Below are positions 1 to 49,439 of a stretch of DNA of 49,439 nucleotides, piece after piece. Each line of letters opens with the position of its first letter. Position 1 is the first letter of the stretch. The notes beneath the pieces were generated by a model. It had not been told where the DNA came from, ran no database searches, and saw only the letters and a list, made by a program, of their open reading frames with translations. The stretch lies in IMG/VR virus record IMGVR_UViG_3300017530_000010, positions 1-49,439 of that record. One strand, written 5' to 3'. The position numbers were made by a program, and so were the translations under genes. Source of the stretch: a virus.

Positions 1-89
1 TTGGTATAACATTGGTATAACATTGGTATAACATTGGTATAACATTGGTATAACAATAAAAGAAATAATGACAGTGACATGACAGTGAC
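1..89. repeat. Two 11-bp tandem repeat arrays at the left edge
   Basis: Positions 1-55 are five perfect copies of the 11-mer TTGGTATAACA. The array touches the window edge, so it may continue to the left. Positions 68-89 are two perfect copies of a different 11-mer, ATGACAGTGAC. No open frame of note covers them. The 11-bp period is close to one helical turn, so bound proteins would sit on one DNA face. It recurs with unrelated units at 5431-5485 and 29928-29970. The function is unknown. Confidence 0.9.
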
Positions 90-178
90 AATAAAAAGGA
101 ATTCCTTATGACGAAAACATGTCAATTTTTGGTCAGGCGCCTAACTCTAAACACAATCCTCAATAAATACCTTAACTA

Positions 179-253
179 CCATTTAAATGGCAAAACGATA
201 TGTACCATAAGATTTAATAGAGGACGCTGGTTGCCATTTAAATGGCAAAACGA
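179..253. repeat. Pair of 20-bp direct repeats containing a palindrome (possible operator)
   Basis: Positions 179-198 and 234-253 are identical 20-mers. Each begins with the palindrome CCATTTAAATGG and ends CAAAACGA. They are 55 bp apart (five turns at 11 bp) and the second ends 14 bp before the sigma-like gene at 268. A related ATTTAAATGG occurs at 44947-44956 in the intergenic region before the RuvB-like gene. Direct repeats of a palindrome just upstream of a start suggest a dimeric regulator site, but no regulator can be assigned. Confidence 0.6.
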
Positions 254-267
254 CATAACCATTTAAC

Positions 268-780
268 ATGATCTACGAAGAAAAACTACGGAAGGCCTGG
301 AAAGACTATGGAGAGGAGGCGGGACAGTTCGTAAATAGGTATGATAAACGATTTAGAGGAATCGTTGAGAAGTATAGGGGCAGGCACGACTTCGATGAAC
401 TGTATTCGAACTATGTACTCTATTTGATCCCGATCTATATAGAGAACTGGGATACCCTAAAGCAACCTAGCCTAATCGACTGGATTTGCTACTGTATAAA
501 GCTAAGAGTTATAAAGCATACAGGCAACACTAATATCAGTTTAAATGGGAATTGTGATAATTTAGTTTGCCATCCGGACGAGAATATCGGTATTAAAGAG
601 GTAGAGGATACCCTAGCTAGATATCTGACAGAGTACGAGATCTACCTAGTTAGATCGCTGGTAATAGATAAGAACATGTTGTCCATAACGGAGATGGCTA
701 AGATTGTTTGTTCGGATAGGCGGACAATAAGGTCTGATCTAAATAGCGCGCTGGGTAAGCTAAGACAACAGTACGATTAA
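268..780 (+). CDS. Sigma-70-like / helix-turn-helix protein
   Basis: A 170-residue protein resembling a small ECF-type sigma factor. Residues about 25-85 look like a sigma region 2 helical bundle (RGRHDFDELYSNYVLYL, then a conserved Trp-rich stretch). A short linker with SLNG follows. The C-terminus (about 135-170) holds a region-4-like helix-turn-helix, ITEMAKIVCSDRRTIRSDL. Phage sigma-like proteins of this size commonly direct late transcription, which would suit its place beside the structural genes; that role is an inference. The ATG at 268 has no obvious Shine-Dalgarno. The stop abuts the next ATG at 781, so the two genes are probably co-translated. A non-sigma HTH regulator is the main alternative. 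Confidence 0.55.
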   Translation: MIYEEKLRKAWKDYGEEAGQFVNRYDKRFRGIVEKYRGRHDFDELYSNYVLYLIPIYIENWDTLKQPSLIDWICYCIKLRVIKHTGNTNISLNGNCDNLVCHPDENIGIKEVEDTLARYLTEYEIYLVRSLVIDKNMLSITEMAKIVCSDRRTIRSDLNSALGKLRQQYD

Positions 781-1377
781 ATGATTGCAGATATAAATAA
801 CCCAGAAGTACAAGGCATTCTCGAAAATCATCAGAAGTTCGAGAAGTACAAGAGGTCTGCGCATAAACTGCCTAAGTTCTATAGTGCTGTCTTGACTAAG
901 ACTCTAAAGGACCGGCTGACGGAGGTGCTCTCTGAGAGTACAGAGGACCAGGTGTCGGTGTTAGAAGAGCTGGGGCTGATGCGTGAGTCAGCCAATGTCT
1001 CAGTAGAGATGTTTGCTAAGGCCCATTCGGCTTGGACCGGGGACAAAGGGAACGTTAAACTTAAAGAGGCGGCCCTATTCGCGGGGGCAGTCATGCACGA
1101 TAGCTTAGACAAGGTGGTCAAATGTGCGAAGTCAGCTAGTGACATTAAGAACAACACGAAGACTAACTTCTCAGTGGGTGACTTGTATGACGTCGTGGGG
1201 CAACTAGTCAGACTCATGTATGACGTGTGTGGCATAGAGAACAAGAGGATAGCGGAGATATTTGAGCAGAGGGTTGAGTCTGAGGTGTCGTTCATACAGC
1301 AGAAGACCAGAATAACTCCTGATATGACTGTCTTAAGCATGGACGACAGTATTCCTCTGGTTGAGTCCCAGATATAA
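781..1377 (+). CDS. Unknown helical protein (possible small terminase or packaging partner)
   Basis: A 198-residue protein I do not recognise. It is predominantly helical by composition, with no signal peptide or membrane segment. It starts directly on the stop of the sigma-like gene (TAA then ATG), so translation is probably coupled. The C-terminal third (about 135-175, ending GIENKRIAEIFEQRVESEV) looks like an oligomerising helical segment. Its position upstream of the terminase and structural block fits a small terminase subunit or similar DNA-binding packaging factor, but no diagnostic motif supports that. Confidence 0.55.
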   Translation: MIADINNPEVQGILENHQKFEKYKRSAHKLPKFYSAVLTKTLKDRLTEVLSESTEDQVSVLEELGLMRESANVSVEMFAKAHSAWTGDKGNVKLKEAALFAGAVMHDSLDKVVKCAKSASDIKNNTKTNFSVGDLYDVVGQLVRLMYDVCGIENKRIAEIFEQRVESEVSFIQQKTRITPDMTVLSMDDSIPLVESQI

Positions 1378-1386
1378 GTGGACATA

Positions 1387-1551
1387 ATGTGGACAACAAT
1401 AAGTTTGAGTTTAGGGCTGGCCATACTAGGCATGGCTAAGGTGTTGATTCCATCGAAAAGGGAGCCTGTGCCTGGTCCAGGACCAGATACTTTAGGGTGG
1501 AATGCGACGGATAGCTTAGGGTGGGATGGGACCGACGAGATGGGGTGGTGA
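1387..1551 (+). CDS. Small membrane protein with LGW repeats
   Basis: A 54-residue reading frame from ATG 1387. It has one N-terminal hydrophobic segment (about residues 4-22, ending in Lys), a short Pro-Gly spacer (PVPGPGPD), then three diverged repeats of the type LGWNATD, LGWDGTD and EMGW. Such single-pass phage peptides with a charged tail are often virion- or lysis-associated, but no function can be assigned. The stop is TGA followed directly by TAA. No strong Shine-Dalgarno is seen. Confidence 0.5.
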   Translation: MWTTISLSLGLAILGMAKVLIPSKREPVPGPGPDTLGWNATDSLGWDGTDEMGW

Positions 1552-1593
1552 TAACGTGTATAGTCTATATGAACATCCAATAAGGAACGAGAT

Positions 1594-3633
1594 ATGGCTG
1601 TAATACCCGTGATGGACGCAACCGTCACGCAAGTACCATCTGTTAATCCTACACAAGACCATACACCTATAATAATAGGTGGCGCTTCTAAGGGTCGCTA
1701 TACCCCTCTTGTGTACTATAAATCTCTCCCAAATGGGCTCTTCCATTACCAGTTTTCGACTAGCATAGCTGCTACCGACCCTACTCCTGGGTTCGTGAAG
1801 ATAGATAATATACTCCCTCCGTTAGCTACGCAGATGTATATTTCGCAGTCATCTTTACACTCTCTAGTGATTTCAAAGCTGTTATTGACATTAGATAATG
1901 GCGACTTGGTGATAATAAGGCAGAAAGGGGACGCAACAAAGACACTATTTTATAGTGTAACAGGGCCTGTAATCAATAATGCTACATGGTTTACGGTTCC
2001 TATTGCGGCAGAATCTACCCTTACTTTGCCGGATAATCTAGAGGAGTGCGAGATAACGGTGCTTAGCAGCGGTGCTTCAGCGGCTGTAAATAGACTAAAC
2101 AGCGTGTTATCGTTGCCGTTTAGTACAGCACTAGCCTTTGATGCCACTAATAACGCCATTGGAGAGGTGACCCTAACAGGGAACACAATACCCGGTGTGA
2201 TTACCGGGGTGTCTTCAGGCGATGTTGTAAGACTTATAGTTAAACAAGACACCGTAGGTAATCACCATGTGAATTGGGGTAACTTCAAAACTAGTGGTGA
2301 TACCCAGCCTTTGGGGGCTAAAGAGCAGGGAGCGACTAGTGTATATGAGATACAGGTGTTGCCGGACAGTTCGCAGGTGGTCTCTTTAGTAGAGAGTGAT
2401 AGGCCAACAACCAAGCGCATGATTTTGTACCCAGATGATCCGTTGTTTGATGGGATCGGTGGAGGGGCAAACCGTATTTATGATAATGTTGTGACCAATT
2501 TACTATGGACTTGGGATGATGTCCGTAAGTACGAGTATTATACATACTCAGATTTGCAGTGGTCTGGTCCTCAGTATTTTCAGGCTAATAAAGACAAGCT
2601 TAATACGGTCAAGGCCAATGTACCTAATGCTAAGTGCCTAGCATTTATAAGGTTTGAATTATGGTGGTTATGGTCACGATTAGGGTTAGCATTTCCTGAA
2701 AGGGAGTGGGGGAATACATTAGATGCTGATGGGAATATAATTCCTTTGCCAACAGCAGCTATGGGGATGGTTCCTGCGGCCCCAGCGCCTGCCTGGTCAA
2801 CCGCTCAGGCTCAGATAGAGGCTGCGGGGTACCTTATGGACCCTAGGCTTAGTACACTGACTAGTGCGGGTGCTTTGCTGACTGCTCCATACAATATCAA
2901 ACTGACGAATAACCCTGAGATAGGTGGTACACCTATCGAGTGGTGGACCGAAGCTAACAAGATGAATATAAATCCGCAAGACCCGAATGGTTTTGCTTGG
3001 TTGGATTTGCTAACGGATCAGCTCGTTGCACAGAGAAGACTAGAACCTAATGTTGATGGGTACTACATATCTGCTCAGAAAGTACAGCATTACGAGGTAC
3101 CGGCTATAATCTCAAATAAACTCTTTGAATGGTTAGACGGGACTGTGAATCCTAACTGGAGTTTAGCTACAGATAGCGGCGGTTCGGCAGGTATTGAAAG
3201 TTGGACGGATGGAGGTATGCAAAGTGGGAGAGAGCAGTACGGGGATGTTAACATCCTAAATACAATGGTTGATATCTTTGATGCTAACAAGGCTATCATA
3301 GATATGCTTAGGCTAAAGGACCCTAGTGCCATATTGGTGTACTCACCAGTAAATCTCACAGTAACTAGTTGGCGGAATGGTAATCGTAACGGAGATTTCT
3401 TGGGTTCGGCTAAGAATAAGTATACTTTTTTGACTAATAATGACGAGGCGAAAGTATACTGGGCCGATTTACTAAGCTATTGTGCTTCTAAATGTGATGG
3501 AATAGAATTTGAAGCTGATAATGACCCAGCAGACTTCACTGTTGAGTGGGCGAATCAAATGAGGGGCATGAAAGATAAGTGGGTGCTAACTACACGACAA
3601 CCTCAAGATATTTCTTTACTAGCGGATCAATAA
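1594..3633 (+). CDS. Large virion-associated protein, possible fibre with TIM-barrel-like C-terminal domain
   Basis: A 679-residue protein with a good Shine-Dalgarno (AAGGAACGAG, 1581-1590). Residues 1-270 are rich in beta-prone, Thr/Ser/Val sequence typical of virion proteins, and begin with an IIIGGASKGRYTPLVYYKS patch. Residues about 280-679 change character. Aromatic-rich stretches (NLLWTWDDVRKYEYYTYSDL) and alternating strand and acid motifs (CDGIEFEADNDP near the C-terminus) resemble a TIM-barrel glycoside-hydrolase-like fold. No catalytic pair can be named with certainty. A receptor-binding or surface-glycan-degrading fibre is the best guess. Confidence 0.5.
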   Translation: MAVIPVMDATVTQVPSVNPTQDHTPIIIGGASKGRYTPLVYYKSLPNGLFHYQFSTSIAATDPTPGFVKIDNILPPLATQMYISQSSLHSLVISKLLLTLDNGDLVIIRQKGDATKTLFYSVTGPVINNATWFTVPIAAESTLTLPDNLEECEITVLSSGASAAVNRLNSVLSLPFSTALAFDATNNAIGEVTLTGNTIPGVITGVSSGDVVRLIVKQDTVGNHHVNWGNFKTSGDTQPLGAKEQGATSVYEIQVLPDSSQVVSLVESDRPTTKRMILYPDDPLFDGIGGGANRIYDNVVTNLLWTWDDVRKYEYYTYSDLQWSGPQYFQANKDKLNTVKANVPNAKCLAFIRFELWWLWSRLGLAFPEREWGNTLDADGNIIPLPTAAMGMVPAAPAPAWSTAQAQIEAAGYLMDPRLSTLTSAGALLTAPYNIKLTNNPEIGGTPIEWWTEANKMNINPQDPNGFAWLDLLTDQLVAQRRLEPNVDGYYISAQKVQHYEVPAIISNKLFEWLDGTVNPNWSLATDSGGSAGIESWTDGGMQSGREQYGDVNILNTMVDIFDANKAIIDMLRLKDPSAILVYSPVNLTVTSWRNGNRNGDFLGSAKNKYTFLTNNDEAKVYWADLLSYCASKCDGIEFEADNDPADFTVEWANQMRGMKDKWVLTTRQPQDISLLADQ

Positions 3634-3634
3634 A

Positions 3635-4024
3635 ATGGTGCAAGAACTAAGAATAACTAGTCTAGTTACTAATACCTCTGCCCCTAGTCAACAGAATCAT
3701 GGGGATAGCAGTATTCCTTTGACTGCTGGTGATTTTGAGAAGGGCGATCGTATAGATGTTACGGATGCGCCAGAGGTGCCGGTGGTGATACCTACGGAGT
3801 TTTTGAGTAATGGAATATTGTCTCTTATAGACGATACAGATGATACTTTGGTTGTTACAGGGGAATTTGTTCAGTACGGGTTCGCTACAGGTGTATATGT
3901 TGGGAAGTTGTCTCCTGGTGTACCCGCTATCATGGAGATTGCGGCAGGCGTCACTTCTTTGTTTATGTTGAGAAATGCTGTAGGTACATCAAAAGTTAGG
4001 TATCACATGATCGACGGGGGATAG
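3635..4024 (+). CDS. Hypothetical beta-rich virion-associated protein
   Basis: A 129-residue protein starting one base after the preceding stop (TAAAATG), so co-translated with the fibre candidate. It has no signal peptide or membrane segment. The sequence is Gly/Val/Thr-rich with short strands (DDTLVVTGEFVQYGFATGVYVG) and ends RYHMIDGG. It may be a partner, chaperone or small decoration protein of the product of 1594-3633. I do not recognise the family. Confidence 0.5.
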   Translation: MVQELRITSLVTNTSAPSQQNHGDSSIPLTAGDFEKGDRIDVTDAPEVPVVIPTEFLSNGILSLIDDTDDTLVVTGEFVQYGFATGVYVGKLSPGVPAIMEIAAGVTSLFMLRNAVGTSKVRYHMIDGG

Positions 4025-4030
4025 TTCGGC

Positions 4031-4243
4031 ATGTGTAGCAAATGGACGCCATTAGATTTTATCATGCTTATTCTGACTATATCAATTAGCATGCTATTAC
4101 TTGGTCTTGCTTATGATATGGTTAGGGACCATGATAAAGTTGTGCCAGCGGATAGAGGAGACCAAGCCTTAGCTTTTGTACTAGCTTTGGTGGCTGTTCT
4201 TAATGGATATGTAATCTCTAATGTAAAAGGGATGATTAAATGA
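4031..4243 (+). CDS. Two-span membrane protein, holin candidate
   Basis: A 70-residue protein with two hydrophobic segments (about 9-29, FIMLILTISISMLLLGLAY, and about 47-64, ALAFVLALVAVLNGYVIS) separated by a charged loop (DMVRDHDKVVPADRGDQ). Size and topology match small class II holins. The stop overlaps the ATG of the next gene (ATGA, 4240-4243), and that gene encodes an exported protein, as in many lysis cassettes. No endolysin is adjacent, so the assignment rests on topology and context only. Confidence 0.5.
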   Translation: MCSKWTPLDFIMLILTISISMLLLGLAYDMVRDHDKVVPADRGDQALAFVLALVAVLNGYVISNVKGMIK

Positions 4244-4581
4244 GGATTTTTTTGCTGTTTCTACTGTTCGTGACACCTCTTAATGCCCAAACTGACAATG
4301 TAATGGGCAGTATGAGCCGTAAGAGTCGTATTGATGCAGTGTCTTTGGAGCAATTCTCTATACAACAAGGCCAGCAACTAGAGAGATTTAAACAAGAACA
4401 AAGTCAACGCCTAGAACTATTGAAACAACAACAAGTGTTGGTTCGTCTAATGGAACAAGTAAATCATCAAAAGGCATTGATGAACCAGTTAGCTGGGTAT
4501 CAGGATAGCAGGTCTTTGAAGGAGTTACAGAAGTTACAGAACCAGACTGCCCAACAACAAGTGATTGATTGCCCCACGTGA
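4240..4581 (+). CDS. Exported Gln-rich coiled-coil protein; upstream half of a TGA-interrupted CAP-domain gene
   Basis: 113 residues up to a TGA at 4579-4581. It starts with a signal peptide (MRIFLLFLLFVTPLNAQ, cleavage likely after NAQ), then a Gln/Leu-rich coiled coil (about 35-110) with QQGQQLERFKQEQSQRLELL. The same frame stays open after the TGA and continues in the same Gln/Asn-rich style (VQSVQNQVQNN) into the CAP-like segment at 4582-4923. Together they would make a 227-residue exported protein. As it stands the product is a secreted coiled-coil peptide, perhaps spanin-like. TGA is an ordinary stop elsewhere in the window, so readthrough, nonsense mutation or sequencing error are all possible. 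Confidence 0.6.
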   Translation: MRIFLLFLLFVTPLNAQTDNVMGSMSRKSRIDAVSLEQFSIQQGQQLERFKQEQSQRLELLKQQQVLVRLMEQVNHQKALMNQLAGYQDSRSLKELQKLQNQTAQQQVIDCPT

Positions 4582-4923
4582 CTCTCTGGTGACCCGTCCG
4601 TACAGTCTGTACAGAACCAAGTTCAGAATAATGATCTAGCTGTATTGAATAGGTCGAGGCGAAATCGGGGTCTACATGAGTATGAATATGATGCTGATTT
4701 GACTTCTGTAGCTAATGAAAGAGCCAATAGACAGGCTAGGAATGGGAGAATGTCTCATGTGAGAGGGAGTTTTAAACCAGGCAGGGCAGAGGGGGTCTCT
4801 TATAGTTCTAGGGGTAACCCTATCTCTAGGGCTTGTTACGCGATGTCACGTAGGTTCCGTAAAGCAGGTGCTTCTTGCGTCAAAACAGCAAGAGGTACTT
4901 ATTGTTCCCTAGTTTTAAGGTAA
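4582..4923 (+). pseudogene. CAP/SCP-like domain, downstream half of the TGA-interrupted gene
   Basis: The frame of 4240-4581 continues without another stop to TAA at 4921-4923. An independent start could only be TTG 4645, which lacks a Shine-Dalgarno. The translated segment resembles the CAP (cysteine-rich secretory) fold. It has a helix with LTSVANERANRQARNGRMSH, a middle with AEGVSYSS, and a C-terminal ACYAMSRRFRKAGASC followed by GTYCSLVL, where CAP proteins carry the HRxxIL-type helix and the last strand. It is short for the family. CAP proteins are exported, which fits the upstream signal peptide. The function in a phage is unknown; wall or surface binding is possible. Confidence 0.5.
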
Positions 4924-4934
4924 GGAGAGATAAG

Positions 4935-5348
4935 ATGATGAAAAGGTTTCTATGTTGTTTGTTGGTGTTTGGTGTGTGTAGTATGCTTGTCATTGGTAAT
5001 ACGAATGCTGGTCAAGTAGACATTCCCGATGCGCCTGCCGTAGCGGGACAGGTTACATCGCAGATCGGAGGTCCAGTTATTGTATCACAAACTACTCAAC
5101 AATTAAGTCAAACTGTGAGTAATTATCCTGGGTACGCTATGCAGCATGCACAAGCACCTGGTGTAAGTACAGTTTGTTCAAGTGTTGGCTTGCTTGGTGG
5201 TTTAAATTTGGGACTTAATGAGCTGGAATTGCGACCGATAGTCATTAAGCTGTTACTCAGGAAGATTCGTGGTAGAAGACAATCGTCGAGTAGCTCTGAA
5301 AGAACAGTCATTAGACAAAATATCCGAACACGGCTAAGAGATAGGTGA
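4935..5348 (+). CDS. Exported protein of unknown function
   Basis: I place the start at ATG 4935 (MMKRFLCCLL), because AAGGAGAGA at 4922-4930 is a near-ideal Shine-Dalgarno; the open frame extends upstream to 4875. The 137-residue product has a signal peptide (about 1-25, hydrophobic core ending NTNAGQ). A Gln/Thr/Val-rich region follows, then a Gly/Leu stretch (LLGGLNLGLNELELR). The C-terminus is very basic (RKIRGRRQSSSSSERT). It follows the other exported proteins closely and may belong to the lysis or surface-modification group. No family is recognised. Confidence 0.55.
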   Translation: MMKRFLCCLLVFGVCSMLVIGNTNAGQVDIPDAPAVAGQVTSQIGGPVIVSQTTQQLSQTVSNYPGYAMQHAQAPGVSTVCSSVGLLGGLNLGLNELELRPIVIKLLLRKIRGRRQSSSSSERTVIRQNIRTRLRDR

Positions 5349-5396
5349 TTATCTCAGTACGTACGGTAGCCTAGGACACCTCTTGGCGGGGTAGGA

Positions 5397-5417
5397 AGGG
5401 CACGGAGGCCCTATTTT
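5397..5417 (+). terminator. Possible weak intrinsic terminator
   Basis: AGGGC (5397-5401) pairs with GCCCT (5408-5412) around the hexaloop ACGGAG, followed by ATTTTA. The position, after the exported-protein block and before the terminase, is sensible for partial termination. The T-tract is short, so efficiency is doubtful. Confidence 0.35.
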
Positions 5418-5430
5418 ACTCTGTGAATAC

Positions 5431-5485
5431 CTTATAAGACACTTATAAGACACTTATAAGACGCTTATAAGACACTTATAAGACA
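5431..5485. repeat. 11-bp tandem repeat, five copies, upstream of the terminase gene
   Basis: Five copies of CTTATAAGACA occupy 5431-5485; the third unit ends in G instead of A. Each unit contains the palindrome TTATAA. The array ends 16 bp before the terminase start at 5502, where there is no recognisable Shine-Dalgarno. It may be a regulator array or an unstructured leader. Confidence 0.9.
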
Positions 5486-5501
5486 CCTGCAAGATAAATA
5501 G

Positions 5502-6851
5502 ATGGTAGCACTACCAGCACACTGGGAGACATTTAGACCACACTACTTACAAAGTAAGCTATGGAGGTCTAGAGCTAGATTTAAGGCAGTGTATGCAGGT
5601 AGGGGTAGCGGTAAGACATCTATTGCTAAAAGATACATAGTTCGTTGGCTACCTGTTAAAAGGCCGTGGAATGATGTTAAGTTTTTCTACGCTTTGCCTA
5701 CTTATAAACAGGCAAAAAGAGTTGCTTGGCATGATTTGGTCTCACTTATACCTAGAGAATGGATTTCTGGTAAGCCTAATGTTTCTGAAATGGTACTTAA
5801 TACTGTGTTTGGTACACAGGTGTATGTTATTGGGCTAGACCATCCCCAACGTATTGAGGGTGTGCAATGGGATGGGGGTATTATAGACGAATGCTGTGAT
5901 CAAAAGTTAGATGAATTTTTGTACACAGGTTTGATGCCTACTTTAGCACATAAATTTGCTTGGCTATGGTTAATAGGTGTTCCTAAAAGATCGGGAGTAG
6001 GTTCTGACTTTTTTAGGAAGTATTGTGAGAGGGGAGAAAGAGGAGAAGTAATCGAGGGTACAGATGATAGGATAGAGACGTATACGTGGAAGAGTGATAC
6101 AGTTTTGACGGAAGAGCAGTTATCTACATTCAAACAACAGTATACTGAAAGAGACTATGCTGAACAGTTTGATGCTTCATGGCAAAATGTTGGCGGAGCT
6201 ATATTCTATGCTTTTGAAGAGACTATGCACGTTAGGTCTTCGGTGACGTATGACCCATCCCTTCCAATTTGTGTGTCATCTGACTTTAATGTCAATCCCA
6301 TGTCGTGGTGCCTATCACATATCTACGACGGTAAGGTATATGTATTTGATGAAATCTTTTTGAGAAATACAAATACACCAAATACATTGAATGAGTTATG
6401 GCGTATGTATGGTGGACACAAAAGCGGATTTGAATTCTATGGTGATGCCTCTTCAGGACATAGAGTATCATCAGCAGAGTTTACGGACTACGCATACATA
6501 AAAAATGATGTTAGATTCGATCAGTACACGAAAAAGAGACTGTATTATCTTAGGTCTAATCCGAATATTGCTGATCGTTTTGCCTCTTGTAACTCTATCT
6601 TTAAGAATGCTGCCGGAGAGGTACGGTGTTTTATCTCACCAAGATGTAAGTACCTTATTAAGGACTTGAGCAGTAGAGCATACAAGGAGGGTACTAGAGT
6701 AGCCAATGATAGTAGGGATAAAGATGGCGGGCACATGTCAGATGCTTTTGGTTATTTGATTTTTCGTAGGTTCCCAATAAGGATAAAATTGGGTAGAGAT
6801 AGCGCAAAAGTTAGCGTAGGAACAAATAGGATAATGCAGTTTGCAAGATGA
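5502..6851 (+). CDS. terL: Terminase large subunit
   Basis: A 449-residue DNA-packaging motor that translocates and cuts the genome at the portal. The N-terminal ATPase has Walker A AGRGSGKT (residues 32-39) and Walker B GGIIDE (about 125-130, with the catalytic Glu). The C-terminal RNase H-like nuclease has acidic residues in SSDFNVNP (D261), VFDE (283-284), FYGDASS (D315) and HMSDAFGYL near 410. The length is normal for the family. The stop overlaps the portal start (ATGA, 6848-6851). No small subunit is adjacent. The upstream leader consists of 11-bp repeats rather than a Shine-Dalgarno. Confidence 0.95.
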   Translation: MVALPAHWETFRPHYLQSKLWRSRARFKAVYAGRGSGKTSIAKRYIVRWLPVKRPWNDVKFFYALPTYKQAKRVAWHDLVSLIPREWISGKPNVSEMVLNTVFGTQVYVIGLDHPQRIEGVQWDGGIIDECCDQKLDEFLYTGLMPTLAHKFAWLWLIGVPKRSGVGSDFFRKYCERGERGEVIEGTDDRIETYTWKSDTVLTEEQLSTFKQQYTERDYAEQFDASWQNVGGAIFYAFEETMHVRSSVTYDPSLPICVSSDFNVNPMSWCLSHIYDGKVYVFDEIFLRNTNTPNTLNELWRMYGGHKSGFEFYGDASSGHRVSSAEFTDYAYIKNDVRFDQYTKKRLYYLRSNPNIADRFASCNSIFKNAAGEVRCFISPRCKYLIKDLSSRAYKEGTRVANDSRDKDGGHMSDAFGYLIFRRFPIRIKLGRDSAKVSVGTNRIMQFAR

Positions 6852-8149
6852 TAACTCCAGTAAGAACAACCGTGAGGCCTAAAAGAGAGAAGACTGTTAG
6901 TCAGTTAAATCCGTCTAGGGTTACTATAACTGAAGGTAATACAGTTTCTCTTGACGATACTGAGCAACAGTTTGACTGGTATACTAAAGTCAGACTGATG
7001 CGCAGGGACCCTACCATAGCATTAGTCAGGGCTCTTATTGTCTCTGGACCTCTTTCAGCAGGCTGGTCTATTCAGGCCACAAGACAGGCTCCCGCAGGTG
7101 CTCTTGAGTTTATACAAGAGGAATTGCTTCCACTACGCTTCCACCTTGTTAAAACTGCCCTTCTTGGTTGTACTGATTTTGGGTGGCAGCCCTTTGAGAA
7201 GGTATTTGCTCTTAGAGAAGATGGTAAGACCGGAATAAGAAAACTCAAGTCTTTGATACAAGATGAGACTCAAATAAGGGTTTTCAAGAAGAGTGGCGCA
7301 TTTAATGGATTCTATCAGAGACCGATAAAACAGTACAATGAAGTTTTCTTGAGTCGACGTAAATCTATGCTGTATAATTTTGATGTTGAGGGAACTAATT
7401 GGTACGGAAATGCCACAATGCGTAATTCTGAGAGTCCTTATGATAGGGGTGAGACTTTAAATGTTTCTAGTCAGAGATACGATGAAAAGGTTGCAGGTTC
7501 TCATTGGATTATACATTACCCTATAGGTACTAGTGATGTTAATGGGGTAGAAACGGACAATTACGATATAGCATTGACTATCGAGAGTAGATTAAAGGCG
7601 TCCGGAGTGCTTATAGTTCCCAGAGAGTTACAAAGGTGGATAAGTGATCTGAATATAGAGACAAATGAAGATGCTTGGAAAATAGAGCTTATCTCTCCTA
7701 GTGGAAACTCAGGTATATCTCTGATAAACAAATCTAAGTATTACGATATGCTGAAGGTTCGGGGTTTGGGGTTTCCAGAGAGGTCGGTTACTGAGGGTAA
7801 GCATGGTACTAAAGCGGATGCAGGTGAACATGGTGATTTTGCGTTTTTGAATCTTCAGATGAGGCATAACGAAGTCATACTAACAACTAATTGGCATTTA
7901 ATCAACCAATTGCTAGTGGAGAACTATGGACCTGGTACAGAGAATACAGTTCTCATTAAGGCTAATGAGATAGTAGATAAGAAAAAGAAAGCCTTAAAAG
8001 AATTGTATTTTAAGATACTAGGCAATCCGAGTTTAGTTCAGACAGAGGTTACTAATATTGACTTTAAAACAATCAGGGATATTTTAGATATTCCTGAGAG
8101 CGAAAGTACTGTAGATTTTGAGTTACCGGTGGGTACAGAGGTATCATAA
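6848..8149 (+). CDS. Portal protein
   Basis: 433 residues, translationally coupled to the terminase by an ATGA overlap. Gene order, size and the N-terminal motif VRLMRRDPTIALVRALIVSGPLSAGWSI-type helix-strand match portal proteins of the Mu gp29 / SPP1 superfamily (DUF935-like). The pattern is a membrane-like clip and wing region with IESRLKASGVLIVP, then a long helical C-terminal part. Portals form the dodecameric ring through which DNA enters and leaves. The assignment rests on position and the general sequence pattern rather than a catalytic motif. Confidence 0.8.
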   Translation: MITPVRTTVRPKREKTVSQLNPSRVTITEGNTVSLDDTEQQFDWYTKVRLMRRDPTIALVRALIVSGPLSAGWSIQATRQAPAGALEFIQEELLPLRFHLVKTALLGCTDFGWQPFEKVFALREDGKTGIRKLKSLIQDETQIRVFKKSGAFNGFYQRPIKQYNEVFLSRRKSMLYNFDVEGTNWYGNATMRNSESPYDRGETLNVSSQRYDEKVAGSHWIIHYPIGTSDVNGVETDNYDIALTIESRLKASGVLIVPRELQRWISDLNIETNEDAWKIELISPSGNSGISLINKSKYYDMLKVRGLGFPERSVTEGKHGTKADAGEHGDFAFLNLQMRHNEVILTTNWHLINQLLVENYGPGTENTVLIKANEIVDKKKKALKELYFKILGNPSLVQTEVTNIDFKTIRDILDIPESESTVDFELPVGTEVS

Positions 8150-8685
8150 TGGCGACAGTAGTTAATAAATCGGACCCGGCTATCTTTCAACAGTCTGCGG
8201 CTACGCAGAATTTTCCTGCGGTGGACTGGCTATGGAATCCACCGGGATTTAAAACTCTATACGGTACAGTTGAATCTAAGTATTGGAAGCTTACAGGTGA
8301 TGGCTCCGATATAGAAGAGATGACGGGACCAGAGAAGATAGCTGTTGATACAGCGATAGCTTCCAAGATGCAAAAAAATACCCATGACAGTATAGTTAAT
8401 CGTGTTGATGGGGTAATGCCTACAGGCGTTACTGATAGGTCTCTTATTCAGAGTCACAATAAACGGGACAACTATATTGTAACTAGATTACTGGAGTTAC
8501 AATCTGCTATGGATGCAATGAAAGCTTCTTCTGGGGCTGCTGATAATCTTCGTGCAGCTATACCTAGTAATTGGAGTGCTACTAAGACTAGAGCTTTAGG
8601 CGATGCTGTGAAGGATTACAAGGACGATGTTACTTCAGGTGTTAGTGATGACCCAACTACACCTACACCTATCTCGGTAGTATAG
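8149..8685 (+). CDS. Hypothetical structural protein (tail or fibre-associated)
   Basis: 178 residues. The ATG shares a base with the portal stop (TAATG). A segment at about 48-70 (KYWKLTGDGSDIEEMTGPEKIAVDTA in part) resembles a short motif seen near the C-terminus of fibre-associated proteins in environmental phages. The rest is helical and ends in a Thr/Pro tail. It has no signal peptide or membrane segment. The role is unknown, probably virion-associated given the flanking portal gene. Confidence 0.6.
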   Translation: MATVVNKSDPAIFQQSAATQNFPAVDWLWNPPGFKTLYGTVESKYWKLTGDGSDIEEMTGPEKIAVDTAIASKMQKNTHDSIVNRVDGVMPTGVTDRSLIQSHNKRDNYIVTRLLELQSAMDAMKASSGAADNLRAAIPSNWSATKTRALGDAVKDYKDDVTSGVSDDPTTPTPISVV

Positions 8686-8728
8686 CGTCAGTAGTATCAA
8701 ATAAGAATTTTAATACAGGAGATGAAAA

Positions 8729-9013
8729 ATGATGAAGCAACGTAATCTTCGTAGACGTACGTTAAATCGACGTTTAAGACGTCAACAAGAACGATCTGAA
8801 AGGGCAATTGATACAGCACAGACAGCAATGATTGAGGCTGTGCTTAGAGATAAGCGTATGCAAAATCAACTTTTGGATGATTTGCAGCAAGAGCGTAAAA
8901 AACGTCGTAGACAAAGAGCTATTGGTGATGGAACTTTTCTTGATTTTATTAAAAACATTGATTGGGATAAATTATTCGAGATTATTGCTAAGATAATCGC
9001 ATTATTTGCATAG
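8729..9013 (+). CDS. Small basic coiled-coil protein with amphipathic C-terminus
   Basis: A 94-residue protein with a good Shine-Dalgarno (AGGAGATG, 8717-8724) before ATG 8729; ATG 8732 is also possible. The N-terminal 30 residues are extremely Arg-rich (RNLRRRTLNRRLRRQQERSER). A coiled coil follows, then KKRRRQR. The last 22 residues form an amphipathic or weakly membrane-seeking helix (WDKLFEIIAKIIALFA). The base-rich start could bind DNA or phospholipid. The family is not recognised. Confidence 0.55.
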   Translation: MMKQRNLRRRTLNRRLRRQQERSERAIDTAQTAMIEAVLRDKRMQNQLLDDLQQERKKRRRQRAIGDGTFLDFIKNIDWDKLFEIIAKIIALFA

Positions 9014-9019
9014 GGTATT

Positions 9020-9922
9020 ATGAGAAGTACCGCCGCTTGGTTTAAATCAGTAGATTTAGATGATTTTCACAATAAAGTGGAAATGTTGTTCTATTTAGGG
9101 CATGCTATAGGTACCTCTTTTCCTGATTTTAGTGAAGAGTGTGGGAGGGCTTTTAGAGATGAGTGTAAAAATCAAAATAGTTTGTTCTTTGAGGTAGCTA
9201 CTGTCTCTCTTCAAAGATTTTCTGATTTGAAACAAGATGCTCTTTTTGGTCCTAAGACTATATATGCTGTTGAGAGTCGTTTTTGTCCATTGCCAGATAT
9301 TCAACCTATTTCTTCCGAAGGTCGTAATCATTGGTCATTTAATGATCTTAGTGTTTGGCATGATATGGGTAATTTAAGTTCTTTTGATGAAAAAGACTTA
9401 TTCTTACAAGCATGTAATATGTGGGGAGGTTCTAATACTCCATTGACTTTTAAGTTTTGGGAAAAGGATGGTGACCCTAAACCTAATATTTTTGCTCGCG
9501 CTCGTAGAATTGATGGTCCGAATAAGATTTTAGCATGGTCTCAATTACCACCGAATAACGCTGGACGTAATGTACAGTTAGAGCAACGATATGATTCTAG
9601 TGAATCTTGGGATGTCTTATGGCGGTTGTTGTCGACAATGGCACATGAGATTGGACATGCTTTGGGATTAGGTCATAGTGCTAATTCTAGTGATCTAATG
9701 TATGCTAACGCAAATGGTACAAAAGAACCTACTGTTGGAGATATTGTCGCTATTCAGTCTCTTTACGGTAAGAGTGGTGACCCTGACCCTGACCCTGACC
9801 CTGACCCTGACCCTGACCCTGACCCTGACCCTGACCCAAGTGTAGAAATCATTAGTTCTAAAGTCTTAGGCAAATTAGAAGACGGTCGTAATCTAATTGT
9901 CGAGCACAGGCTGGAAAAGTAA
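9020..9922 (+). CDS. Matrixin-type zinc metalloprotease with cysteine-switch-like propeptide
   Basis: 300 residues. The zinc site HEIGHALGLGH lies at 209-219 (His209, Glu210, His213, His219), and a Met-turn DLMY follows at 225-228, the metzincin signature of matrixins. Residues about 60-90 resemble a peptidoglycan-binding-like prodomain (FGPKT, then AVESRF). It ends RFCPLPD (87-93), which matches the Cys-x-x-Pro-Asp cysteine switch that keeps MMP zymogens inactive. After the protease comes an Asp-Pro dipeptide repeat (about 252-272) and a short beta tail. There is no signal peptide, so it may be a virion component or released at lysis. It could digest proteinaceous host envelope or process phage proteins. 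Confidence 0.85.
   Translation: MRSTAAWFKSVDLDDFHNKVEMLFYLGHAIGTSFPDFSEECGRAFRDECKNQNSLFFEVATVSLQRFSDLKQDALFGPKTIYAVESRFCPLPDIQPISSEGRNHWSFNDLSVWHDMGNLSSFDEKDLFLQACNMWGGSNTPLTFKFWEKDGDPKPNIFARARRIDGPNKILAWSQLPPNNAGRNVQLEQRYDSSESWDVLWRLLSTMAHEIGHALGLGHSANSSDLMYANANGTKEPTVGDIVAIQSLYGKSGDPDPDPDPDPDPDPDPDPDPSVEIISSKVLGKLEDGRNLIVEHRLEK
9777..9835 (+). repeat. Hexanucleotide tandem repeat coding Asp-Pro linker
   Basis: About ten uninterrupted copies of the hexamer GACCCT inside the matrixin gene encode an alternating Asp-Pro linker between protease and C-terminal tail. The perfect DNA repeat should be prone to copy-number slippage, so linker length probably varies between close relatives. Confidence 0.9.
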
Positions 9923-9949
9923 TAACGTTAAAAGTTCAAGGATAATATA

Positions 9950-10456
9950 ATGGCAAGTGGTGACTCTGTAGTCCATTTTCTTGGTATCATGCCGTTATCG
10001 GCATCGTTTGCTACTCCTGGACAACTTGCAGGCGGAAGTACGCCAGCAGAAAAGGTAAATGTTTGGAATTTCGATGATACCGTAATAGAGTATCTGGACT
10101 TTGCTTGTCTTTTAGAGGGGTATGCTGGTGGTGGTTTGACATTCACTATTCCTTGGTTTGGCAATACTCAGGCGTCAGGCGATGTGGATTGGCAAATAGC
10201 CATTAGGCGTATGGAGGCAGACGTAACTATACTGACTGCCGCAATGAGTTACGTGTATCAGAATACCTTTGGTACAACAGCAGATACGGCAGGTAAGTTT
10301 ACCAATACCCTAATAGCTTTTACTAATTTGCAAATAGACGGTTGGTTGGACGGGGAGTTAGCTATTGTAAGACTTCGTAGGAACGCCCCGGAGGCAGGTG
10401 CGCTAGTTGGTGATGCGGAACTATGGGCGGATCAGCTTATAGGAAGGGAAACTTAA
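9950..10456 (+). CDS. Hypothetical virion protein
   Basis: 168 residues with a clear Shine-Dalgarno (AAGGA before ATG 9950). The composition is all-beta (GGGLTFTIPWFGNTQASGD, GWLDGELAIVRLRRNAP), compatible with a jelly-roll or receptor-type virion subunit. It is co-oriented with, and closely followed by, the LamG-like gene. There are no Cys-rich, membrane or catalytic features. Its exact role in the particle is not assignable. Confidence 0.6.
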   Translation: MASGDSVVHFLGIMPLSASFATPGQLAGGSTPAEKVNVWNFDDTVIEYLDFACLLEGYAGGGLTFTIPWFGNTQASGDVDWQIAIRRMEADVTILTAAMSYVYQNTFGTTADTAGKFTNTLIAFTNLQIDGWLDGELAIVRLRRNAPEAGALVGDAELWADQLIGRET

Positions 10457-10459
10457 TCA

Positions 10460-11245
10460 GTGTCTTTGTCGTTTCAGAATGACCTTGCTGTAGTGGACCA
10501 TGGTGTTGGACCGACTATAGGGGGTATTGGGACTGTAGGTTTTACAATGTGTGCATGGGTATATCCAACGAATATAGATGCTACCTTTAAGCAGGTTTGT
10601 GGCAATTCTGCGCAGGGAATTTGGAGTAGATTAGCTTCTAGCGATGCCTTGGGTCCAGGGGCTATGAGGGGGTTTGCTAAACATACGGTTCAAACGGCAG
10701 ACTCTCTTAGTGTTATAAATACGGTATTGGTTAATCAGTGGAATTTTTTGGTTACAACGTTTCAGGCCGGCAACACTCCGGAGGTCAGGCTGTATTGGGG
10801 TGATCTTGATACAGAGGTTTCTGAGGTTAGTTATTTCTCTAATCAGCAGTCTCAAGGAGATGTGAATGAGAAGGCTGGTGATCCATTTTTAGTTGGGTCG
10901 GCAGGTAACCTTTTCTTTTTCTTGGGGCGTATAGCCACTGTTGCTGTATGGCCACTTACAACTTTAACATTAAGTCAAATTAAGGTAGTGCAAAGAAATC
11001 CTTTACTTGTTCTTGATGGATGTGAATTGTTATCTTATTATGGATTTGAAGGATTAGGTACACAACCTGATTACTCTGGGTCTAATAACCCAGGAACACC
11101 AGCCAGTGTTTCTTTGGAAAGTTATCCCCCAATAAATCGATTTTCTAAGGAATCGTTACGAAGGTTTCTAACTACACAACCCTTGCCCGGCGATGATGGT
11201 GCCGCAATGTACCATCACCTACGAAACATTGGTGTTTATTCTTAA
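10460..11245 (+). CDS. LamG / concanavalin-A-like lectin domain protein
   Basis: 261 residues from a GTG start at 10460. The main domain (about 1-185) has the LamG-type pattern: an N-terminal GFTMCAWVYPT strand, a central VNQWNFLVTTFQAGNTPEVRLYWG segment and a late GRIATVAVWPLTTLTLSQI motif. This is the arrangement of laminin-G-like sugar-binding folds used in phage particles for receptor or capsid-surface binding. A Pro-rich C-terminus follows. It probably decorates the virion and may bind host surface glycans. Confidence 0.75.
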   Translation: MSLSFQNDLAVVDHGVGPTIGGIGTVGFTMCAWVYPTNIDATFKQVCGNSAQGIWSRLASSDALGPGAMRGFAKHTVQTADSLSVINTVLVNQWNFLVTTFQAGNTPEVRLYWGDLDTEVSEVSYFSNQQSQGDVNEKAGDPFLVGSAGNLFFFLGRIATVAVWPLTTLTLSQIKVVQRNPLLVLDGCELLSYYGFEGLGTQPDYSGSNNPGTPASVSLESYPPINRFSKESLRRFLTTQPLPGDDGAAMYHHLRNIGVYS

Positions 11246-11257
11246 GGATAGGTAATC

Positions 11258-14200
11258 ATGTCAGCTACTTACTTAAGGCAGTCTACAGCTACTCAGGGTA
11301 GACGAATAGGACCATTTGTTAGTGATACTGACTTCAAGACACCTAATGATGGGTTGACCATAGCTGGTACAGATATTAAATTATCGAAGAATGGCGCGGT
11401 GGCAGTTAACGCCTCGGCAGGTGCGACGTCAGATATCAATGGTATGTATGGTGTTTCTTTTTCGGCTGCGGACACTAATATAGTAGGTGAATTAGAAGTA
11501 TCTATATTGGTCGCTGGGGCACTAGTCGTTACAGCTAGGTTCATGGTTGTTGAAGAGGCCATTTATGATGCGCTATTTGCTGCCGGTGCTAATGGATTTG
11601 ATTCTGCAGGTGTGGTGCAAGCCAACATTACACAAATACTTGGTGGTGCATTGGGGGAAGTTTCGGCAAACAACTTAAGTGCAAACTTTAGTACATTTTA
11701 TGATAACGGGGATTCCATAACTAGTAAGACTGTGGATCAAATAGATAATGTAAATACTTGGCTTGGTTCCCCACCCGGAAACTTACCGGATACAGCCTTG
11801 TCTGCTATACAGTTAGACAAGTTGATAAGTACAACTGTGGGTCCTAGTGATGTTGTTGCTAACTCTATTATTGCTAATATGGTTTCGAAAAGTGTAACAC
11901 CTGTTTGGACTTCATTTGATAATACTACAGATTCTCTTGAAGCTTTAGCAGACGCTAGTGGTAGCGATGTAAATGTCATTAGCTGGGCGGGTACTGCGGT
12001 CACTACTCCGTTAACACCAGGTGTTCCAAATGTTAATATGATGGAGATATCCGGGGGAGCCTTGTCACCACCAGCTACAACTACTTTATTGGCCGATAAC
12101 TTTAGTGTGTTTTATGGCAATGCTAATGCTTTGACAACTAATACAGTTGATGATGTTGGTGTTGGGGTGGGTGGCACTAATGTAAATGTTATCAGTTGGG
12201 CCGGTACTGCGGTTGCTACTCCTACAATTGCTGGAGTTCCGAAAGTTGATGTGGACTATTGGAAAGGTGTAGTTGCTGATGATCCAATGACAATTACTGA
12301 TTTCTTTACAGCAGGTGTACCGCTCAATACAACTGGAGGCACTATCGACTTAGTTACCACTACTACTCAAGTCTCTAATAGTGTGGGACAGACCCAGGAT
12401 GTTGGTCCAATGATTGGGACGAATGGCGCGGCCCTTACAGCACTTGGTGGAATGTCCTCTGGAATGCAGACTCAGGTGCAAAGTAATTGTGATGCTGCCC
12501 TTGTCGCAATGTTCTTAGACAGATTGTTCTTAGTTGACTACAATCCGGCAGCGCCACCTGGTGTAGCTACATCTTGGGCTAATGAATTGGTTCAGGATAA
12601 TGGTGGTGGAATTACTCAGTTCACAACTATTGCTCTAGCTAATACAGGGTTTACAGGTACGGTGGACGCTAACTTAACTCAGATTCTCGGTACTGCTGTT
12701 ATTGAGCCTATAGGTGGTGCAGGTACTAGTGGATTAGCAGAGAACTTTTCTATCTTCTTTGATGTCGACCCAACTACGATTAAAACTGTAGACGACGTCG
12801 GCGGTGGTGGTGTCGGTGGAACAGATTGGACGGCTACGGAGAGAAATAATATACGCTATCGTTTAGGTGTTGATGGTACTACGGCAGTACCGGCTACAAA
12901 CGTACCTAATCTCGAAACCATAGACGCAAACTTAACTCAGATTCTTGGTACCGTTGTTACTGAGCCTATTGGTGGTGGCGGGTCTAGTGGGTTAGCAGAG
13001 AATTTTTCTTTCTTCTTTGACATCAACCCGACTACAACTAGGACTATTGATAGTCTGTCTATACATTCTGCTTCGGATGTTAGGACAGACATGGATACGA
13101 ACAGCACAATCAGCTCTAGGATAGGCGTAGCAAATAGTCTAGGTGCTGGGGCTACATTGTTCTTAAATCTTAGTGATATTGCTGGTGTAGGGTTTATTAG
13201 TGCTAGTGACTCATTATCTGCGGGTGGTGCGGGTTTGACGGTACAGCAAATAGTCAATGGGGTTTGGGATGAACAAGCAGGGGACCATACTATTGTTGGT
13301 AGTACAGGAGAAACTTTAATTGCAGGTGCCGCGAGTAGTGATCCATGGCCAATACAGTTACCGGGTCCATATATACCCGGATCGGCAGGTAGAATTATAG
13401 CAGATGCCCTAACAGGCCATATAGCACAAACAGGAGATTCTTATAATAGAATTGGCCTAGGCGGTACTAATCTTAATGACCTTGGTGGCATGTCGACTGC
13501 TATGAAGGCAGAGATAAAAACACAAACAGATCTGAGTGTAGCTGCACTTAATGATTTTAACCCAGCTATAGATCAGGTTATTGTCGGGTCTATGGCAGCA
13601 AATTCAATCACTAGTCTGGTGCTCGCTACTGGGGCTATTACTGCTTTGTCTATGAATAATGACGTATCCGTACAGCATAGACAGGAGATGGATACGTCTA
13701 GTACACAATTTGCTCAAATAATTCTTGATGTGGCAGCAGTACCTAATGTACAGGAGAATGTTAATGGTGTTTGGAATGCTCAAACTAGTGCCCATACGCA
13801 GGTTGGTAGTACAGGTGCGGCTTTGGTTGCAGGGAATGCCCCTACTGTAGCACAAATTGTTAGTGGTGTTTGGGATGCACAAACTAATGCGTACACTATT
13901 CTTGGGAGTATGGGTCGGGCTTTGTCTGATACAGAAACCAATGTTAGTTTAATTACAGGAGTGGACGGAGTTACTCTTGCGACGGTGCAGGGTAACTATG
14001 CTGTGAGTACCGTCACAACTACTGAGGTTCGTACGGAAATGGTAGGTGCACTTACTGTTGATGTTTACGGTGAGCCACCCAAAGAGAATCCACCAGAGAA
14101 TGCTAGTCTTGCTACCAAGATTGGTTATGGATATAAACTAGACGTTAACAGAAAAGACCAGGACGCGACTTCGTTTAAGTTGTGGAATTTTGCAACCACT

Positions 14201-14275
14201 ATAGTTGACCAAGAAACTGTTGTTACAGGGGACGCTACTTCTGCAACTAAGGGTAAACTAACGGTTGGTACTTAA
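11258..14275 (+). CDS. Giant repeat-rich virion protein (fibre or tail-associated)
   Basis: 1005 residues with a good Shine-Dalgarno (AAGGATAGG). The N-terminal domain (about 1-105) has the GPFVSDTDFKTPNDGLTIAG-type opening and ends VVEEAIYDALFAAG, a module recurring in environmental phage structural proteins. The middle is built of diverged repeats: NVNVISWAGTAV units, VDANLTQILGT units followed by GLAENFS(I/F)FFD, and VNGVWDEQ/VSGVWDAQ units. The C-terminal domain (ASLATKIGYGYKLDVNRKDQ) also recurs in such proteins. There are no catalytic motifs. It is low in charge and Cys-poor, as expected for an extended fibrous or collar component. Confidence 0.75.
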   Translation: MSATYLRQSTATQGRRIGPFVSDTDFKTPNDGLTIAGTDIKLSKNGAVAVNASAGATSDINGMYGVSFSAADTNIVGELEVSILVAGALVVTARFMVVEEAIYDALFAAGANGFDSAGVVQANITQILGGALGEVSANNLSANFSTFYDNGDSITSKTVDQIDNVNTWLGSPPGNLPDTALSAIQLDKLISTTVGPSDVVANSIIANMVSKSVTPVWTSFDNTTDSLEALADASGSDVNVISWAGTAVTTPLTPGVPNVNMMEISGGALSPPATTTLLADNFSVFYGNANALTTNTVDDVGVGVGGTNVNVISWAGTAVATPTIAGVPKVDVDYWKGVVADDPMTITDFFTAGVPLNTTGGTIDLVTTTTQVSNSVGQTQDVGPMIGTNGAALTALGGMSSGMQTQVQSNCDAALVAMFLDRLFLVDYNPAAPPGVATSWANELVQDNGGGITQFTTIALANTGFTGTVDANLTQILGTAVIEPIGGAGTSGLAENFSIFFDVDPTTIKTVDDVGGGGVGGTDWTATERNNIRYRLGVDGTTAVPATNVPNLETIDANLTQILGTVVTEPIGGGGSSGLAENFSFFFDINPTTTRTIDSLSIHSASDVRTDMDTNSTISSRIGVANSLGAGATLFLNLSDIAGVGFISASDSLSAGGAGLTVQQIVNGVWDEQAGDHTIVGSTGETLIAGAASSDPWPIQLPGPYIPGSAGRIIADALTGHIAQTGDSYNRIGLGGTNLNDLGGMSTAMKAEIKTQTDLSVAALNDFNPAIDQVIVGSMAANSITSLVLATGAITALSMNNDVSVQHRQEMDTSSTQFAQIILDVAAVPNVQENVNGVWNAQTSAHTQVGSTGAALVAGNAPTVAQIVSGVWDAQTNAYTILGSMGRALSDTETNVSLITGVDGVTLATVQGNYAVSTVTTTEVRTEMVGALTVDVYGEPPKENPPENASLATKIGYGYKLDVNRKDQDATSFKLWNFATTIVDQETVVTGDATSATKGKLTVGT

Positions 14276-15283
14276 ATGGCTCTTGATACAAGAGAGAATT
14301 TACTTTCTATGCTAAATTTCGGGAGTATGGATACTCTACTTCCGATACCTCTTGCTCCGGCTATAGTTTTTCAAGAGCCGGACCTAAGTGACCTTCTTGG
14401 TCTATACCGTGAGATAGAGTTAGAGAGTATAGACAGATACTCCTCTAAAGCTGATCTTGCTAATCTCTTCGGTATCAATAACATAAATACATGGGCAGAT
14501 TTAGATGGCTCTAAAAACGCCACTGCTATACGCTCTCGGACGATAGCAATGATGCTTAAGGCGGATTCTATCATTGACTCTAGATTAAGGGATGGGCCGT
14601 ATAAAGTACCCTTCACTCCTCCGTATCCTCAGACCATAGTAAATTTAGCGACTAGACTTGCTGGATTTTTATTGTATGAGCATAGAGGGATAACCGATTC
14701 TACAGAACAAAAGCACGAATTGAATTGGCATGAACAGTATGTTGATAAGGTCATAAACTGGATACTAGCCCGGAAGTGGCGTCTAGATTATGCTCTCAGT
14801 ACAGTAAGGACACATATTCCTTCTGCGGATGGTGTAACTATAGTGTCTGGTGTTGCACTAGACGAAGATGTTCAACCGAGTCCTTATTGTGTTAAGTCTG
14901 ATATTGAAGCGATATATGGCTTAACTAATATTGTTAAATGGGCTGATCTAAATAACAATAGAGTTACTAGTGAGATTGACACCAGGATAAATAAGTTCAT
15001 CGGCCTATCGGATAATGAAATAAATTGTAGGATGAGAGCTGGGCCATATAAGATACCTTTTGTTGTTGAGCCATTTGAGGGTATATTAGTTGACCTATCT
15101 GCTAGATTAGCTGGCGCTCTTATGTATGAGTGCCGGGGACCAACTAATGCGGACCCGGATAACGATGTTCTTAAGTGGCATAGAGATCAAGTAGATAAGA
15201 CTCTTGACGGTATTATGGTTAGGAGATATAGATTTGATCCTAGTAAATCTACGCTAAGGAAAACCACACCTCTAGCTGTTTAG
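14276..15283 (+). CDS. Head-tail connector with two tandem adaptor domains
   Basis: 335 residues, starting immediately after the preceding stop. Two homologous halves follow a unique N-terminal 50 residues. The first, about 56-180, opens YSSKADLANLFGINNINTWADL. The second, about 205-325, opens YCVKSDIEAIYGLTNIVKWADL. Each half then has a RMRAGPYKIPF-like motif and a helical LARLAG-type segment. The pattern fits the gp6/DUF1320-like connector family of Mu, HK97 and SPP1, which normally has one domain per chain and forms a ring under the portal. The internal duplication is unusual. Confidence 0.7.
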   Translation: MALDTRENLLSMLNFGSMDTLLPIPLAPAIVFQEPDLSDLLGLYREIELESIDRYSSKADLANLFGINNINTWADLDGSKNATAIRSRTIAMMLKADSIIDSRLRDGPYKVPFTPPYPQTIVNLATRLAGFLLYEHRGITDSTEQKHELNWHEQYVDKVINWILARKWRLDYALSTVRTHIPSADGVTIVSGVALDEDVQPSPYCVKSDIEAIYGLTNIVKWADLNNNRVTSEIDTRINKFIGLSDNEINCRMRAGPYKIPFVVEPFEGILVDLSARLAGALMYECRGPTNADPDNDVLKWHRDQVDKTLDGIMVRRYRFDPSKSTLRKTTPLAV

Positions 15284-15359
15284 GGTGACTTAGTAAATTG
15301 TAGAAATAGTTTGTCAGTTTCGGTAAAAAATCGGTATATAGATAGTAGAGAGGTGAAGT

Positions 15360-16478
15360 ATGCTGAATTGGATTATACCCACGCCAGCTGATTGCGATAG
15401 CTTTCAGTTGTCTAAGGTTGGCAATGACGCATTGGTGTATGATAAACAATTTGCATACGTTGGACAATTTTACAAAGCTAAAGACGATCTTGAATTTGAG
15501 ATAACGGAGGAAGCTATAGACCACTGGGTTGCTGTACAGGCTTCTTTGCTTGATGAGGGCATAGAGGTTCCCATGCCTTTAGAGCATATCAATAAGGATA
15601 ACCCCGAAAAGAAAAGAGCCACCGCTTTATCGTATACTAAGCGAACGGATTCTAAGGGGCGTGTTGGGTTGTTTGGAAAAGTTGAATTCAAGAACCAAGA
15701 TGCTGTAAAGAATTTGTCAGATTCGCAAATCTCTATCTATGTGGAACGAGAGACGATAACACCAGTGAAGAGAACGCACCACCACATGCCAATAACCCAT
15801 GTGGCTTTTACTAATTACCCTGTACTACCAGGTATGGATAAGTTTACAGAGATTGCAGCAAGTCTCAATGCTACACCTGTTTTCACTAAAGGTTTCTTTA
15901 AAAATGAGGATGTTGATATGGTAGATACAATTTCGCTATCGTCTCTTGCTGAGTCTCTGGGTGTAGAGGTTAAGGAAAAAGACGATAAGAGTGTGGTCAA
16001 GGGTATCACGGATGCTTTTTCAGCCAGTAAGCATGTAGCTGAGGATTTGACGGAGAGAGTTAAAGACTTGACAGGGAAAGTCGAGAGTCTAACTAAACAG
16101 ATTCCCAAGAAAAAGGATGCTCCGGTTATCTCCGCAAGTCTTTTGAGTATGGGAATCGAGAATCGTCAACATAAAATTGACGATCTTCTCAGGGAAGGTT
16201 TTGTTACATCCGTGCAAGCCAAGAGGGCTAGTGAGAAGTATTGCTCAAAACCTTGTATTTCTTTGTCGCTATCTTCGGAATCCACTACTGATGATTTTGA
16301 ATGGTGGGTTGAGAATGAAAGATTGGGTTTATCCGAGACTTTGTTTACTGACGAGAGTGGTAATACTAGGTCACAGAATACGGATGATTCATTGACACTG
16401 TCTAATGCGGACGTTAGTGACCCAACAAAGAATGCTCTTGCTGCGGAGATTGAGAGTAGGGTTGCGGCTGCTTCTTGA
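15360..16478 (+). CDS. Phage protease / scaffold, Mu gpI-like
   Basis: 372 residues with a strong Shine-Dalgarno (GAGAGGTGAAG). The N-terminal 150 residues resemble Mu-type prohead protease I: VPMPLEHINKDNPEKKRATAL, then GLFGKVEFKNQDA and HHHMPITHVAFTNYPVLPGM, the last being the conserved strand of peptidase U35. The central part is a coiled coil (AEDLTERVKDLTGKVESLTKQ), typical of a scaffold fused to its protease. The C-terminal acidic region is probably the capsid-interacting tail. It lies just before the decoration and capsid genes, as expected. Confidence 0.8.
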   Translation: MLNWIIPTPADCDSFQLSKVGNDALVYDKQFAYVGQFYKAKDDLEFEITEEAIDHWVAVQASLLDEGIEVPMPLEHINKDNPEKKRATALSYTKRTDSKGRVGLFGKVEFKNQDAVKNLSDSQISIYVERETITPVKRTHHHMPITHVAFTNYPVLPGMDKFTEIAASLNATPVFTKGFFKNEDVDMVDTISLSSLAESLGVEVKEKDDKSVVKGITDAFSASKHVAEDLTERVKDLTGKVESLTKQIPKKKDAPVISASLLSMGIENRQHKIDDLLREGFVTSVQAKRASEKYCSKPCISLSLSSESTTDDFEWWVENERLGLSETLFTDESGNTRSQNTDDSLTLSNADVSDPTKNALAAEIESRVAAAS

Positions 16479-16519
16479 TCCGTTTTTTGACTACAACAAT
16501 TAAACATAAGGAATAAGGT

Positions 16520-16945
16520 ATGCCTACATCATTAGTTAAGATCAAAGTTGCTGGGGATGTCATAAAGTATTTTGAGAGTGTTGAACACTCTATGGACGAA
16601 GCCGTTCTGGAGAACGGAGGGATCGGGCAGTATACTGATGTCGAAATTGGTGGTAGGCCCGTCCAAGTCTCTGGAGGGGTAGCTACGTTTACCGAGGCAG
16701 GTGGAGAAGCATCTGTTACAGGTATTGTCGCAGAACAAGGTATTGTGACTCTTGCGGCTTCGGGACAGACAACTAAGTTATATCCCATCTTGTCTAGAAG
16801 TGGTGTGATTTGGGAATCTGGTTTAGCGGCTACCGACCCGCTAGGGGTAGCGCTTACTATCGCTACTATCGTTACTGCACTTGCAGCCGTAGGGATTGTT
16901 TCTCGACCCGGTAAGAGCGCCTTTAGTAATGAACAGGTTACATAG
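16520..16945 (+). CDS. Capsid decoration-like protein
   Basis: 141 residues with Shine-Dalgarno AAGGAATAAGG. The beta-rich sequence (GQYTDVEIGGRPVQVSGG, then GGEASVTGIVAEQGIVTLAAS) ends in a hydrophobic Ala/Ile segment near 105-125. Size, composition and position between the scaffold protease and major capsid protein match head decoration proteins. The hydrophobic C-terminal stretch could alternatively be a membrane anchor, but it is Ala-rich and unremarkable. Confidence 0.65.
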   Translation: MPTSLVKIKVAGDVIKYFESVEHSMDEAVLENGGIGQYTDVEIGGRPVQVSGGVATFTEAGGEASVTGIVAEQGIVTLAASGQTTKLYPILSRSGVIWESGLAATDPLGVALTIATIVTALAAVGIVSRPGKSAFSNEQVT

Positions 16946-17010
16946 TCTGTAGCTTGCGTACTATTCGTTGTTTAACAAACTAACATTTTTAGTTGTACGG
17001 AGATTGCACT

Positions 17011-18057
17011 ATGGCTGGTTCAGTTCTTGATGTATTCAACAGTAATGCTTTCGGGATGGTTTCTCTAACTGAGGGAATAGATAAGCTTCCGTATGTCCCA
17101 GGTAGGATCGGAGGTATGGGCTTGTTTCGGACAGAGGGTATTTTTAACACTACTGTCAAAATAGAAGAGAGGCGGGGCAAGCTTACCTTAGTTCCTATTG
17201 GTGCTAGGGGTGTTATGCCAGAGTACGATACCGCTCGTACTAGAACTGCGAAGCTTTTCGAAGTTCCACATTTACCTAAGAACGATGCTATTATGGCGGA
17301 TGATGTTGCAAATATTCGTCAGTTCAATTCTCCAGGTAAGATGGAAGCGGTTTCAACTTTGGTTGCCGACAAGCTAGAGCAATTGAAGGCGGACCAAGGG
17401 GCTACTTGGGAATGGCACATGGCCAAATGCCTTAGTGGTCAGATTCTTGATGCTGATGGTACGTTGGTCTCTGATTGGTTTACTAAATTCGGTATTACCA
17501 AGAAGACTGTTACTATTAGTTTAGGTGACCCAGATTCCCCTAAAATAATCTCAATGGAAGTTCGTAGGCATATTATTGATGCCCTGGGCGGAGAGACTTC
17601 TACAGGGGTCCATGCTTTTTGTAATGGTTCTTTTATAGATCAGTTTTCTACTCATACTGGAGTTAAGGAAGCCTTTGCTCGTTGGCAAGATGGTCAATTC
17701 TTGCGTGATTCGCAAGCGTATAACTCCGCAAATATCTTTGACATTATGTGGGAAGAATACCGTAACGTTAGATCAGTCGAAACAGGAACTACGGTCACAG
17801 ATATTCCGTATATTGACCATCCGGATACTCCTGGTGATCCGGTTGCTTACGCATTTCCGATTGGTACCCGGAATGTGTTCAAACGGTATAATGCCCCTGC
17901 TCCGTTTATTGAGACGGTGAATACTAAGGGCAGAGACATCTATGTTAAGCAGACACGGGATAAGTGGAATACCCGTGTGGACTTGCATACAAACTCTAAC
18001 CCCTTGTTCATCACCCAACGCCCTGCTTGCATTGTTGAAGTCTTGATAGGTGCGTAG
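17011..18057 (+). CDS. Major capsid protein, lambda gpE type
   Basis: 348 residues. I choose ATG 17011 (MAGSVLDVFNSNAF) because GGAG at 16999-17002 is correctly spaced; a TTG at 16993 would add six residues. The order of elements is that of the lambda E family: the N-terminal FNSNAFGMVSLTEGIDKLP, then GIFNTTVKIEERRGKLTLVP, DVANIRQFNSPGKMEAVSTLVADKLEQL, and the C-terminal region with DRPCI-type RPACIVEVL. HK97-fold capsid shell subunit; the proteins encoded either side (protease, decoration, tail completion) agree. Confidence 0.9.
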   Translation: MAGSVLDVFNSNAFGMVSLTEGIDKLPYVPGRIGGMGLFRTEGIFNTTVKIEERRGKLTLVPIGARGVMPEYDTARTRTAKLFEVPHLPKNDAIMADDVANIRQFNSPGKMEAVSTLVADKLEQLKADQGATWEWHMAKCLSGQILDADGTLVSDWFTKFGITKKTVTISLGDPDSPKIISMEVRRHIIDALGGETSTGVHAFCNGSFIDQFSTHTGVKEAFARWQDGQFLRDSQAYNSANIFDIMWEEYRNVRSVETGTTVTDIPYIDHPDTPGDPVAYAFPIGTRNVFKRYNAPAPFIETVNTKGRDIYVKQTRDKWNTRVDLHTNSNPLFITQRPACIVEVLIGA

Positions 18058-18060
18058 TCA

Positions 18061-18591
18061 ATGGCTAAGTTTCTTGACACTAATGTCACTGTTGATTTAA
18101 CGGGGTGGAAGAGATATGAGAAGGCCGTAACGGAAGAGCTGCGCAAAGGAACCTCTGAATTTAAAGAGGTATATACAAAGTGGGCGCAGAAGTATAGGAA
18201 ATTTCTTTTTGTTCGCTTTAAGAAGTTTTCCAAAGGTGGTGGTAATTGGAGGAAAACATCTAAGGGTACAAGAGATCGAAAAGGAAATATCCTAATACTA
18301 AGGGATACCGAAACCCTTCTTCGAGCATTCACTCCCGTGTTTAAGGGACTTCCTGGACAGTTTGAACAGTTTGTACCTAATGGAATAGCTGTAGGTGTTG
18401 GTGGTCCGATTAGACACCCATCTAGCCCAATAACAGTAGGCCAGCTTGCCGAGTACCATCATACTGGTGCTGGTAATAACCCGACAAGGAAAGTTATTAT
18501 ATCACCTACGGCTAGTCTTAACAGAGGGTTGGCTGCTGATGTAAAAAAAGCCTTGGACGATATAGCGGATAAAACTGGCGTAAGTAAATGA
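18061..18591 (+). CDS. Tail completion / virion morphogenesis protein (HK97 gp10-like)
   Basis: 176 residues. The first half is a basic helical region (WRKTSKGTRDRKGNILILRDTE). The second half has the LLRAFTP segment, then GQLAEYHHTGAGNNPTRKVI and ISPTASLNRGLAADVKKAL, which is the usual end of gp10/gpG-type head-tail joining proteins. It lies directly after the capsid gene and overlaps the next start (ATGA, 18588-18591), which supports a role in joining tails to heads. Confidence 0.75.
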   Translation: MAKFLDTNVTVDLTGWKRYEKAVTEELRKGTSEFKEVYTKWAQKYRKFLFVRFKKFSKGGGNWRKTSKGTRDRKGNILILRDTETLLRAFTPVFKGLPGQFEQFVPNGIAVGVGGPIRHPSSPITVGQLAEYHHTGAGNNPTRKVIISPTASLNRGLAADVKKALDDIADKTGVSK

Positions 18592-19127
18592 CTAATTTTT
18601 ATGCCACTAATCCGTTTACTATGGTTTACACAGAGTTGTGGAATATCATAGAGGCGCGGTCTGAGATAAATCAGCTAGTTGTAGTTGGTAACCGAATAAG
18701 GTACGATAAGGACAGAGACCCTCATAAGAACAATGTCTCTACTTTCGACCTTCCTGAGATACTGATTGCTCCGGAGGGGATATCGGGTAATCTAAAGGCT
18801 ACCTCTAATTCCACTAGTATAGCAGTCTCGTACGGTGTTCGTGGTACTACGGGTGATTTTCGCTATACCGAGTTTCTAGCTCAAGTACAGTGGATGCTTT
18901 TTGGTACTCTTATAGATTGGCGTAACAATCTTGGTACTCTTCAATGGCAGGGTAGCTCTTTTATTACATTTGTCAACATAGAAAGTGACACTATTGGGGT
19001 GAGTGAAATAGATGATGTTCAGAATCAGGTGCGTAAAAGGGGCTGGGCTAACTTAATGCGGTTTGTTGTTGGAATGTCGTTTAGAACATCTGACGTAGCT
19101 TTACAATTAGCTAACGAATTACCGTAG
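18588..19127 (+). CDS. Tail terminator-like protein
   Basis: 179 residues, coupled to the preceding gene by ATGA. An N-terminal helix (FTMVYTELWNIIEARSEINQLV) is followed by alternating strands and a C-terminal RFVVGMSFRTSDVALQLANEL. Size, fold type and position between the completion protein and tail tube genes match the gpU-like tail terminator ring proteins. There is no unique motif, so the call rests on synteny. Confidence 0.6.
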   Translation: MTNFYATNPFTMVYTELWNIIEARSEINQLVVVGNRIRYDKDRDPHKNNVSTFDLPEILIAPEGISGNLKATSNSTSIAVSYGVRGTTGDFRYTEFLAQVQWMLFGTLIDWRNNLGTLQWQGSSFITFVNIESDTIGVSEIDDVQNQVRKRGWANLMRFVVGMSFRTSDVALQLANELP

Positions 19128-19137
19128 GGGCATCTCT

Positions 19138-20025
19138 ATGGGTAATATCATATCTGGAGATTTTGGCGGTCTTGAAAATATCTCTTCGGTACTAGGTTTC
19201 TCTATTAGTGAGAGTAGAGAGACAGAATCGTATAGCTCAGCAAATACCAATAGAGCTATGGGGAGAAATAAAGGTGTATTTGGGTTTAGAGGTACTTACT
19301 CAGCACTAGGCGCAGTTCCTCAGATGATGCCTAGAGATAAGGTACTTCTTCAAAAATTCTTCCTAGGTCCTGATGACGGGGCGTATAACGCTACCTCTAT
19401 GAAAGGTACTGTCTATGTTGGAGATATCATAGTTGATAAGGTGGTTATCAGCTGGAACTGGGAAGCCCAGGACCCAATTACGCATACCGTATCATTTTCG
19501 GGCGAAGGTCTTCTTACTGCTCTCTATGATATTGATTTTGTTCCGGATACTACAGCAGTCAATGTTAATGATGTTTGTCCAACTAAAGTAGAGATATCCG
19601 GTGTATCTGGTTCCGCCTTTTATGGGTTAGAGGATTTAACGTCGGCAGCATTGACATTTACGGCAGCTAATCACCCATACGCAGACGCTAGTACCGGTTG
19701 TAATAGGAGGTTTCTGCCTGGAAATATAGATTTTACGCTAGGTATGAGTAGGCAGGAGACTAAGCGGCAGGTCAATCAGCAGAATCCTACTTTTGAATTA
19801 GAAATTGAATCGGGGATAGATTACCAGATTCGGATGTATACTGACGATATTGCATTTTGGTTGCTTAAATGGGCTATGATGAAGGATCACACTAACATAC
19901 AGGGTGACATTCAAGGTTTCCCTAGTCGTATAGTAGGGTTTGATAAGAGTTTTCAGATGCAAGCTAATAATGGTCTTGGTATTGGAGAAATTGTTTTTCC
20001 AAATACTAATGTTTGGTGGCCTTGA
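19138..20025 (+). CDS. Major tail (tube) protein, copy 1
   Basis: 295 residues. The beta-rich tail-tube protein begins MGNIISGDFGGLENISSVLG and shares its whole length with the following gene (20085-20972). One 74-bp block, 19771-19844, is identical at the DNA level to 20718-20791. The sequence ends IVFPNTNVWWP. The tail-tube role is inferred from position between terminator and chaperone genes and from the beta-barrel pattern. Both copies have intact frames, so either may be the main tube subunit and the other a specialised one. Confidence 0.75.
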   Translation: MGNIISGDFGGLENISSVLGFSISESRETESYSSANTNRAMGRNKGVFGFRGTYSALGAVPQMMPRDKVLLQKFFLGPDDGAYNATSMKGTVYVGDIIVDKVVISWNWEAQDPITHTVSFSGEGLLTALYDIDFVPDTTAVNVNDVCPTKVEISGVSGSAFYGLEDLTSAALTFTAANHPYADASTGCNRRFLPGNIDFTLGMSRQETKRQVNQQNPTFELEIESGIDYQIRMYTDDIAFWLLKWAMMKDHTNIQGDIQGFPSRIVGFDKSFQMQANNGLGIGEIVFPNTNVWWP

Positions 20026-20084
20026 TTGAATATTGAACATTTTACATCACAAATACTTTTGGTAACACACTTGAGGACATACCT

Positions 20085-20972
20085 ATGGGTAATATAATAT
20101 CTGGAGATTTTGGCAGTGTTGCAGGTATCTCTTCGGTATTAGATTTCTCTATTAGTGAGAATAGGGAGACGAAAACATACAAAGCATCTAATACTGCGGG
20201 GGCTACAGGTAGAACTAAAGGTATATTCGGGTTTAGCGGTACTTACTCAGCTCTGGGCGCTATCCCGCAGTTGATGCCCAGGGATAAGGTAGTTGGACAG
20301 CAATTCTTCCTAGGCCCTGATGACGGGGTGTATAACGCTACCTCTATGCTTGGTACTGTCTATGTTGGAGATATCATAATTAACCAGGTTGCCATCAATT
20401 GGAACTGGGAGACTCAGGACCCAATTACGCATACCGTATCATTTTCAGGTGAAGGTGCTCTTAATCGGACGTATGGCGCTGCTTTCATTCCGGATACTAC
20501 AGCAGTCAATGTTAACGATGTTTGTCCGACTAAAGTAGAAATAGCAGATGACATACCTACTGCATTTTATGAACTAGAAGACTTAACAACAGCAGTCTTG
20601 ACGTTTACAGCGGCTAACCAGGAATATGCAAATAGCAATACTAATTGTGCCAAGAAAACTATACCAGGTGGTATAGACTTTACGTTAGGTATGAGTAGAC
20701 AAGAGACAAAACAACAAGTCAATCAGCAGAATCCTACTTTTGAATTAGAAATTGAATCGGGGATAGATTACCAGATTCGGATGTATACTGATGCAACAGA
20801 ATTCTGGTTACTTAAGTGGGCTATTATGAAGGATCATACCAATATTAGGGGGGATATTCAAGGCTCACCTAGTGCTCCTGTAGGGTTTGATAAGAGTTTT
20901 GAGATGCAAGCTTTTAATAGCGGTGTTATCGGGCAGATTGTTTTTCCGGATACTAATATCTGGTGGCCCTAA
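20085..20972 (+). CDS. Major tail (tube) protein, copy 2 (paralogue)
   Basis: 295 residues, the same length as copy 1 and similar throughout (MGNIISGDFGSVAGISSVLD opening, IVFPDTNIWWP ending). It differs most around residues 30-45 and 155-190, the likely surface loops. GAGGA precedes the ATG at 20085. The non-coding segments before this gene and before the next one (around 20055 and 21015) also look related, with a shared CACTTTTGG-like stretch, so the duplication unit probably included leader sequence. Confidence 0.75.
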   Translation: MGNIISGDFGSVAGISSVLDFSISENRETKTYKASNTAGATGRTKGIFGFSGTYSALGAIPQLMPRDKVVGQQFFLGPDDGVYNATSMLGTVYVGDIIINQVAINWNWETQDPITHTVSFSGEGALNRTYGAAFIPDTTAVNVNDVCPTKVEIADDIPTAFYELEDLTTAVLTFTAANQEYANSNTNCAKKTIPGGIDFTLGMSRQETKQQVNQQNPTFELEIESGIDYQIRMYTDATEFWLLKWAIMKDHTNIRGDIQGSPSAPVGFDKSFEMQAFNSGVIGQIVFPDTNIWWP

Positions 20973-21031
20973 TATCTAGCTATTGTACATGTCAACAACA
21001 TTAACACTCTTACACTTTTGGAAACATTCTT

Positions 21032-21544
21032 ATGACTATAGATGTTCGAAGCAACAAGACTATTTCTTTCAAAATTGGTGAATTTGACTTAACTCTTTCT
21101 GAGCTCTCTGATGAATCTATTTCTGAGATAGATTCTTTCATACAAGAGAGAATAATCACCATAGCAGATCGGGCTTCTAGAAATTTACCATCTGAGTCTA
21201 GAGAACTTATCTTGTCTATAGCTATTCGAGAAGCTTCAGTTGCTTTTTTCCGATCAGAGCTAGGACTTAAACATATCCGGACTGTTGACGGTATGACATT
21301 TTTGTTATGTAAATTAGCAAAGAAGAGTCATCCAAACTTGACGCCGGATATGCTTATAGAAGAGATGAGCAAGTCTGAGGTTATTGACGAGATGGTCAAG
21401 AAAATGAATCAATTGGTCCCTGCTGATAGTGGGCAGAGTGTGAAGGAGAATGGAGAGAAAGATAGCGTCATAAAAAAAAAGAAGAGAAAAACTTTGAACA
21501 AAGAAAAAGATCATACGACCAATTTCTCGACAGTAAGCAAATGA
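21032..21544 (+). CDS. Tail assembly chaperone gpG-like
   Basis: 170 residues in the unshifted frame. A helical chaperone-type protein (EIDSFIQERIITIADRAS, AIREASVAFFRSELGLKHI) ends in a very basic Lys tail after KDSVI. The slippery run A-AAA-AAG at 21475-21481 lies in its C-terminal part. A -1 shift there joins it to the second frame at 21481-21705. This gpG/gpGT arrangement directs tail tube assembly on the tape measure in many long-tailed phages. The Lys-rich tail after the slip site is a by-product of the unshifted frame. Confidence 0.8.
   Translation: MTIDVRSNKTISFKIGEFDLTLSELSDESISEIDSFIQERIITIADRASRNLPSESRELILSIAIREASVAFFRSELGLKHIRTVDGMTFLLCKLAKKSHPNLTPDMLIEEMSKSEVIDEMVKKMNQLVPADSGQSVKENGEKDSVIKKKKRKTLNKEKDHTTNFSTVSK
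21475..21481 (+). promoter_or_regulatory. Programmed -1 ribosomal frameshift site
   Basis: In-frame codons ATA AAA AAA AAG contain the heptamer A-AAA-AAG in the correct register (X XXY YYZ), the most efficient bacterial -1 slippery sequence. The nine-A run could also cause transcriptional slippage. It sits exactly where the tail chaperone frames overlap. Confidence 0.85.
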
Positions 21545-21705
21545 TGTATGCATTCCTTGCTTCTAGTTGTGGTTGGACATTTGGTCAAATACGAGAGATG
21601 ACTCCGAGGGAGCAAGGGGTGGTGATAGATAAGATGTTGGTGATAGAGAAACAAAAACAAAAGAGTATGGGCCTTGTTTCGGATAAATGGGTTGCTAGAA
21701 GATAG
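21481..21705 (+). CDS. Frameshifted tail assembly chaperone segment (gpT part of gpGT)
   Basis: The -1 frame, read from 21481 after slippage on A-AAA-AAG, encodes 74 residues beginning EEKNFEQRKRSYDQFLDS. It contains MMYAFLASSCGWTFGQIREM and TPREQGVVIDKML. The Trp then REMT pattern is typical of the T domain fused to gpG by frameshift in lambdoid and HK97-like phages. There is no independent Shine-Dalgarno, and the frame stops at TAG 21703-21705, nine bases before the tape measure GTG. Expression as a minor fusion with residues from 21032-21481 is expected. Confidence 0.85.
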   Translation, partial: EEKNFEQRKRSYDQFLDSKQMMYAFLASSCGWTFGQIREMTPREQGVVIDKMLVIEKQKQKSMGLVSDKWVARR

Positions 21706-21713
21706 GTGTAGTT

Positions 21714-22943
21714 GTGGCAGGAATCGGCATAGGTACTAGCGTAGTTATTCATTTATTGGCTGAGAATGAAGAACTAGTGCAGTCTTTAAAAGAGTCTGAG
21801 AGCGGTATTCTTAGATTTGCTGGTTTTGCGTTGGACCACCTTACACTTACTGTAGGTGAGGTTACAGATGCTATCAATGGACTTATAAGTACCTTTCAGC
21901 GCCTATTTGCTCAATATGATAAACAGATACAAGCAGAGGTGCAGCTAGAGTCAGTTCTCAGAGCTACAGGTAACGCTTCGGGCTTTACTGCGAGACAATT
22001 GAAGGAACAGGCTAAAGAATTACAGGATATTATATCTGTATCTGATGAAGTGATATTGAAAGTCCAGGGTGTGCTCTCTACTTTTAATAGGATTGAGGGA
22101 ACAAACTTTCAGAGAGTTACAAAAGCTGCGTTTGATATGGCTGCCGTCCTTGATACAGATGTAGTTAGCTCTGCTATTCGTCTAGGCAAAGCGTTACAGC
22201 AGCCTATAAAGGGTATTGAGAGGTTGGAGAGAGTTGGTCTTGAACTTACAGAGGCACAAAAGAAGTTAGTTGAGGGGTTCATAGCGATAGGGGAAACTTC
22301 GAAGGCTGCCGAAGTTATACTTGGGTCTATAGAAGAACGGTTCAAAGGTGTAGCAGAGGCTCAAGCTAAGACGCTAGGTGGACAGCTTAATTCATTAGTT
22401 ATTAGGTTGAAGAATCTAAATGAGCAACTTTTCAAAGCATTAGCACCATTTGCTAAGATTGTTGTTGCTGTTATACGCCCTATTCTTAGTATAGTAGAAA
22501 TACTGGCTAATGCGTTGCTCCCTATTTTAGAATCTATAGGACTAATAATTACAACGATATTCGTTACATTATTTGGCTCTAAAGAGGCGTTTAACGATAT
22601 CGTACAGGAGTGGGTTAAGTTTCTTGAATTGACGGAGAGAGGGGCTACAGGTAGGCTTAACAGAGAGAAAGATATAACTGAAGAGCTAGGGAAACAATTG
22701 CAGTTGACTACTTCTTTAGAACAGTTTGCTTTTGATATTGAGAAGGCGGCAGAGACAAGAAGAATTAAGGAATTGAAAGAGAAAGAGGGTGGTGAAGAGG
22801 ATAAGAATAAAGAGTTGGTTGACGCTATGGGTGGTTTAGAGGATGCTACTCGTGAGAGGATTAGACAAGCTGAAGAGGCCAAATTAAGAGAGGAGCGAGA
22901 AGCTGACAGGAGGACACTACGTGGTATGGTTCTTATGACTTAA
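21714..22943 (+). CDS. Tape measure protein
   Basis: 409 residues from GTG 21714 (MAGIGIGTSV). Almost entirely helical. Hydrophobic stretches around 240-300 (IVVAVIRPILSIVEILANAL, then LLPILESIGLIITTIFVTLFG) fit the membrane-active segments of tape measures. The N-terminal VIHLLAENEELVQSLKESES and the charged C-terminus (EEAKLREEREADRR) agree. It follows the gpG/gpGT pair. With roughly 1.5 angstrom per residue the tail would be short for a siphovirus, about 60 nm; this is an estimate from the length only. Confidence 0.85.
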   Translation: MAGIGIGTSVVIHLLAENEELVQSLKESESGILRFAGFALDHLTLTVGEVTDAINGLISTFQRLFAQYDKQIQAEVQLESVLRATGNASGFTARQLKEQAKELQDIISVSDEVILKVQGVLSTFNRIEGTNFQRVTKAAFDMAAVLDTDVVSSAIRLGKALQQPIKGIERLERVGLELTEAQKKLVEGFIAIGETSKAAEVILGSIEERFKGVAEAQAKTLGGQLNSLVIRLKNLNEQLFKALAPFAKIVVAVIRPILSIVEILANALLPILESIGLIITTIFVTLFGSKEAFNDIVQEWVKFLELTERGATGRLNREKDITEELGKQLQLTTSLEQFAFDIEKAAETRRIKELKEKEGGEEDKNKELVDAMGGLEDATRERIRQAEEAKLREEREADRRTLRGMVLMT

Positions 22944-22961
22944 TCGTGTTGGTGGATTACA

Positions 22962-23780
22962 ATGGGTTTCTATTCGAAATTACCGAATGTGTCGGAAGAA
23001 GAGGGGTCCCCGCGCGAGGAATTTGATAGTGTACAGGGGGTACTTACTGCCAGTGTTCGTCTCAGAACACCATGGAGTCAAAGACTAGATGTAGCTAGTG
23101 ACATACTGGATAATCGACGGAAATGGCCGGATGGAAGAGGGAAAACACCTCCGGTAGCTTTTGCTATAGGCATAGCCCCCGAGGGATGTGTAGCCGTTCT
23201 GACTAATGAGAAGATTGTCTATAACCATGCTATACTTACTGTTAGGTATAGTAACTCTCCCCTTACAGGACTAATTCGCGAAGAGGTAAGACCGAATTCT
23301 GAGTTTATCAAGCTTTCAGAACAGGGTATATACTGGAATAGCGCTGCTAATGATCTAGAAGACCCGCCGGCTGAGGGGGATAAGGTATCTACTGCTGAGG
23401 CACCCGGGTTCTATAGAACTGGGTACGTTATTATAAGGACCCTAAATGAGATACCGTTGCCTCTTGATAAAGACTTTTTTCTTTTCATAGGTACAGTGAA
23501 CAAAGATGTATTTGTGTTACCTGTAATTCAGGGTATTGCCGCTCCTGAAACTTTGTTATATTCTGACCCTACTATTGATATACAGTATAAGGCCGATGGA
23601 ACCAAAACAGCAAAAGTAGTACAAAGGTTGATCTTTAGGCTAGGGGGTTGGAACAGGTATTGGCGGACAGTGGACGATAATTATACTCAGATGGTGAAGA
23701 CTAAGGCAGGTGTTGTGACGGTGGTTAGAAGCTACCCCACTAGTGATTGGGCCAAAACTAAGATATTTCGTACACCTTAG
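22962..23780 (+). CDS. Hypothetical tail-tip protein
   Basis: 272 residues located between the tape measure and other tail genes. The beta-rich sequence includes RTPWSQRLDVASDILDNRRK and FFLFIGTVNKDVFVLPVIQ. The C-terminal part has repeated aromatic strands (RLGGWNRYWRTVDDNYTQ). There is no recognisable catalytic or signal motif. A distal-tail or hub component is likely from position alone. Confidence 0.6.
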   Translation: MGFYSKLPNVSEEEGSPREEFDSVQGVLTASVRLRTPWSQRLDVASDILDNRRKWPDGRGKTPPVAFAIGIAPEGCVAVLTNEKIVYNHAILTVRYSNSPLTGLIREEVRPNSEFIKLSEQGIYWNSAANDLEDPPAEGDKVSTAEAPGFYRTGYVIIRTLNEIPLPLDKDFFLFIGTVNKDVFVLPVIQGIAAPETLLYSDPTIDIQYKADGTKTAKVVQRLIFRLGGWNRYWRTVDDNYTQMVKTKAGVVTVVRSYPTSDWAKTKIFRTP

Positions 23781-23796
23781 ATAACTTAACACTGCT

Positions 23797-24882
23797 ATGG
23801 CAATACCACCTTCCGAAATACGAGAATACGCTAGAGGAGACTTGGAGCTCAGGCATGAGGACTTAAATGCCTATAGAGCTAACGCGCAGAAACAGATAAC
23901 TGTAGACGCTGGCCATGTCAGCGATGTTGGCATATATCAAAATACTCAGATATATGTAGACCCCGAACCGATAATCGTAGTACCTGAGGAAGATTATCCC
24001 CCATTTAGTGTGTTCGGGGTAAGGAGCGGACTAGGGAATGATCTTTTAGACCCTCTGCCTATGGCTGCTGCTAGGTTGGGATCACTTAGTAATACCGGTG
24101 ACGGTTCTTTACTAACTGCTTACACCAATGGACAAATAAGTATAGATGCTAATAAACAGGGGTATGCTTATCCTATAGTTCCGGGTCGTAGGTATTTTTG
24201 TTCTCTTGTGGGGCTCGCCCCTAAGATAGGGTATCCGTGCGGTATTGATAGTAATACCTTGTCGGTGCGTGATGATAATTCCGGGTTTGTATGTTACTCA
24301 GCTCAGGATACTAAGTTAGGCGTTACTGGTATATGGGTTACTCTTGCACAAGTGGGCGGCCTAATAGGAAAGGTAGAGCAAGATTTAACAGGGTATGACA
24401 CTATAAATGATATATTAGGGCAGGGCATAGTAAGGGTTCAGTTGGATGCGGGTGGTCTTATTGATGCTGCTGATCCTAATGGTGTCTCTTCGTTTTTTGA
24501 TCTAGACCCAGTCTATAATATTTCTCCACAAGTAATTCGTAAGGATACCATTGTTGCGCTTCATTCTTATAGCGCAGTTGGTATGGTGGCGATACCTGTT
24601 GGGATGCAGGTTGGTTTTATAGGTTGGGTCATACTGGAGATACCGGCAGGCACACCAACCGTAGACCCAGGGGGTACGGCTGGGTTCACGGCTAGTCCTA
24701 ATATTCGATTACAGAGGTTAGACAACACGATAACTTTTGTAGATATACTAGACTCGGATGGTCTTCCTGTGGAAATTATCGCGTATAATCATTGCGGCGT
24801 ACCTGTTGTTATAGATCAGCGTATACAGGGTAAGTACATCAACGGTCTACCGTATATAGACGTTGTCTGTTGTCCTCCGTAA
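23797..24882 (+). CDS. Hypothetical tail protein
   Basis: 361 residues. It begins MAIPPSEIREYARGDLELR and is rich in beta strands and Gly/Val. The C-terminus (HCGVPVVIDQRIQGKYINGL, ending DVVCCPP) carries a Cys pair close to the start of the Cys-rich next gene. It belongs to the tail-tip block by position and size. I do not recognise the family. Confidence 0.6.
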   Translation: MAIPPSEIREYARGDLELRHEDLNAYRANAQKQITVDAGHVSDVGIYQNTQIYVDPEPIIVVPEEDYPPFSVFGVRSGLGNDLLDPLPMAAARLGSLSNTGDGSLLTAYTNGQISIDANKQGYAYPIVPGRRYFCSLVGLAPKIGYPCGIDSNTLSVRDDNSGFVCYSAQDTKLGVTGIWVTLAQVGGLIGKVEQDLTGYDTINDILGQGIVRVQLDAGGLIDAADPNGVSSFFDLDPVYNISPQVIRKDTIVALHSYSAVGMVAIPVGMQVGFIGWVILEIPAGTPTVDPGGTAGFTASPNIRLQRLDNTITFVDILDSDGLPVEIIAYNHCGVPVVIDQRIQGKYINGLPYIDVVCCPP

Positions 24883-24897
24883 CGAATAGTATATTCT

Positions 24898-26175
24898 ATG
24901 GTTCAATTACCCTGGTCCAACAATACCTCTCCATGTAATCCTTGCTGTGTAGAGGATGATAGTTGTAAAGACCACTATCCGTGTTGTATTAGGAATCTTA
25001 TTGTACAGGCTGACTTCTTTGTTGCTGAGTCTGGAGCAGGTCCCCTTACCGGTGCTGTCATTAAACGTATGACGATTGAGAATCTCTGTAATTCTCAAGA
25101 GAGCGTAGACTGGAGTACATTTAATGACATAACTAATACTATAGGACAGGTACAGGTAAACTTCCCTGGTGGATTCGCTATGCAGGGATGTCTGTATGGA
25201 ATAGATATACCCTTAGAGGATGCGTTTTGTCCTTGCGACCCCGCGTTTCCTGGTAATCCAAATTTCAGAGTTAGAATTACTGTTTGTAATAATAATCTTC
25301 CCGGATCAGCGAATATCGACATAGAGTTACGCCAACCTTCATTTGCTCTGGAGTACGAATTTGGTTTCGAGCCAGCATGTCCGTTCCCTCTTTTGACCGC
25401 CAGTACAGAAAACGCTACTAGTATACCTCCAGGCGGTACTTACGAATTCGTAATAGACTTTGGACCTATAGTGGCGGGGTGTAAAGAACAATGCGCAACA
25501 ACTAATTACACTTGTACACCTCCCTTACCGGCACCATGTGGTGCGATAATAACTAGTGATCCGAACTATTTAAATGACGGTTATAGCACAACGTGCTTAC
25601 GTCCCCTAGCCTGCTCGACTGACATACCGGGTGGCCTACCTGGAGGGTTTACAGGGATTAGTGGTTGTGTAGACCTGGCATGTCCGCCGTGTGGTTGTGT
25701 ACTCGATATACCGTCCGGTGCTTGCACTTGTATGTGTGGCGGGCAAGAGGCAATGAATGCTTGTGCGGCCCCTAAGTCTCGGATATCTGGTGCTAGTGAA
25801 TTATTTGGTGCCCTTTCTGTATGTGTTGATGTAGCTAACAACAAAGGTGTGGCTAGTAAGGGACGGCCTTTTGTAGAATGCCGAGACGATAATTGTAGGT
25901 TAATAGCTACACTGTACTACCCTAGTTCCGAGCCCGGGTTTGAAACATTCGTATGGGCTTACGATAGGTTAGCGGACTTGCCTATTGTTGGAGGTAGCGC
26001 TCAGATAAATATAACGTTCCCAGATAATGCTCCTGCAATACCAATAAGCTGTAAAGGAATGGATATATCCTGGAACGCTCCTGATGAGGGTCCAGTTTTC
26101 ATGGAGGTTAACGGTATTCCCCAGGACCCGGGGAATACAATCTCTGAGCTAGGGACACCAAACGGGGGTACGTGA
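24898..26175 (+). CDS. Cysteine-rich tail-tip protein, ends at a suspicious in-frame TGA
   Basis: 425 residues with about 30 cysteines, exceptional for a virion protein. They cluster at the start (CNPCCVEDDSCKDHYPCC) and at about 240-285 (CPPCGCVLDIPSGACTCMCGG). Disulfides or metal clusters would stiffen an exposed tail tip. The frame ends at TGA 26173-26175 after GTPNGGT, but continues open for 38 more codons with a convincing C-terminus (see 26176-26292). If the TGA were Trp the local sequence would read GGTWYVLARDGG, which looks natural. Real stop, readthrough and error are all open. Confidence 0.7.
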   Translation: MVQLPWSNNTSPCNPCCVEDDSCKDHYPCCIRNLIVQADFFVAESGAGPLTGAVIKRMTIENLCNSQESVDWSTFNDITNTIGQVQVNFPGGFAMQGCLYGIDIPLEDAFCPCDPAFPGNPNFRVRITVCNNNLPGSANIDIELRQPSFALEYEFGFEPACPFPLLTASTENATSIPPGGTYEFVIDFGPIVAGCKEQCATTNYTCTPPLPAPCGAIITSDPNYLNDGYSTTCLRPLACSTDIPGGLPGGFTGISGCVDLACPPCGCVLDIPSGACTCMCGGQEAMNACAAPKSRISGASELFGALSVCVDVANNKGVASKGRPFVECRDDNCRLIATLYYPSSEPGFETFVWAYDRLADLPIVGGSAQINITFPDNAPAIPISCKGMDISWNAPDEGPVFMEVNGIPQDPGNTISELGTPNGGT

Positions 26176-26292
26176 TACGTCTTAGCAAGGGACGGAGGTG
26201 CCGTCTTCTCACTCGCATCCGGTGGCGGTAATATGTTCTTTGACGATGATGCTGATATGCTGTTTAACGATGATGCTGTTATGGAGTTTTAG
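26176..26292 (+). other. In-frame C-terminal extension beyond TGA of the Cys-rich tail protein
   Basis: Directly after TGA 26173-26175 the same frame reads YVLARDGGAVFSLASGGG, then MFFDDDADMLFNDDAVMEF, to TAG at 26290-26292. The FFDDDADMLFNDDAVMEF ending is a tandem repeat of the (F/L)F-acidic type found at the very C-terminus of many phage tail proteins. That argues the full gene is 24898-26292 (464 residues if TGA is decoded). A separate peptide from ATG 26233 is less likely, as no Shine-Dalgarno precedes it. Confidence 0.55.
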
Positions 26293-26295
26293 TCA

Positions 26296-26676
26296 TTGTC
26301 AAAAGACATAATAACTTGTGAATTCATACAAGTAGATGAGTACCATGTTAAGTGTTCGGCATGTGGTAAGTCGTTATCAGGCACACCGGAGAAATACAAA
26401 GGAATGTATCCTTGTTCAGCAAAAGGTATCGGAACAGACTTTGCCAACATGATGGATTGGTGGGCTAACGTTCTACGGATAGAATACACCAAGTGCAATA
26501 GCTGCATCAGTCTAGAGAAACTAATGAATCAGAATGGCGCTGAATGGGTTAAGACTCATCACGATGCTATTGTAGAGGCTGTACATAATAATGGTGTTCA
26601 GCAAGGACTGAAGATACCTAAATTGGGTATTAGTAGAATACTAAGAAAAGCAGAAAGAGCGACAGATGGCACGTAG
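26296..26676 (+). CDS. Small zinc-ribbon-like protein
   Basis: 126 residues from TTG 26296. Cysteine pairs occur in KCSACGK and, later, TKCNSCIS, with a third Cys in YPCSAKG, suggesting a zinc-binding fold. A helical segment with WVKTHHDAIVEAVHNNG follows. It overlaps the tailspike start by 11 bases (26666-26676), so it is probably co-translated with it. I do not recognise a specific function; a chaperone for the spike is one possibility. Confidence 0.55.
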   Translation: MSKDIITCEFIQVDEYHVKCSACGKSLSGTPEKYKGMYPCSAKGIGTDFANMMDWWANVLRIEYTKCNSCISLEKLMNQNGAEWVKTHHDAIVEAVHNNGVQQGLKIPKLGISRILRKAERATDGT

Positions 26677-29578
26677 GGCGCAATTTCCGACTATAGCGCA
26701 AATGAAAATCTATACCACCCATATTGATGGGGATAAGATATTCATTAGTGGAGAGCATGACACATTTCGTTATGATTCTGGTGTCACTGTATTTGATGAG
26801 GTGGTTAACTACGAAGCTGTAGGTATGGGGATTGGGGCCTATGTTCGGCAGTTCGATACCCTTAACAAACTAAGCAGCTATCCAGACTTCGCAACGGCAT
26901 TATCTATTATCGGCACGGATGGTGAACTCTACATAGATGTCGATGAGACTCTGTCGGTATCACCCTACATATCCACTATCGGTATAACTCTTATCGGTGC
27001 TGGTGGTGCCTTATCCGTACCCGTAGGTGGGTCTTTAAGTGTAAGGGGGACGGTAAGGTCTAATGTAAAGCTTTTTGACCATATAGACCACACTAATCGG
27101 GGTACTTTAGAAATTGTCCAGCCAATTATAAATGTACGTTGGTTTGGTGCTTTGAATGCTAGTGAGTCCGGTGGTAGTAGACTAGCTAATAGAAATGCTA
27201 TCGAAAGTGCGTATCTAGCTGGAAGAAAAGCCAGTGGTGCCCAAAGAGGAGGGACTTTATATTTCCCGGGTCCCGCAGAATTTGATACGGAAAAGATCGA
27301 CCTTAGTACATTAACAGGTGGTGGACAGAGGAACATCCTAGGAGATGGACAAAGGGCTAGTGGACTTCGTGCTGGTGTTGGAGAGAATACTGGACTGTTA
27401 CTAGCTACTGGTTCGTTTCCTTTGTTTAATGGCTCGATAAAGGGAATGAGTTTCTCGGGATTACGTGCGTTTAATACTACTATTGATCCTGTTGTGTACG
27501 CTGATAGTTACAATTTTGTAATATCTGATTGTCATATCGAAGAGGGTAGTTCTAATGGTTTAGAGGTCGCATCCTCCGGACAAATTAGACTAGAACAAAT
27601 TGACAGTGAAAAACATAACGGATGGGGGTTCTATCTGCATGGTGCCGTATCGGTTACCCTGGATAGTTGTGGAACGGATCAATGTGACACTGGGGGATTG
27701 CTTATCGAGTATGATGATAGTGTATCTGTAAATAGAAATAAGTTTGGCGCAATAATAGTAAATAATTTTTATGCGGAAGCTACACCTATTGCTGTTAAAC
27801 TTGCTGGGGTTGGAAATACTCTCATAGATGGGATAACGTCTGCGGGTGATAATACAACTGAAGTTATAAGGCTCGCAAACTTCACTGACTCTGGAGGAAT
27901 AGTCCGGAATGCCGAGGGGAACATTGTTTATATTCGTGGCCTAATAGGTAATAATCAGAAAATTGTTATTGAAAAAGGGTGTACGAACAATGTTATATAC
28001 ATGCCTACGCATGAATCTCTTAATGTCGTAATTGAAGATTCAAACGACCCTGGACTAAATAAGATCATTCCGTTTGGTGGACAAATGGCGGGTGCTCGCG
28101 ATTTGCCTCCAGTAACAGAAAAGAATTATGCCAACGTAATACAAGATTCTATATGGCTAACGAATCCACAAGCACTCGATCAGGTTAGTGGTACACAAAC
28201 AGAGTCTTTTGTTGATAGTTTTATAGTACATCCGGCCAGCGCGCACGTTGTTGCACAATCTAAGTCAGTAAGTTTATCGTGGATTGATTCCGCCGCTGTT
28301 CCGCCAGTAAACAATAGATTGAGGGTTCGGAAAACAACGATGCCGGCTGCTAAATATTGGATCAATTTTCTTGTGTGGGCTGATTATGCAATTTATGTCC
28401 GTGCGCAGTTGCAACGGGCTGACGGTCGGTATCTCGACTGGGTGACGTCAACCTTTCTCACAGCGCCAGGTGATGCACAGCAGTTCACAATACAAATCGA
28501 AGGCGGCAAACCGCAGTGGATATCGTTGCCGTTCACGCTGCCATCGATAGAGACATTGATTTGTGATTTGCAGTTCCAGACAGCGTACAACGGTAATCGT
28601 ATACGTTGTCAATACTTCGCGATGGTGGACCAGCCTGATGCCGGCCTAATATATCAGAACAACCTAGGCATAATCCAAGGTGCGAATGACCATTTTGAAT
28701 CAACTACAGCTAACCTACCACCAGCTAATGAGGTCCCGATAGGTACGAAGATATGGGACCTAGATGTAAAGAAACCTGTTTGGAGCGATGGAACTAACTG
28801 GGTAAATTGGGCCACCAACAAGGTCAATATAATTAATACGGATAGCCCGTATCAGGCTAAAGTGGATGACTGGATACTGGCTGATCCGACCGCGGGCGAC
28901 ATAACTGTCTACACACCTATAGGCATTTCTGTAGGGGATAAGTTCTCTGTTAAGAAGACCAATCCCTTATCTGCTAACAAGGTAGACATAGATGCCCTTA
29001 CTAGCGGGAGTCAGATAGAGGCGTTTTTATCCCGTAAGATACAGGATGTTACGACTATACGTCAAGGGGGTGAGATAAGAGAGCATATTTACGACGGTGC
29101 TAACTGGTTGTTACAATCTACAGCCTTAACGGGCCCTTACTCCGAGGTATGGACTGGGACACCGATTGTTAGTGTACCGTCAGGGGGTACGTCTATGTTG
29201 TGGACATTCTCCCCACTGTATACAGGACAAGTACCAACCTTAGTATCTTATGCTGCCGGTGTCTTTACATGGAATTTTGACATTGGTACAAGTGTACAGC
29301 TTGATGTATTGTGGCGGTTCATAATGAGTGCTAATAATCAGGATGCAAGAGGATCAATAATTGAACTTTCAACGGGTACTGGGTTGAGAATCTTTGTCCC
29401 AATATTCTCTAGCTTTACTCATACAAGAACAGGGACATTCAGAGATAGTAAACCTACAAGGGGCTACTGGAGTCCGAACATTGGGGACACACTAACATTT
29501 AATATATCAAGTGATGCAGGCCAGAATGGTCAAACCGATCTAGAGGAAGCTTTGTTAGTATTTACAGCAGATAACTAG
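26666..29578 (+). CDS. Tailspike with right-handed beta-helix
   Basis: 970 residues. Residues about 150-480 show the repeated short turns and Asn/Gly/Val ladders of a pectate-lyase-like parallel beta-helix. Examples are GGTLYFPGPAEFDTEKIDLS, FVISDCHIEEGSSNGLEV and GGLLIEYDDSVSVNRNKFG. The N-terminal 60 residues look like a particle-attachment domain, and the C-terminal 350 are beta-sandwich and fibre-like. Such spikes bind and often hydrolyse surface polysaccharide. No catalytic pair is evident. It is the last gene of the structural block and a strong host-range determinant candidate. Confidence 0.8.
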   Translation: MARRAQFPTIAQMKIYTTHIDGDKIFISGEHDTFRYDSGVTVFDEVVNYEAVGMGIGAYVRQFDTLNKLSSYPDFATALSIIGTDGELYIDVDETLSVSPYISTIGITLIGAGGALSVPVGGSLSVRGTVRSNVKLFDHIDHTNRGTLEIVQPIINVRWFGALNASESGGSRLANRNAIESAYLAGRKASGAQRGGTLYFPGPAEFDTEKIDLSTLTGGGQRNILGDGQRASGLRAGVGENTGLLLATGSFPLFNGSIKGMSFSGLRAFNTTIDPVVYADSYNFVISDCHIEEGSSNGLEVASSGQIRLEQIDSEKHNGWGFYLHGAVSVTLDSCGTDQCDTGGLLIEYDDSVSVNRNKFGAIIVNNFYAEATPIAVKLAGVGNTLIDGITSAGDNTTEVIRLANFTDSGGIVRNAEGNIVYIRGLIGNNQKIVIEKGCTNNVIYMPTHESLNVVIEDSNDPGLNKIIPFGGQMAGARDLPPVTEKNYANVIQDSIWLTNPQALDQVSGTQTESFVDSFIVHPASAHVVAQSKSVSLSWIDSAAVPPVNNRLRVRKTTMPAAKYWINFLVWADYAIYVRAQLQRADGRYLDWVTSTFLTAPGDAQQFTIQIEGGKPQWISLPFTLPSIETLICDLQFQTAYNGNRIRCQYFAMVDQPDAGLIYQNNLGIIQGANDHFESTTANLPPANEVPIGTKIWDLDVKKPVWSDGTNWVNWATNKVNIINTDSPYQAKVDDWILADPTAGDITVYTPIGISVGDKFSVKKTNPLSANKVDIDALTSGSQIEAFLSRKIQDVTTIRQGGEIREHIYDGANWLLQSTALTGPYSEVWTGTPIVSVPSGGTSMLWTFSPLYTGQVPTLVSYAAGVFTWNFDIGTSVQLDVLWRFIMSANNQDARGSIIELSTGTGLRIFVPIFSSFTHTRTGTFRDSKPTRGYWSPNIGDTLTFNISSDAGQNGQTDLEEALLVFTADN

Positions 29579-29613
29579 CTAGTTAACTATCACACCACAA
29601 TAGGAGAAATGTC

Positions 29614-29778
29614 ATGGGTCTACACAGCAAGCGTAAGGATGATGTTGGTAAGAAGATTTCCGAATTAAAGAAAGAAGGTATACCTCAAAAGCAGGCGGTA
29701 GCGAAGGCTATCAATATGGTGGGAAAGAAGAAGAACAAGAAGAAAAAGTCATTCCTAGATTTCTTACCTAAGAAGTAG
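29614..29778 (+). CDS. Small basic phage protein
   Basis: 54 residues with a clear Shine-Dalgarno (TAGGAGA, 29601-29607). The sequence carries the motif LKKEGIPQKQAVAKAIN, a recurring pattern in short phage proteins (KxEGxxxKQAVAIAL type). A run of eight basic residues (KKKNKKKK) and a hydrophobic end FLDFLPKK follow. It closes the structural operon. The role is unknown; nucleic-acid binding is possible from the charge. Confidence 0.65.
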   Translation: MGLHSKRKDDVGKKISELKKEGIPQKQAVAKAINMVGKKKNKKKKSFLDFLPKK

Positions 29779-29841
29779 CAACCAACTTTTTAAGTGTTCG
29801 AGAGCCTCAGTCTTAATTTATACTTACCCCCCGATAGGGGG

Positions 29842-29869
29842 TTCCCGGACACTTGGGCTCGCGTATAAT
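29842..29869 (+). promoter_or_regulatory. Promoter (type shared with 45020-45047)
   Basis: TTCCCG, a 16-bp spacer, then a perfect TATAAT at 29864-29869. Spacer and flanks (GGACACTTGG, then TCGC before the -10) are the same as in the promoter at 45020-45047. This marks a phage promoter class rather than a chance match. It would drive thymidylate synthase and the replication module. Confidence 0.65.
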
Positions 29870-29927
29870 GGAGGGATACCGCGTCGGACCTGAACTGAAG
29901 TCGGGTCCGGCGACACACCCGACGGCC

Positions 29928-29970
29928 ACAACGCCGATACAACGCCGATACAACGCCATACAACGCTGCT
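29928..29970. repeat. 11-bp tandem repeat in leader of thymidylate synthase
   Basis: Two perfect units of ACAACGCCGAT (29928-29949) are followed by a 10-base unit (ACAACGCCAT) and a diverged one (ACAACGCTGCT). The G-poor tract lies inside the presumed leader RNA, and resembles the AC-rich repeats before other genes here. Confidence 0.8.
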
Positions 29971-30026
29971 ACACACGATCCATAGTACCGCTCGTCTGAT
30001 TAGACCCCTACTGTTATACTACGCCC

Positions 30027-30087
30027 AAATTCGCCCCAGTGAATCGAGCCCTCTCCGTCCGCCAAGGGACCCCCATCTGGGGCGATT
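30027..30087 (+). ncRNA. Candidate structured leader RNA stem
   Basis: AAATTCGCCCCAG (30027-30039) pairs with CTGGGGCGATTT (30076-30087) through 12 base pairs with a single bulge. An inner CCCT/AGGG stem (around 30045 and 30067) is enclosed. The structure lies in the leader 56 nt before the thymidylate synthase ATG. It could be an attenuator or regulatory element. No aptamer consensus is recognised. Confidence 0.5.
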
Positions 30088-30142
30088 TGAACTGAGTCAA
30101 GGGGGTACATACTAAGTGGGTCTTATAAACAAGGTACAAAAA

Positions 30143-30925
30143 ATGAAACAGTATCTCGACTTGCTCAATCAATGCTACAACGGACGAAGAAAACATCCTT
30201 CGCGTGCTAGTAGCGGGCAGACAACAAACTCTACTACAGGGTGCGCTAATCTTCACTTTTCTCATGACTTGCAAAATGGCTTCCCCTTGTTAACAACACG
30301 CAAAGTCGCATGGAAAGGACTTATCGGAGAATTGCGATCATTTCTGAACGGCGATTCCAATGAAAAAGATTTCGCGGGAAATGGTTGCAACTTCTGGAAG
30401 CCTTGGGCGAGAGATAATGGTGACCTGGGCCCGATATATGGCGTGCAATGGAACCGACATGGCCAACTTGACCATGTTTTGGATTGTTTAAGGAACCGGC
30501 CAACAGACAGACGAATGGTTGTTTCCGCATGGCGACCAGACGAACACCAAGACATGGTGTTACCGCCGTGTCATGTTATGTGGGCCGTAACTATGTATCA
30601 TAATCGTTTGTCACTAGCATGGATGCAACGCAGTTGTGATTTCCCGATCGGCGTCCCGTACAACATTGCGTCGTATGCATTACTTACGCACGTTCTGGCC
30701 GCGTGGGCTGAAATGGAAGTCGGTACGATAGATTGCATATTTTGTGATGCCCATGTGTATGACAACCAAAAAGAGGGTGTTGTTGAGCAACTATTGCGTG
30801 TGCCGACATCACTGCCCGAAATCCACGTTGGATTTCGGGATCCAGGCAACTTTTTCTCATGGGATGTTGAATTGTGCGACTATGACCCGCAGCCGGCTAT
30901 CAACTTTGGAAAGGTAGAGGTATAG
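30143..30925 (+). CDS. thyA: Thymidylate synthase family protein
   Basis: 260 residues if started at ATG 30143 (MKQYLDLLNQC, matching the E. coli ThyA opening), with AAGG spaced eight bases upstream; a GTG at 30116 would add nine. Catalytic Cys is in LPPCHVMW (C143). RSCD (163-166) and the dUMP-selective Asn in VPYNIASYALL (N174) are intact, as are His and Tyr in DAHVYDN (H204, Y206) and the signature NGDLGPIYG. It methylates dUMP to dTMP using methylene-tetrahydrofolate. Because the Asn is kept it is not an evident dCMP hydroxymethylase, but a modified-base role for dUMP cannot be excluded. First gene of the replication block. Confidence 0.92.
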   Translation: MKQYLDLLNQCYNGRRKHPSRASSGQTTNSTTGCANLHFSHDLQNGFPLLTTRKVAWKGLIGELRSFLNGDSNEKDFAGNGCNFWKPWARDNGDLGPIYGVQWNRHGQLDHVLDCLRNRPTDRRMVVSAWRPDEHQDMVLPPCHVMWAVTMYHNRLSLAWMQRSCDFPIGVPYNIASYALLTHVLAAWAEMEVGTIDCIFCDAHVYDNQKEGVVEQLLRVPTSLPEIHVGFRDPGNFFSWDVELCDYDPQPAINFGKVEV

Positions 30926-30953
30926 ACCACAAGACCACAAGACCACAAGACCC
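30925..30953. repeat. 8-bp tandem repeat between thyA and helicase
   Basis: Three to three-and-a-half copies of GACCACAA span about 30925-30953, beginning on the last base of the thyA stop and ending shortly before the helicase ATG at 30971. It is AC-rich and G-poor like the other leaders, with no Shine-Dalgarno-like purine run. Confidence 0.8.
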
Positions 30954-30970
30954 TACAGGATACACCCACA

Positions 30971-32929
30971 ATGCTCTGCTCTACCGACCAAACCAAGAGA
31001 CTACTTAAGCCCATCGGTCTTGGTGACAACGACCACATATCATTGTCTCTAGACAATAAGGGTAAGGTATTCCAAGCTAGACTGTATACCCCCGGCGAAA
31101 ACGGGAACAAGCCCACCTTCCCTAGCTATAGGTCGCACAAAGCAATAGCTAGAATTCCAGAGAGGAAGGCGCTAACAAGTAAAGACGGCGTCTCCCGGTA
31201 TCACCTAGGTATTACTGACTATACTGTTGAATTAGTACAAGCTAACTTCAAAGACCGTATATTCTTTAGGGATGAAGAGACTAGGGTAGTCTTTATGAAC
31301 ATCCTATTGAGGTCTTATAATTACGATCAAATAGCTAAGAGGACCGCTAAGTATTTCGAGAGCAAGACTGTACCTGGAAACAATCTAAAAATAGCCGATG
31401 GCTTCGAGATGACTTGTTATCAGCAAGTCGCTGCAATCAATTCTGCTTTGTCCGACGGGTACGGTCTATTCTTTAAGCAAGGTTGTGGCAAGACTCTGGT
31501 GGCTATCTCTTTAATATCTAGCTTTGCTAAGTATGTCAAAGAGAAAACCGGGTACATGCACCGGTCTCTCATTATATGTCCCAACAACGTTAGGCTGAAT
31601 TGGAAGAAAGAAATAGAGAGATTCTGTGATTGTTCTGTTAAAGCCACTATAATTGAGGGTAGCTTAGAGGGGCGTATTAGGGCATTGATAAGAGCCTTCC
31701 ATGATAATGGCCATGACGCAACAGTATGTATTATAGGTTATGATACGATACCGGTGTTCTGGACACAGTTACAATGCATTGACTGGAATATAGGCGTCTT
31801 AGATGAGAGTCAATACATAAAGAGTCATTTAACCACAAGGTGGCAGTATATTGAGAAGTTACGGGATAAGTGCGAAAAGAGGTTAGCTCTAACGGGCACC
31901 CCGATAGCCAATACGTTGTTGGACCTGTACACCCAGTTTGAATGGATCGGCAAAGGGTGTAGCGGGTTCACTAGCTTTTCAGCATTCAAAGACTTTCATG
32001 CGGTGTTTGATGATGACTTCCGGAACAACGGTAGCCACTCGGACGGGATACAGAAACTAGTTGGGTTTCAAAACGTACCCTTCTTACAAGAGAGATTGGC
32101 TAGGCACTCGTTCATTATAACTCTAGAGCAAGCGCTGCCAGACTTGCCAGAGAGAACGTTTGACATCATTGAATCAACGATGACTAAGGAGCAAGAGGAC
32201 GTCTATAAGCAACTAGCTAGTCAACTAATAGTGGAGATCGAAGGTAGTGATTTCACTAACACCTTAACAACCAACCATATCTTAACTAAACTCCTAAGAC
32301 TATCCGAGATAACAGCAGGGTATGCTAAATGGGATGGTCGAGTATGTGAAGAGACGGGTAGGGTGTTATCGACTATTACGAAGTTCTTTGATCCAATACC
32401 GAAACTCGAAACATTAGTTGAGATACTAAAGGAAAAGGGTCCTGATGAAAAGACACTTGTATGGTCCAGCTTTATTGCTCCCATCAAAAAGATTAGTGAA
32501 CGACTGACCATAGAGGGTATAGACCATGTTACCTTCTATGGCGCTACTAGCTCAAAGAAACGACAAGAGGCAGAGGAACGGTTTAATGGTGACCCGAAAT
32601 GCAAAGTGTGGGTAGGCAATCCGGCAGCAGGCGGTGTCGGTCTTAACCTGGTGGGTTACGACTGGTGGAATGGTGACGATGCAAAACTAAACACTAATAC
32701 AACACAAGCCATATATTATTGCACAAACTGGTCAAGTCTAGATAGAGACCAGTCTAGCTTCCGACCGCATAGAAAGGGAACTAGAGTGCCAGTTAGGACT
32801 ACAGATATAGTGGTTCCTAACAGTATAGACGAACACATTAGATTAGTTGTTGTCGAAAAACAAATAGCAGCGATGGAACTATCTGATCTAAGAAGTGTTC
32901 TCAAAAGCGTTCTTAACATGGATATTTAG
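30971..32929 (+). CDS. SNF2-type superfamily 2 helicase/translocase
   Basis: 652 residues. Walker A KQGCGKT (169-175), motif II LDESQ (277-281), motif III ALTGTP (306-311), helicase C-terminal motifs with WSSFIAPIKKISERL and NPAAGGVGLNLVG, and the arginine-finger region SSFRPHRKGT (about 600-610). The DEAH box is replaced by DESQ, as in several phage SNF2 proteins. These enzymes move along double-stranded DNA to remodel replication or repair complexes, and some take part in phage recombination. The N-terminal 140 residues are unassigned. Confidence 0.88.
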   Translation: MLCSTDQTKRLLKPIGLGDNDHISLSLDNKGKVFQARLYTPGENGNKPTFPSYRSHKAIARIPERKALTSKDGVSRYHLGITDYTVELVQANFKDRIFFRDEETRVVFMNILLRSYNYDQIAKRTAKYFESKTVPGNNLKIADGFEMTCYQQVAAINSALSDGYGLFFKQGCGKTLVAISLISSFAKYVKEKTGYMHRSLIICPNNVRLNWKKEIERFCDCSVKATIIEGSLEGRIRALIRAFHDNGHDATVCIIGYDTIPVFWTQLQCIDWNIGVLDESQYIKSHLTTRWQYIEKLRDKCEKRLALTGTPIANTLLDLYTQFEWIGKGCSGFTSFSAFKDFHAVFDDDFRNNGSHSDGIQKLVGFQNVPFLQERLARHSFIITLEQALPDLPERTFDIIESTMTKEQEDVYKQLASQLIVEIEGSDFTNTLTTNHILTKLLRLSEITAGYAKWDGRVCEETGRVLSTITKFFDPIPKLETLVEILKEKGPDEKTLVWSSFIAPIKKISERLTIEGIDHVTFYGATSSKKRQEAEERFNGDPKCKVWVGNPAAGGVGLNLVGYDWWNGDDAKLNTNTTQAIYYCTNWSSLDRDQSSFRPHRKGTRVPVRTTDIVVPNSIDEHIRLVVVEKQIAAMELSDLRSVLKSVLNMDI

Positions 32930-32930
32930 T

Positions 32931-33272
32931 ATGATAGATGCACCAAAATGTTTCGTAGTTACCAATGTCTATGGCATAGATATTACACCGGCATCCGAGT
33001 TTGGTGTAATTAAGTATCTGTTCAAGGACCTCAAGGACACTGAGATATTCACTAGTGACTTTGAAAATAGATGTACAGAGTCTTTAAGGAATAACATGTA
33101 CGACTACGAAAAGGACTTTATCATTCTCGCTGGAAATACTACAGCTAACTGTAGACTCACGTCAGCGTTGCTATCCGAGTACGAATCATTCTATACCTTG
33201 TCGTGGGATAGGGTGGATAACAAATACGTACAGCTACGAGTAGGGGCTAAAGTACTTGCTGACTTAAACTAG
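32931..33272 (+). CDS. Hypothetical protein
   Basis: 113 residues. The ATG at 32931 lies one base after the helicase stop; I choose it over an upstream in-frame start because of this close packing. The mixed alpha/beta sequence (MIDAPKCFVVTNVYGIDITP) ends DNKYVQLRVGAKVLADLN. No signal peptide, membrane span or catalytic motif. Family unknown. Confidence 0.55.
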   Translation: MIDAPKCFVVTNVYGIDITPASEFGVIKYLFKDLKDTEIFTSDFENRCTESLRNNMYDYEKDFIILAGNTTANCRLTSALLSEYESFYTLSWDRVDNKYVQLRVGAKVLADLN

Positions 33273-33293
33273 AGAAAGTTTTGGGACAAGAAA

Positions 33294-33719
33294 ATGAGAC
33301 TTCTACTACTGTTGTTGCTGATGCTGATGCTGATGACACCCGGCACATGCTACGGTCAAAAAGATTCGGATAAACTCAGATACCTCTTCTCTGGCAGTAC
33401 AGAGACTTATAATGTAAGGTACTACCAAGGTATTCTTCTTGGCAAGCGTATAGCGGTATACAAGAAGAGCGACAAACATTATCTAAAACTTGATGAGTGC
33501 AAAGAAAGAGAATGGGCATTGCAAAAGACCAAGGCGACTCTGTATAAGATTCGTCCTCCAAAGGATGTACCGACATCATGGAGACAGAATCCCTTATTAG
33601 TTGTTCTCAAGAAGCCGAACGGTAAACGTATGACAGTTAAGTGGACGGAACTAAGTCGACGAGACCGTAAATACATCGTGACAGAAGTACACAAAATAAT
33701 ACTGAGGGTATCCAAATGA
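33294..33719 (+). CDS. Exported SHD1-like domain protein 1
   Basis: 141 residues with a strong signal peptide (MRLLLLLLLMLMLMTPGTCYG, cut near CYGQ). The mature part contains YLKLDECKEREWALQKTKATLY and LLVVLKKPNGKRMTVKWTEL, then SRRDRKYI. The last two resemble SLA1 homology domain 1 (SHD1; V-L-K-x-D-G-K and L-S-x-x-D-x-x-Y-I), a domain frequent in secreted planctomycete proteins. The following gene is a paralogue. It overlaps that gene by ATGA (33716-33719). The function outside the cell is unknown; host envelope or matrix interaction is likely. Confidence 0.65.
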   Translation: MRLLLLLLLMLMLMTPGTCYGQKDSDKLRYLFSGSTETYNVRYYQGILLGKRIAVYKKSDKHYLKLDECKEREWALQKTKATLYKIRPPKDVPTSWRQNPLLVVLKKPNGKRMTVKWTELSRRDRKYIVTEVHKIILRVSK

Positions 33720-34243
33720 GAATTCTATTGTTGCTGTTGATGTTAGCATTACAGAGCACATGCTATGGTCAGCATATCGTAAGGCCGCCGGTAAAGACTC
33801 AAAAGCAATTGCTTGCTGAGTATAATCAGATGATGGAACGAGCCAGTGTGCGAGCACGACGTAGGGAGGAGCAGAGAGAACTTAGGTACAATAGCGGGCC
33901 TTTTATGCATATGGAAGATATGCCCCTTGCTAGATGGAATAAGCAAATGGTTATGTCTTTTCTTATAGAGGACGTTATACAATCCAATACAAAGTGGTCC
34001 GGAAAAAACTATATGACACTAGAGGGGTGCAAAGAGAAAGAGTGGGGGGAGAACAAAACCAGAGCAACGCCTTATAGGGTTGGTTTTGCTAAGGGCGCTA
34101 AGACATTTGGAGAGGGTATCTTAGTTGTTTTTAAAAAGCCCAACGGGAAGTTTTTAGTGGTCAAATGGGAAAATCTAAATCTCCATGATCGCAAGTGTAT
34201 TGAAGGCGAAATAAGGACAACAAGGAGAATCGCACTAAAATGA
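33716..34243 (+). CDS. Exported SHD1-like domain protein 2
   Basis: 175 residues, paralogous to the preceding protein. Signal peptide MRILLLLLMLALQSTCYGQ, then a basic Arg-rich region, then YMTLEGCKEKEWGENKTRAT and LVVFKKPNGKFLVVKWENLN, then LHDRKCI. The Cys-Lys-Glu and Lys-Pro-Asn-Gly-Lys blocks align with copy 1, confirming a shared SHD1-like fold. An insertion between signal peptide and domain makes it longer. It overlaps the next gene by ATGA (34240-34243), so all three exported proteins are one translational unit. Confidence 0.65.
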   Translation: MRILLLLLMLALQSTCYGQHIVRPPVKTQKQLLAEYNQMMERASVRARRREEQRELRYNSGPFMHMEDMPLARWNKQMVMSFLIEDVIQSNTKWSGKNYMTLEGCKEKEWGENKTRATPYRVGFAKGAKTFGEGILVVFKKPNGKFLVVKWENLNLHDRKCIEGEIRTTRRIALK

Positions 34244-35091
34244 GAATTCTAGTAACACTAATAATGCTATTAGTCGTAGCAGGCGCACACGCATCACCAG
34301 TGAAGTACAACTTTACTGGAATTGTCGCAGGAACTTTCAACGATACAGGTTGGCCAGATAACGTAATACTACACGCCAAAAGGGGGGAGGATGTGTCCGG
34401 GTGGTTCTCCATTGATTCTATAACTGGCGACCCCCTGGGATTTGGGGCTACAATAGGGGATGATACAATCACCCATGTAGGTAACGGAGAGACAGCTCTT
34501 TTTATAGCTAATGATTACATAGACTGTTGTCCACCCCCATCGACGACGTACGATAGTATCCAAGTCGGGTTATGGAACCTAGTATCATCAGGTGAGCCCG
34601 AGAATACATTCTCAACATATTTATCTATTTTTGATAGAAAGGATGCTAATATCGTATGGGATGACTCTTTGATCTACCTGCAAGACCTGCCACTGGTGAC
34701 AGGGGATTTCTCAGAGGACGGGGTTACTAGGTTAACTTTGAAGAGCGACATTTACAAACCGGACTGGGCAACAAGACCTACGATTGCTATCGACCTGGAT
34801 AGTTTAGACCTAGACTATGCCACGGGAGATGCTAATAGAGATGGCATTGTGGATGCTATCGATTTGAATATTTTAGGGACTAATTGGCAGAAACATGGTG
34901 GATGGGATCAGGGAGACTTTACGAGAGATGGATTTGTTAGTATCGCGGATCTACATGCGTTAGCTGTTAACTGGAGGGGCGGAGCTATACATAGACCAGT
35001 CTCAGCGGCGACAGCTATACCTGAACCAAACACTATTATGCTAATGATTATAGGGGGGCTGTTGGCATGGATAAAAATTGGAAGGCGATGA
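34240..35091 (+). CDS. Exported protein with dockerin-like repeats and PEP-CTERM sorting signal
   Basis: 283 residues. Signal peptide MRILVTLIMLLVVAGAHAS. A beta-rich exported body (about 20-190) is followed by two calcium-binding dockerin-like repeats: GDANRDGIVDAIDLNILG, then GDFTRDGFVSIADLHALA. The C-terminus is IPEPNTIMLMIIGGLLAW plus a basic tail, a textbook PEP-CTERM signal (Pro-Glu-Pro, hydrophobic helix, Arg cluster). Such proteins are processed by an exosortase, which no gene here encodes, so it must come from the host. That strongly suggests the infected cell is a planctomycete or similar exosortase-bearing bacterium. ATG at 34240 overlaps the previous stop. Confidence 0.8.
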   Translation: MRILVTLIMLLVVAGAHASPVKYNFTGIVAGTFNDTGWPDNVILHAKRGEDVSGWFSIDSITGDPLGFGATIGDDTITHVGNGETALFIANDYIDCCPPPSTTYDSIQVGLWNLVSSGEPENTFSTYLSIFDRKDANIVWDDSLIYLQDLPLVTGDFSEDGVTRLTLKSDIYKPDWATRPTIAIDLDSLDLDYATGDANRDGIVDAIDLNILGTNWQKHGGWDQGDFTRDGFVSIADLHALAVNWRGGAIHRPVSAATAIPEPNTIMLMIIGGLLAWIKIGRR

Positions 35092-35282
35092 TAAAGGTTC
35101 TCCGACAACAGGAAGGCACGCTAGAGATTAAGTATCAGCATAAGTACGATTCTATTAGCATTGTGCTAAGGGAAGGGGATATGTGCTTAATTAAATGTGT
35201 GCACATTAAAGATTTAACATCCGCTAAAGATACCCTAATATCTAATGCGGTTGGGATGATGGCATCACAAGCATCACGTTAA
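35067..35282 (+). CDS. Small hypothetical protein
   Basis: 71 residues from ATG 35067, with the purine run GGGGGG (35053-35058) upstream; ATG 35088, which forms an ATGA overlap with the preceding stop, is an alternative. The sequence has a hydrophobic end (LISNAVGMMASQASR) and a basic start (MDKNWKAMIKVLRQQEG). No family or motif is recognised. Start uncertain. Confidence 0.5.
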   Translation: MDKNWKAMIKVLRQQEGTLEIKYQHKYDSISIVLREGDMCLIKCVHIKDLTSAKDTLISNAVGMMASQASR

Positions 35283-35303
35283 ACATAAGAACAAGAGGAC
35301 ACT

Positions 35304-35843
35304 ATGCACACATCAGCTAAACTCCTGTATATACAAGCAAGGAAGTCTCATAGAGAAATCTATGAGCAATTGATAAAGCTTAAAGAGGACGTAGCCACGG
35401 AGGTGAGTGAAACAGAACTAGCCGATGTAGCGTTTGCCCTAGAGAGATCAATTAGGTACCTAGAGGATATCAGAAAGGAATTATCTAAAACTAATTCACA
35501 TATTAAAACTATGGCTTGTTTAAAGTGGACAGAGAATCAAGCGACTACCATGGACGGGCAGCCAATACGGACAGCGTATTGTACAGCTACACCTGAGGTA
35601 AAGATGTATGCTCCATTTCCCATCAAAAAGGATAAAGATGGGTGGGATGAGTTAATGAAGTGGCTAGGTATTCCGAAAGAGATATCCGACAAAGAGATAG
35701 TCCGTCCGCATTATCCAGCTATGTTGGAGCTATGTACAGAGCTATCCAGAGAGGGTAAACCACTACCCCCTGGGGTCGATCCATCGAAGAAAAAGGCTCA
35801 GTATGATTTGAAGATGCGTAAGACCAAAACGGAGATAGCATAA
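35304..35843 (+). CDS. Hypothetical helical protein
   Basis: 179 residues with no evident signal peptide. The N-terminal 70 residues are helical (AKLLYIQARKSHREIYEQL). The C-terminal part contains GWDELMKWLGIPKEISDKEIV, PHYPAMLELCTELSREGKPL and LPPGVDPSKKK, a segment recurring in environmental phage replication-region proteins whose function is unknown. It shares a base with the next gene (TAATG, 35843). Confidence 0.6.
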   Translation: MHTSAKLLYIQARKSHREIYEQLIKLKEDVATEVSETELADVAFALERSIRYLEDIRKELSKTNSHIKTMACLKWTENQATTMDGQPIRTAYCTATPEVKMYAPFPIKKDKDGWDELMKWLGIPKEISDKEIVRPHYPAMLELCTELSREGKPLPPGVDPSKKKAQYDLKMRKTKTEIA

Positions 35844-36430
35844 TGTCGTGTGACAAAAGAATAACTGCTGCCCAAAGTCTAGACCCGTTTGATACTATCC
35901 ATAACATATTGGATATGAATGGTCCGCTATTCGAAACATTAAAAGAGTCTAGTTATCCTAGATGTATGGACGAGGCCGAGTGTATATTAGTTAAGTCTCA
36001 CTCTACGGACTGGGTTGGTTGGATAGAGATTCGTAAAATCAATATCCAACCTTATTATAGAACACCCTGTACATCTGCTATCCTAAAGTACCTAGGTGTT
36101 AATGAGTGGTCCGAGTCTCGATACTTAGAGGACTGTACAGAGATTCTAAAGAAGCAAGGATGGGTAGTGACACAAGAGAATATTATATCTTACACAGTTG
36201 GTTCATTACGAAAGGAGATAAAAGCTAACAGACTATGTAGTAAGGCGATATACTTTATGGTTATTATGTCCGGGCATGTTTTACTACTAGACAGTCATGG
36301 TGATACATGCTGCGACACCGCACCTGTTTCAAAAGATAGGCGACATGTTTACAATGTCTATTCAATTACGAGTAAAGAGAGAGAATCGTTTTCCAGTAAC
36401 CTATCCTATGCCATGAGTAAAATCAAATGA
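35843..36430 (+). CDS. Hypothetical protein
   Basis: 195 residues, coupled to both neighbours by TAATG and ATGA overlaps. Contains several Cys (YPRCMDEAECILV, then DSHGDTCCDTAPV) but no clear zinc motif. Mixed alpha/beta. It lies in the replication block before the SSB-like candidate, so a replication accessory role is plausible. Not recognised. Confidence 0.6.
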   Translation: MSCDKRITAAQSLDPFDTIHNILDMNGPLFETLKESSYPRCMDEAECILVKSHSTDWVGWIEIRKINIQPYYRTPCTSAILKYLGVNEWSESRYLEDCTEILKKQGWVVTQENIISYTVGSLRKEIKANRLCSKAIYFMVIMSGHVLLLDSHGDTCCDTAPVSKDRRHVYNVYSITSKERESFSSNLSYAMSKIK

Positions 36431-37473
36431 CCTCCCCGCAAAACCAAATTGCTGCCAGCATACTTAACGTTGTCTCTAAAACTGCGGCCCCTAACCCCAA
36501 CATCAACAAAGAGGAACAAATGGCGAATTCAGAGAACCTACCTGCCGTACAAAACAATAACGACCTTCCGGAGTACCTACAGCTCTACTTAGCGGATCAG
36601 AAGGCGCCTCTAGCCACCGGCCTAGAGGAAGCTAGGCAATTCACAACAGCACAATACATCAAGATTGTGCAATCGTCTAGTACAGATTTATTGAAAGAAC
36701 GTTCAATAGGGGATATGATACTGACCCCAGACGACGACCTGATTGCGCCTGTCATTTTGGATACGGAGGGTAAACCAACAACAGAATCTCAAAGAATACC
36801 TTTTACACCGATAAGTTTCTTTGTGGAGTGGATTATTCGGAATCCACTAAACGTAGAGCCGTTTGTAAGAGAAAGAAGTAGAGACCCTAGTAGTGAGATT
36901 GCTAGTAGGGCTAGAAGTTTCGATAAGAGTATTAACACTCTACCCTATCCTGAAGAGCCCGACAACAGGGAAAAGAGTATTCGATACTGCGAGACTCTTA
37001 ACTATATCTCTTTCTTGCACTTAGAGGGGTTTAATTCAGTACCTGTTATAGTTTCCTTTTCGGTAGGAAGTTATAAAAACGGTTCAGCCTTTGGGGCTTT
37101 AGCCGGTCTAAGAAAAGCCCCAATGTATTGTTGTATCTTTGAGCTATACTCAAAGTATACTGTGGCGAAGAAAGGTGATTACTATTCTTTAACCGCAGAT
37201 AACCCGCGACAAGGGCCAAGTTATGTCGAGCAAGGGGACTTGCAAAGGAATACTGATTTGTTTAAGGGGTACCTAGAGACCAACAAGTTGATTAGGGACC
37301 AGGAGATAGGAAATGGTGCCCCTGTCATTACTGACAATGTGATTGAGGCGGCAAATACCCTTTTGACACCTGAATCACCTGCCCGTACAGCCCCTGTACA
37401 TATACCGGCGCCTGTACATGTTCCTGCTCCTGCTCCCGTACCTACACGGCAAAGTGACCATATACCTTTCTAG
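36427..37473 (+). CDS. Candidate ssDNA-binding protein with SSB-like C-terminal tip
   Basis: 348 residues with no signal peptide. The body is unrecognised: helical opening LPEYLQLYLADQKAPLATGL, then strand-rich VPVIVSFSVGSYKNGSAFG. A Pro/Ala linker (PVHIPAPVHVPAPAPVP) precedes the last seven residues, QSDHIPF. Bacterial SSBs end in a flexible Pro-rich linker and D-x-I-P-F-like tip that recruits replication proteins. Position directly before the structured RNAs and primase-helicase gene agrees. The function is inferred from the tail; it lacks an obvious OB-fold signature. Confidence 0.5.
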   Translation: MTSPQNQIAASILNVVSKTAAPNPNINKEEQMANSENLPAVQNNNDLPEYLQLYLADQKAPLATGLEEARQFTTAQYIKIVQSSSTDLLKERSIGDMILTPDDDLIAPVILDTEGKPTTESQRIPFTPISFFVEWIIRNPLNVEPFVRERSRDPSSEIASRARSFDKSINTLPYPEEPDNREKSIRYCETLNYISFLHLEGFNSVPVIVSFSVGSYKNGSAFGALAGLRKAPMYCCIFELYSKYTVAKKGDYYSLTADNPRQGPSYVEQGDLQRNTDLFKGYLETNKLIRDQEIGNGAPVITDNVIEAANTLLTPESPARTAPVHIPAPVHVPAPAPVPTRQSDHIPF

Positions 37474-37480
37474 AACTTGT

Positions 37481-37577
37481 GATGGGGCAGTGGGCATGAG
37501 TCAGTCCCCCTAGCTGCGGCGCTAGGTTGAGGTGGCATACCCAGTCCATCTGTCGCCTCTTGCTGTCCTATCTTTTT
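37481..37577 (+). ncRNA. Structured RNA, unit 1 of a tandem pair
   Basis: Closing stem P1 GATGGGGCAG (37481-37490) with CTGTCCTATC (37563-37572): ten pairs including G-T wobbles. Inside are hairpin P2 CCTAGC/GCTAGG (37509-37514 with 37521-37526) and hairpin P3 GAGGTGGCA/TGTCGCCTC (37529-37537 with 37551-37559, nine pairs, 13-nt loop). The linker TTG joins P3 to P1. Five T follow. Unit 2 has the same P3-TTG-P1-T layout with compensatory changes. Not a known family to me. Confidence 0.75.
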
Positions 37578-37595
37578 GTTACTTATCGCCGTGAC

Positions 37596-37703
37596 ATAGA
37601 GCAGTAGGCTCGTGGTTGGGCCTTCCGGCACACCAATAAGTTATATGGTGGACTGGGTCGAAGTAGCACTCATGATATGTTGCTTCTTGCTGCTCTATTT
37701 TTT
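37596..37703 (+). ncRNA. Structured RNA, unit 2 of a tandem pair
   Basis: P1 ATAGAGCAG (37596-37604) pairs perfectly with CTGCTCTAT (37690-37698). A central imperfect hairpin lies at 37613-37635 (TGGT/ACCA outer, GCC/GGC inner). P3 GAAGTAGCA/TGTTGCTTC (37660-37668 with 37678-37686) has nine pairs and a 9-nt loop. TTG then P1 and six T follow. Two G-C pairs in unit 1 P3 are A-T pairs here, which is compensatory evidence that the stem is functional. The T-tract suggests it is its own terminator. Confidence 0.75.
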
Positions 37704-37754
37704 GTTATTATCTGCTATCGGTAATTTCATTAGATTGTCAGGAAGTACAGCGCA

Positions 37755-40562
37755 ATGTCTTTGCCGGTAGGGGATATACTTAAAGACTATGGATTTAACA
37801 CATTTCCCACTGACGCAAATAACATAAAATGTCTATGCCCTTTTCACAAAGACACTAATCCTAGCTGTAGTGTGGAGGTTAATACAGGTGTTTGGAAGTG
37901 TTTTGTCTGTGATGCAAAAGGGTCGATATACAACTTGTTAGCACGGAAGGCCAATAAGACAGAATTAGATATCCGCAATGACTTGTCACTAAGGTTCGGA
38001 GTCTCTAATGATAAGTCAGCAGACATAAAGGCCATTGAAAGGTACTGTAGAGCATTACTTAAGAACGAATGGCTACAGAACCAGTTATTCTATCGTGGTT
38101 TAACACCAGAGCTATTAGTTTACTATAGGCTGGGTGCTGACAGAGATAGAGTAACGATACCGATAAAGAACGTAGCTGGGTACTATGTCAATATACGGAG
38201 ATATAAGCCAGACGCACAATACAACAAGTTTATCTCTCAGAAAGGACGCGGAGAGAATCGCCTATACCCAATAGAGCAGTTATCTTTCGATACAATAGTT
38301 CTCTGTGGTGGAGAGCTAAAAGCTATTGTCGCTGCCTATTATCTTAACCTACATGGCATAGGGGCCATATCAGGTACCAGCGGGGAATCCAACCTATCTA
38401 TACCTCTTGCTGAGCAGTTCCACGGTAAGACAGTGTACGTGTGTATGGATATCGACCAAGCAGGTATAATTGCCGCTGAGAAGATAGCCGGTATTCTAGT
38501 GAGGTACGCCAAGAAGGTACATATCACCTCTCTGCCTCTTGACGTAAAGGAATTACCCAGGGGCGATATCAATGACTACGTTAGGCTAAATAGGTCCGAC
38601 GATAATTCATTTCTATACAAGGCGATATTCGAGAATTCTGTTGCACATACTCTTAAGAAAATAGAGCCACACAAGCAAAATGGAGAAGTACCAAAAGATG
38701 TGGGTTTATTTAATGCAATCGAAGGTGATAATGTGGGCAGCAGAGTACGACTAAAGGGCAGAGTTGCAGCTATACTAGATCAGCCATACGAGATACCAAA
38801 AGTAATAACAGTAAGTTGTGACCGGTCTCAATTATTTTGTAGCTACTGCCCAGTGTTCCACTCTAAAGACGATCAAGAATATACAATACCTGAAGAGTCA
38901 AAGTCTATTATCTCTATGTGTGATGCGCATGAGGTTGTACAGCATGTAGAATTGAAAGTGGCTGTGGGTATACCAAAGAAGTGCAAGGTGTGTACCTTTA
39001 AAATATTATCACACTACTCGATTCAAGAAGCCAGAATCAGTAATGTGTTATCAATGACTGAGAGAGATAACGTAGCTGGTATGCAGACAGCGTATTGCGT
39101 CGGTAATAACCTAGAGCCAAACTGTGAGTATACATTCACTGGCAGAAACTTCGCCCATGCTAAAACACAAACAGCAAGCTTTATATTCTCACAGTACGAC
39201 CCTTTGGAGGATGAGTTATCTTCATACAAAGGTAAGAGAATAAAAGACCTAAAAGAATTCCAGCCAGAAGAATGGACAGTCAAGAGCATAAGAGATAAGC
39301 TATCTTGTATCTATGATGATCTAGAAGCCAATGTAACGTACATCTACGAACGTAGAAGAATACATCTAGCTGTTGATCTAGCTTATCATTCACCTCTTCA
39401 ATTTGTTCTAGACGATGAATTACAAAAGGGATGGGTTGAAGTGCTAATAATTGGTGACTCGTCTATAGGTAAGACCAAGACAGCAAACAATCTAAAGGAG
39501 CATTACGGGGTAGGCAAACGAACATCTTGTAAGGGAGCGACATTAGCCGGATTGCTGGGTGGATTAGCTTCCATCAGTAACAGGTGGTTCGTTACCTGGG
39601 GCATCATCCCGACCTATGACAAACAGCTAGTTATTCTAGAGGAGCTATCCGGCATAACTAGAGGCGCCTTCCAGGGTATGACGGACATGCGATCAACAGG
39701 GATAGCAGAGATTACTAAGATAGAAAAGAGATCAACACACGCTAGAACTAGACTTGTAGCAATCTCCAATCCCATTAGAGGTAAGTCAGTAAACTCTTAT
39801 ACATTTGGCATACAAGCTATAGAGGAATTGATACGGGCACCTGAAGACATACGGAGATTCGATTTATGCTTAACCGAATCCGAGGATGACATAGACATAG
39901 TCAAGCTTTCGAAGCTACAGTCATATAGGCCAAACATAGAGCATAAATATACTGGTGAATTATGCAGAGAGCTAATTCTATGGGGCTGGTCTAGAGATCA
40001 TTCCCAGGTGAAGTTTGAGGACGCGGCAATTAGGTTGATAGAACCTGTAGTAAATAAGCTATGCGACACCTTCTCAGAATCCTGCCCGATAATAGACAAA
40101 GGGTCTACTAGGTATAAGGTAGCTAGACTAGCTGCATCATTAGCTGTTAGAACTTTCTCACATGAGAATGAAGATACGGTATTGATTCGTGAATGTCATA
40201 TAGAATTCATCTTTAACATGTTAATGAAATTCTACAGTGAGACTAAGATAGGTTATCTAAGGTACTCAGAGTCTATTAAGTACACTAATGAGTTACGTGA
40301 TGTAGACATCATAAGAATACAGATAGATAAAATAGTTCATGCAAAAGACTTTGTTAGCAAGATGTTATATTGCATTGACTTTGACATGGACGACCTAGCG
40401 GACTGGACAGGATATCCTCGTGATTTTGCTCGACCAGTTCTATCCTTGCTGGTCAGAAAGAATGCTGTTGTACGAATGGGTAAATTTAGATACAAAAAGA
40501 CTGACGCATTTAATTCGTATCTTCACGATCTATTCGGTAGTGGGGAGTTAAGGAATAGTTAA
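37755..40562 (+). CDS. Primase fused to MCM-like replicative helicase
   Basis: 935 residues with three parts. First, a DnaG-type primase start: CHC2 zinc ligands C28, H31, C49, C52, then TOPRIM with GGELK (185-189) and the DxD of MDIDQAG (232-234). Second, residues about 320-480 are an OB-like region with several Cys pairs (C361/C364, C409/C412), as in MCM N-terminal zinc domains. Third, an AAA+ core with Walker A GDSSIGKT (566-573), Walker B VILEEL (625-630), sensor AISNP (668-672) and arginine-finger EDIRRFD (696-702). MCM-primase fusions are known from prophages such as BcMCM. It primes and unwinds at the phage fork. Confidence 0.85.
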   Translation: MSLPVGDILKDYGFNTFPTDANNIKCLCPFHKDTNPSCSVEVNTGVWKCFVCDAKGSIYNLLARKANKTELDIRNDLSLRFGVSNDKSADIKAIERYCRALLKNEWLQNQLFYRGLTPELLVYYRLGADRDRVTIPIKNVAGYYVNIRRYKPDAQYNKFISQKGRGENRLYPIEQLSFDTIVLCGGELKAIVAAYYLNLHGIGAISGTSGESNLSIPLAEQFHGKTVYVCMDIDQAGIIAAEKIAGILVRYAKKVHITSLPLDVKELPRGDINDYVRLNRSDDNSFLYKAIFENSVAHTLKKIEPHKQNGEVPKDVGLFNAIEGDNVGSRVRLKGRVAAILDQPYEIPKVITVSCDRSQLFCSYCPVFHSKDDQEYTIPEESKSIISMCDAHEVVQHVELKVAVGIPKKCKVCTFKILSHYSIQEARISNVLSMTERDNVAGMQTAYCVGNNLEPNCEYTFTGRNFAHAKTQTASFIFSQYDPLEDELSSYKGKRIKDLKEFQPEEWTVKSIRDKLSCIYDDLEANVTYIYERRRIHLAVDLAYHSPLQFVLDDELQKGWVEVLIIGDSSIGKTKTANNLKEHYGVGKRTSCKGATLAGLLGGLASISNRWFVTWGIIPTYDKQLVILEELSGITRGAFQGMTDMRSTGIAEITKIEKRSTHARTRLVAISNPIRGKSVNSYTFGIQAIEELIRAPEDIRRFDLCLTESEDDIDIVKLSKLQSYRPNIEHKYTGELCRELILWGWSRDHSQVKFEDAAIRLIEPVVNKLCDTFSESCPIIDKGSTRYKVARLAASLAVRTFSHENEDTVLIRECHIEFIFNMLMKFYSETKIGYLRYSESIKYTNELRDVDIIRIQIDKIVHAKDFVSKMLYCIDFDMDDLADWTGYPRDFARPVLSLLVRKNAVVRMGKFRYKKTDAFNSYLHDLFGSGELRNS

Positions 40563-40564
40563 TT

Positions 40565-42520
40565 ATGAAAACCTTTCGAAATAATGTTCGGCTAGTTGAA
40601 TCTGTATCGGAGCTACCTGACCTCTTTGGGACAAATAACCTGTATCTAGACTTTGAGACTACGTCTGGCGGTCTTAAAGAGGATTCAACTAACCCATGGC
40701 ACACATGCGACATCGCTGGCATATGTATAACTATCGATTATCACAAGTATGCGTATTATGTACCGGTAGGTGGTGCGCATGCTGGGGAGAGAAATAGAAA
40801 CCTACACAAAGAGGAGGTTTATCCTTGGTTGGTAAAAGTAGTGAAATCCTCTAATAAGTGGATCAACCACAATATCAAATATGATGCCCACGTCTTTTGT
40901 AATTGCATAAATGACGATATATCTTTACCCACACTAATAGACACAATGTCCCTTGCTAAGTTAGTAGACTCAGATAGGATGTACAGAGGTGGATACGGGC
41001 TAGACATATTGTCTAAAGACTGGCTAGGGAAGAACATCAGCGGATACCAAGATGCGCTAAAGCCTTACCTCAAGACATCGGCAGGACAGTGGTACAATAA
41101 AGATTATGGGAACATACCGTTAGACATCATTGCACCCTATGGTGGACAGGATGTTCTATCCACTAGGAAATTAGCTGACTATATCCGGTGTAACGTACCA
41201 GAAGAGTCTTACGATGTAATGAAAGTAGAGTGTTTATTAACTGGTGTCTTGTTTAATATGGAGAGGTTCGGGCTTCTTATAGATAAGACAGAGTTACAGG
41301 TACACCAGTTACACTGTCTAACAAAGATGGTAGAGATACAAGAAGAATTGACAAACGAAGTAGGGCACTACTTTTTACCGTCATCTAACAAGCAGGTACA
41401 AGATGTCTTGCTTAACACCTACGAGTTACCTACGTTATCCTACAATGAGAATAATAACCCCTCATTTGACAAGAAAGCACTAAAAGAGTATCTATATTGG
41501 CCAGACTCTCCTATTAGAGTTGTAAAGAACATAGTCGAACACAGAAAACACCACCACTTTAACGGCTTATTTCTTGAAAAGTATCTGGATCTAGCTATAG
41601 GATATTCTGCGTTAGCTAAACACAAACACAATGGTGACAGTGAAGCTTTCTTTTTGCATCCGGACATAAATCAAACTGTCAGTACAGGTAGGATGAGCTG
41701 TCGTAACCCCAATATGCAACAACTGAACAAGAGAGCTAAGTCTCTCATACACCCTATGCCCGACTGGATGTTCATATCTATTGACTATTCTCAGATTGAG
41801 TTTAGACTAATCATAAACTATATGCAGAACAAGGAAGCTATAGCTGCTTATGAAAAGGACCCTGATACTGACTTCCATTCCTGGATACAGTCTCAATTAC
41901 CTGGGAATATATCTAGGTCAAGGGCCAAAACAATCAATTTCTCAATGGGGTACGGCACTGGTAAGAAGGGTATGGGCAAAAACATGGACTTGATGGAGGA
42001 CCTAAGAGAGATAGCCGGGACTAATAGAGAATACTTCCTATCCCTATGTGCTCGTCGTGGTGCAGAGCTATATAATATGTACCATGCTAAGTTCCCTGAG
42101 CTAAAACAGACTTCTAAATACTATGAAGGTATTGCAAGAGCTACTGGGTATGTAACTAATATGCACGGCAGACGCAGACACTTGGACCCTAAAGTTGCAC
42201 ACATAGCTTTCAACACTATTAACCAAGGCGATGCGGCGGACATAATGAAAGAGAGATTAGTTGCTGTATCAAAGGTAGCAAAAGAATTAGGTGTGTATCC
42301 ACTGATACCCGTACACGATGAAATATTATTTACTTGTCCAATTGAGGTGGGATCAGACCCAGTCACAATACTAAGACTAGTACGGTGCTTAGAATCACCT
42401 AGGATACAGAATAAGTTATCTGTACCTATTAGGTGCAAGGTGGGGATATCGGAGGAATCATGGGCAGATTGTGGAAATCAAGAATTTGTAGTACCTTATA
42501 AGGAGGTGGAGAGAGTATGA
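40565..42520 (+). CDS. Family A DNA polymerase with 3'-5' exonuclease
   Basis: 651 residues starting two bases after the primase-helicase stop. Exonuclease: LDFET (D29, E31), NIKYDAHV (D107), PYGGQD (Y192, D196), all present. Polymerase motif A DYSQIE (407-412), motif B RAKTINFSMGYG (Lys455, Phe459, Tyr463) and motif C VHDE (583-586). It lacks the 5'-3' exonuclease domain of bacterial Pol I, as is usual for phage enzymes. The Phe at the 762-equivalent position indicates normal discrimination against dideoxynucleotides. The main replicative polymerase. The stop overlaps the next gene (ATGA). Confidence 0.95.
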   Translation: MKTFRNNVRLVESVSELPDLFGTNNLYLDFETTSGGLKEDSTNPWHTCDIAGICITIDYHKYAYYVPVGGAHAGERNRNLHKEEVYPWLVKVVKSSNKWINHNIKYDAHVFCNCINDDISLPTLIDTMSLAKLVDSDRMYRGGYGLDILSKDWLGKNISGYQDALKPYLKTSAGQWYNKDYGNIPLDIIAPYGGQDVLSTRKLADYIRCNVPEESYDVMKVECLLTGVLFNMERFGLLIDKTELQVHQLHCLTKMVEIQEELTNEVGHYFLPSSNKQVQDVLLNTYELPTLSYNENNNPSFDKKALKEYLYWPDSPIRVVKNIVEHRKHHHFNGLFLEKYLDLAIGYSALAKHKHNGDSEAFFLHPDINQTVSTGRMSCRNPNMQQLNKRAKSLIHPMPDWMFISIDYSQIEFRLIINYMQNKEAIAAYEKDPDTDFHSWIQSQLPGNISRSRAKTINFSMGYGTGKKGMGKNMDLMEDLREIAGTNREYFLSLCARRGAELYNMYHAKFPELKQTSKYYEGIARATGYVTNMHGRRRHLDPKVAHIAFNTINQGDAADIMKERLVAVSKVAKELGVYPLIPVHDEILFTCPIEVGSDPVTILRLVRCLESPRIQNKLSVPIRCKVGISEESWADCGNQEFVVPYKEVERV

Positions 42521-42720
42521 AGGCATGTTCTGAAAAAAGATTTAAAGAGAGAGTCAAAGTTGTTTCTCAGTTCTTGGAGGAATTCGCCAGGGAAATGGAG
42601 AAAGAAACTATACGATTTCCAGTATTATCTATCCCACGAAAATCAAAGAATAGTTGGGTAGGTTTTCGTAACCGCGCTGAACTATTAGTAGAGGAGTTAT
42701 TTAATGGTGATGGAGCTTAA
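42517..42720 (+). CDS. Small hypothetical protein
   Basis: 67 residues, coupled to the polymerase by ATGA overlap (42517-42520). A basic N-terminal helix (FKERVKVVSQFLEEFAREME) is followed by a short strand-rich part. No motif identified; it may be a polymerase accessory given the coupling. Confidence rests on open frame and overlap. Confidence 0.5.
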   Translation: MKACSEKRFKERVKVVSQFLEEFAREMEKETIRFPVLSIPRKSKNSWVGFRNRAELLVEELFNGDGA

Positions 42721-42907
42721 TCAAATGGACTTAGAGAAAAATTTAATCAAAAGAGGTTTTGAGGTGTGGTATAACCATCACTTTGGGGAAATAGATACTG
42801 GTGAAACTAGCAGACTTGCTATAAAACATATGTGTAGGTTATCATGGTCTGCCGGACAAATGAGAAAACACTTCCTTAAGGAAAAGCAGGATGTCGCTAA
42901 CAATTAG
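42704..42907 (+). CDS. Small hypothetical protein
   Basis: 67 residues from ATG 42704; ATG 42710 or 42725 are alternatives. It overlaps both neighbours. A Trp/His-rich opening (FEVWYNHHFGEIDTG) is followed by helical RLSWSAGQMRKHFLKEKQD. No family recognised. Confidence 0.45.
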   Translation: MVMELNQMDLEKNLIKRGFEVWYNHHFGEIDTGETSRLAIKHMCRLSWSAGQMRKHFLKEKQDVANN

Positions 42908-43112
42908 ATGTCCAGATTGCGGATATACAGCCTTTGATGTTGTCTTGAGCCCTGCTGGTAAACCATTCTACCATTATCAGAGTATTCAGAATCTGGAGAA
43001 TGACTTTAGCATAGAGAATCAACTTGAGTTGTTCGATGTCTTAGGGTCCGACGAAGGGAATGTATTTTGTCCTGAATGTGCTAACGAATTTAAGGTTGAG
43101 GAGAATCTATAA
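42891..43112 (+). CDS. Zinc-ribbon miniprotein
   Basis: 73 residues. An opening CPDCG and a closing CPECA make a four-Cys zinc ribbon spanning the molecule, with about 55 residues between the pairs. The middle is acidic (NDFSIENQLELFDVLGSDE). The start overlaps the previous gene by 17 bases, and the stop abuts the next ATG (TAATG). Such phage miniproteins may bind nucleic acid or recruit enzymes. No function can be named. Confidence 0.6.
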   Translation: MSLTIRCPDCGYTAFDVVLSPAGKPFYHYQSIQNLENDFSIENQLELFDVLGSDEGNVFCPECANEFKVEENL

Positions 43113-43342
43113 TGACAAGAGTATTAGACGACGGATGGTACATTAGTGGGGAGCACGCTCGTCGTGCAATTGGTTATTTAACTACTAGTGTTAAAGAGTT
43201 AAATAAGGTTGATGTACCTAATTTGGCTTTAAAATGGGGAGAGGCTTTAGAGAAGACTTTAGATGACAATGAAGCTTCTCCAGTTAATTCATACGTTATT
43301 AAGAAAGGTTTACAAAACTATGAGATACTCGGCATGAAATAA
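43112..43342 (+). CDS. Small hypothetical protein, possibly interrupted at its 3' end
   Basis: 76 residues as read, ending ...GMK at TAA 43340-43342. The -1 frame after the last Met continues open from 43324 to 43422 with sensible coding content (see next entry). An extra A in the AAA at 43337-43339 would join the two. N-terminus is well placed (TAATG overlap). Unknown family; helical with SVKELNKVDVPNLALKWGEAL. Confidence 0.5.
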   Translation: MTRVLDDGWYISGEHARRAIGYLTTSVKELNKVDVPNLALKWGEALEKTLDDNEASPVNSYVIKKGLQNYEILGMK

Positions 43343-43422
43343 CTGAATATCATTCTCACGATTATTGGCGTCCAGAGTACAATGAGGAATTCTGGTGCCC
43401 TAGATGCGATAAAACATTATGA
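43324..43422 (+). pseudogene. Downstream coding segment with a Cys pair, in the -1 frame
   Basis: Frame open from 43324 to TGA 43420-43422. The part from 43340 reads TEYHSHDYWRPEYNEE, then FWCPRCDKTL. It has no ATG of its own, but adding one A to the AAA at 43337-43339 would give MKITEY... either as its own start or as an extension of 43112-43342. Ends overlapping the next start by ATGA. The Cys-x-x-Cys resembles half of a zinc ribbon like its neighbours, so it is probably a real gene or gene end. Confidence 0.45.
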
Positions 43423-43649
43423 CAAAGATAATTAACATACCGAGAACAACAGAACAGCTACGACAAGAAGGCTGTTGGTGGTTAGAAAATGGAGATGGCA
43501 GAGACATACTGATTATGCGGTGCCCTGAATGCAGCCAAGTCGTGTATTTAGGCCATCATACAGTGAACTCAGATGGATTGGTTGGGCTTGCAGTCACCTG
43601 CACAAAGTGTGATCTGCACGAATTTGTACGTTTACTAGAGTGGCTTTAA
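43419..43649 (+). CDS. Zinc-ribbon miniprotein
   Basis: 76 residues. Two Cys pairs, MRCPECSQVV (Cys-x-x-Cys) and TCTKCDLH, with about 25 residues between them form a zinc ribbon. Opening RTTEQLRQEGCWWLENGDG is helical. Overlaps the previous segment by ATGA. Third zinc-ribbon protein in a row, so a small family in this stretch. Confidence 0.6.
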   Translation: MTKIINIPRTTEQLRQEGCWWLENGDGRDILIMRCPECSQVVYLGHHTVNSDGLVGLAVTCTKCDLHEFVRLLEWL

Positions 43650-43658
43650 TTTACTAGC

Positions 43659-43742
43659 AAATCGGGGTTAGGTTGTTCCTAGCATGCCGACTTTACCATC
43701 ACTGCATGGCGATGACTTCGGTAGAGTCGGCACCCGATTTTT
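43659..43742 (+). ncRNA. Structured RNA, similar layout to the tandem pair
   Basis: P1 AAATCGGG (43659-43666) pairs perfectly with CCCGATTT (43733-43740). A small stem TAGG/CCTA (43669-43672 with 43678-43681) follows, then a long hairpin starting TGCCGACT/AGTCGGCA (43685-43692 with 43725-43732) that continues as TACC/GGTA and CATC/GATG. A T-tract follows P1 (43738-43742). The order closing stem, small hairpin, long hairpin, T-tract is that of the units at 37481 and 37596, but sequence similarity is slight. A purely intrinsic terminator is an alternative, yet the fold is elaborate. Confidence 0.65.
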
Positions 43743-43757
43743 AGATAAGGACTAAAA

Positions 43758-44021
43758 ATGGCGCAATTGCATGAAATTAAATCGATGCTCATATGGTTTC
43801 ATAATGAAATGTTTGCAAAACTTGAAGAAAACATAGAAAAGACACATTGGAACACATCAAATATCCGCACGCTTATTTTTAACTTAAATTGTGAGTTTAA
43901 TGAACTCTCTTTAGCTATCTCGTCAAGGAATAAAGATGGGGCTATTAAAGAATGTGCTGATATCGCCAATTTTGCTATGATGATTGCCGATAAGTTAAAA
44001 AATCAAGGGTTTGACAAATGA
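43758..44021 (+). CDS. MazG-like NTP pyrophosphohydrolase (short)
   Basis: 87 residues. The all-alpha MazG signature ExxE...ExxD appears as CEFNEL (Glu-x-x-Glu) and KECADIANF (Glu-x-x-Asp), about 20 residues apart, in helical context. MazG family enzymes hydrolyse nucleoside triphosphates to monophosphates and are common in phages, where they act on dNTP pools or alarmones. The protein is at the short end of the family. It starts shortly after the structured RNA. The stop overlaps the next ORF start (ATGA, 44018-44021). Confidence 0.55.
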   Translation: MAQLHEIKSMLIWFHNEMFAKLEENIEKTHWNTSNIRTLIFNLNCEFNELSLAISSRNKDGAIKECADIANFAMMIADKLKNQGFDK

Positions 44022-44113
44022 CAATCGAAGACAATATTAAAGCCGGAAAAGCAGCCCTTACCGTGTACAAGAAAGGTGAGAAGAATGTTAATTTTAACAA
44101 GAGAGATAGGTGA
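44018..44113 (+). CDS. Very small hypothetical protein
   Basis: A 31-residue frame from ATG 44018 (overlapping the preceding TGA) to TGA 44111-44113: MTIEDNIKAGKAALTVY, then a Lys/Asn/Arg-rich end. It overlaps the start of csrA. Probably a translated peptide or upstream coupling frame for csrA; no function is known. Confidence 0.4.
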   Translation: MTIEDNIKAGKAALTVYKKGEKNVNFNKRDR

Positions 44114-44288
44114 AATTATCATGATTAGGGACAATATACAGATTAAGGTGGCCAAAATCGACAGAGGGCGAGTCTACCTAAGTATAACTGCCCCCAGGGA
44201 AATAGACATAGACAGAAAAGAGATACATGACAGAAAAGAGATGCATAAAGACAAGCCATCCAAGAGGACAGAGAGCAATGCCAAATAG
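44085..44288 (+). CDS. csrA: CsrA-like translational regulator
   Basis: 67 residues from ATG 44085; AAAGGTGAG upstream (44072-44080) is a good Shine-Dalgarno, and starting at GTG 44076 would add three. The sequence MLILTREIGEIIMI opens exactly as CsrA does (MLILTR-xGE-x-xMI). VAKIDRGRVYLSITAPREID matches the strand with the conserved AP-x-E, and the C-terminal IHDRKE helix follows, with an extra basic tail. CsrA dimers bind GGA motifs in mRNA leaders. A phage-borne copy may retune host or phage translation and could bind structured RNAs in this genome; the last is speculation. Confidence 0.88.
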   Translation: MLILTREIGEIIMIRDNIQIKVAKIDRGRVYLSITAPREIDIDRKEIHDRKEMHKDKPSKRTESNAK

Positions 44289-44505
44289 GATAGAGGTTGT
44301 CTCTATAGACGAGAGACAGGCAGTCGTTACTCTATCTTATAGAGGTAGGGACGAAGTAGAGCTATACCTTAAGGTGACCGATCAGGGCCTTCACATAGAC
44401 CCTATTACCGGGTACATGTGTTGTGTACGATATAGCTCTAGACACAATGGTCTAAGAATTTTCCCTTATACAAAACCTTTCAAAGAGGCGCATCTGGATG
44501 ACTAG
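44278..44505 (+). CDS. Small hypothetical protein
   Basis: 75 residues from ATG 44278 (MPNRIEVVSIDERQAVVTLS), which overlaps the end of csrA by 11 bases; an upstream in-frame start at 44227 is less likely. It is rich in beta strands (VTLSYRGRDEVELYLKVTDQG) and resembles a small OB- or SH3-like barrel. Overlaps the next start (44498). Unrecognised. Confidence 0.55.
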   Translation: MPNRIEVVSIDERQAVVTLSYRGRDEVELYLKVTDQGLHIDPITGYMCCVRYSSRHNGLRIFPYTKPFKEAHLDD

Positions 44506-44737
44506 TCAAATAATTAAAAGACTACGCGGATTTGACGTCGACCTTGATTTATGTAATGAGGCAGCCGACGAAATAGAAAGGCTAGAAGGAATTGCCACCG
44601 AACAGTGTAAGTTAATAGATGACATATTTTGTATGCTTCTCAAGTACACAGGACAAGATAATGTGTCCGACGAGAATGTGCCTGACAAAAGCTTATCGGA
44701 CCCTGGGTCCGACGAATGGATTAACGAAACTTTTTAA
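44498..44737 (+). CDS. Small acidic hypothetical protein
   Basis: 79 residues from ATG 44498, overlapping the previous gene by 8 bases. A helical first half (LCNEAADEIERLEGIATEQ) and an acidic end (DENVPDKSLSDPGSDEW) contain no motif. Its 3' half carries two of the GTCCGACG repeats (44665-44672 and 44707-44714), in different reading frames, so the DNA motif rather than the protein may be under selection. Unrecognised. Confidence 0.5.
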   Translation: MTSQIIKRLRGFDVDLDLCNEAADEIERLEGIATEQCKLIDDIFCMLLKYTGQDNVSDENVPDKSLSDPGSDEWINETF

Positions 44738-44773
44738 TTTGGTCCGACGGTTTTTAAAACAATTGGTCCGACG
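44665..44773. repeat. Four iteron-like GTCCGACG motifs
   Basis: GTCCGACG occurs at 44665-44672, 44707-44714, 44742-44749 and 44766-44773, with spacing 42, 35 and 24 bases, all in the same orientation. Flanking sequence often adds GG before and A after. Two lie at the 3' end of the preceding gene and two in the gap. Clustered direct 8-mers near hairpins fit a replication-initiator or repressor binding array. A copy also occurs at 43048 and one at 38594. Confidence 0.6.
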
Positions 44774-44870
44774 AAAATGGAAAATGGATACCCCCTAAAC
44801 GGGGGCCCCGCTAATGGGGTAGGCCCTTACCCCCTAGACTGGGGTCCCTCTAATAGGGGTCCCTCTAATT

Positions 44871-44916
44871 GGGTAAGTGTTTACCCCCTAATAGTGCCCC
44901 CTCTAATGGGGTAAAC
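44871..44916 (+). promoter_or_regulatory. Mutually exclusive hairpins (attenuator or origin-like)
   Basis: GGGTAA (44871-44876) pairs with TTACCC (44881-44886). The same TTACCC is part of GTTTACCCC (44879-44887), which pairs perfectly with GGGGTAAAC (44908-44916). Only one can form, as in anti-terminator/terminator pairs. Several further C4/G4 hairpins lie just upstream. No T-tract directly follows the second stem, so classic attenuation is not certain. Confidence 0.5.
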
Positions 44917-45019
44917 AGCGGTTGGTAAAAATGCCGACTTGTGACATTTAAATGGTAATACATATTGTGATGCTTTGGTATGATAGTTGCTATTACGGAT
45001 TTTTTCCGAATTTTTCGGG

Positions 45020-45047
45020 TTGCCGGACACTTGGTATCGCATACAAT
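45020..45047 (+). promoter_or_regulatory. Promoter (type shared with 29842-29869)
   Basis: TTGCCG, 16-bp spacer, then TACAAT at 45042-45047. It matches the promoter at 29842-29869 across the -35 end, GGACACTTGG and TCGC elements, differing mainly in the middle of the spacer. It lies 54 bp before the RuvB-like ATG at 45101. Confidence 0.65.
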
Positions 45048-45100
45048 CCACCACACAACGGTACATAACCGCACATACATACACACGCATACAAGATACA

Positions 45101-46111
45101 ATGCCATATTCGAAGATAATCGGCAATGGCCGAGCCAAGCGTAAGATGCTTCGGTGTCGCCACCAATTTCTAACCTCGGACGTTAAACCGAATATCGCTT
45201 TGATCGGGCCCGCGTCTTGTGGCAAGACCCTTTTTGCACGGGTGTACGCCAAGTCGCTCTCGGTACCATTTATTGAAGTACAGCCCCACGCCATCAAAGA
45301 CATGTGCGGGATGTACAACGTTATTACAACAATCATGGGTAGGTCGTCACATGTGGCTCCTTGCGTCATCTTTGTTGATGAAGTTCATAATCTCAACAAG
45401 CACACCGAGCAGGCGCTCCTGAAAGCCGTCGAAAAGTCAGACTGTATACTAGAGACTGAAGACGGTCTCACGCTGAAGACCAAGAACGTGTCCTGGGTAA
45501 TTGCCACTACCGAATGGGGCAATCTTTTCGGACCATTTAAGACGCGGTTTCGCAAGGTGTCCTTGCGTCTCTACACCAAGCAGGAAATAGCTCAGATGGT
45601 CAAGCTATCGTTTCCCGGGTTTAGCGAGTCTGCTTGCTTGCTGGTCGCCAAATACTCAGCCATCCCTCGCGAGGCGCTAAGCTTTGCAAGAGAGGTGTTG
45701 ACCGGTTGGGACATGCAAGGCCGCCAAGGGTGTATTGAGCAGCTTATGATTGACATTGCGGATGACTCTCGGATAGATAAATGGGGGATGACCTTCCACC
45801 GCAGGTCGGTGCTTACGGAGCTAGGGCAAGGACCAATTGCACGAACCAGGTTAGCTGGTGTAGTCCAGGTAGGTACCAAGGAACTAGACAACGACATAAT
45901 GCCCCCTCTGCTCCACAAGATGGACGATTGCCCAATACCCTTGGTAGGCGTTTGCAGCAAGGGGTACCACATAACCAGCGCCGGACTAGTTGCTCTAATC
46001 CTAAGAGGCATTATCCATAGGGGACACCATGCCATACCTCAAAGCCTTTGGTGTCGATACCCTGAATTGTTTGAGGACAACGTGATTACCCAAGAACAAG
46101 AGGTTGCATGA
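45101..46111 (+). CDS. RuvB-like AAA+ ATPase
   Basis: 336 residues from ATG 45101; the frame is open upstream, but that part is the promoter region. Walker A GPASCGKT (36-43), Walker B FVDEVHNL (91-98), sensor 1 ATTEW (135-139) and arginine finger region FKTRFRKV (146-153) match RuvB, the Holliday-junction branch-migration motor. The C-terminal 100 residues resemble its winged-helix domain. No RuvA or resolvase is nearby. The gene looks richer in G+C codons than its neighbours, suggesting later acquisition. Its stop overlaps the next start (ATGA). Confidence 0.8.
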   Translation: MPYSKIIGNGRAKRKMLRCRHQFLTSDVKPNIALIGPASCGKTLFARVYAKSLSVPFIEVQPHAIKDMCGMYNVITTIMGRSSHVAPCVIFVDEVHNLNKHTEQALLKAVEKSDCILETEDGLTLKTKNVSWVIATTEWGNLFGPFKTRFRKVSLRLYTKQEIAQMVKLSFPGFSESACLLVAKYSAIPREALSFAREVLTGWDMQGRQGCIEQLMIDIADDSRIDKWGMTFHRRSVLTELGQGPIARTRLAGVVQVGTKELDNDIMPPLLHKMDDCPIPLVGVCSKGYHITSAGLVALILRGIIHRGHHAIPQSLWCRYPELFEDNVITQEQEVA

Positions 46112-46299
46112 TGTTTGACAAGAACGGTAAGGAAATAGTGCTGCAAGATTACAATGCTAACGAAACAGTGTGTGTACAGATAGGTACACTCGGTCGTAAG
46201 TTATGGGTATGTATTGACGGTGTATGCGTGTTACGGATAAAGTCGCCTGATATTACCTTAAATGATTTCAGAATAATTGAAGAGGATATGGCACAATAG
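46108..46299 (+). CDS. Small hypothetical protein
   Basis: 63 residues from ATG 46108 (ATGA overlap with the RuvB-like stop). Beta-rich with two Cys (ETVCVQIGTLGRKLWVCIDG), then VCVLRIKSPDITLND. No family recognised; coupling implies co-expression with the ATPase. Confidence 0.5.
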   Translation: MMFDKNGKEIVLQDYNANETVCVQIGTLGRKLWVCIDGVCVLRIKSPDITLNDFRIIEEDMAQ

Positions 46300-46310
46300 T
46301 CGCAAGCAGT

Positions 46311-46442
46311 AATACTTACCCCTACTTATGGGTGTTCGGTTACCCCCTACTTGCCGACTTTTGGTTTTTGGATGAATCATACCACCTACGCACGAAACGT
46401 CTTAGGGGGTCGATTCGGGCGTCTAACAAGGGGGTAAGTATT
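46311..46442 (+). ncRNA. Nested long-range fold (structured RNA or cruciform)
   Basis: AATACTTACCCC (46311-46322) is the exact reverse complement of GGGGTAAGTATT (46431-46442): a 12-bp outer stem around a 108-base interior. Nested inside, ACCCCCTA (46342-46349) pairs perfectly with TAGGGGGT (46403-46410). No reading frame fills the region. It ends before the AC-rich leader of the next gene. It could be a transcribed structured RNA or DNA cruciform at a replication or packaging locus. Confidence 0.6.
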
Positions 46443-46473
46443 TTGGTAAATCTTTGGGTTGCCCTGTTGACAA

Positions 46474-46497
46474 TACATTTCGTCCGTACATAGTTTA
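46474..46497 (+). promoter_or_regulatory. Possible sigma-70-type promoter
   Basis: A TTGACA at the start of this interval lies about 18 bp before TAGTTT, just ahead of the AACAC repeat leader. The -35 is consensus and the -10 is poor. It would produce a transcript beginning in the 5-bp repeats before 46588. Confidence 0.4.
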
Positions 46498-46500
46498 GAT

Positions 46501-46576
46501 ACACAACACAACACAACACAACACAACACAACACAACACAACACAACACAACACAACACAACACAACACAACACAA
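46501..46576. repeat. Pentanucleotide tandem repeat leader 1
   Basis: About 15 units of AACAC (the array is ACACAACACA repeated). It is strictly A/C, with no G or T, directly upstream of a Shine-Dalgarno-like AAAGGA and the ATG at 46588. The same repeat recurs before 46838. It may keep the leader RNA single-stranded. Confidence 0.95.
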
Positions 46577-46587
46577 AGGAACAAGAC

Positions 46588-46788
46588 ATGTCACCTAAAA
46601 ACATAATGAAGACCCTGAGCCAAGAGGACCTCTTGGAAGTGACTAGATTGCAGAGGTATTGTCGACGAACTATTTCGAGTGCGAAATGGTCAAAAAGTCA
46701 AAAAGACTTCAGCAAGAATTATCGTCGATGCGTAGCTAGTCATGTCCGTAGAGACCTTCAAAAGGTCCGTGAAATTATCGGTGTTTAG
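46588..46788 (+). CDS. Small basic hypothetical protein
   Basis: 66 residues with AAAGGA before ATG 46588, after the AC-repeat leader. Arg/Lys-rich and helical (LLEVTRLQRYCRRTISSAKWS, then YRRCVASHVRRDLQKVRE). Possibly nucleic-acid binding. No motif. Co-translated with nothing; the next gene has its own repeat leader. Confidence 0.55.
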   Translation: MSPKNIMKTLSQEDLLEVTRLQRYCRRTISSAKWSKSQKDFSKNYRRCVASHVRRDLQKVREIIGV

Positions 46789-46792
46789 CAGA

Positions 46793-46825
46793 CAACACAA
46801 CACAACACAACACAACACAACACAA
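46793..46825. repeat. Pentanucleotide tandem repeat leader 2
   Basis: About six units of AACAC, followed by the same AAAGGAACAA spacer as in leader 1. So the leader element was duplicated between the two small genes. Located right after the stop of 46588-46788. Confidence 0.9.
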
Positions 46826-46837
46826 AGGAACAATAGC

Positions 46838-47053
46838 ATGGATACCTTCATCGGAAACACCTACGTCGTTCTGATTGATGACGGGACCTTGGACACTGTA
46901 CTCTCCGTCGATGGTCAAGAACTACGCTTTGGGCAAGACGCATGTGCTCGCAATCCAGACGGGTCAATACCACAAGTAGAATTCAACGAACTGGCGGAAA
47001 TGGCTGTTGAAATCATCGAAACACAAGAACTCGCTGTACTGGGAAGGGTGTAA
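46838..47053 (+). CDS. Small hypothetical protein
   Basis: 71 residues from ATG 46838, placed downstream of leader 2 with AAAGGA; the frame is also open upstream into the repeats, which I exclude. Acidic, beta-rich (TYVVLIDDGTLDTVLSVDGQ), ending NELAEMAVEIIETQELAVL. Unrecognised. Confidence 0.55.
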   Translation: MDTFIGNTYVVLIDDGTLDTVLSVDGQELRFGQDACARNPDGSIPQVEFNELAEMAVEIIETQELAVLGRV

Positions 47054-47057
47054 CGAC

Positions 47058-47450
47058 ATGATTATTAAACGCAAAAGCTTACCTCCACACATTGCGGAGG
47101 CCCTCGGAATTATTAAACGCAAAAGCTTACCTCCACACATTGCGGAGGCCCTCGGACGCAAGAAGAACGTAATTGTTACAATAACGGAAGGCCCTATTGA
47201 GACGTTTGGCACATGGTGGGACGGAGGTAGTCGATCGACGTACCACGCCATGAACCTAAACACTGGTTTTTTAGGGGGACCAGACTACATGGATGAAGTA
47301 CGTAAATTGAATTTCGGACATGAGGTGCGAAAAGCTATCGTGTCACCAGGTACTGCAATTGTGGTACTAGGTATTTCTAGCGGCAAGACATCTACTCCGC
47401 GCCTTTACGTGCACCCTAAAGACCGTGGTCTAGTGGGAGGGGGTGCTTAA
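47058..47450 (+). CDS. Hypothetical protein with perfect internal duplication
   Basis: 130 residues from ATG 47058. Residues 2-17 and 18-33 are identical (IIKRKSLPPHIAEALG twice), from a perfect 48-bp tandem duplication. The rest is a Gly-rich beta protein (VIVTITEGPIETFGTWWDGG). The duplication keeps frame. It shares its last base with the next ATG. Function unknown. Confidence 0.55.
   Translation: MIIKRKSLPPHIAEALGIIKRKSLPPHIAEALGRKKNVIVTITEGPIETFGTWWDGGSRSTYHAMNLNTGFLGGPDYMDEVRKLNFGHEVRKAIVSPGTAIVVLGISSGKTSTPRLYVHPKDRGLVGGGA
47061..47156. repeat. Perfect 48-bp tandem duplication
   Basis: Positions 47061-47108 and 47109-47156 are identical over 48 bp, with no substitution, so the event is recent. 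It lies at the 5' end of 47058-47450 and encodes a 16-residue repeat. Assembly artefact is possible. Confidence 0.95.
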
Positions 47451-47614
47451 TGTACTGGAGCCACCCATACGAACCGATTGAGACCCTACACGAATACACG
47501 GAACGGGAAGCAGAGGACGAACGTAGGGCTATTCGAATCGAGCAAATAACAGAACAGAGCATCGTTGATCCAGCAGAGGATAAAGAAAACAAAGGGGACA
47601 CATCATGCACGTAG
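47450..47614 (+). CDS. Small acidic hypothetical protein
   Basis: 54 residues from ATG 47450 (overlapping the preceding TAA) to TAG 47612-47614. Charged and helical (EYTEREAEDERRAIRIEQIT). Its end overlaps the next start at 47605 by ten bases. No motif. Confidence 0.5.
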   Translation: MYWSHPYEPIETLHEYTEREAEDERRAIRIEQITEQSIVDPAEDKENKGDTSCT

Positions 47615-47940
47615 AGTTTGTCAACAACAAAGCAGAGGCTACTGAGCAGGGTTACCTAGGCTATGATGATCGTCGATATTTACTGGTGGACCTGGATGAT
47701 GACTCTACAATCAGTGTGAAGCTACCTAATGGGCGCCGTGTGGCCTTTGGGTTTATCATCGACCTAGAAACTAGGTACGCTTGCGTCGATATCATAGACG
47801 ACACTCTTGGCAGGACGGATGAGCTAAAAGTTACCGTCCGGGGTCGTGGACCTACTTACTATGCCTCGAAGGGTGACAAAGTCACTGTATTGTCCGTAAA
47901 CTTGGCCAAGAAAGAGAAGAAGGGGGCAAACAATGATTGA
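47605..47940 (+). CDS. Hypothetical protein
   Basis: 111 residues, beta-rich (YLLVDLDDDSTISVKLPNGR, then VAFGFIIDLETRYACVDI). Ends basic (LAKKEKKGAN). GGGGAC lies 7-12 bases before the ATG (47595-47600). Overlaps the next start by eight bases. Unrecognised. Confidence 0.55.
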   Translation: MHVEFVNNKAEATEQGYLGYDDRRYLLVDLDDDSTISVKLPNGRRVAFGFIIDLETRYACVDIIDDTLGRTDELKVTVRGRGPTYYASKGDKVTVLSVNLAKKEKKGANND

Positions 47941-48049
47941 CGGAACACGAAAACGGCGTTTTTCTCTCGACCCAGCTAAGAGACGATGGTATGCCTATTG
48001 GCGCAGCGTACGGTTTGCTCGTCGATACTCGATTACAACAATCAGATAA
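47933..48049 (+). CDS. Very small basic protein
   Basis: 38 residues from ATG 47933 (overlapping the preceding stop, with GGGGGC upstream). Arg-rich: MIDGTRKRRFSLDPAKRRWY, then YWRSVRFARRYS. Possibly nucleic-acid binding. Short, so only moderately certain. Confidence 0.45.
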   Translation: MIDGTRKRRFSLDPAKRRWYAYWRSVRFARRYSITTIR

Positions 48050-48060
48050 GCGGTGCCACC

Positions 48061-48177
48061 ATGGAACGAAGACACTTCGAGGCTATTGCTAACGCTCTCA
48101 AAGAATCGAAACCTAAGCAAGGAAACCTTAGCATGATACAGTGGAAGAAAGACGTATACGCAATGTCCAAGATTTGA
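48061..48177 (+). CDS. Small phage protein (RHFEAIANALK type)
   Basis: 38 residues from ATG 48061. The pattern RHFEAIANALKESKP, a short loop and WKKDVYAMS resembles a very common small phage protein (xHFxAIAxAL...W...V). An upstream in-frame start at 47986 would run through the previous gene and is rejected. Function unknown in the whole family. Confidence 0.6.
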   Translation: MERRHFEAIANALKESKPKQGNLSMIQWKKDVYAMSKI

Positions 48178-48226
48178 GTCTGCTCGTTTTTTTGCTGCTT
48201 GTGAATATGATAGGACAACATAACAC

Positions 48227-48435
48227 ATGGACACTACAATCACTCATTGCCGATACGCCCCTAGGTGGGACACATTGCAAACCCTTGTATGTGAAGCCAC
48301 CAATGACCCAGAGGGGACTATCATATCTCGTTCAAACGGGGTGACGGTCTAGCTGTTTTACACATTGACCTTCATGTCGTGGCAGTCGGTCAACAAAAAG
48401 AGAAAGAGACTAACCAATGCGAAGACACAAAATAG
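48227..48435 (+). pseudogene. Small gene apparently split by a G-run frameshift
   Basis: ATG 48227 opens MDTTITHCRYAPRWDTLQTL, then VCEATNDPEG, and the frame ends at TAG 48350-48352. One more G in the run 48313-48316 would continue instead with DYHISFKRGDGLAVLHIDLH and VVAVGQQKEKETNQ to TAG 48433-48435, making a coherent 69-residue protein that overlaps the next gene by 19 bases. TAGGA at 48211-48215 may be its Shine-Dalgarno. The frameshifted version looks more natural than either piece alone. Confidence 0.45.
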
Positions 48436-48722
48436 AAATACCGAAACTGGCAACGTGCAAACAATTGGAAGCTTTACACTTAAGCAAGGAGGAATGCTTT
48501 GCCAACTTAGAAGGCTCGTTCGACTATGCTGTGCCGCAACAATGGCTTGACAAGTTTGCTAATTGGTGTAGGGACAATGCCATGACTCCACGTGGTACCA
48601 CATATGATTTGATCCGTAGTACCACAGTATGGGTGTACCCAGAGTCAGAACCAATGACATGTTGTGCTGAAGTGTACTACGCCTATCAGCGGTACCAGCA
48701 GTACCTAGAACGGGGGAACTAG
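48417..48722 (+). CDS. Hypothetical protein
   Basis: 101 residues from ATG 48417. Helical and aromatic (YAVPQQWLDKFANWCRDNAM, then EVYYAYQRYQQYLERGN). Cys/Trp moderately rich with no zinc motif. Overlaps the preceding candidate. Unrecognised. Confidence 0.55.
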   Translation: MRRHKIEIPKLATCKQLEALHLSKEECFANLEGSFDYAVPQQWLDKFANWCRDNAMTPRGTTYDLIRSTTVWVYPESEPMTCCAEVYYAYQRYQQYLERGN

Positions 48723-48726
48723 AGAC

Positions 48727-48868
48727 ATGGACCCGGACGCAACGTTTAGGGGTTAGTCGGGATGAATTTATCGCTTTCCTCCGTGTTGTCAAACAACAAT
48801 GTAAACGGATGAGCGCTGAGAATACTAGTAAATTCGAAACGGAAGGTAGGGAACAAGATGAACGATAA
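48727..48868 (+). pseudogene. Small gene apparently split by a G-run frameshift
   Basis: ATG 48727 opens MDPDATFR and stops at TAG in the next codons. Removing one G from the run 48749-48752 gives MDPDATFRVSRDEFIAFLRV, then VKQQCKRMSAENTSKFET, ending at TAA 48866-48868, which overlaps the next start. The corrected 46-residue product has the helical, charged style of neighbouring miniproteins. Without correction there is no sensible start for the open frame. Confidence 0.4.
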
Positions 48869-49301
48869 CGCGGAATACCTAATCGAAACTAAGAATGACT
48901 TAGGGATGCGTCTTGACCTGCAGAATGCTGACCTGCAGAATGCTAACCTGCAGAATGCTAACCTGCAGAATGCTAACCTGCAGAATGCTAACCTATGTTA
49001 TGCTGACCTGCAGAATGCTGACCTGCAGAATGCTAACCTGCAGAATGCTAACCTGCAGAATGCTAACCTGCAGAATGCTGACCTATGTTATGCTGACCTG
49101 CAGAATTCTAACCTACGTTATGCTGACCTGCAGAATGCTAACCTGCGGAATGCTGACCTATGTTATGCTGACCTGCAGAATTCTAACCTAAGTTATGCTG
49201 ACCTACGTTATGCTGACCTACGTTATGCTGACCTATGTTATGCTGACCTACGTTATGCTGACCTGCAGAACATCAATTTTACTAATACCCTATTCCGTTG
49301 A
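48858..49301 (+). CDS. Pentapeptide-repeat protein
   Basis: 147 residues with GGAAGG and GGGAA upstream of ATG 48858. After 17 non-repeat residues the whole body is about 25 five-residue repeats of the form A(D/N)LxN or A(D/N)LCY (DLQNANLQNANLQNANL..., then ADLRYADLCY), ending INFTNTLFR. This folds as a right-handed quadrilateral beta-helix; some members mimic DNA and block gyrase (Qnr, MfpA). The repeats here are unusually uniform and Asn/Tyr-rich, so the role is open. Coded by a 15-bp DNA repeat. Confidence 0.85.
   Translation: MNDNAEYLIETKNDLGMRLDLQNADLQNANLQNANLQNANLQNANLCYADLQNADLQNANLQNANLQNANLQNADLCYADLQNSNLRYADLQNANLRNADLCYADLQNSNLSYADLRYADLRYADLCYADLRYADLQNINFTNTLFR
48919..49276. 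repeat. 15-bp tandem repeat coding the pentapeptide array
   Basis: Units of the type AATGCTAACCTGCAG, interspersed with TATGCTGACCTGCAG-like and TATGCTGACCTACGT-like variants, run without break. Near-identical DNA units (not just protein) indicate recent expansion and possible length variation between strains. Confidence 0.9.
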
Positions 49302-49306
49302 CCCTC

Positions 49307-49335
49307 TTGACAAATAGTTCGCACGAAACAATAAT
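49307..49335 (+). promoter_or_regulatory. Promoter
   Basis: TTGACA (49307-49312), a 17-bp spacer, then AATAAT (49330-49335). The -35 is consensus and spacing is ideal. It lies right after the pentapeptide gene and before a hairpin leader of the last gene, so a new transcription unit begins here. Confidence 0.65.
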
Positions 49336-49346
49336 TCGCCATTCTC

Positions 49347-49366
49347 GCTGCCGTACGTTCGGCAGC
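49347..49366 (+). other. Hairpin in the leader of the last gene
   Basis: GCTGCCG (49347-49353) pairs perfectly with CGGCAGC (49360-49366) around a TACGTT loop. TTT-containing sequence follows, but without a clean T-tract, so this may be a leader hairpin rather than a terminator. It sits between the promoter at 49307 and the ATG at 49398. Confidence 0.5.
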
Positions 49367-49397
49367 ACGGTTTCTCGTTTCCGAAAGGATAATAACA

Positions 49398-49439
49398 ATG
49401 GCTAGTGTACCTGTTGCTCCTGCTCCTGCCCCTGCCCCT
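49398..49439 (+). CDS. Partial gene with Pro-Ala repeat start (truncated by window end)
   Basis: ATG 49398 follows the Shine-Dalgarno GAAAGGA (49382-49388) and a promoter. Only MASVPVAPAPAPAP is visible before the window ends. The sequence suggests a long Pro/Ala-rich N-terminus. Nothing further can be said. Confidence 0.55.
   Translation, partial: MASVPVAPAPAPAP

Follow-up and report, generated by a model that had tools for sequence, protein, structure and literature searches.

In the rpsU-dnaG operon of E. coli, the Rho-independent terminator T1 partly controls expression of the downstream primase gene (PMC7863352). In phage PhiKZ, a ~100-nt RNA from the 3′ UTR of PHIKZ298, which ends in a predicted terminator, was shown by Northern blot (PMC8545117). 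The phage locus described here resembles T1 in that a terminator-like structure separates a primase gene from the gene before it; T1, however, is a single 31-nt terminator of a bacterial operon, whereas the phage locus has two four-way junctions of ~100 nt with no sequence relation to it. Like the PHIKZ298 RNA, the units are intergenic structured phage RNAs of ~100 nt that follow a gene, but the PhiKZ RNA occurs in one copy, has two stem-loops and was seen by Northern blot, whereas the units described here are known from sequence.

Layout of the gap and its two units

The window (the whole stretch of 49,439 nt analyzed here, IMG/VR record IMGVR_UViG_3300017530_000010) contains a gap of 281 nt (37474–37754) between the ORF at 36427–37473 and the primase ORF at 37755–40562. 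Within this gap lie two tandem units of ~95–105 nt each, and each consists of a closing stem (P1), a small hairpin (P2), a central hairpin (P3), a nine-pair hairpin (P4) and a T-tract. Because P2 follows the 5′ strand of P1 as an extra hairpin, each unit was assigned as a four-way junction. The features are as follows.

36427–37473, + strand: upstream gene for a putatively SSB-like protein of 348 aa with the C-terminal tip ...DHIPF
37481–37577, + strand: unit 1 (W1, type I), four-way-junction RNA with U-tract
37481–37490 with 37563–37572, + strand: unit 1 P1, pair probability at least 0.97
37492–37507 (37492–37495/37504–37507), + strand: unit 1 P2 hairpin, probability ~0.7 (mean 0.72)
37496–37504, + strand: unit 1 P2 loop region ATGAGTCAG, identical in the relative L001
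37509–37514/37521–37526, + strand: unit 1 P3, central hairpin CCTAGC/GCTAGG
37529–37537 with 37551–37559, + strand: unit 1 P4, nine pairs, GAGGTGGCA/TGTCGCCTC
37543–37550, + strand: part of the unit 1 P4 loop, AGTCCATC, identical in L001
37573–37577, + strand: unit 1 U-tract (U5), directly 3′ of P1
37596–37703, + strand: unit 2 (W2, type II), four-way-junction RNA with U-tract
37596–37604 with 37690–37698, + strand: unit 2 P1
37607–37622 (37607–37611/37618–37622), + strand: unit 2 P2 hairpin
37624–37635/37646–37657, + strand: unit 2 P3 hairpin with internal loop
37660–37668 with 37678–37686, + strand: unit 2 P4, nine pairs, GAAGTAGCA/TGTTGCTTC
37699–37703, + strand: unit 2 U-tract (U5), directly 3′ of P1
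37755–40562, + strand: downstream primase-helicase gene (CHC2 zinc ribbon, Toprim-like, MCM-type P-loop)

In the fold of the whole gap, the mean pair probabilities of the stems ranged from 0.72 (unit 1 P2) up to 1.00. An earlier note on this DNA had quoted the stem sequences, all of which were found where it placed them, and its description of P1 and the T-tracts matched; its layout of P1, central hairpin, nine-bp hairpin (its P3, our P4) and T-tract held, but it had missed P2 and had given P1 as 6 bp. P1 comprises 9–10 perfect pairs, or 13–14 when the inner G-U pairs are counted, and U5 follows it directly. The upstream protein was called SSB-like because of its acidic C-terminal tail and its weak, non-significant fold similarity to ssDNA-binding proteins; its predicted structure has a confident core with no significant match in the PDB (RPA and ThermoDBP weak, E>0.05).

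Covariation and distribution of the units

Two further copies were found in a relative, L001 (IMGVR_UViG_3300003885_000004), whose primase is 84% and polymerase 78% identical to those of the window.

L001 ~5697–5786: unit A (LA), ahead of the primase gene
L001 ~5852–5949: unit B (LB), ahead of the primase gene

When compared with dinucleotide shuffles, folding gave z scores of -2.6 (unit 1) and -4.8 (unit 2) in the window and of -5.6 and -4.2 for the units of the relative; the + strand fold was more stable than that of the - strand in all four. The covariation test covered 18 pairs (nine of P1 and nine of P4) in the four units of the two phages. Standard pairs were present in 69/69 cells, with no broken pair, and two-sided changes occurred at 5 pairs. 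The nine-pair stems of units 1 and 2 differ at two pairs, each from G-C to A-U on both sides as first noticed. One-sided changes were all G-U compatible (G-C/G-U, A-U/G-U or U-G/C-G). The covariation score was 0.444 against a shuffled mean of 0.298, a value reached by 1 of 500 shuffles, and slid versions of the alignment scored 0.06–0.23, always below 0.24. The retention of G-U pairs, together with one-sided changes that still allow G-U pairing, places selection on the + strand RNA; P1 and P4 are under RNA-level selection, with compensatory changes in homologues, in agreement with the selected structure first proposed from the two units of the window. With only four sequences, of which W1/W2 and LA/LB are duplicate pairs, this is strong evidence for structure and not for a broad family.

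A covariance model built from the four units (R1) found exactly two copies per genome in the window and L001; the four match by construction, and the informative part is the absence of other matches. The model gave no significant match in the loci of the other relatives. Three core DNA-pattern scans of 2.9 million viral contigs returned the L001 contig as the sole true match; other matches were dropped, as they fold differently and do not score with the model. The view that the form belongs to no described family held for Rfam 15 (4227 models, gathering and lax thresholds), in which no family matched in the window; the best sub-threshold scores were 16.1 of 57.5 bits (window, minus strand) and 14 of 45 bits (L001). 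Comparison of the gap with phages and plasmids by blastn gave chance-length matches only (20–25 nt). Neither a tRNA nor a tmRNA gene was found by ARAGORN in the window or L001, and a tRNA-derived origin of the units was rejected, as no tRNA features were found. Among cellular genomes one related primase was found, in a Robiginitomaculum MAG, and it lacks the RNA; that contig (L093, JALZUP010000053.1) bears the phage SSB-like/primase module and is probably a phage contig or prophage. As far as the viral, phage, plasmid and cellular sequences searched indicate, the units appear confined to two phages.

The junction in relatives and a terminator-like reading

Loci with related primases were collected by primase alignment (some 55 from viruses and one on a MAG contig), and the upstream gene was homologous in nearly all of them (phmmer). 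The order of SSB-like gene, gap and primase was orthologous in ~40–45 relatives (primase identity 35–46%), and the upstream protein usually has an acidic C-terminal tail whose last residue is hydrophobic or aromatic. A strict scan of 38 gaps of usable length (at least 7 perfect pairs, at least 4 of them G-C, then a U-rich tail) found a stem with U-tract in 21, where mononucleotide shuffles predict 1.6; some of these relatives are not independent of one another, and 17 of the 38 had no strict terminator match. Most matching gaps hold plain hairpins. Simple terminators such as those of L074, L084 and L112 share with the units the gene junction and the stem with U-tract, but are short-looped and unduplicated, without inner hairpins or sequence similarity. 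Branched closing stems with two inner hairpins and a U-tract were found in L094 (46% primase identity, nearest after L001) and in L076; these resemble the units in closing stem, inner hairpins, U-rich tail and junction, but are single-copy, have different stems and are unmatched by R1, the likeness being one of layout. A single inner hairpin inside a closing stem with U-tract occurs in L095 and L079. The U-tract of L095 stops only a few bases short of the primase ATG, so that the primase and downstream genes must be read through. In L073 (3815–3890) and L081 (3777–3864), tRNA genes (tRNA-Thr and tRNA-Leu) lie at the same junction. Distant phages of Actinobacteria and Firmicutes hosts have a long noncoding gap here, which begins with terminator-like hairpins and contains repeats. 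Judged from these sequences, the junction is a putative terminator slot in the phage group. It would represent a conserved site for RNA control signals in a large group of uncultured phages, mostly plain terminators, sometimes tRNAs, and in this phage pair a duplicated multi-hairpin RNA with sequence-constrained loops.

With some reserve, we lean to the reading that the region consists of tandem branched intrinsic terminator-like RNAs (attenuators) that lower primase expression. Both units would belong to the 3′ UTR of the SSB-like gene, and transcription of the early operon would pass through that gene into them. In each unit the three inner hairpins would fold first and bring both sides of P1 into contact, and this stem with its U5 would then release part of the polymerases. 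The result would be abundant SSB-like mRNA with a structured, protected 3′ end, while the primase-helicase and DNA polymerase would be carried on read-through transcripts only; partial termination and the dosage effect are both inferred.

A stable stem directly followed by a U-tract is present in three of the four units, with U5 after P1 in units 1 and 2 and UUUCUAUUU after P1 in unit A of L001. LB has a weak tail (GCGUUUAUAC), and the whole-gap fold gives its P1 a probability of only 23%, because 14-nt repeats (GGAATCACAGAGCA) at 5799–5852, between the two units of L001, offer alternative 5′ strands. Both features of LB speak against a terminator, as does the A-U-rich P1 of unit 2, and two consecutive terminators ahead of essential genes would need read-through or antitermination. 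The units were termed terminator-like because P1 closes 64–77 nt with three hairpins, in place of a 3–8 nt hairpin loop, and because a consensus scan of 36900–37900 found no standard terminator. No sigma-70-like promoter was found within the gap. The possibility of a simple pair of terminators, raised in the earlier note against its own proposal, proved right in part, in that the junction is a putative terminator slot, P1 with its U-tract is terminator-like in three of the four units, and other relatives have branched structures of this kind there; the units are not simple terminators, because their inner hairpins have been retained and the sequence of two loops is constrained. The structure is real, selected and absent from the databases searched, and is best regarded as a terminator or attenuator in elaborate form.

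Conserved loops and alternative readings

The P2 loop ATGAGTCAG and the P4 loop AGTCCATC are identical in the type I units W1 and LB (17/17 nt), whereas their P3 loops differ. Loop conservation is confined to type I units, and the order of unit types is swapped in L001 relative to the window. At fourfold-degenerate sites the two phages are 49% identical in the primase, 40% in the polymerase and 51% in the SSB-like gene, and the chance of 17 identical positions is ~8e-6 at 50% per site. The type I loops are therefore constrained in sequence beyond the needs of a terminator, and a terminator alone is insufficient to account for them; we infer a further sequence-specific role, such as contact with a protein or RNA, possibly the neighbouring unit. 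Should the loops govern read-through, the dose of the replication machinery would be set here by a phage RNA.

The main rival, which we consider unlikely, is an independently functional ~100-nt RNA: the units would be set free from the 3′ UTR, by termination or processing, as stable phage small RNAs of ~95–105 nt whose conserved loops act in trans on a protein or on RNA of the host or phage. The size of the units, their autonomous fold and the conserved loops are consistent with such RNAs, as are the precedent of the PhiKZ ~100-nt RNA (PMC8545117) and the tRNA genes in the same slot of L073 and L081. Against it, no conserved antisense target was found in the phage, since complements of both type I loops are absent from the window and have one unshared occurrence in the examined part of L001.

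Complementarity between the units raises two further readings. ACTCATG in unit 2 P4 (37668–37674) is complementary to CATGAGT of unit 1 (37495–37501), so that the type I P2 loop could pair with the type II P4 loop as CATGAG/CTCATG in the window and as TGAG/CTCA, extending to GTATGAG/CTCATAC, in L001 (joint shuffle probability for both genomes ~0.005). In addition, the unit 1 P4 loop (37539–37550) is complementary over 12 pairs to the 3′ strand of unit 2 P3 (37647–37658), with an energy of -21.8 kcal/mol matched in 1 of 5000 shuffles. It is rather unlikely that the units represent a new class of phage RNA, in which two diverged four-way-junction RNAs dock by their loops into one composite regulator whose control of read-through depends on loop sequence (through a ligand, protein or RNA). 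More doubtful still is that loop-loop pairing makes the two units one composite RNA, a tandem switch controlling read-through to the primase. The P2–P4 loop pairing in both genomes and the strength of the 12-pair interaction favour this switch, but the latter is absent in L001 (P ~0.8), where the unit types are swapped, its helix could not form fully inside a 13-nt loop, and the comparison covers two genomes. As these tests came after several loop pairs had been looked at, docking was kept as a hypothesis, and the inter-unit loop pairing is suggestive only.

Phage T7 uses RNase III-type sites between early genes, and long stable stems between early genes could likewise form an mRNA processing or stability element, either an RNase III-type cleavage site or a 3′-end protector, with no role in termination; this is improbable, as it leaves the U-tracts after P1 and the terminator slot of the relatives unexplained. 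A DNA-level element near the primase gene, whether a replication origin or protein-binding palindromes, would fit inverted repeats upstream of the primase and the repeat-rich gaps of more distant relatives, but is very improbable given the G-U pairs kept, the one-sided changes that are G-U compatible on the + strand and the less stable minus-strand fold in 4/4 units. That unit 2 codes for a small membrane protein is hardly credible: a 52-codon GTG ORF with a hydrophobic stretch (37612–37770) does run through unit 2 and overlap the primase start, so that the region first described as having no reading frame is free only of ORFs of annotated size, but no matching frame exists in L001 or unit 1, and loop lengths differ by non-multiples of three. 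A leader peptide, considered on account of an ATG or GTG at the P2 loop in 4/4 units (MSQSP-stop in unit 1), was rejected, as there is no clear ribosome-binding site and the frames are not conserved.

Several other features of the window were recorded. The ORF at 34240–35091 and its homologue in L001 (1091–1966) encode a protein with a hydrophobic segment at the N-terminus, repeats resembling dockerin and a C-terminal tail of PEP-CTERM-like type; the dockerin and PEP-CTERM matches are weak and below the curated cut-off, with a visible tail of the VPEPST/IPEPNT type. A PEP-CTERM-like phage protein suggests a host with PEP-CTERM/exosortase sorting, and such a tail presumably fits a host of the Planctomycetota/Verrucomicrobia type. 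Tandem repeat arrays lie at 1–55, 9766–9843, 47061–47156 and 48854–49318 (11-, 6-, 48- and 15-nt units), and a 537-nt gap at 29579–30115, with no + strand ORF of at least 60 aa, precedes a thymidylate synthase-like gene. A 31-nt sequence found at 29839–29869 and 45017–45047 (84% identical, GGGTTNCCGGACACTTGG...CGNATANAAT) is a possible promoter motif of the phage. ACAAC tandem arrays at 46493–46604 and 46782–46843, which end in AAAGGAACAA just ahead of small ORFs, look like repeated leader/RBS cassettes.

Follow-up and report, generated by a model that had tools for sequence, protein, structure and literature searches.

Tandem structured RNA units ahead of a phage primase-helicase gene: a possible pair of elaborated intrinsic terminators or attenuators

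Among the closest described systems, the put sites of phage HK022 are antitermination RNAs, which cause terminator read-through by RNA polymerase, and the RNase III sites of phage T7 lie between early genes, as hairpins in a long early transcript. For ordinary terminators a median loop of 4 nt is reported, and the limits applied by TransTermHP are a stem of at least 4, a loop of 3-13 nt, and a stem-loop of at most 59 nt (PMC12207403). Ribosome shielding affects the outcome at such sites; the efficiency of the E. coli terminator tR2 is ~90% at 28 bp after the stop codon, and below 10% at 5 bp (PMC4824070).

The window analyzed here, i.e., the whole stretch of 49,439 nt of the IMG/VR virus record IMGVR_UViG_3300017530_000010, contains a 281-nt gap between a gene coding for 348 amino acids (36427-37473, + strand) and a primase-helicase gene with a CHC2 zinc finger, a Toprim-like domain, and an MCM-like P-loop domain (37755-40562, + strand). 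The gap is occupied by two consecutive units of ~100 nt on the + strand, unit 1 (W1; 37481-37580) and unit 2 (W2; 37595-37707), and the stop codon of the upstream gene ends 7 nt before W1. The upstream gene product has the C-terminus DHIPF, and its AF2 model is β-rich; since a fold search returned no significant match, its designation as a proven SSB was dropped. With homologues in nine phages besides the relative introduced below, the gene is tentatively regarded as an SSB-like, conserved member of the replication module. Between W2 and the primase-helicase gene, a CGGTAATTTCATTAGAT block and an AGGAAG ribosome-binding site (37719-37745, + strand) are conserved in that relative. A short ORF as content of the gap was rejected, because the few frames of 20-53 codons are not kept in the relative and none is credible; neither tRNA nor tmRNA genes are found in the whole window. 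In these respects the original prediction, which had placed two RNA units without a reading frame before the primase-helicase gene, is borne out; both units and the stems quoted for them are present, and each unit folds as described there.

Searches with the polymerase, terminase, and upstream-gene proteins yielded a single close relative, the contig IMGVR_UViG_3300003885_000004 (L001), whose proteins are 84% (primase), 77% (polymerase), and 85% (terminase) identical to those of the window. L001 carries two units in the same gap before the primase gene, LA (3698-3793) and LB (3851-3958), so that two units per genome are present in both genomes known. Between them, at 3799-3852 of L001, lie three 14-bp direct repeats, AGGAATCACAGAGC, which carry extra copies of the 5′ strand of the closing helix. 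W1 has the CCTAG hairpin in common with LA, and the ATGAGTCAG and AGTCCATC stretches in common with LB; apart from the latter two stretches, the loops are poorly conserved. This mixed likeness of W1 suggests, at the level of sequence, an exchange between copies.

The units have a common layout: the closing helix P1 is long, the interior varies and contains at least one hairpin, and a hairpin of 9 bp (P3) and a T-tract complete the arrangement. In W1, P1 is formed by 37481-37493 with 37560-37572 and P3 by 37529-37537 with 37551-37559, the central hairpin CCTAGC/GCTAGG is located at 37509-37526, and the T-tract at 37573-37580. The corresponding elements of W2 are P1 (37596-37607 with 37687-37698), central hairpins (37606-37658), P3 (37660-37668 with 37678-37686), and the T-tract (37698-37707). 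Of the shared layout originally proposed, P1 and P3 are thus kept, whereas the central hairpin is conserved in neither sequence nor size. The TTG that had been taken for a linker belongs at least partly to the 3′ strand of P1; in all four units, the three bases that follow GCAG are potential partners of it (U.G/U-A, G.U/A-U, and G.U). In the thermodynamic model the first of these pairs reaches a probability of 0.49-0.97 in three units, being clearly supported in W1 and LA and by half in W2, while the other two pairs are hardly supported. P3 therefore sits on P1 or within two nucleotides of it, and P1 and P3 make up a near-coaxial helix of ~20 bp, which is interrupted by an insertion of 35-55 nt on the 5′ side.

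Of 200 dinucleotide shuffles made for each window unit, none folds as well as the native sequence, with z-scores of -2.75 for W1 and -4.41 for W2; the units of L001 reach -5.93 and -5.19. When W1, W2, LA, and LB are aligned, 22 pairs are obtained (13 in P1 and nine in P3), with standard pairs in 97.7% of the cells, and seven of the pairs, three in P3 and four in P1, are changed on both sides. As few as 4 of 500 column shuffles reach seven double-changed pairs, one of 500 reaches the number of double-changed cells, and slid registers leave 0-2 double-changed pairs. The G-C to A-T changes on both sides of P3, by which pairing is preserved, are real, and P1 is likewise conserved by pairing. Counted on four related sequences, which are few, from two phages, these compensatory changes are good, if informal, evidence for a selected RNA structure, as had been proposed from the two window units. 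A covariance model, suggested at the time as a check, was built from W1, LA, and LB alone and still recovers W2 at an E-value of ~4e-5, which is rough owing to short calibration; the same model reveals no unit beyond these four in the two genomes.

Among the cells of 19 core pairs in the four units, read on the + strand, there are ten G-U and no A-C combinations. An RNA of the + strand can accommodate G-U but not A-C, and the functional form is therefore probably the transcript that has the same orientation as the genes. The wobble pairs also bear on an explanation at the DNA level, according to which the hairpins would belong to an origin of replication or a site of single-strand initiation beside the replication genes. 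The neighbours, a putative ssDNA-binding protein and the primase, would suit such an element, as would the 14-bp direct repeats between the units of L001 and the CCACAAT-type inverted repeats that Krampusvirus Hager has in this gap. However, G-U wobble is confined to one strand, T-tracts are present, and at 44.74-44.92 kb there is a better candidate, in which GGTCCGACG repeats are combined with CCCC/GGGG hairpins and which is kept in the relative. As the gap of the window has neither iterons nor a change in the sign of the GC skew, a replication origin at this place is disfavoured, and the DNA-level explanation is considered highly unlikely. The candidate region itself (44736-44920), a CCCC(C)TAA...GGGG hairpin cluster beside GGTCCGACG direct repeats (two in the window and five in G001), lies just before the second of two promoter-like motifs described below; judged by its sequence, it is a likely origin.

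The only runs of at least four T in the gap are T5 at 37573 and T6 at 37698, each of which sets in at the 3′ end of P1; in the whole 49-kb window, 59 runs reach a length of at least five T. Seven of the first eight tail bases are T in W1 and in W2, six in LA, and four in LB, whose tail is GTTTATAC. The T-tract described for each unit is accordingly strong in W1 and W2, of medium strength in LA, and poor in LB. In W1 and W2 the closing helix is thus followed at once by a T/U-rich tract, as in canonical terminators, but with a length of 92-103 nt, a branched interior, and an enclosed "loop" of ~65-80 nt, the units exceed the limits for loop and length and are for this reason not filed as canonical terminators. 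It is most likely that the units work like terminators. The favoured reading, to which a probability of roughly 0.52 is assigned, is that the pair represents elaborated tandem intrinsic terminators or attenuators between two gene blocks, read from the + strand. Besides the size of the loop and unit, three points stand against it. In LB the weak tail is accompanied by a P1 probability of 0.23 in the full L001 leader, where nearby GCAGAGCAG repeats offer a competing partner; a plain terminator would not need covariation of P3 and P1 at such size; and the hairpins of several relatives at this position (L003, L014, L016, and L017) are not followed by a U-tract.

The slot as such is used more widely. 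A strong simple hairpin is located between the upstream gene and the primase gene in L003, L011, L012, L013, L014, L016, L017, L026, and L034, and in most of the phages with primases of 33-44% identity, it lies within ~60 nt of the upstream stop codon. Some of these hairpins are followed by the tails CCTCTTTTC, TCTTTC, or CTCTTTCCC, and most of the upstream genes concerned are homologous to that of the window. Two further contigs with 32%-identical polymerases lie outside this slot comparison. In a more distant relative, L010, this slot ahead of the primase gene is taken by a tRNA-Thr gene (2815-2890), and in Microbacterium phage Hager (Krampusvirus; L004) the pre-primase gap contains, at 3620-3770, inverted CCACAAT/ATTGTGG repeats, apparently an origin-like element. 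A simple pair of terminators, named originally as an outcome that would overturn the prediction, is therefore half of what was found: the T-tracts at the P1 ends, the slot, and the hairpins of the clade agree with it, and the size of the units does not.

If the units are tandem terminators or attenuators, P3 would form first in each of them, and the 3′ strand of P1 would then close P1 directly beneath P3. Where the end of this helix meets the U-tract, RNA polymerase would be expected to release or to pause; the pair would end or thin the transcript of the upstream block and would meter read-through into the primase/polymerase block. A ribosome finishing the upstream gene would be expected to cover the base of P1 of W1 and to weaken this helix, while W2, at 122 nt further downstream, would escape such shielding. 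From the position of W1, 7 nt after the stop codon, and the shielding known from tR2, it would follow that W1 senses translation of the upstream gene and W2 does not.

How far read-through matters depends on the promoters. A putative phage promoter, TTCCCG-N16-TATAAT, which contains GGACACTTGG, is located ~7.6 kb upstream of the units (29842-29869, + strand) and is conserved in G001, and a second promoter-like motif of the TTNCCGGACACTTGG type at 45020-45047 has its counterpart at the same place in G001. The TTNCCGGACACTTGG motif, with TATAAT or TACAAT, thus occurs at 29.84 and 45.02 kb, both places being conserved in the relative, and further copies are not found in the window. By their sequence, the two motifs are probably the early promoters of the phage. 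The first is located in a long gap ahead of the gene for thymidylate synthase (29780-30100), which also contains CAACGCCGATA tandem repeats, a CCCCCC/GGGGGG hairpin, and, overlapping the promoter, a possible pseudoknot (AAGTGTTCG/CGGACACTT with GAGCC/GGCTC) that is not kept in G001. The stretch from the units to the primase gene contains no promoter of the type that the phage appears to use. If the two motifs are the promoters of the phage, transcription arrives at the genes between 37.7 and 44.7 kb solely by read-through of both units; this read-through is probably needed for the primase gene, and partial or regulated termination would be likelier than a full stop. The conserved CGGTAATYTCATTAGAT block after W2 could, as a sequence, be a promoter of a different kind.

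Two other roles within a transcript have to be weighed at this point. Dependence of the primase and polymerase genes on read-through would also fit an antitermination or regulated-attenuator RNA, HK022 put-like in action, or a ligand-gated leader for the primase; the two copies of a two-helix RNA would agree with this, and in L001 the decoy copies of the P1 5′ strand could switch the fold. The four units do not, however, share a conserved junction core or binding pocket, and no known riboswitch is found by Rfam, which makes such an element very improbable. Alternatively, the units might be RNA-processing or 3′-stabilising elements in one long transcript, comparable to the RNase III sites of the early T7 genes, at which the upstream message would be cut off from the primase message. 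The position right after the stop codon, the lack of a phage-type promoter before the primase, and the near-coaxial P1/P3 helix speak for this; since it would leave the T-tracts exactly at the two P1 ends unexplained and the helices are broken by the 5′ insertion, processing is regarded as quite unlikely.

Finally, each unit might form the body of a stable small RNA of ~100 nt that is set free by termination and processing, and the two RNAs might act in trans or on each other, with the P3 loop of W1 pairing with W2, and the P2 loop of W1 with the P3 loop of W2. Their compact, stable folds with defined 3′ ends and their constant number of two per genome would suit this proposal. The P3 loop of W1, ACCCAGTCCATC (37539-37550), is complementary over 12 nt, ten of them Watson-Crick, to GGTGGACTGGGT of W2 just 5′ of its P3 (37647-37658), both on the + strand; the predicted pairing of -21.8 kcal/mol is matched by 0.25% of random phage segments, which, with six loops tried, corresponds to a chance level of ~1-2%. 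In the reverse direction there is a loop-loop match of 6-7 nt, formed by CATGAGT of W1 (37495-37501, + strand) and ACTCATG at the P3 loop of W2 (37668-37674); L001 has GTATGAG/CTCATAC in comparable places, and the match is suggestive only. Against the small RNAs stand the scarcely conserved loops, the lack of room for a promoter of their own before W1, and the absence of strong inter-unit pairing in L001, where 62% and 88% of random segments give pairing of equal strength. Kissing of the units as a conserved feature is rejected for now on this last ground. Small RNAs of this kind are considered rather unlikely, and a new two-member phage RNA system, in which ~100-nt RNAs, made in tandem from a single transcript, would recognise each other through their loops and so determine whether or when transcription proceeds into the replication genes, is considered unlikely. 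An independent small-RNA family is not the leading reading, given the T-tracts exactly at the P1 ends, the slot after the stop codon, and the plain hairpins of the clade.

Rfam 15 gives no match above the gathering threshold in the gap, the window, or L001/L065, the best sub-threshold match being SAM-VI on the minus strand (E 1.5); as far as Rfam is concerned, the assertion that no family of this form had been described is supported. DNA similarity searches in phage and plasmid collections returned chance matches of 22-27 nt or none, the covariance model detected no further unit in 29 phage records with related primases, and scans of IMG/VR for P1 plus P3, and of IMG/VR and GTDB for P1, no credible one. 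Matches of the pattern scan other than L001 are chance matches to the query motif and have no P3. Weakly scoring AGCAGTAGARCAG arrays of a Phycisphaerae MAG were rejected, because they have no P3 and had been selected for by the pattern; in that MAG (G002; L078 and L084), dispersed inverted AGCAGTAGARCAG arrays flank 60-100 nt at ~15 places of the genome. Of the free-standing new RNA family originally envisaged, the selected structure stands, whereas no homologue outside one small phage group turned up in Rfam, the phage and plasmid collections, the 29 primase records, IMG/VR, or GTDB.

If the reading as elaborated tandem terminators or attenuators is true, this phage lineage would have swapped an ordinary post-stop hairpin for a duplicated, structurally selected RNA module. 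It would then allow a test of how the balance between two replication gene blocks is governed by branched terminators together with ribosome shielding, and terminator finders would miss such elements because of their short-loop limits.

Compared by description, the put sites of HK022 resemble the units in being phage leader RNAs of ~70-100 nt with two copies per genome, where put acts on the transcribing polymerase; the put copies, however, are found close to promoters in different operons and lack a T-tract. The sites of the T7 early region are comparable in being intergenic hairpins of one long early message, but they do not follow the T-tract logic and differ in helix layout. With the post-stop hairpins of the clade (L003 and others), the units share the position between an upstream gene, homologous in most cases, and the primase; those hairpins are single, ~20-34 nt long, without sequence similarity to the units, and missed by the covariance model. 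Canonical intrinsic terminators, which are often tandem, are alike in that a helix ends at a T-rich tract, post-stop, between gene blocks, and on the + strand only. While their enclosed loop measures 3-13 nt, the closing helix of the present units encloses at least one further hairpin within 92-103 nt, and compensatory conservation of two helices is a feature that sets these units apart.
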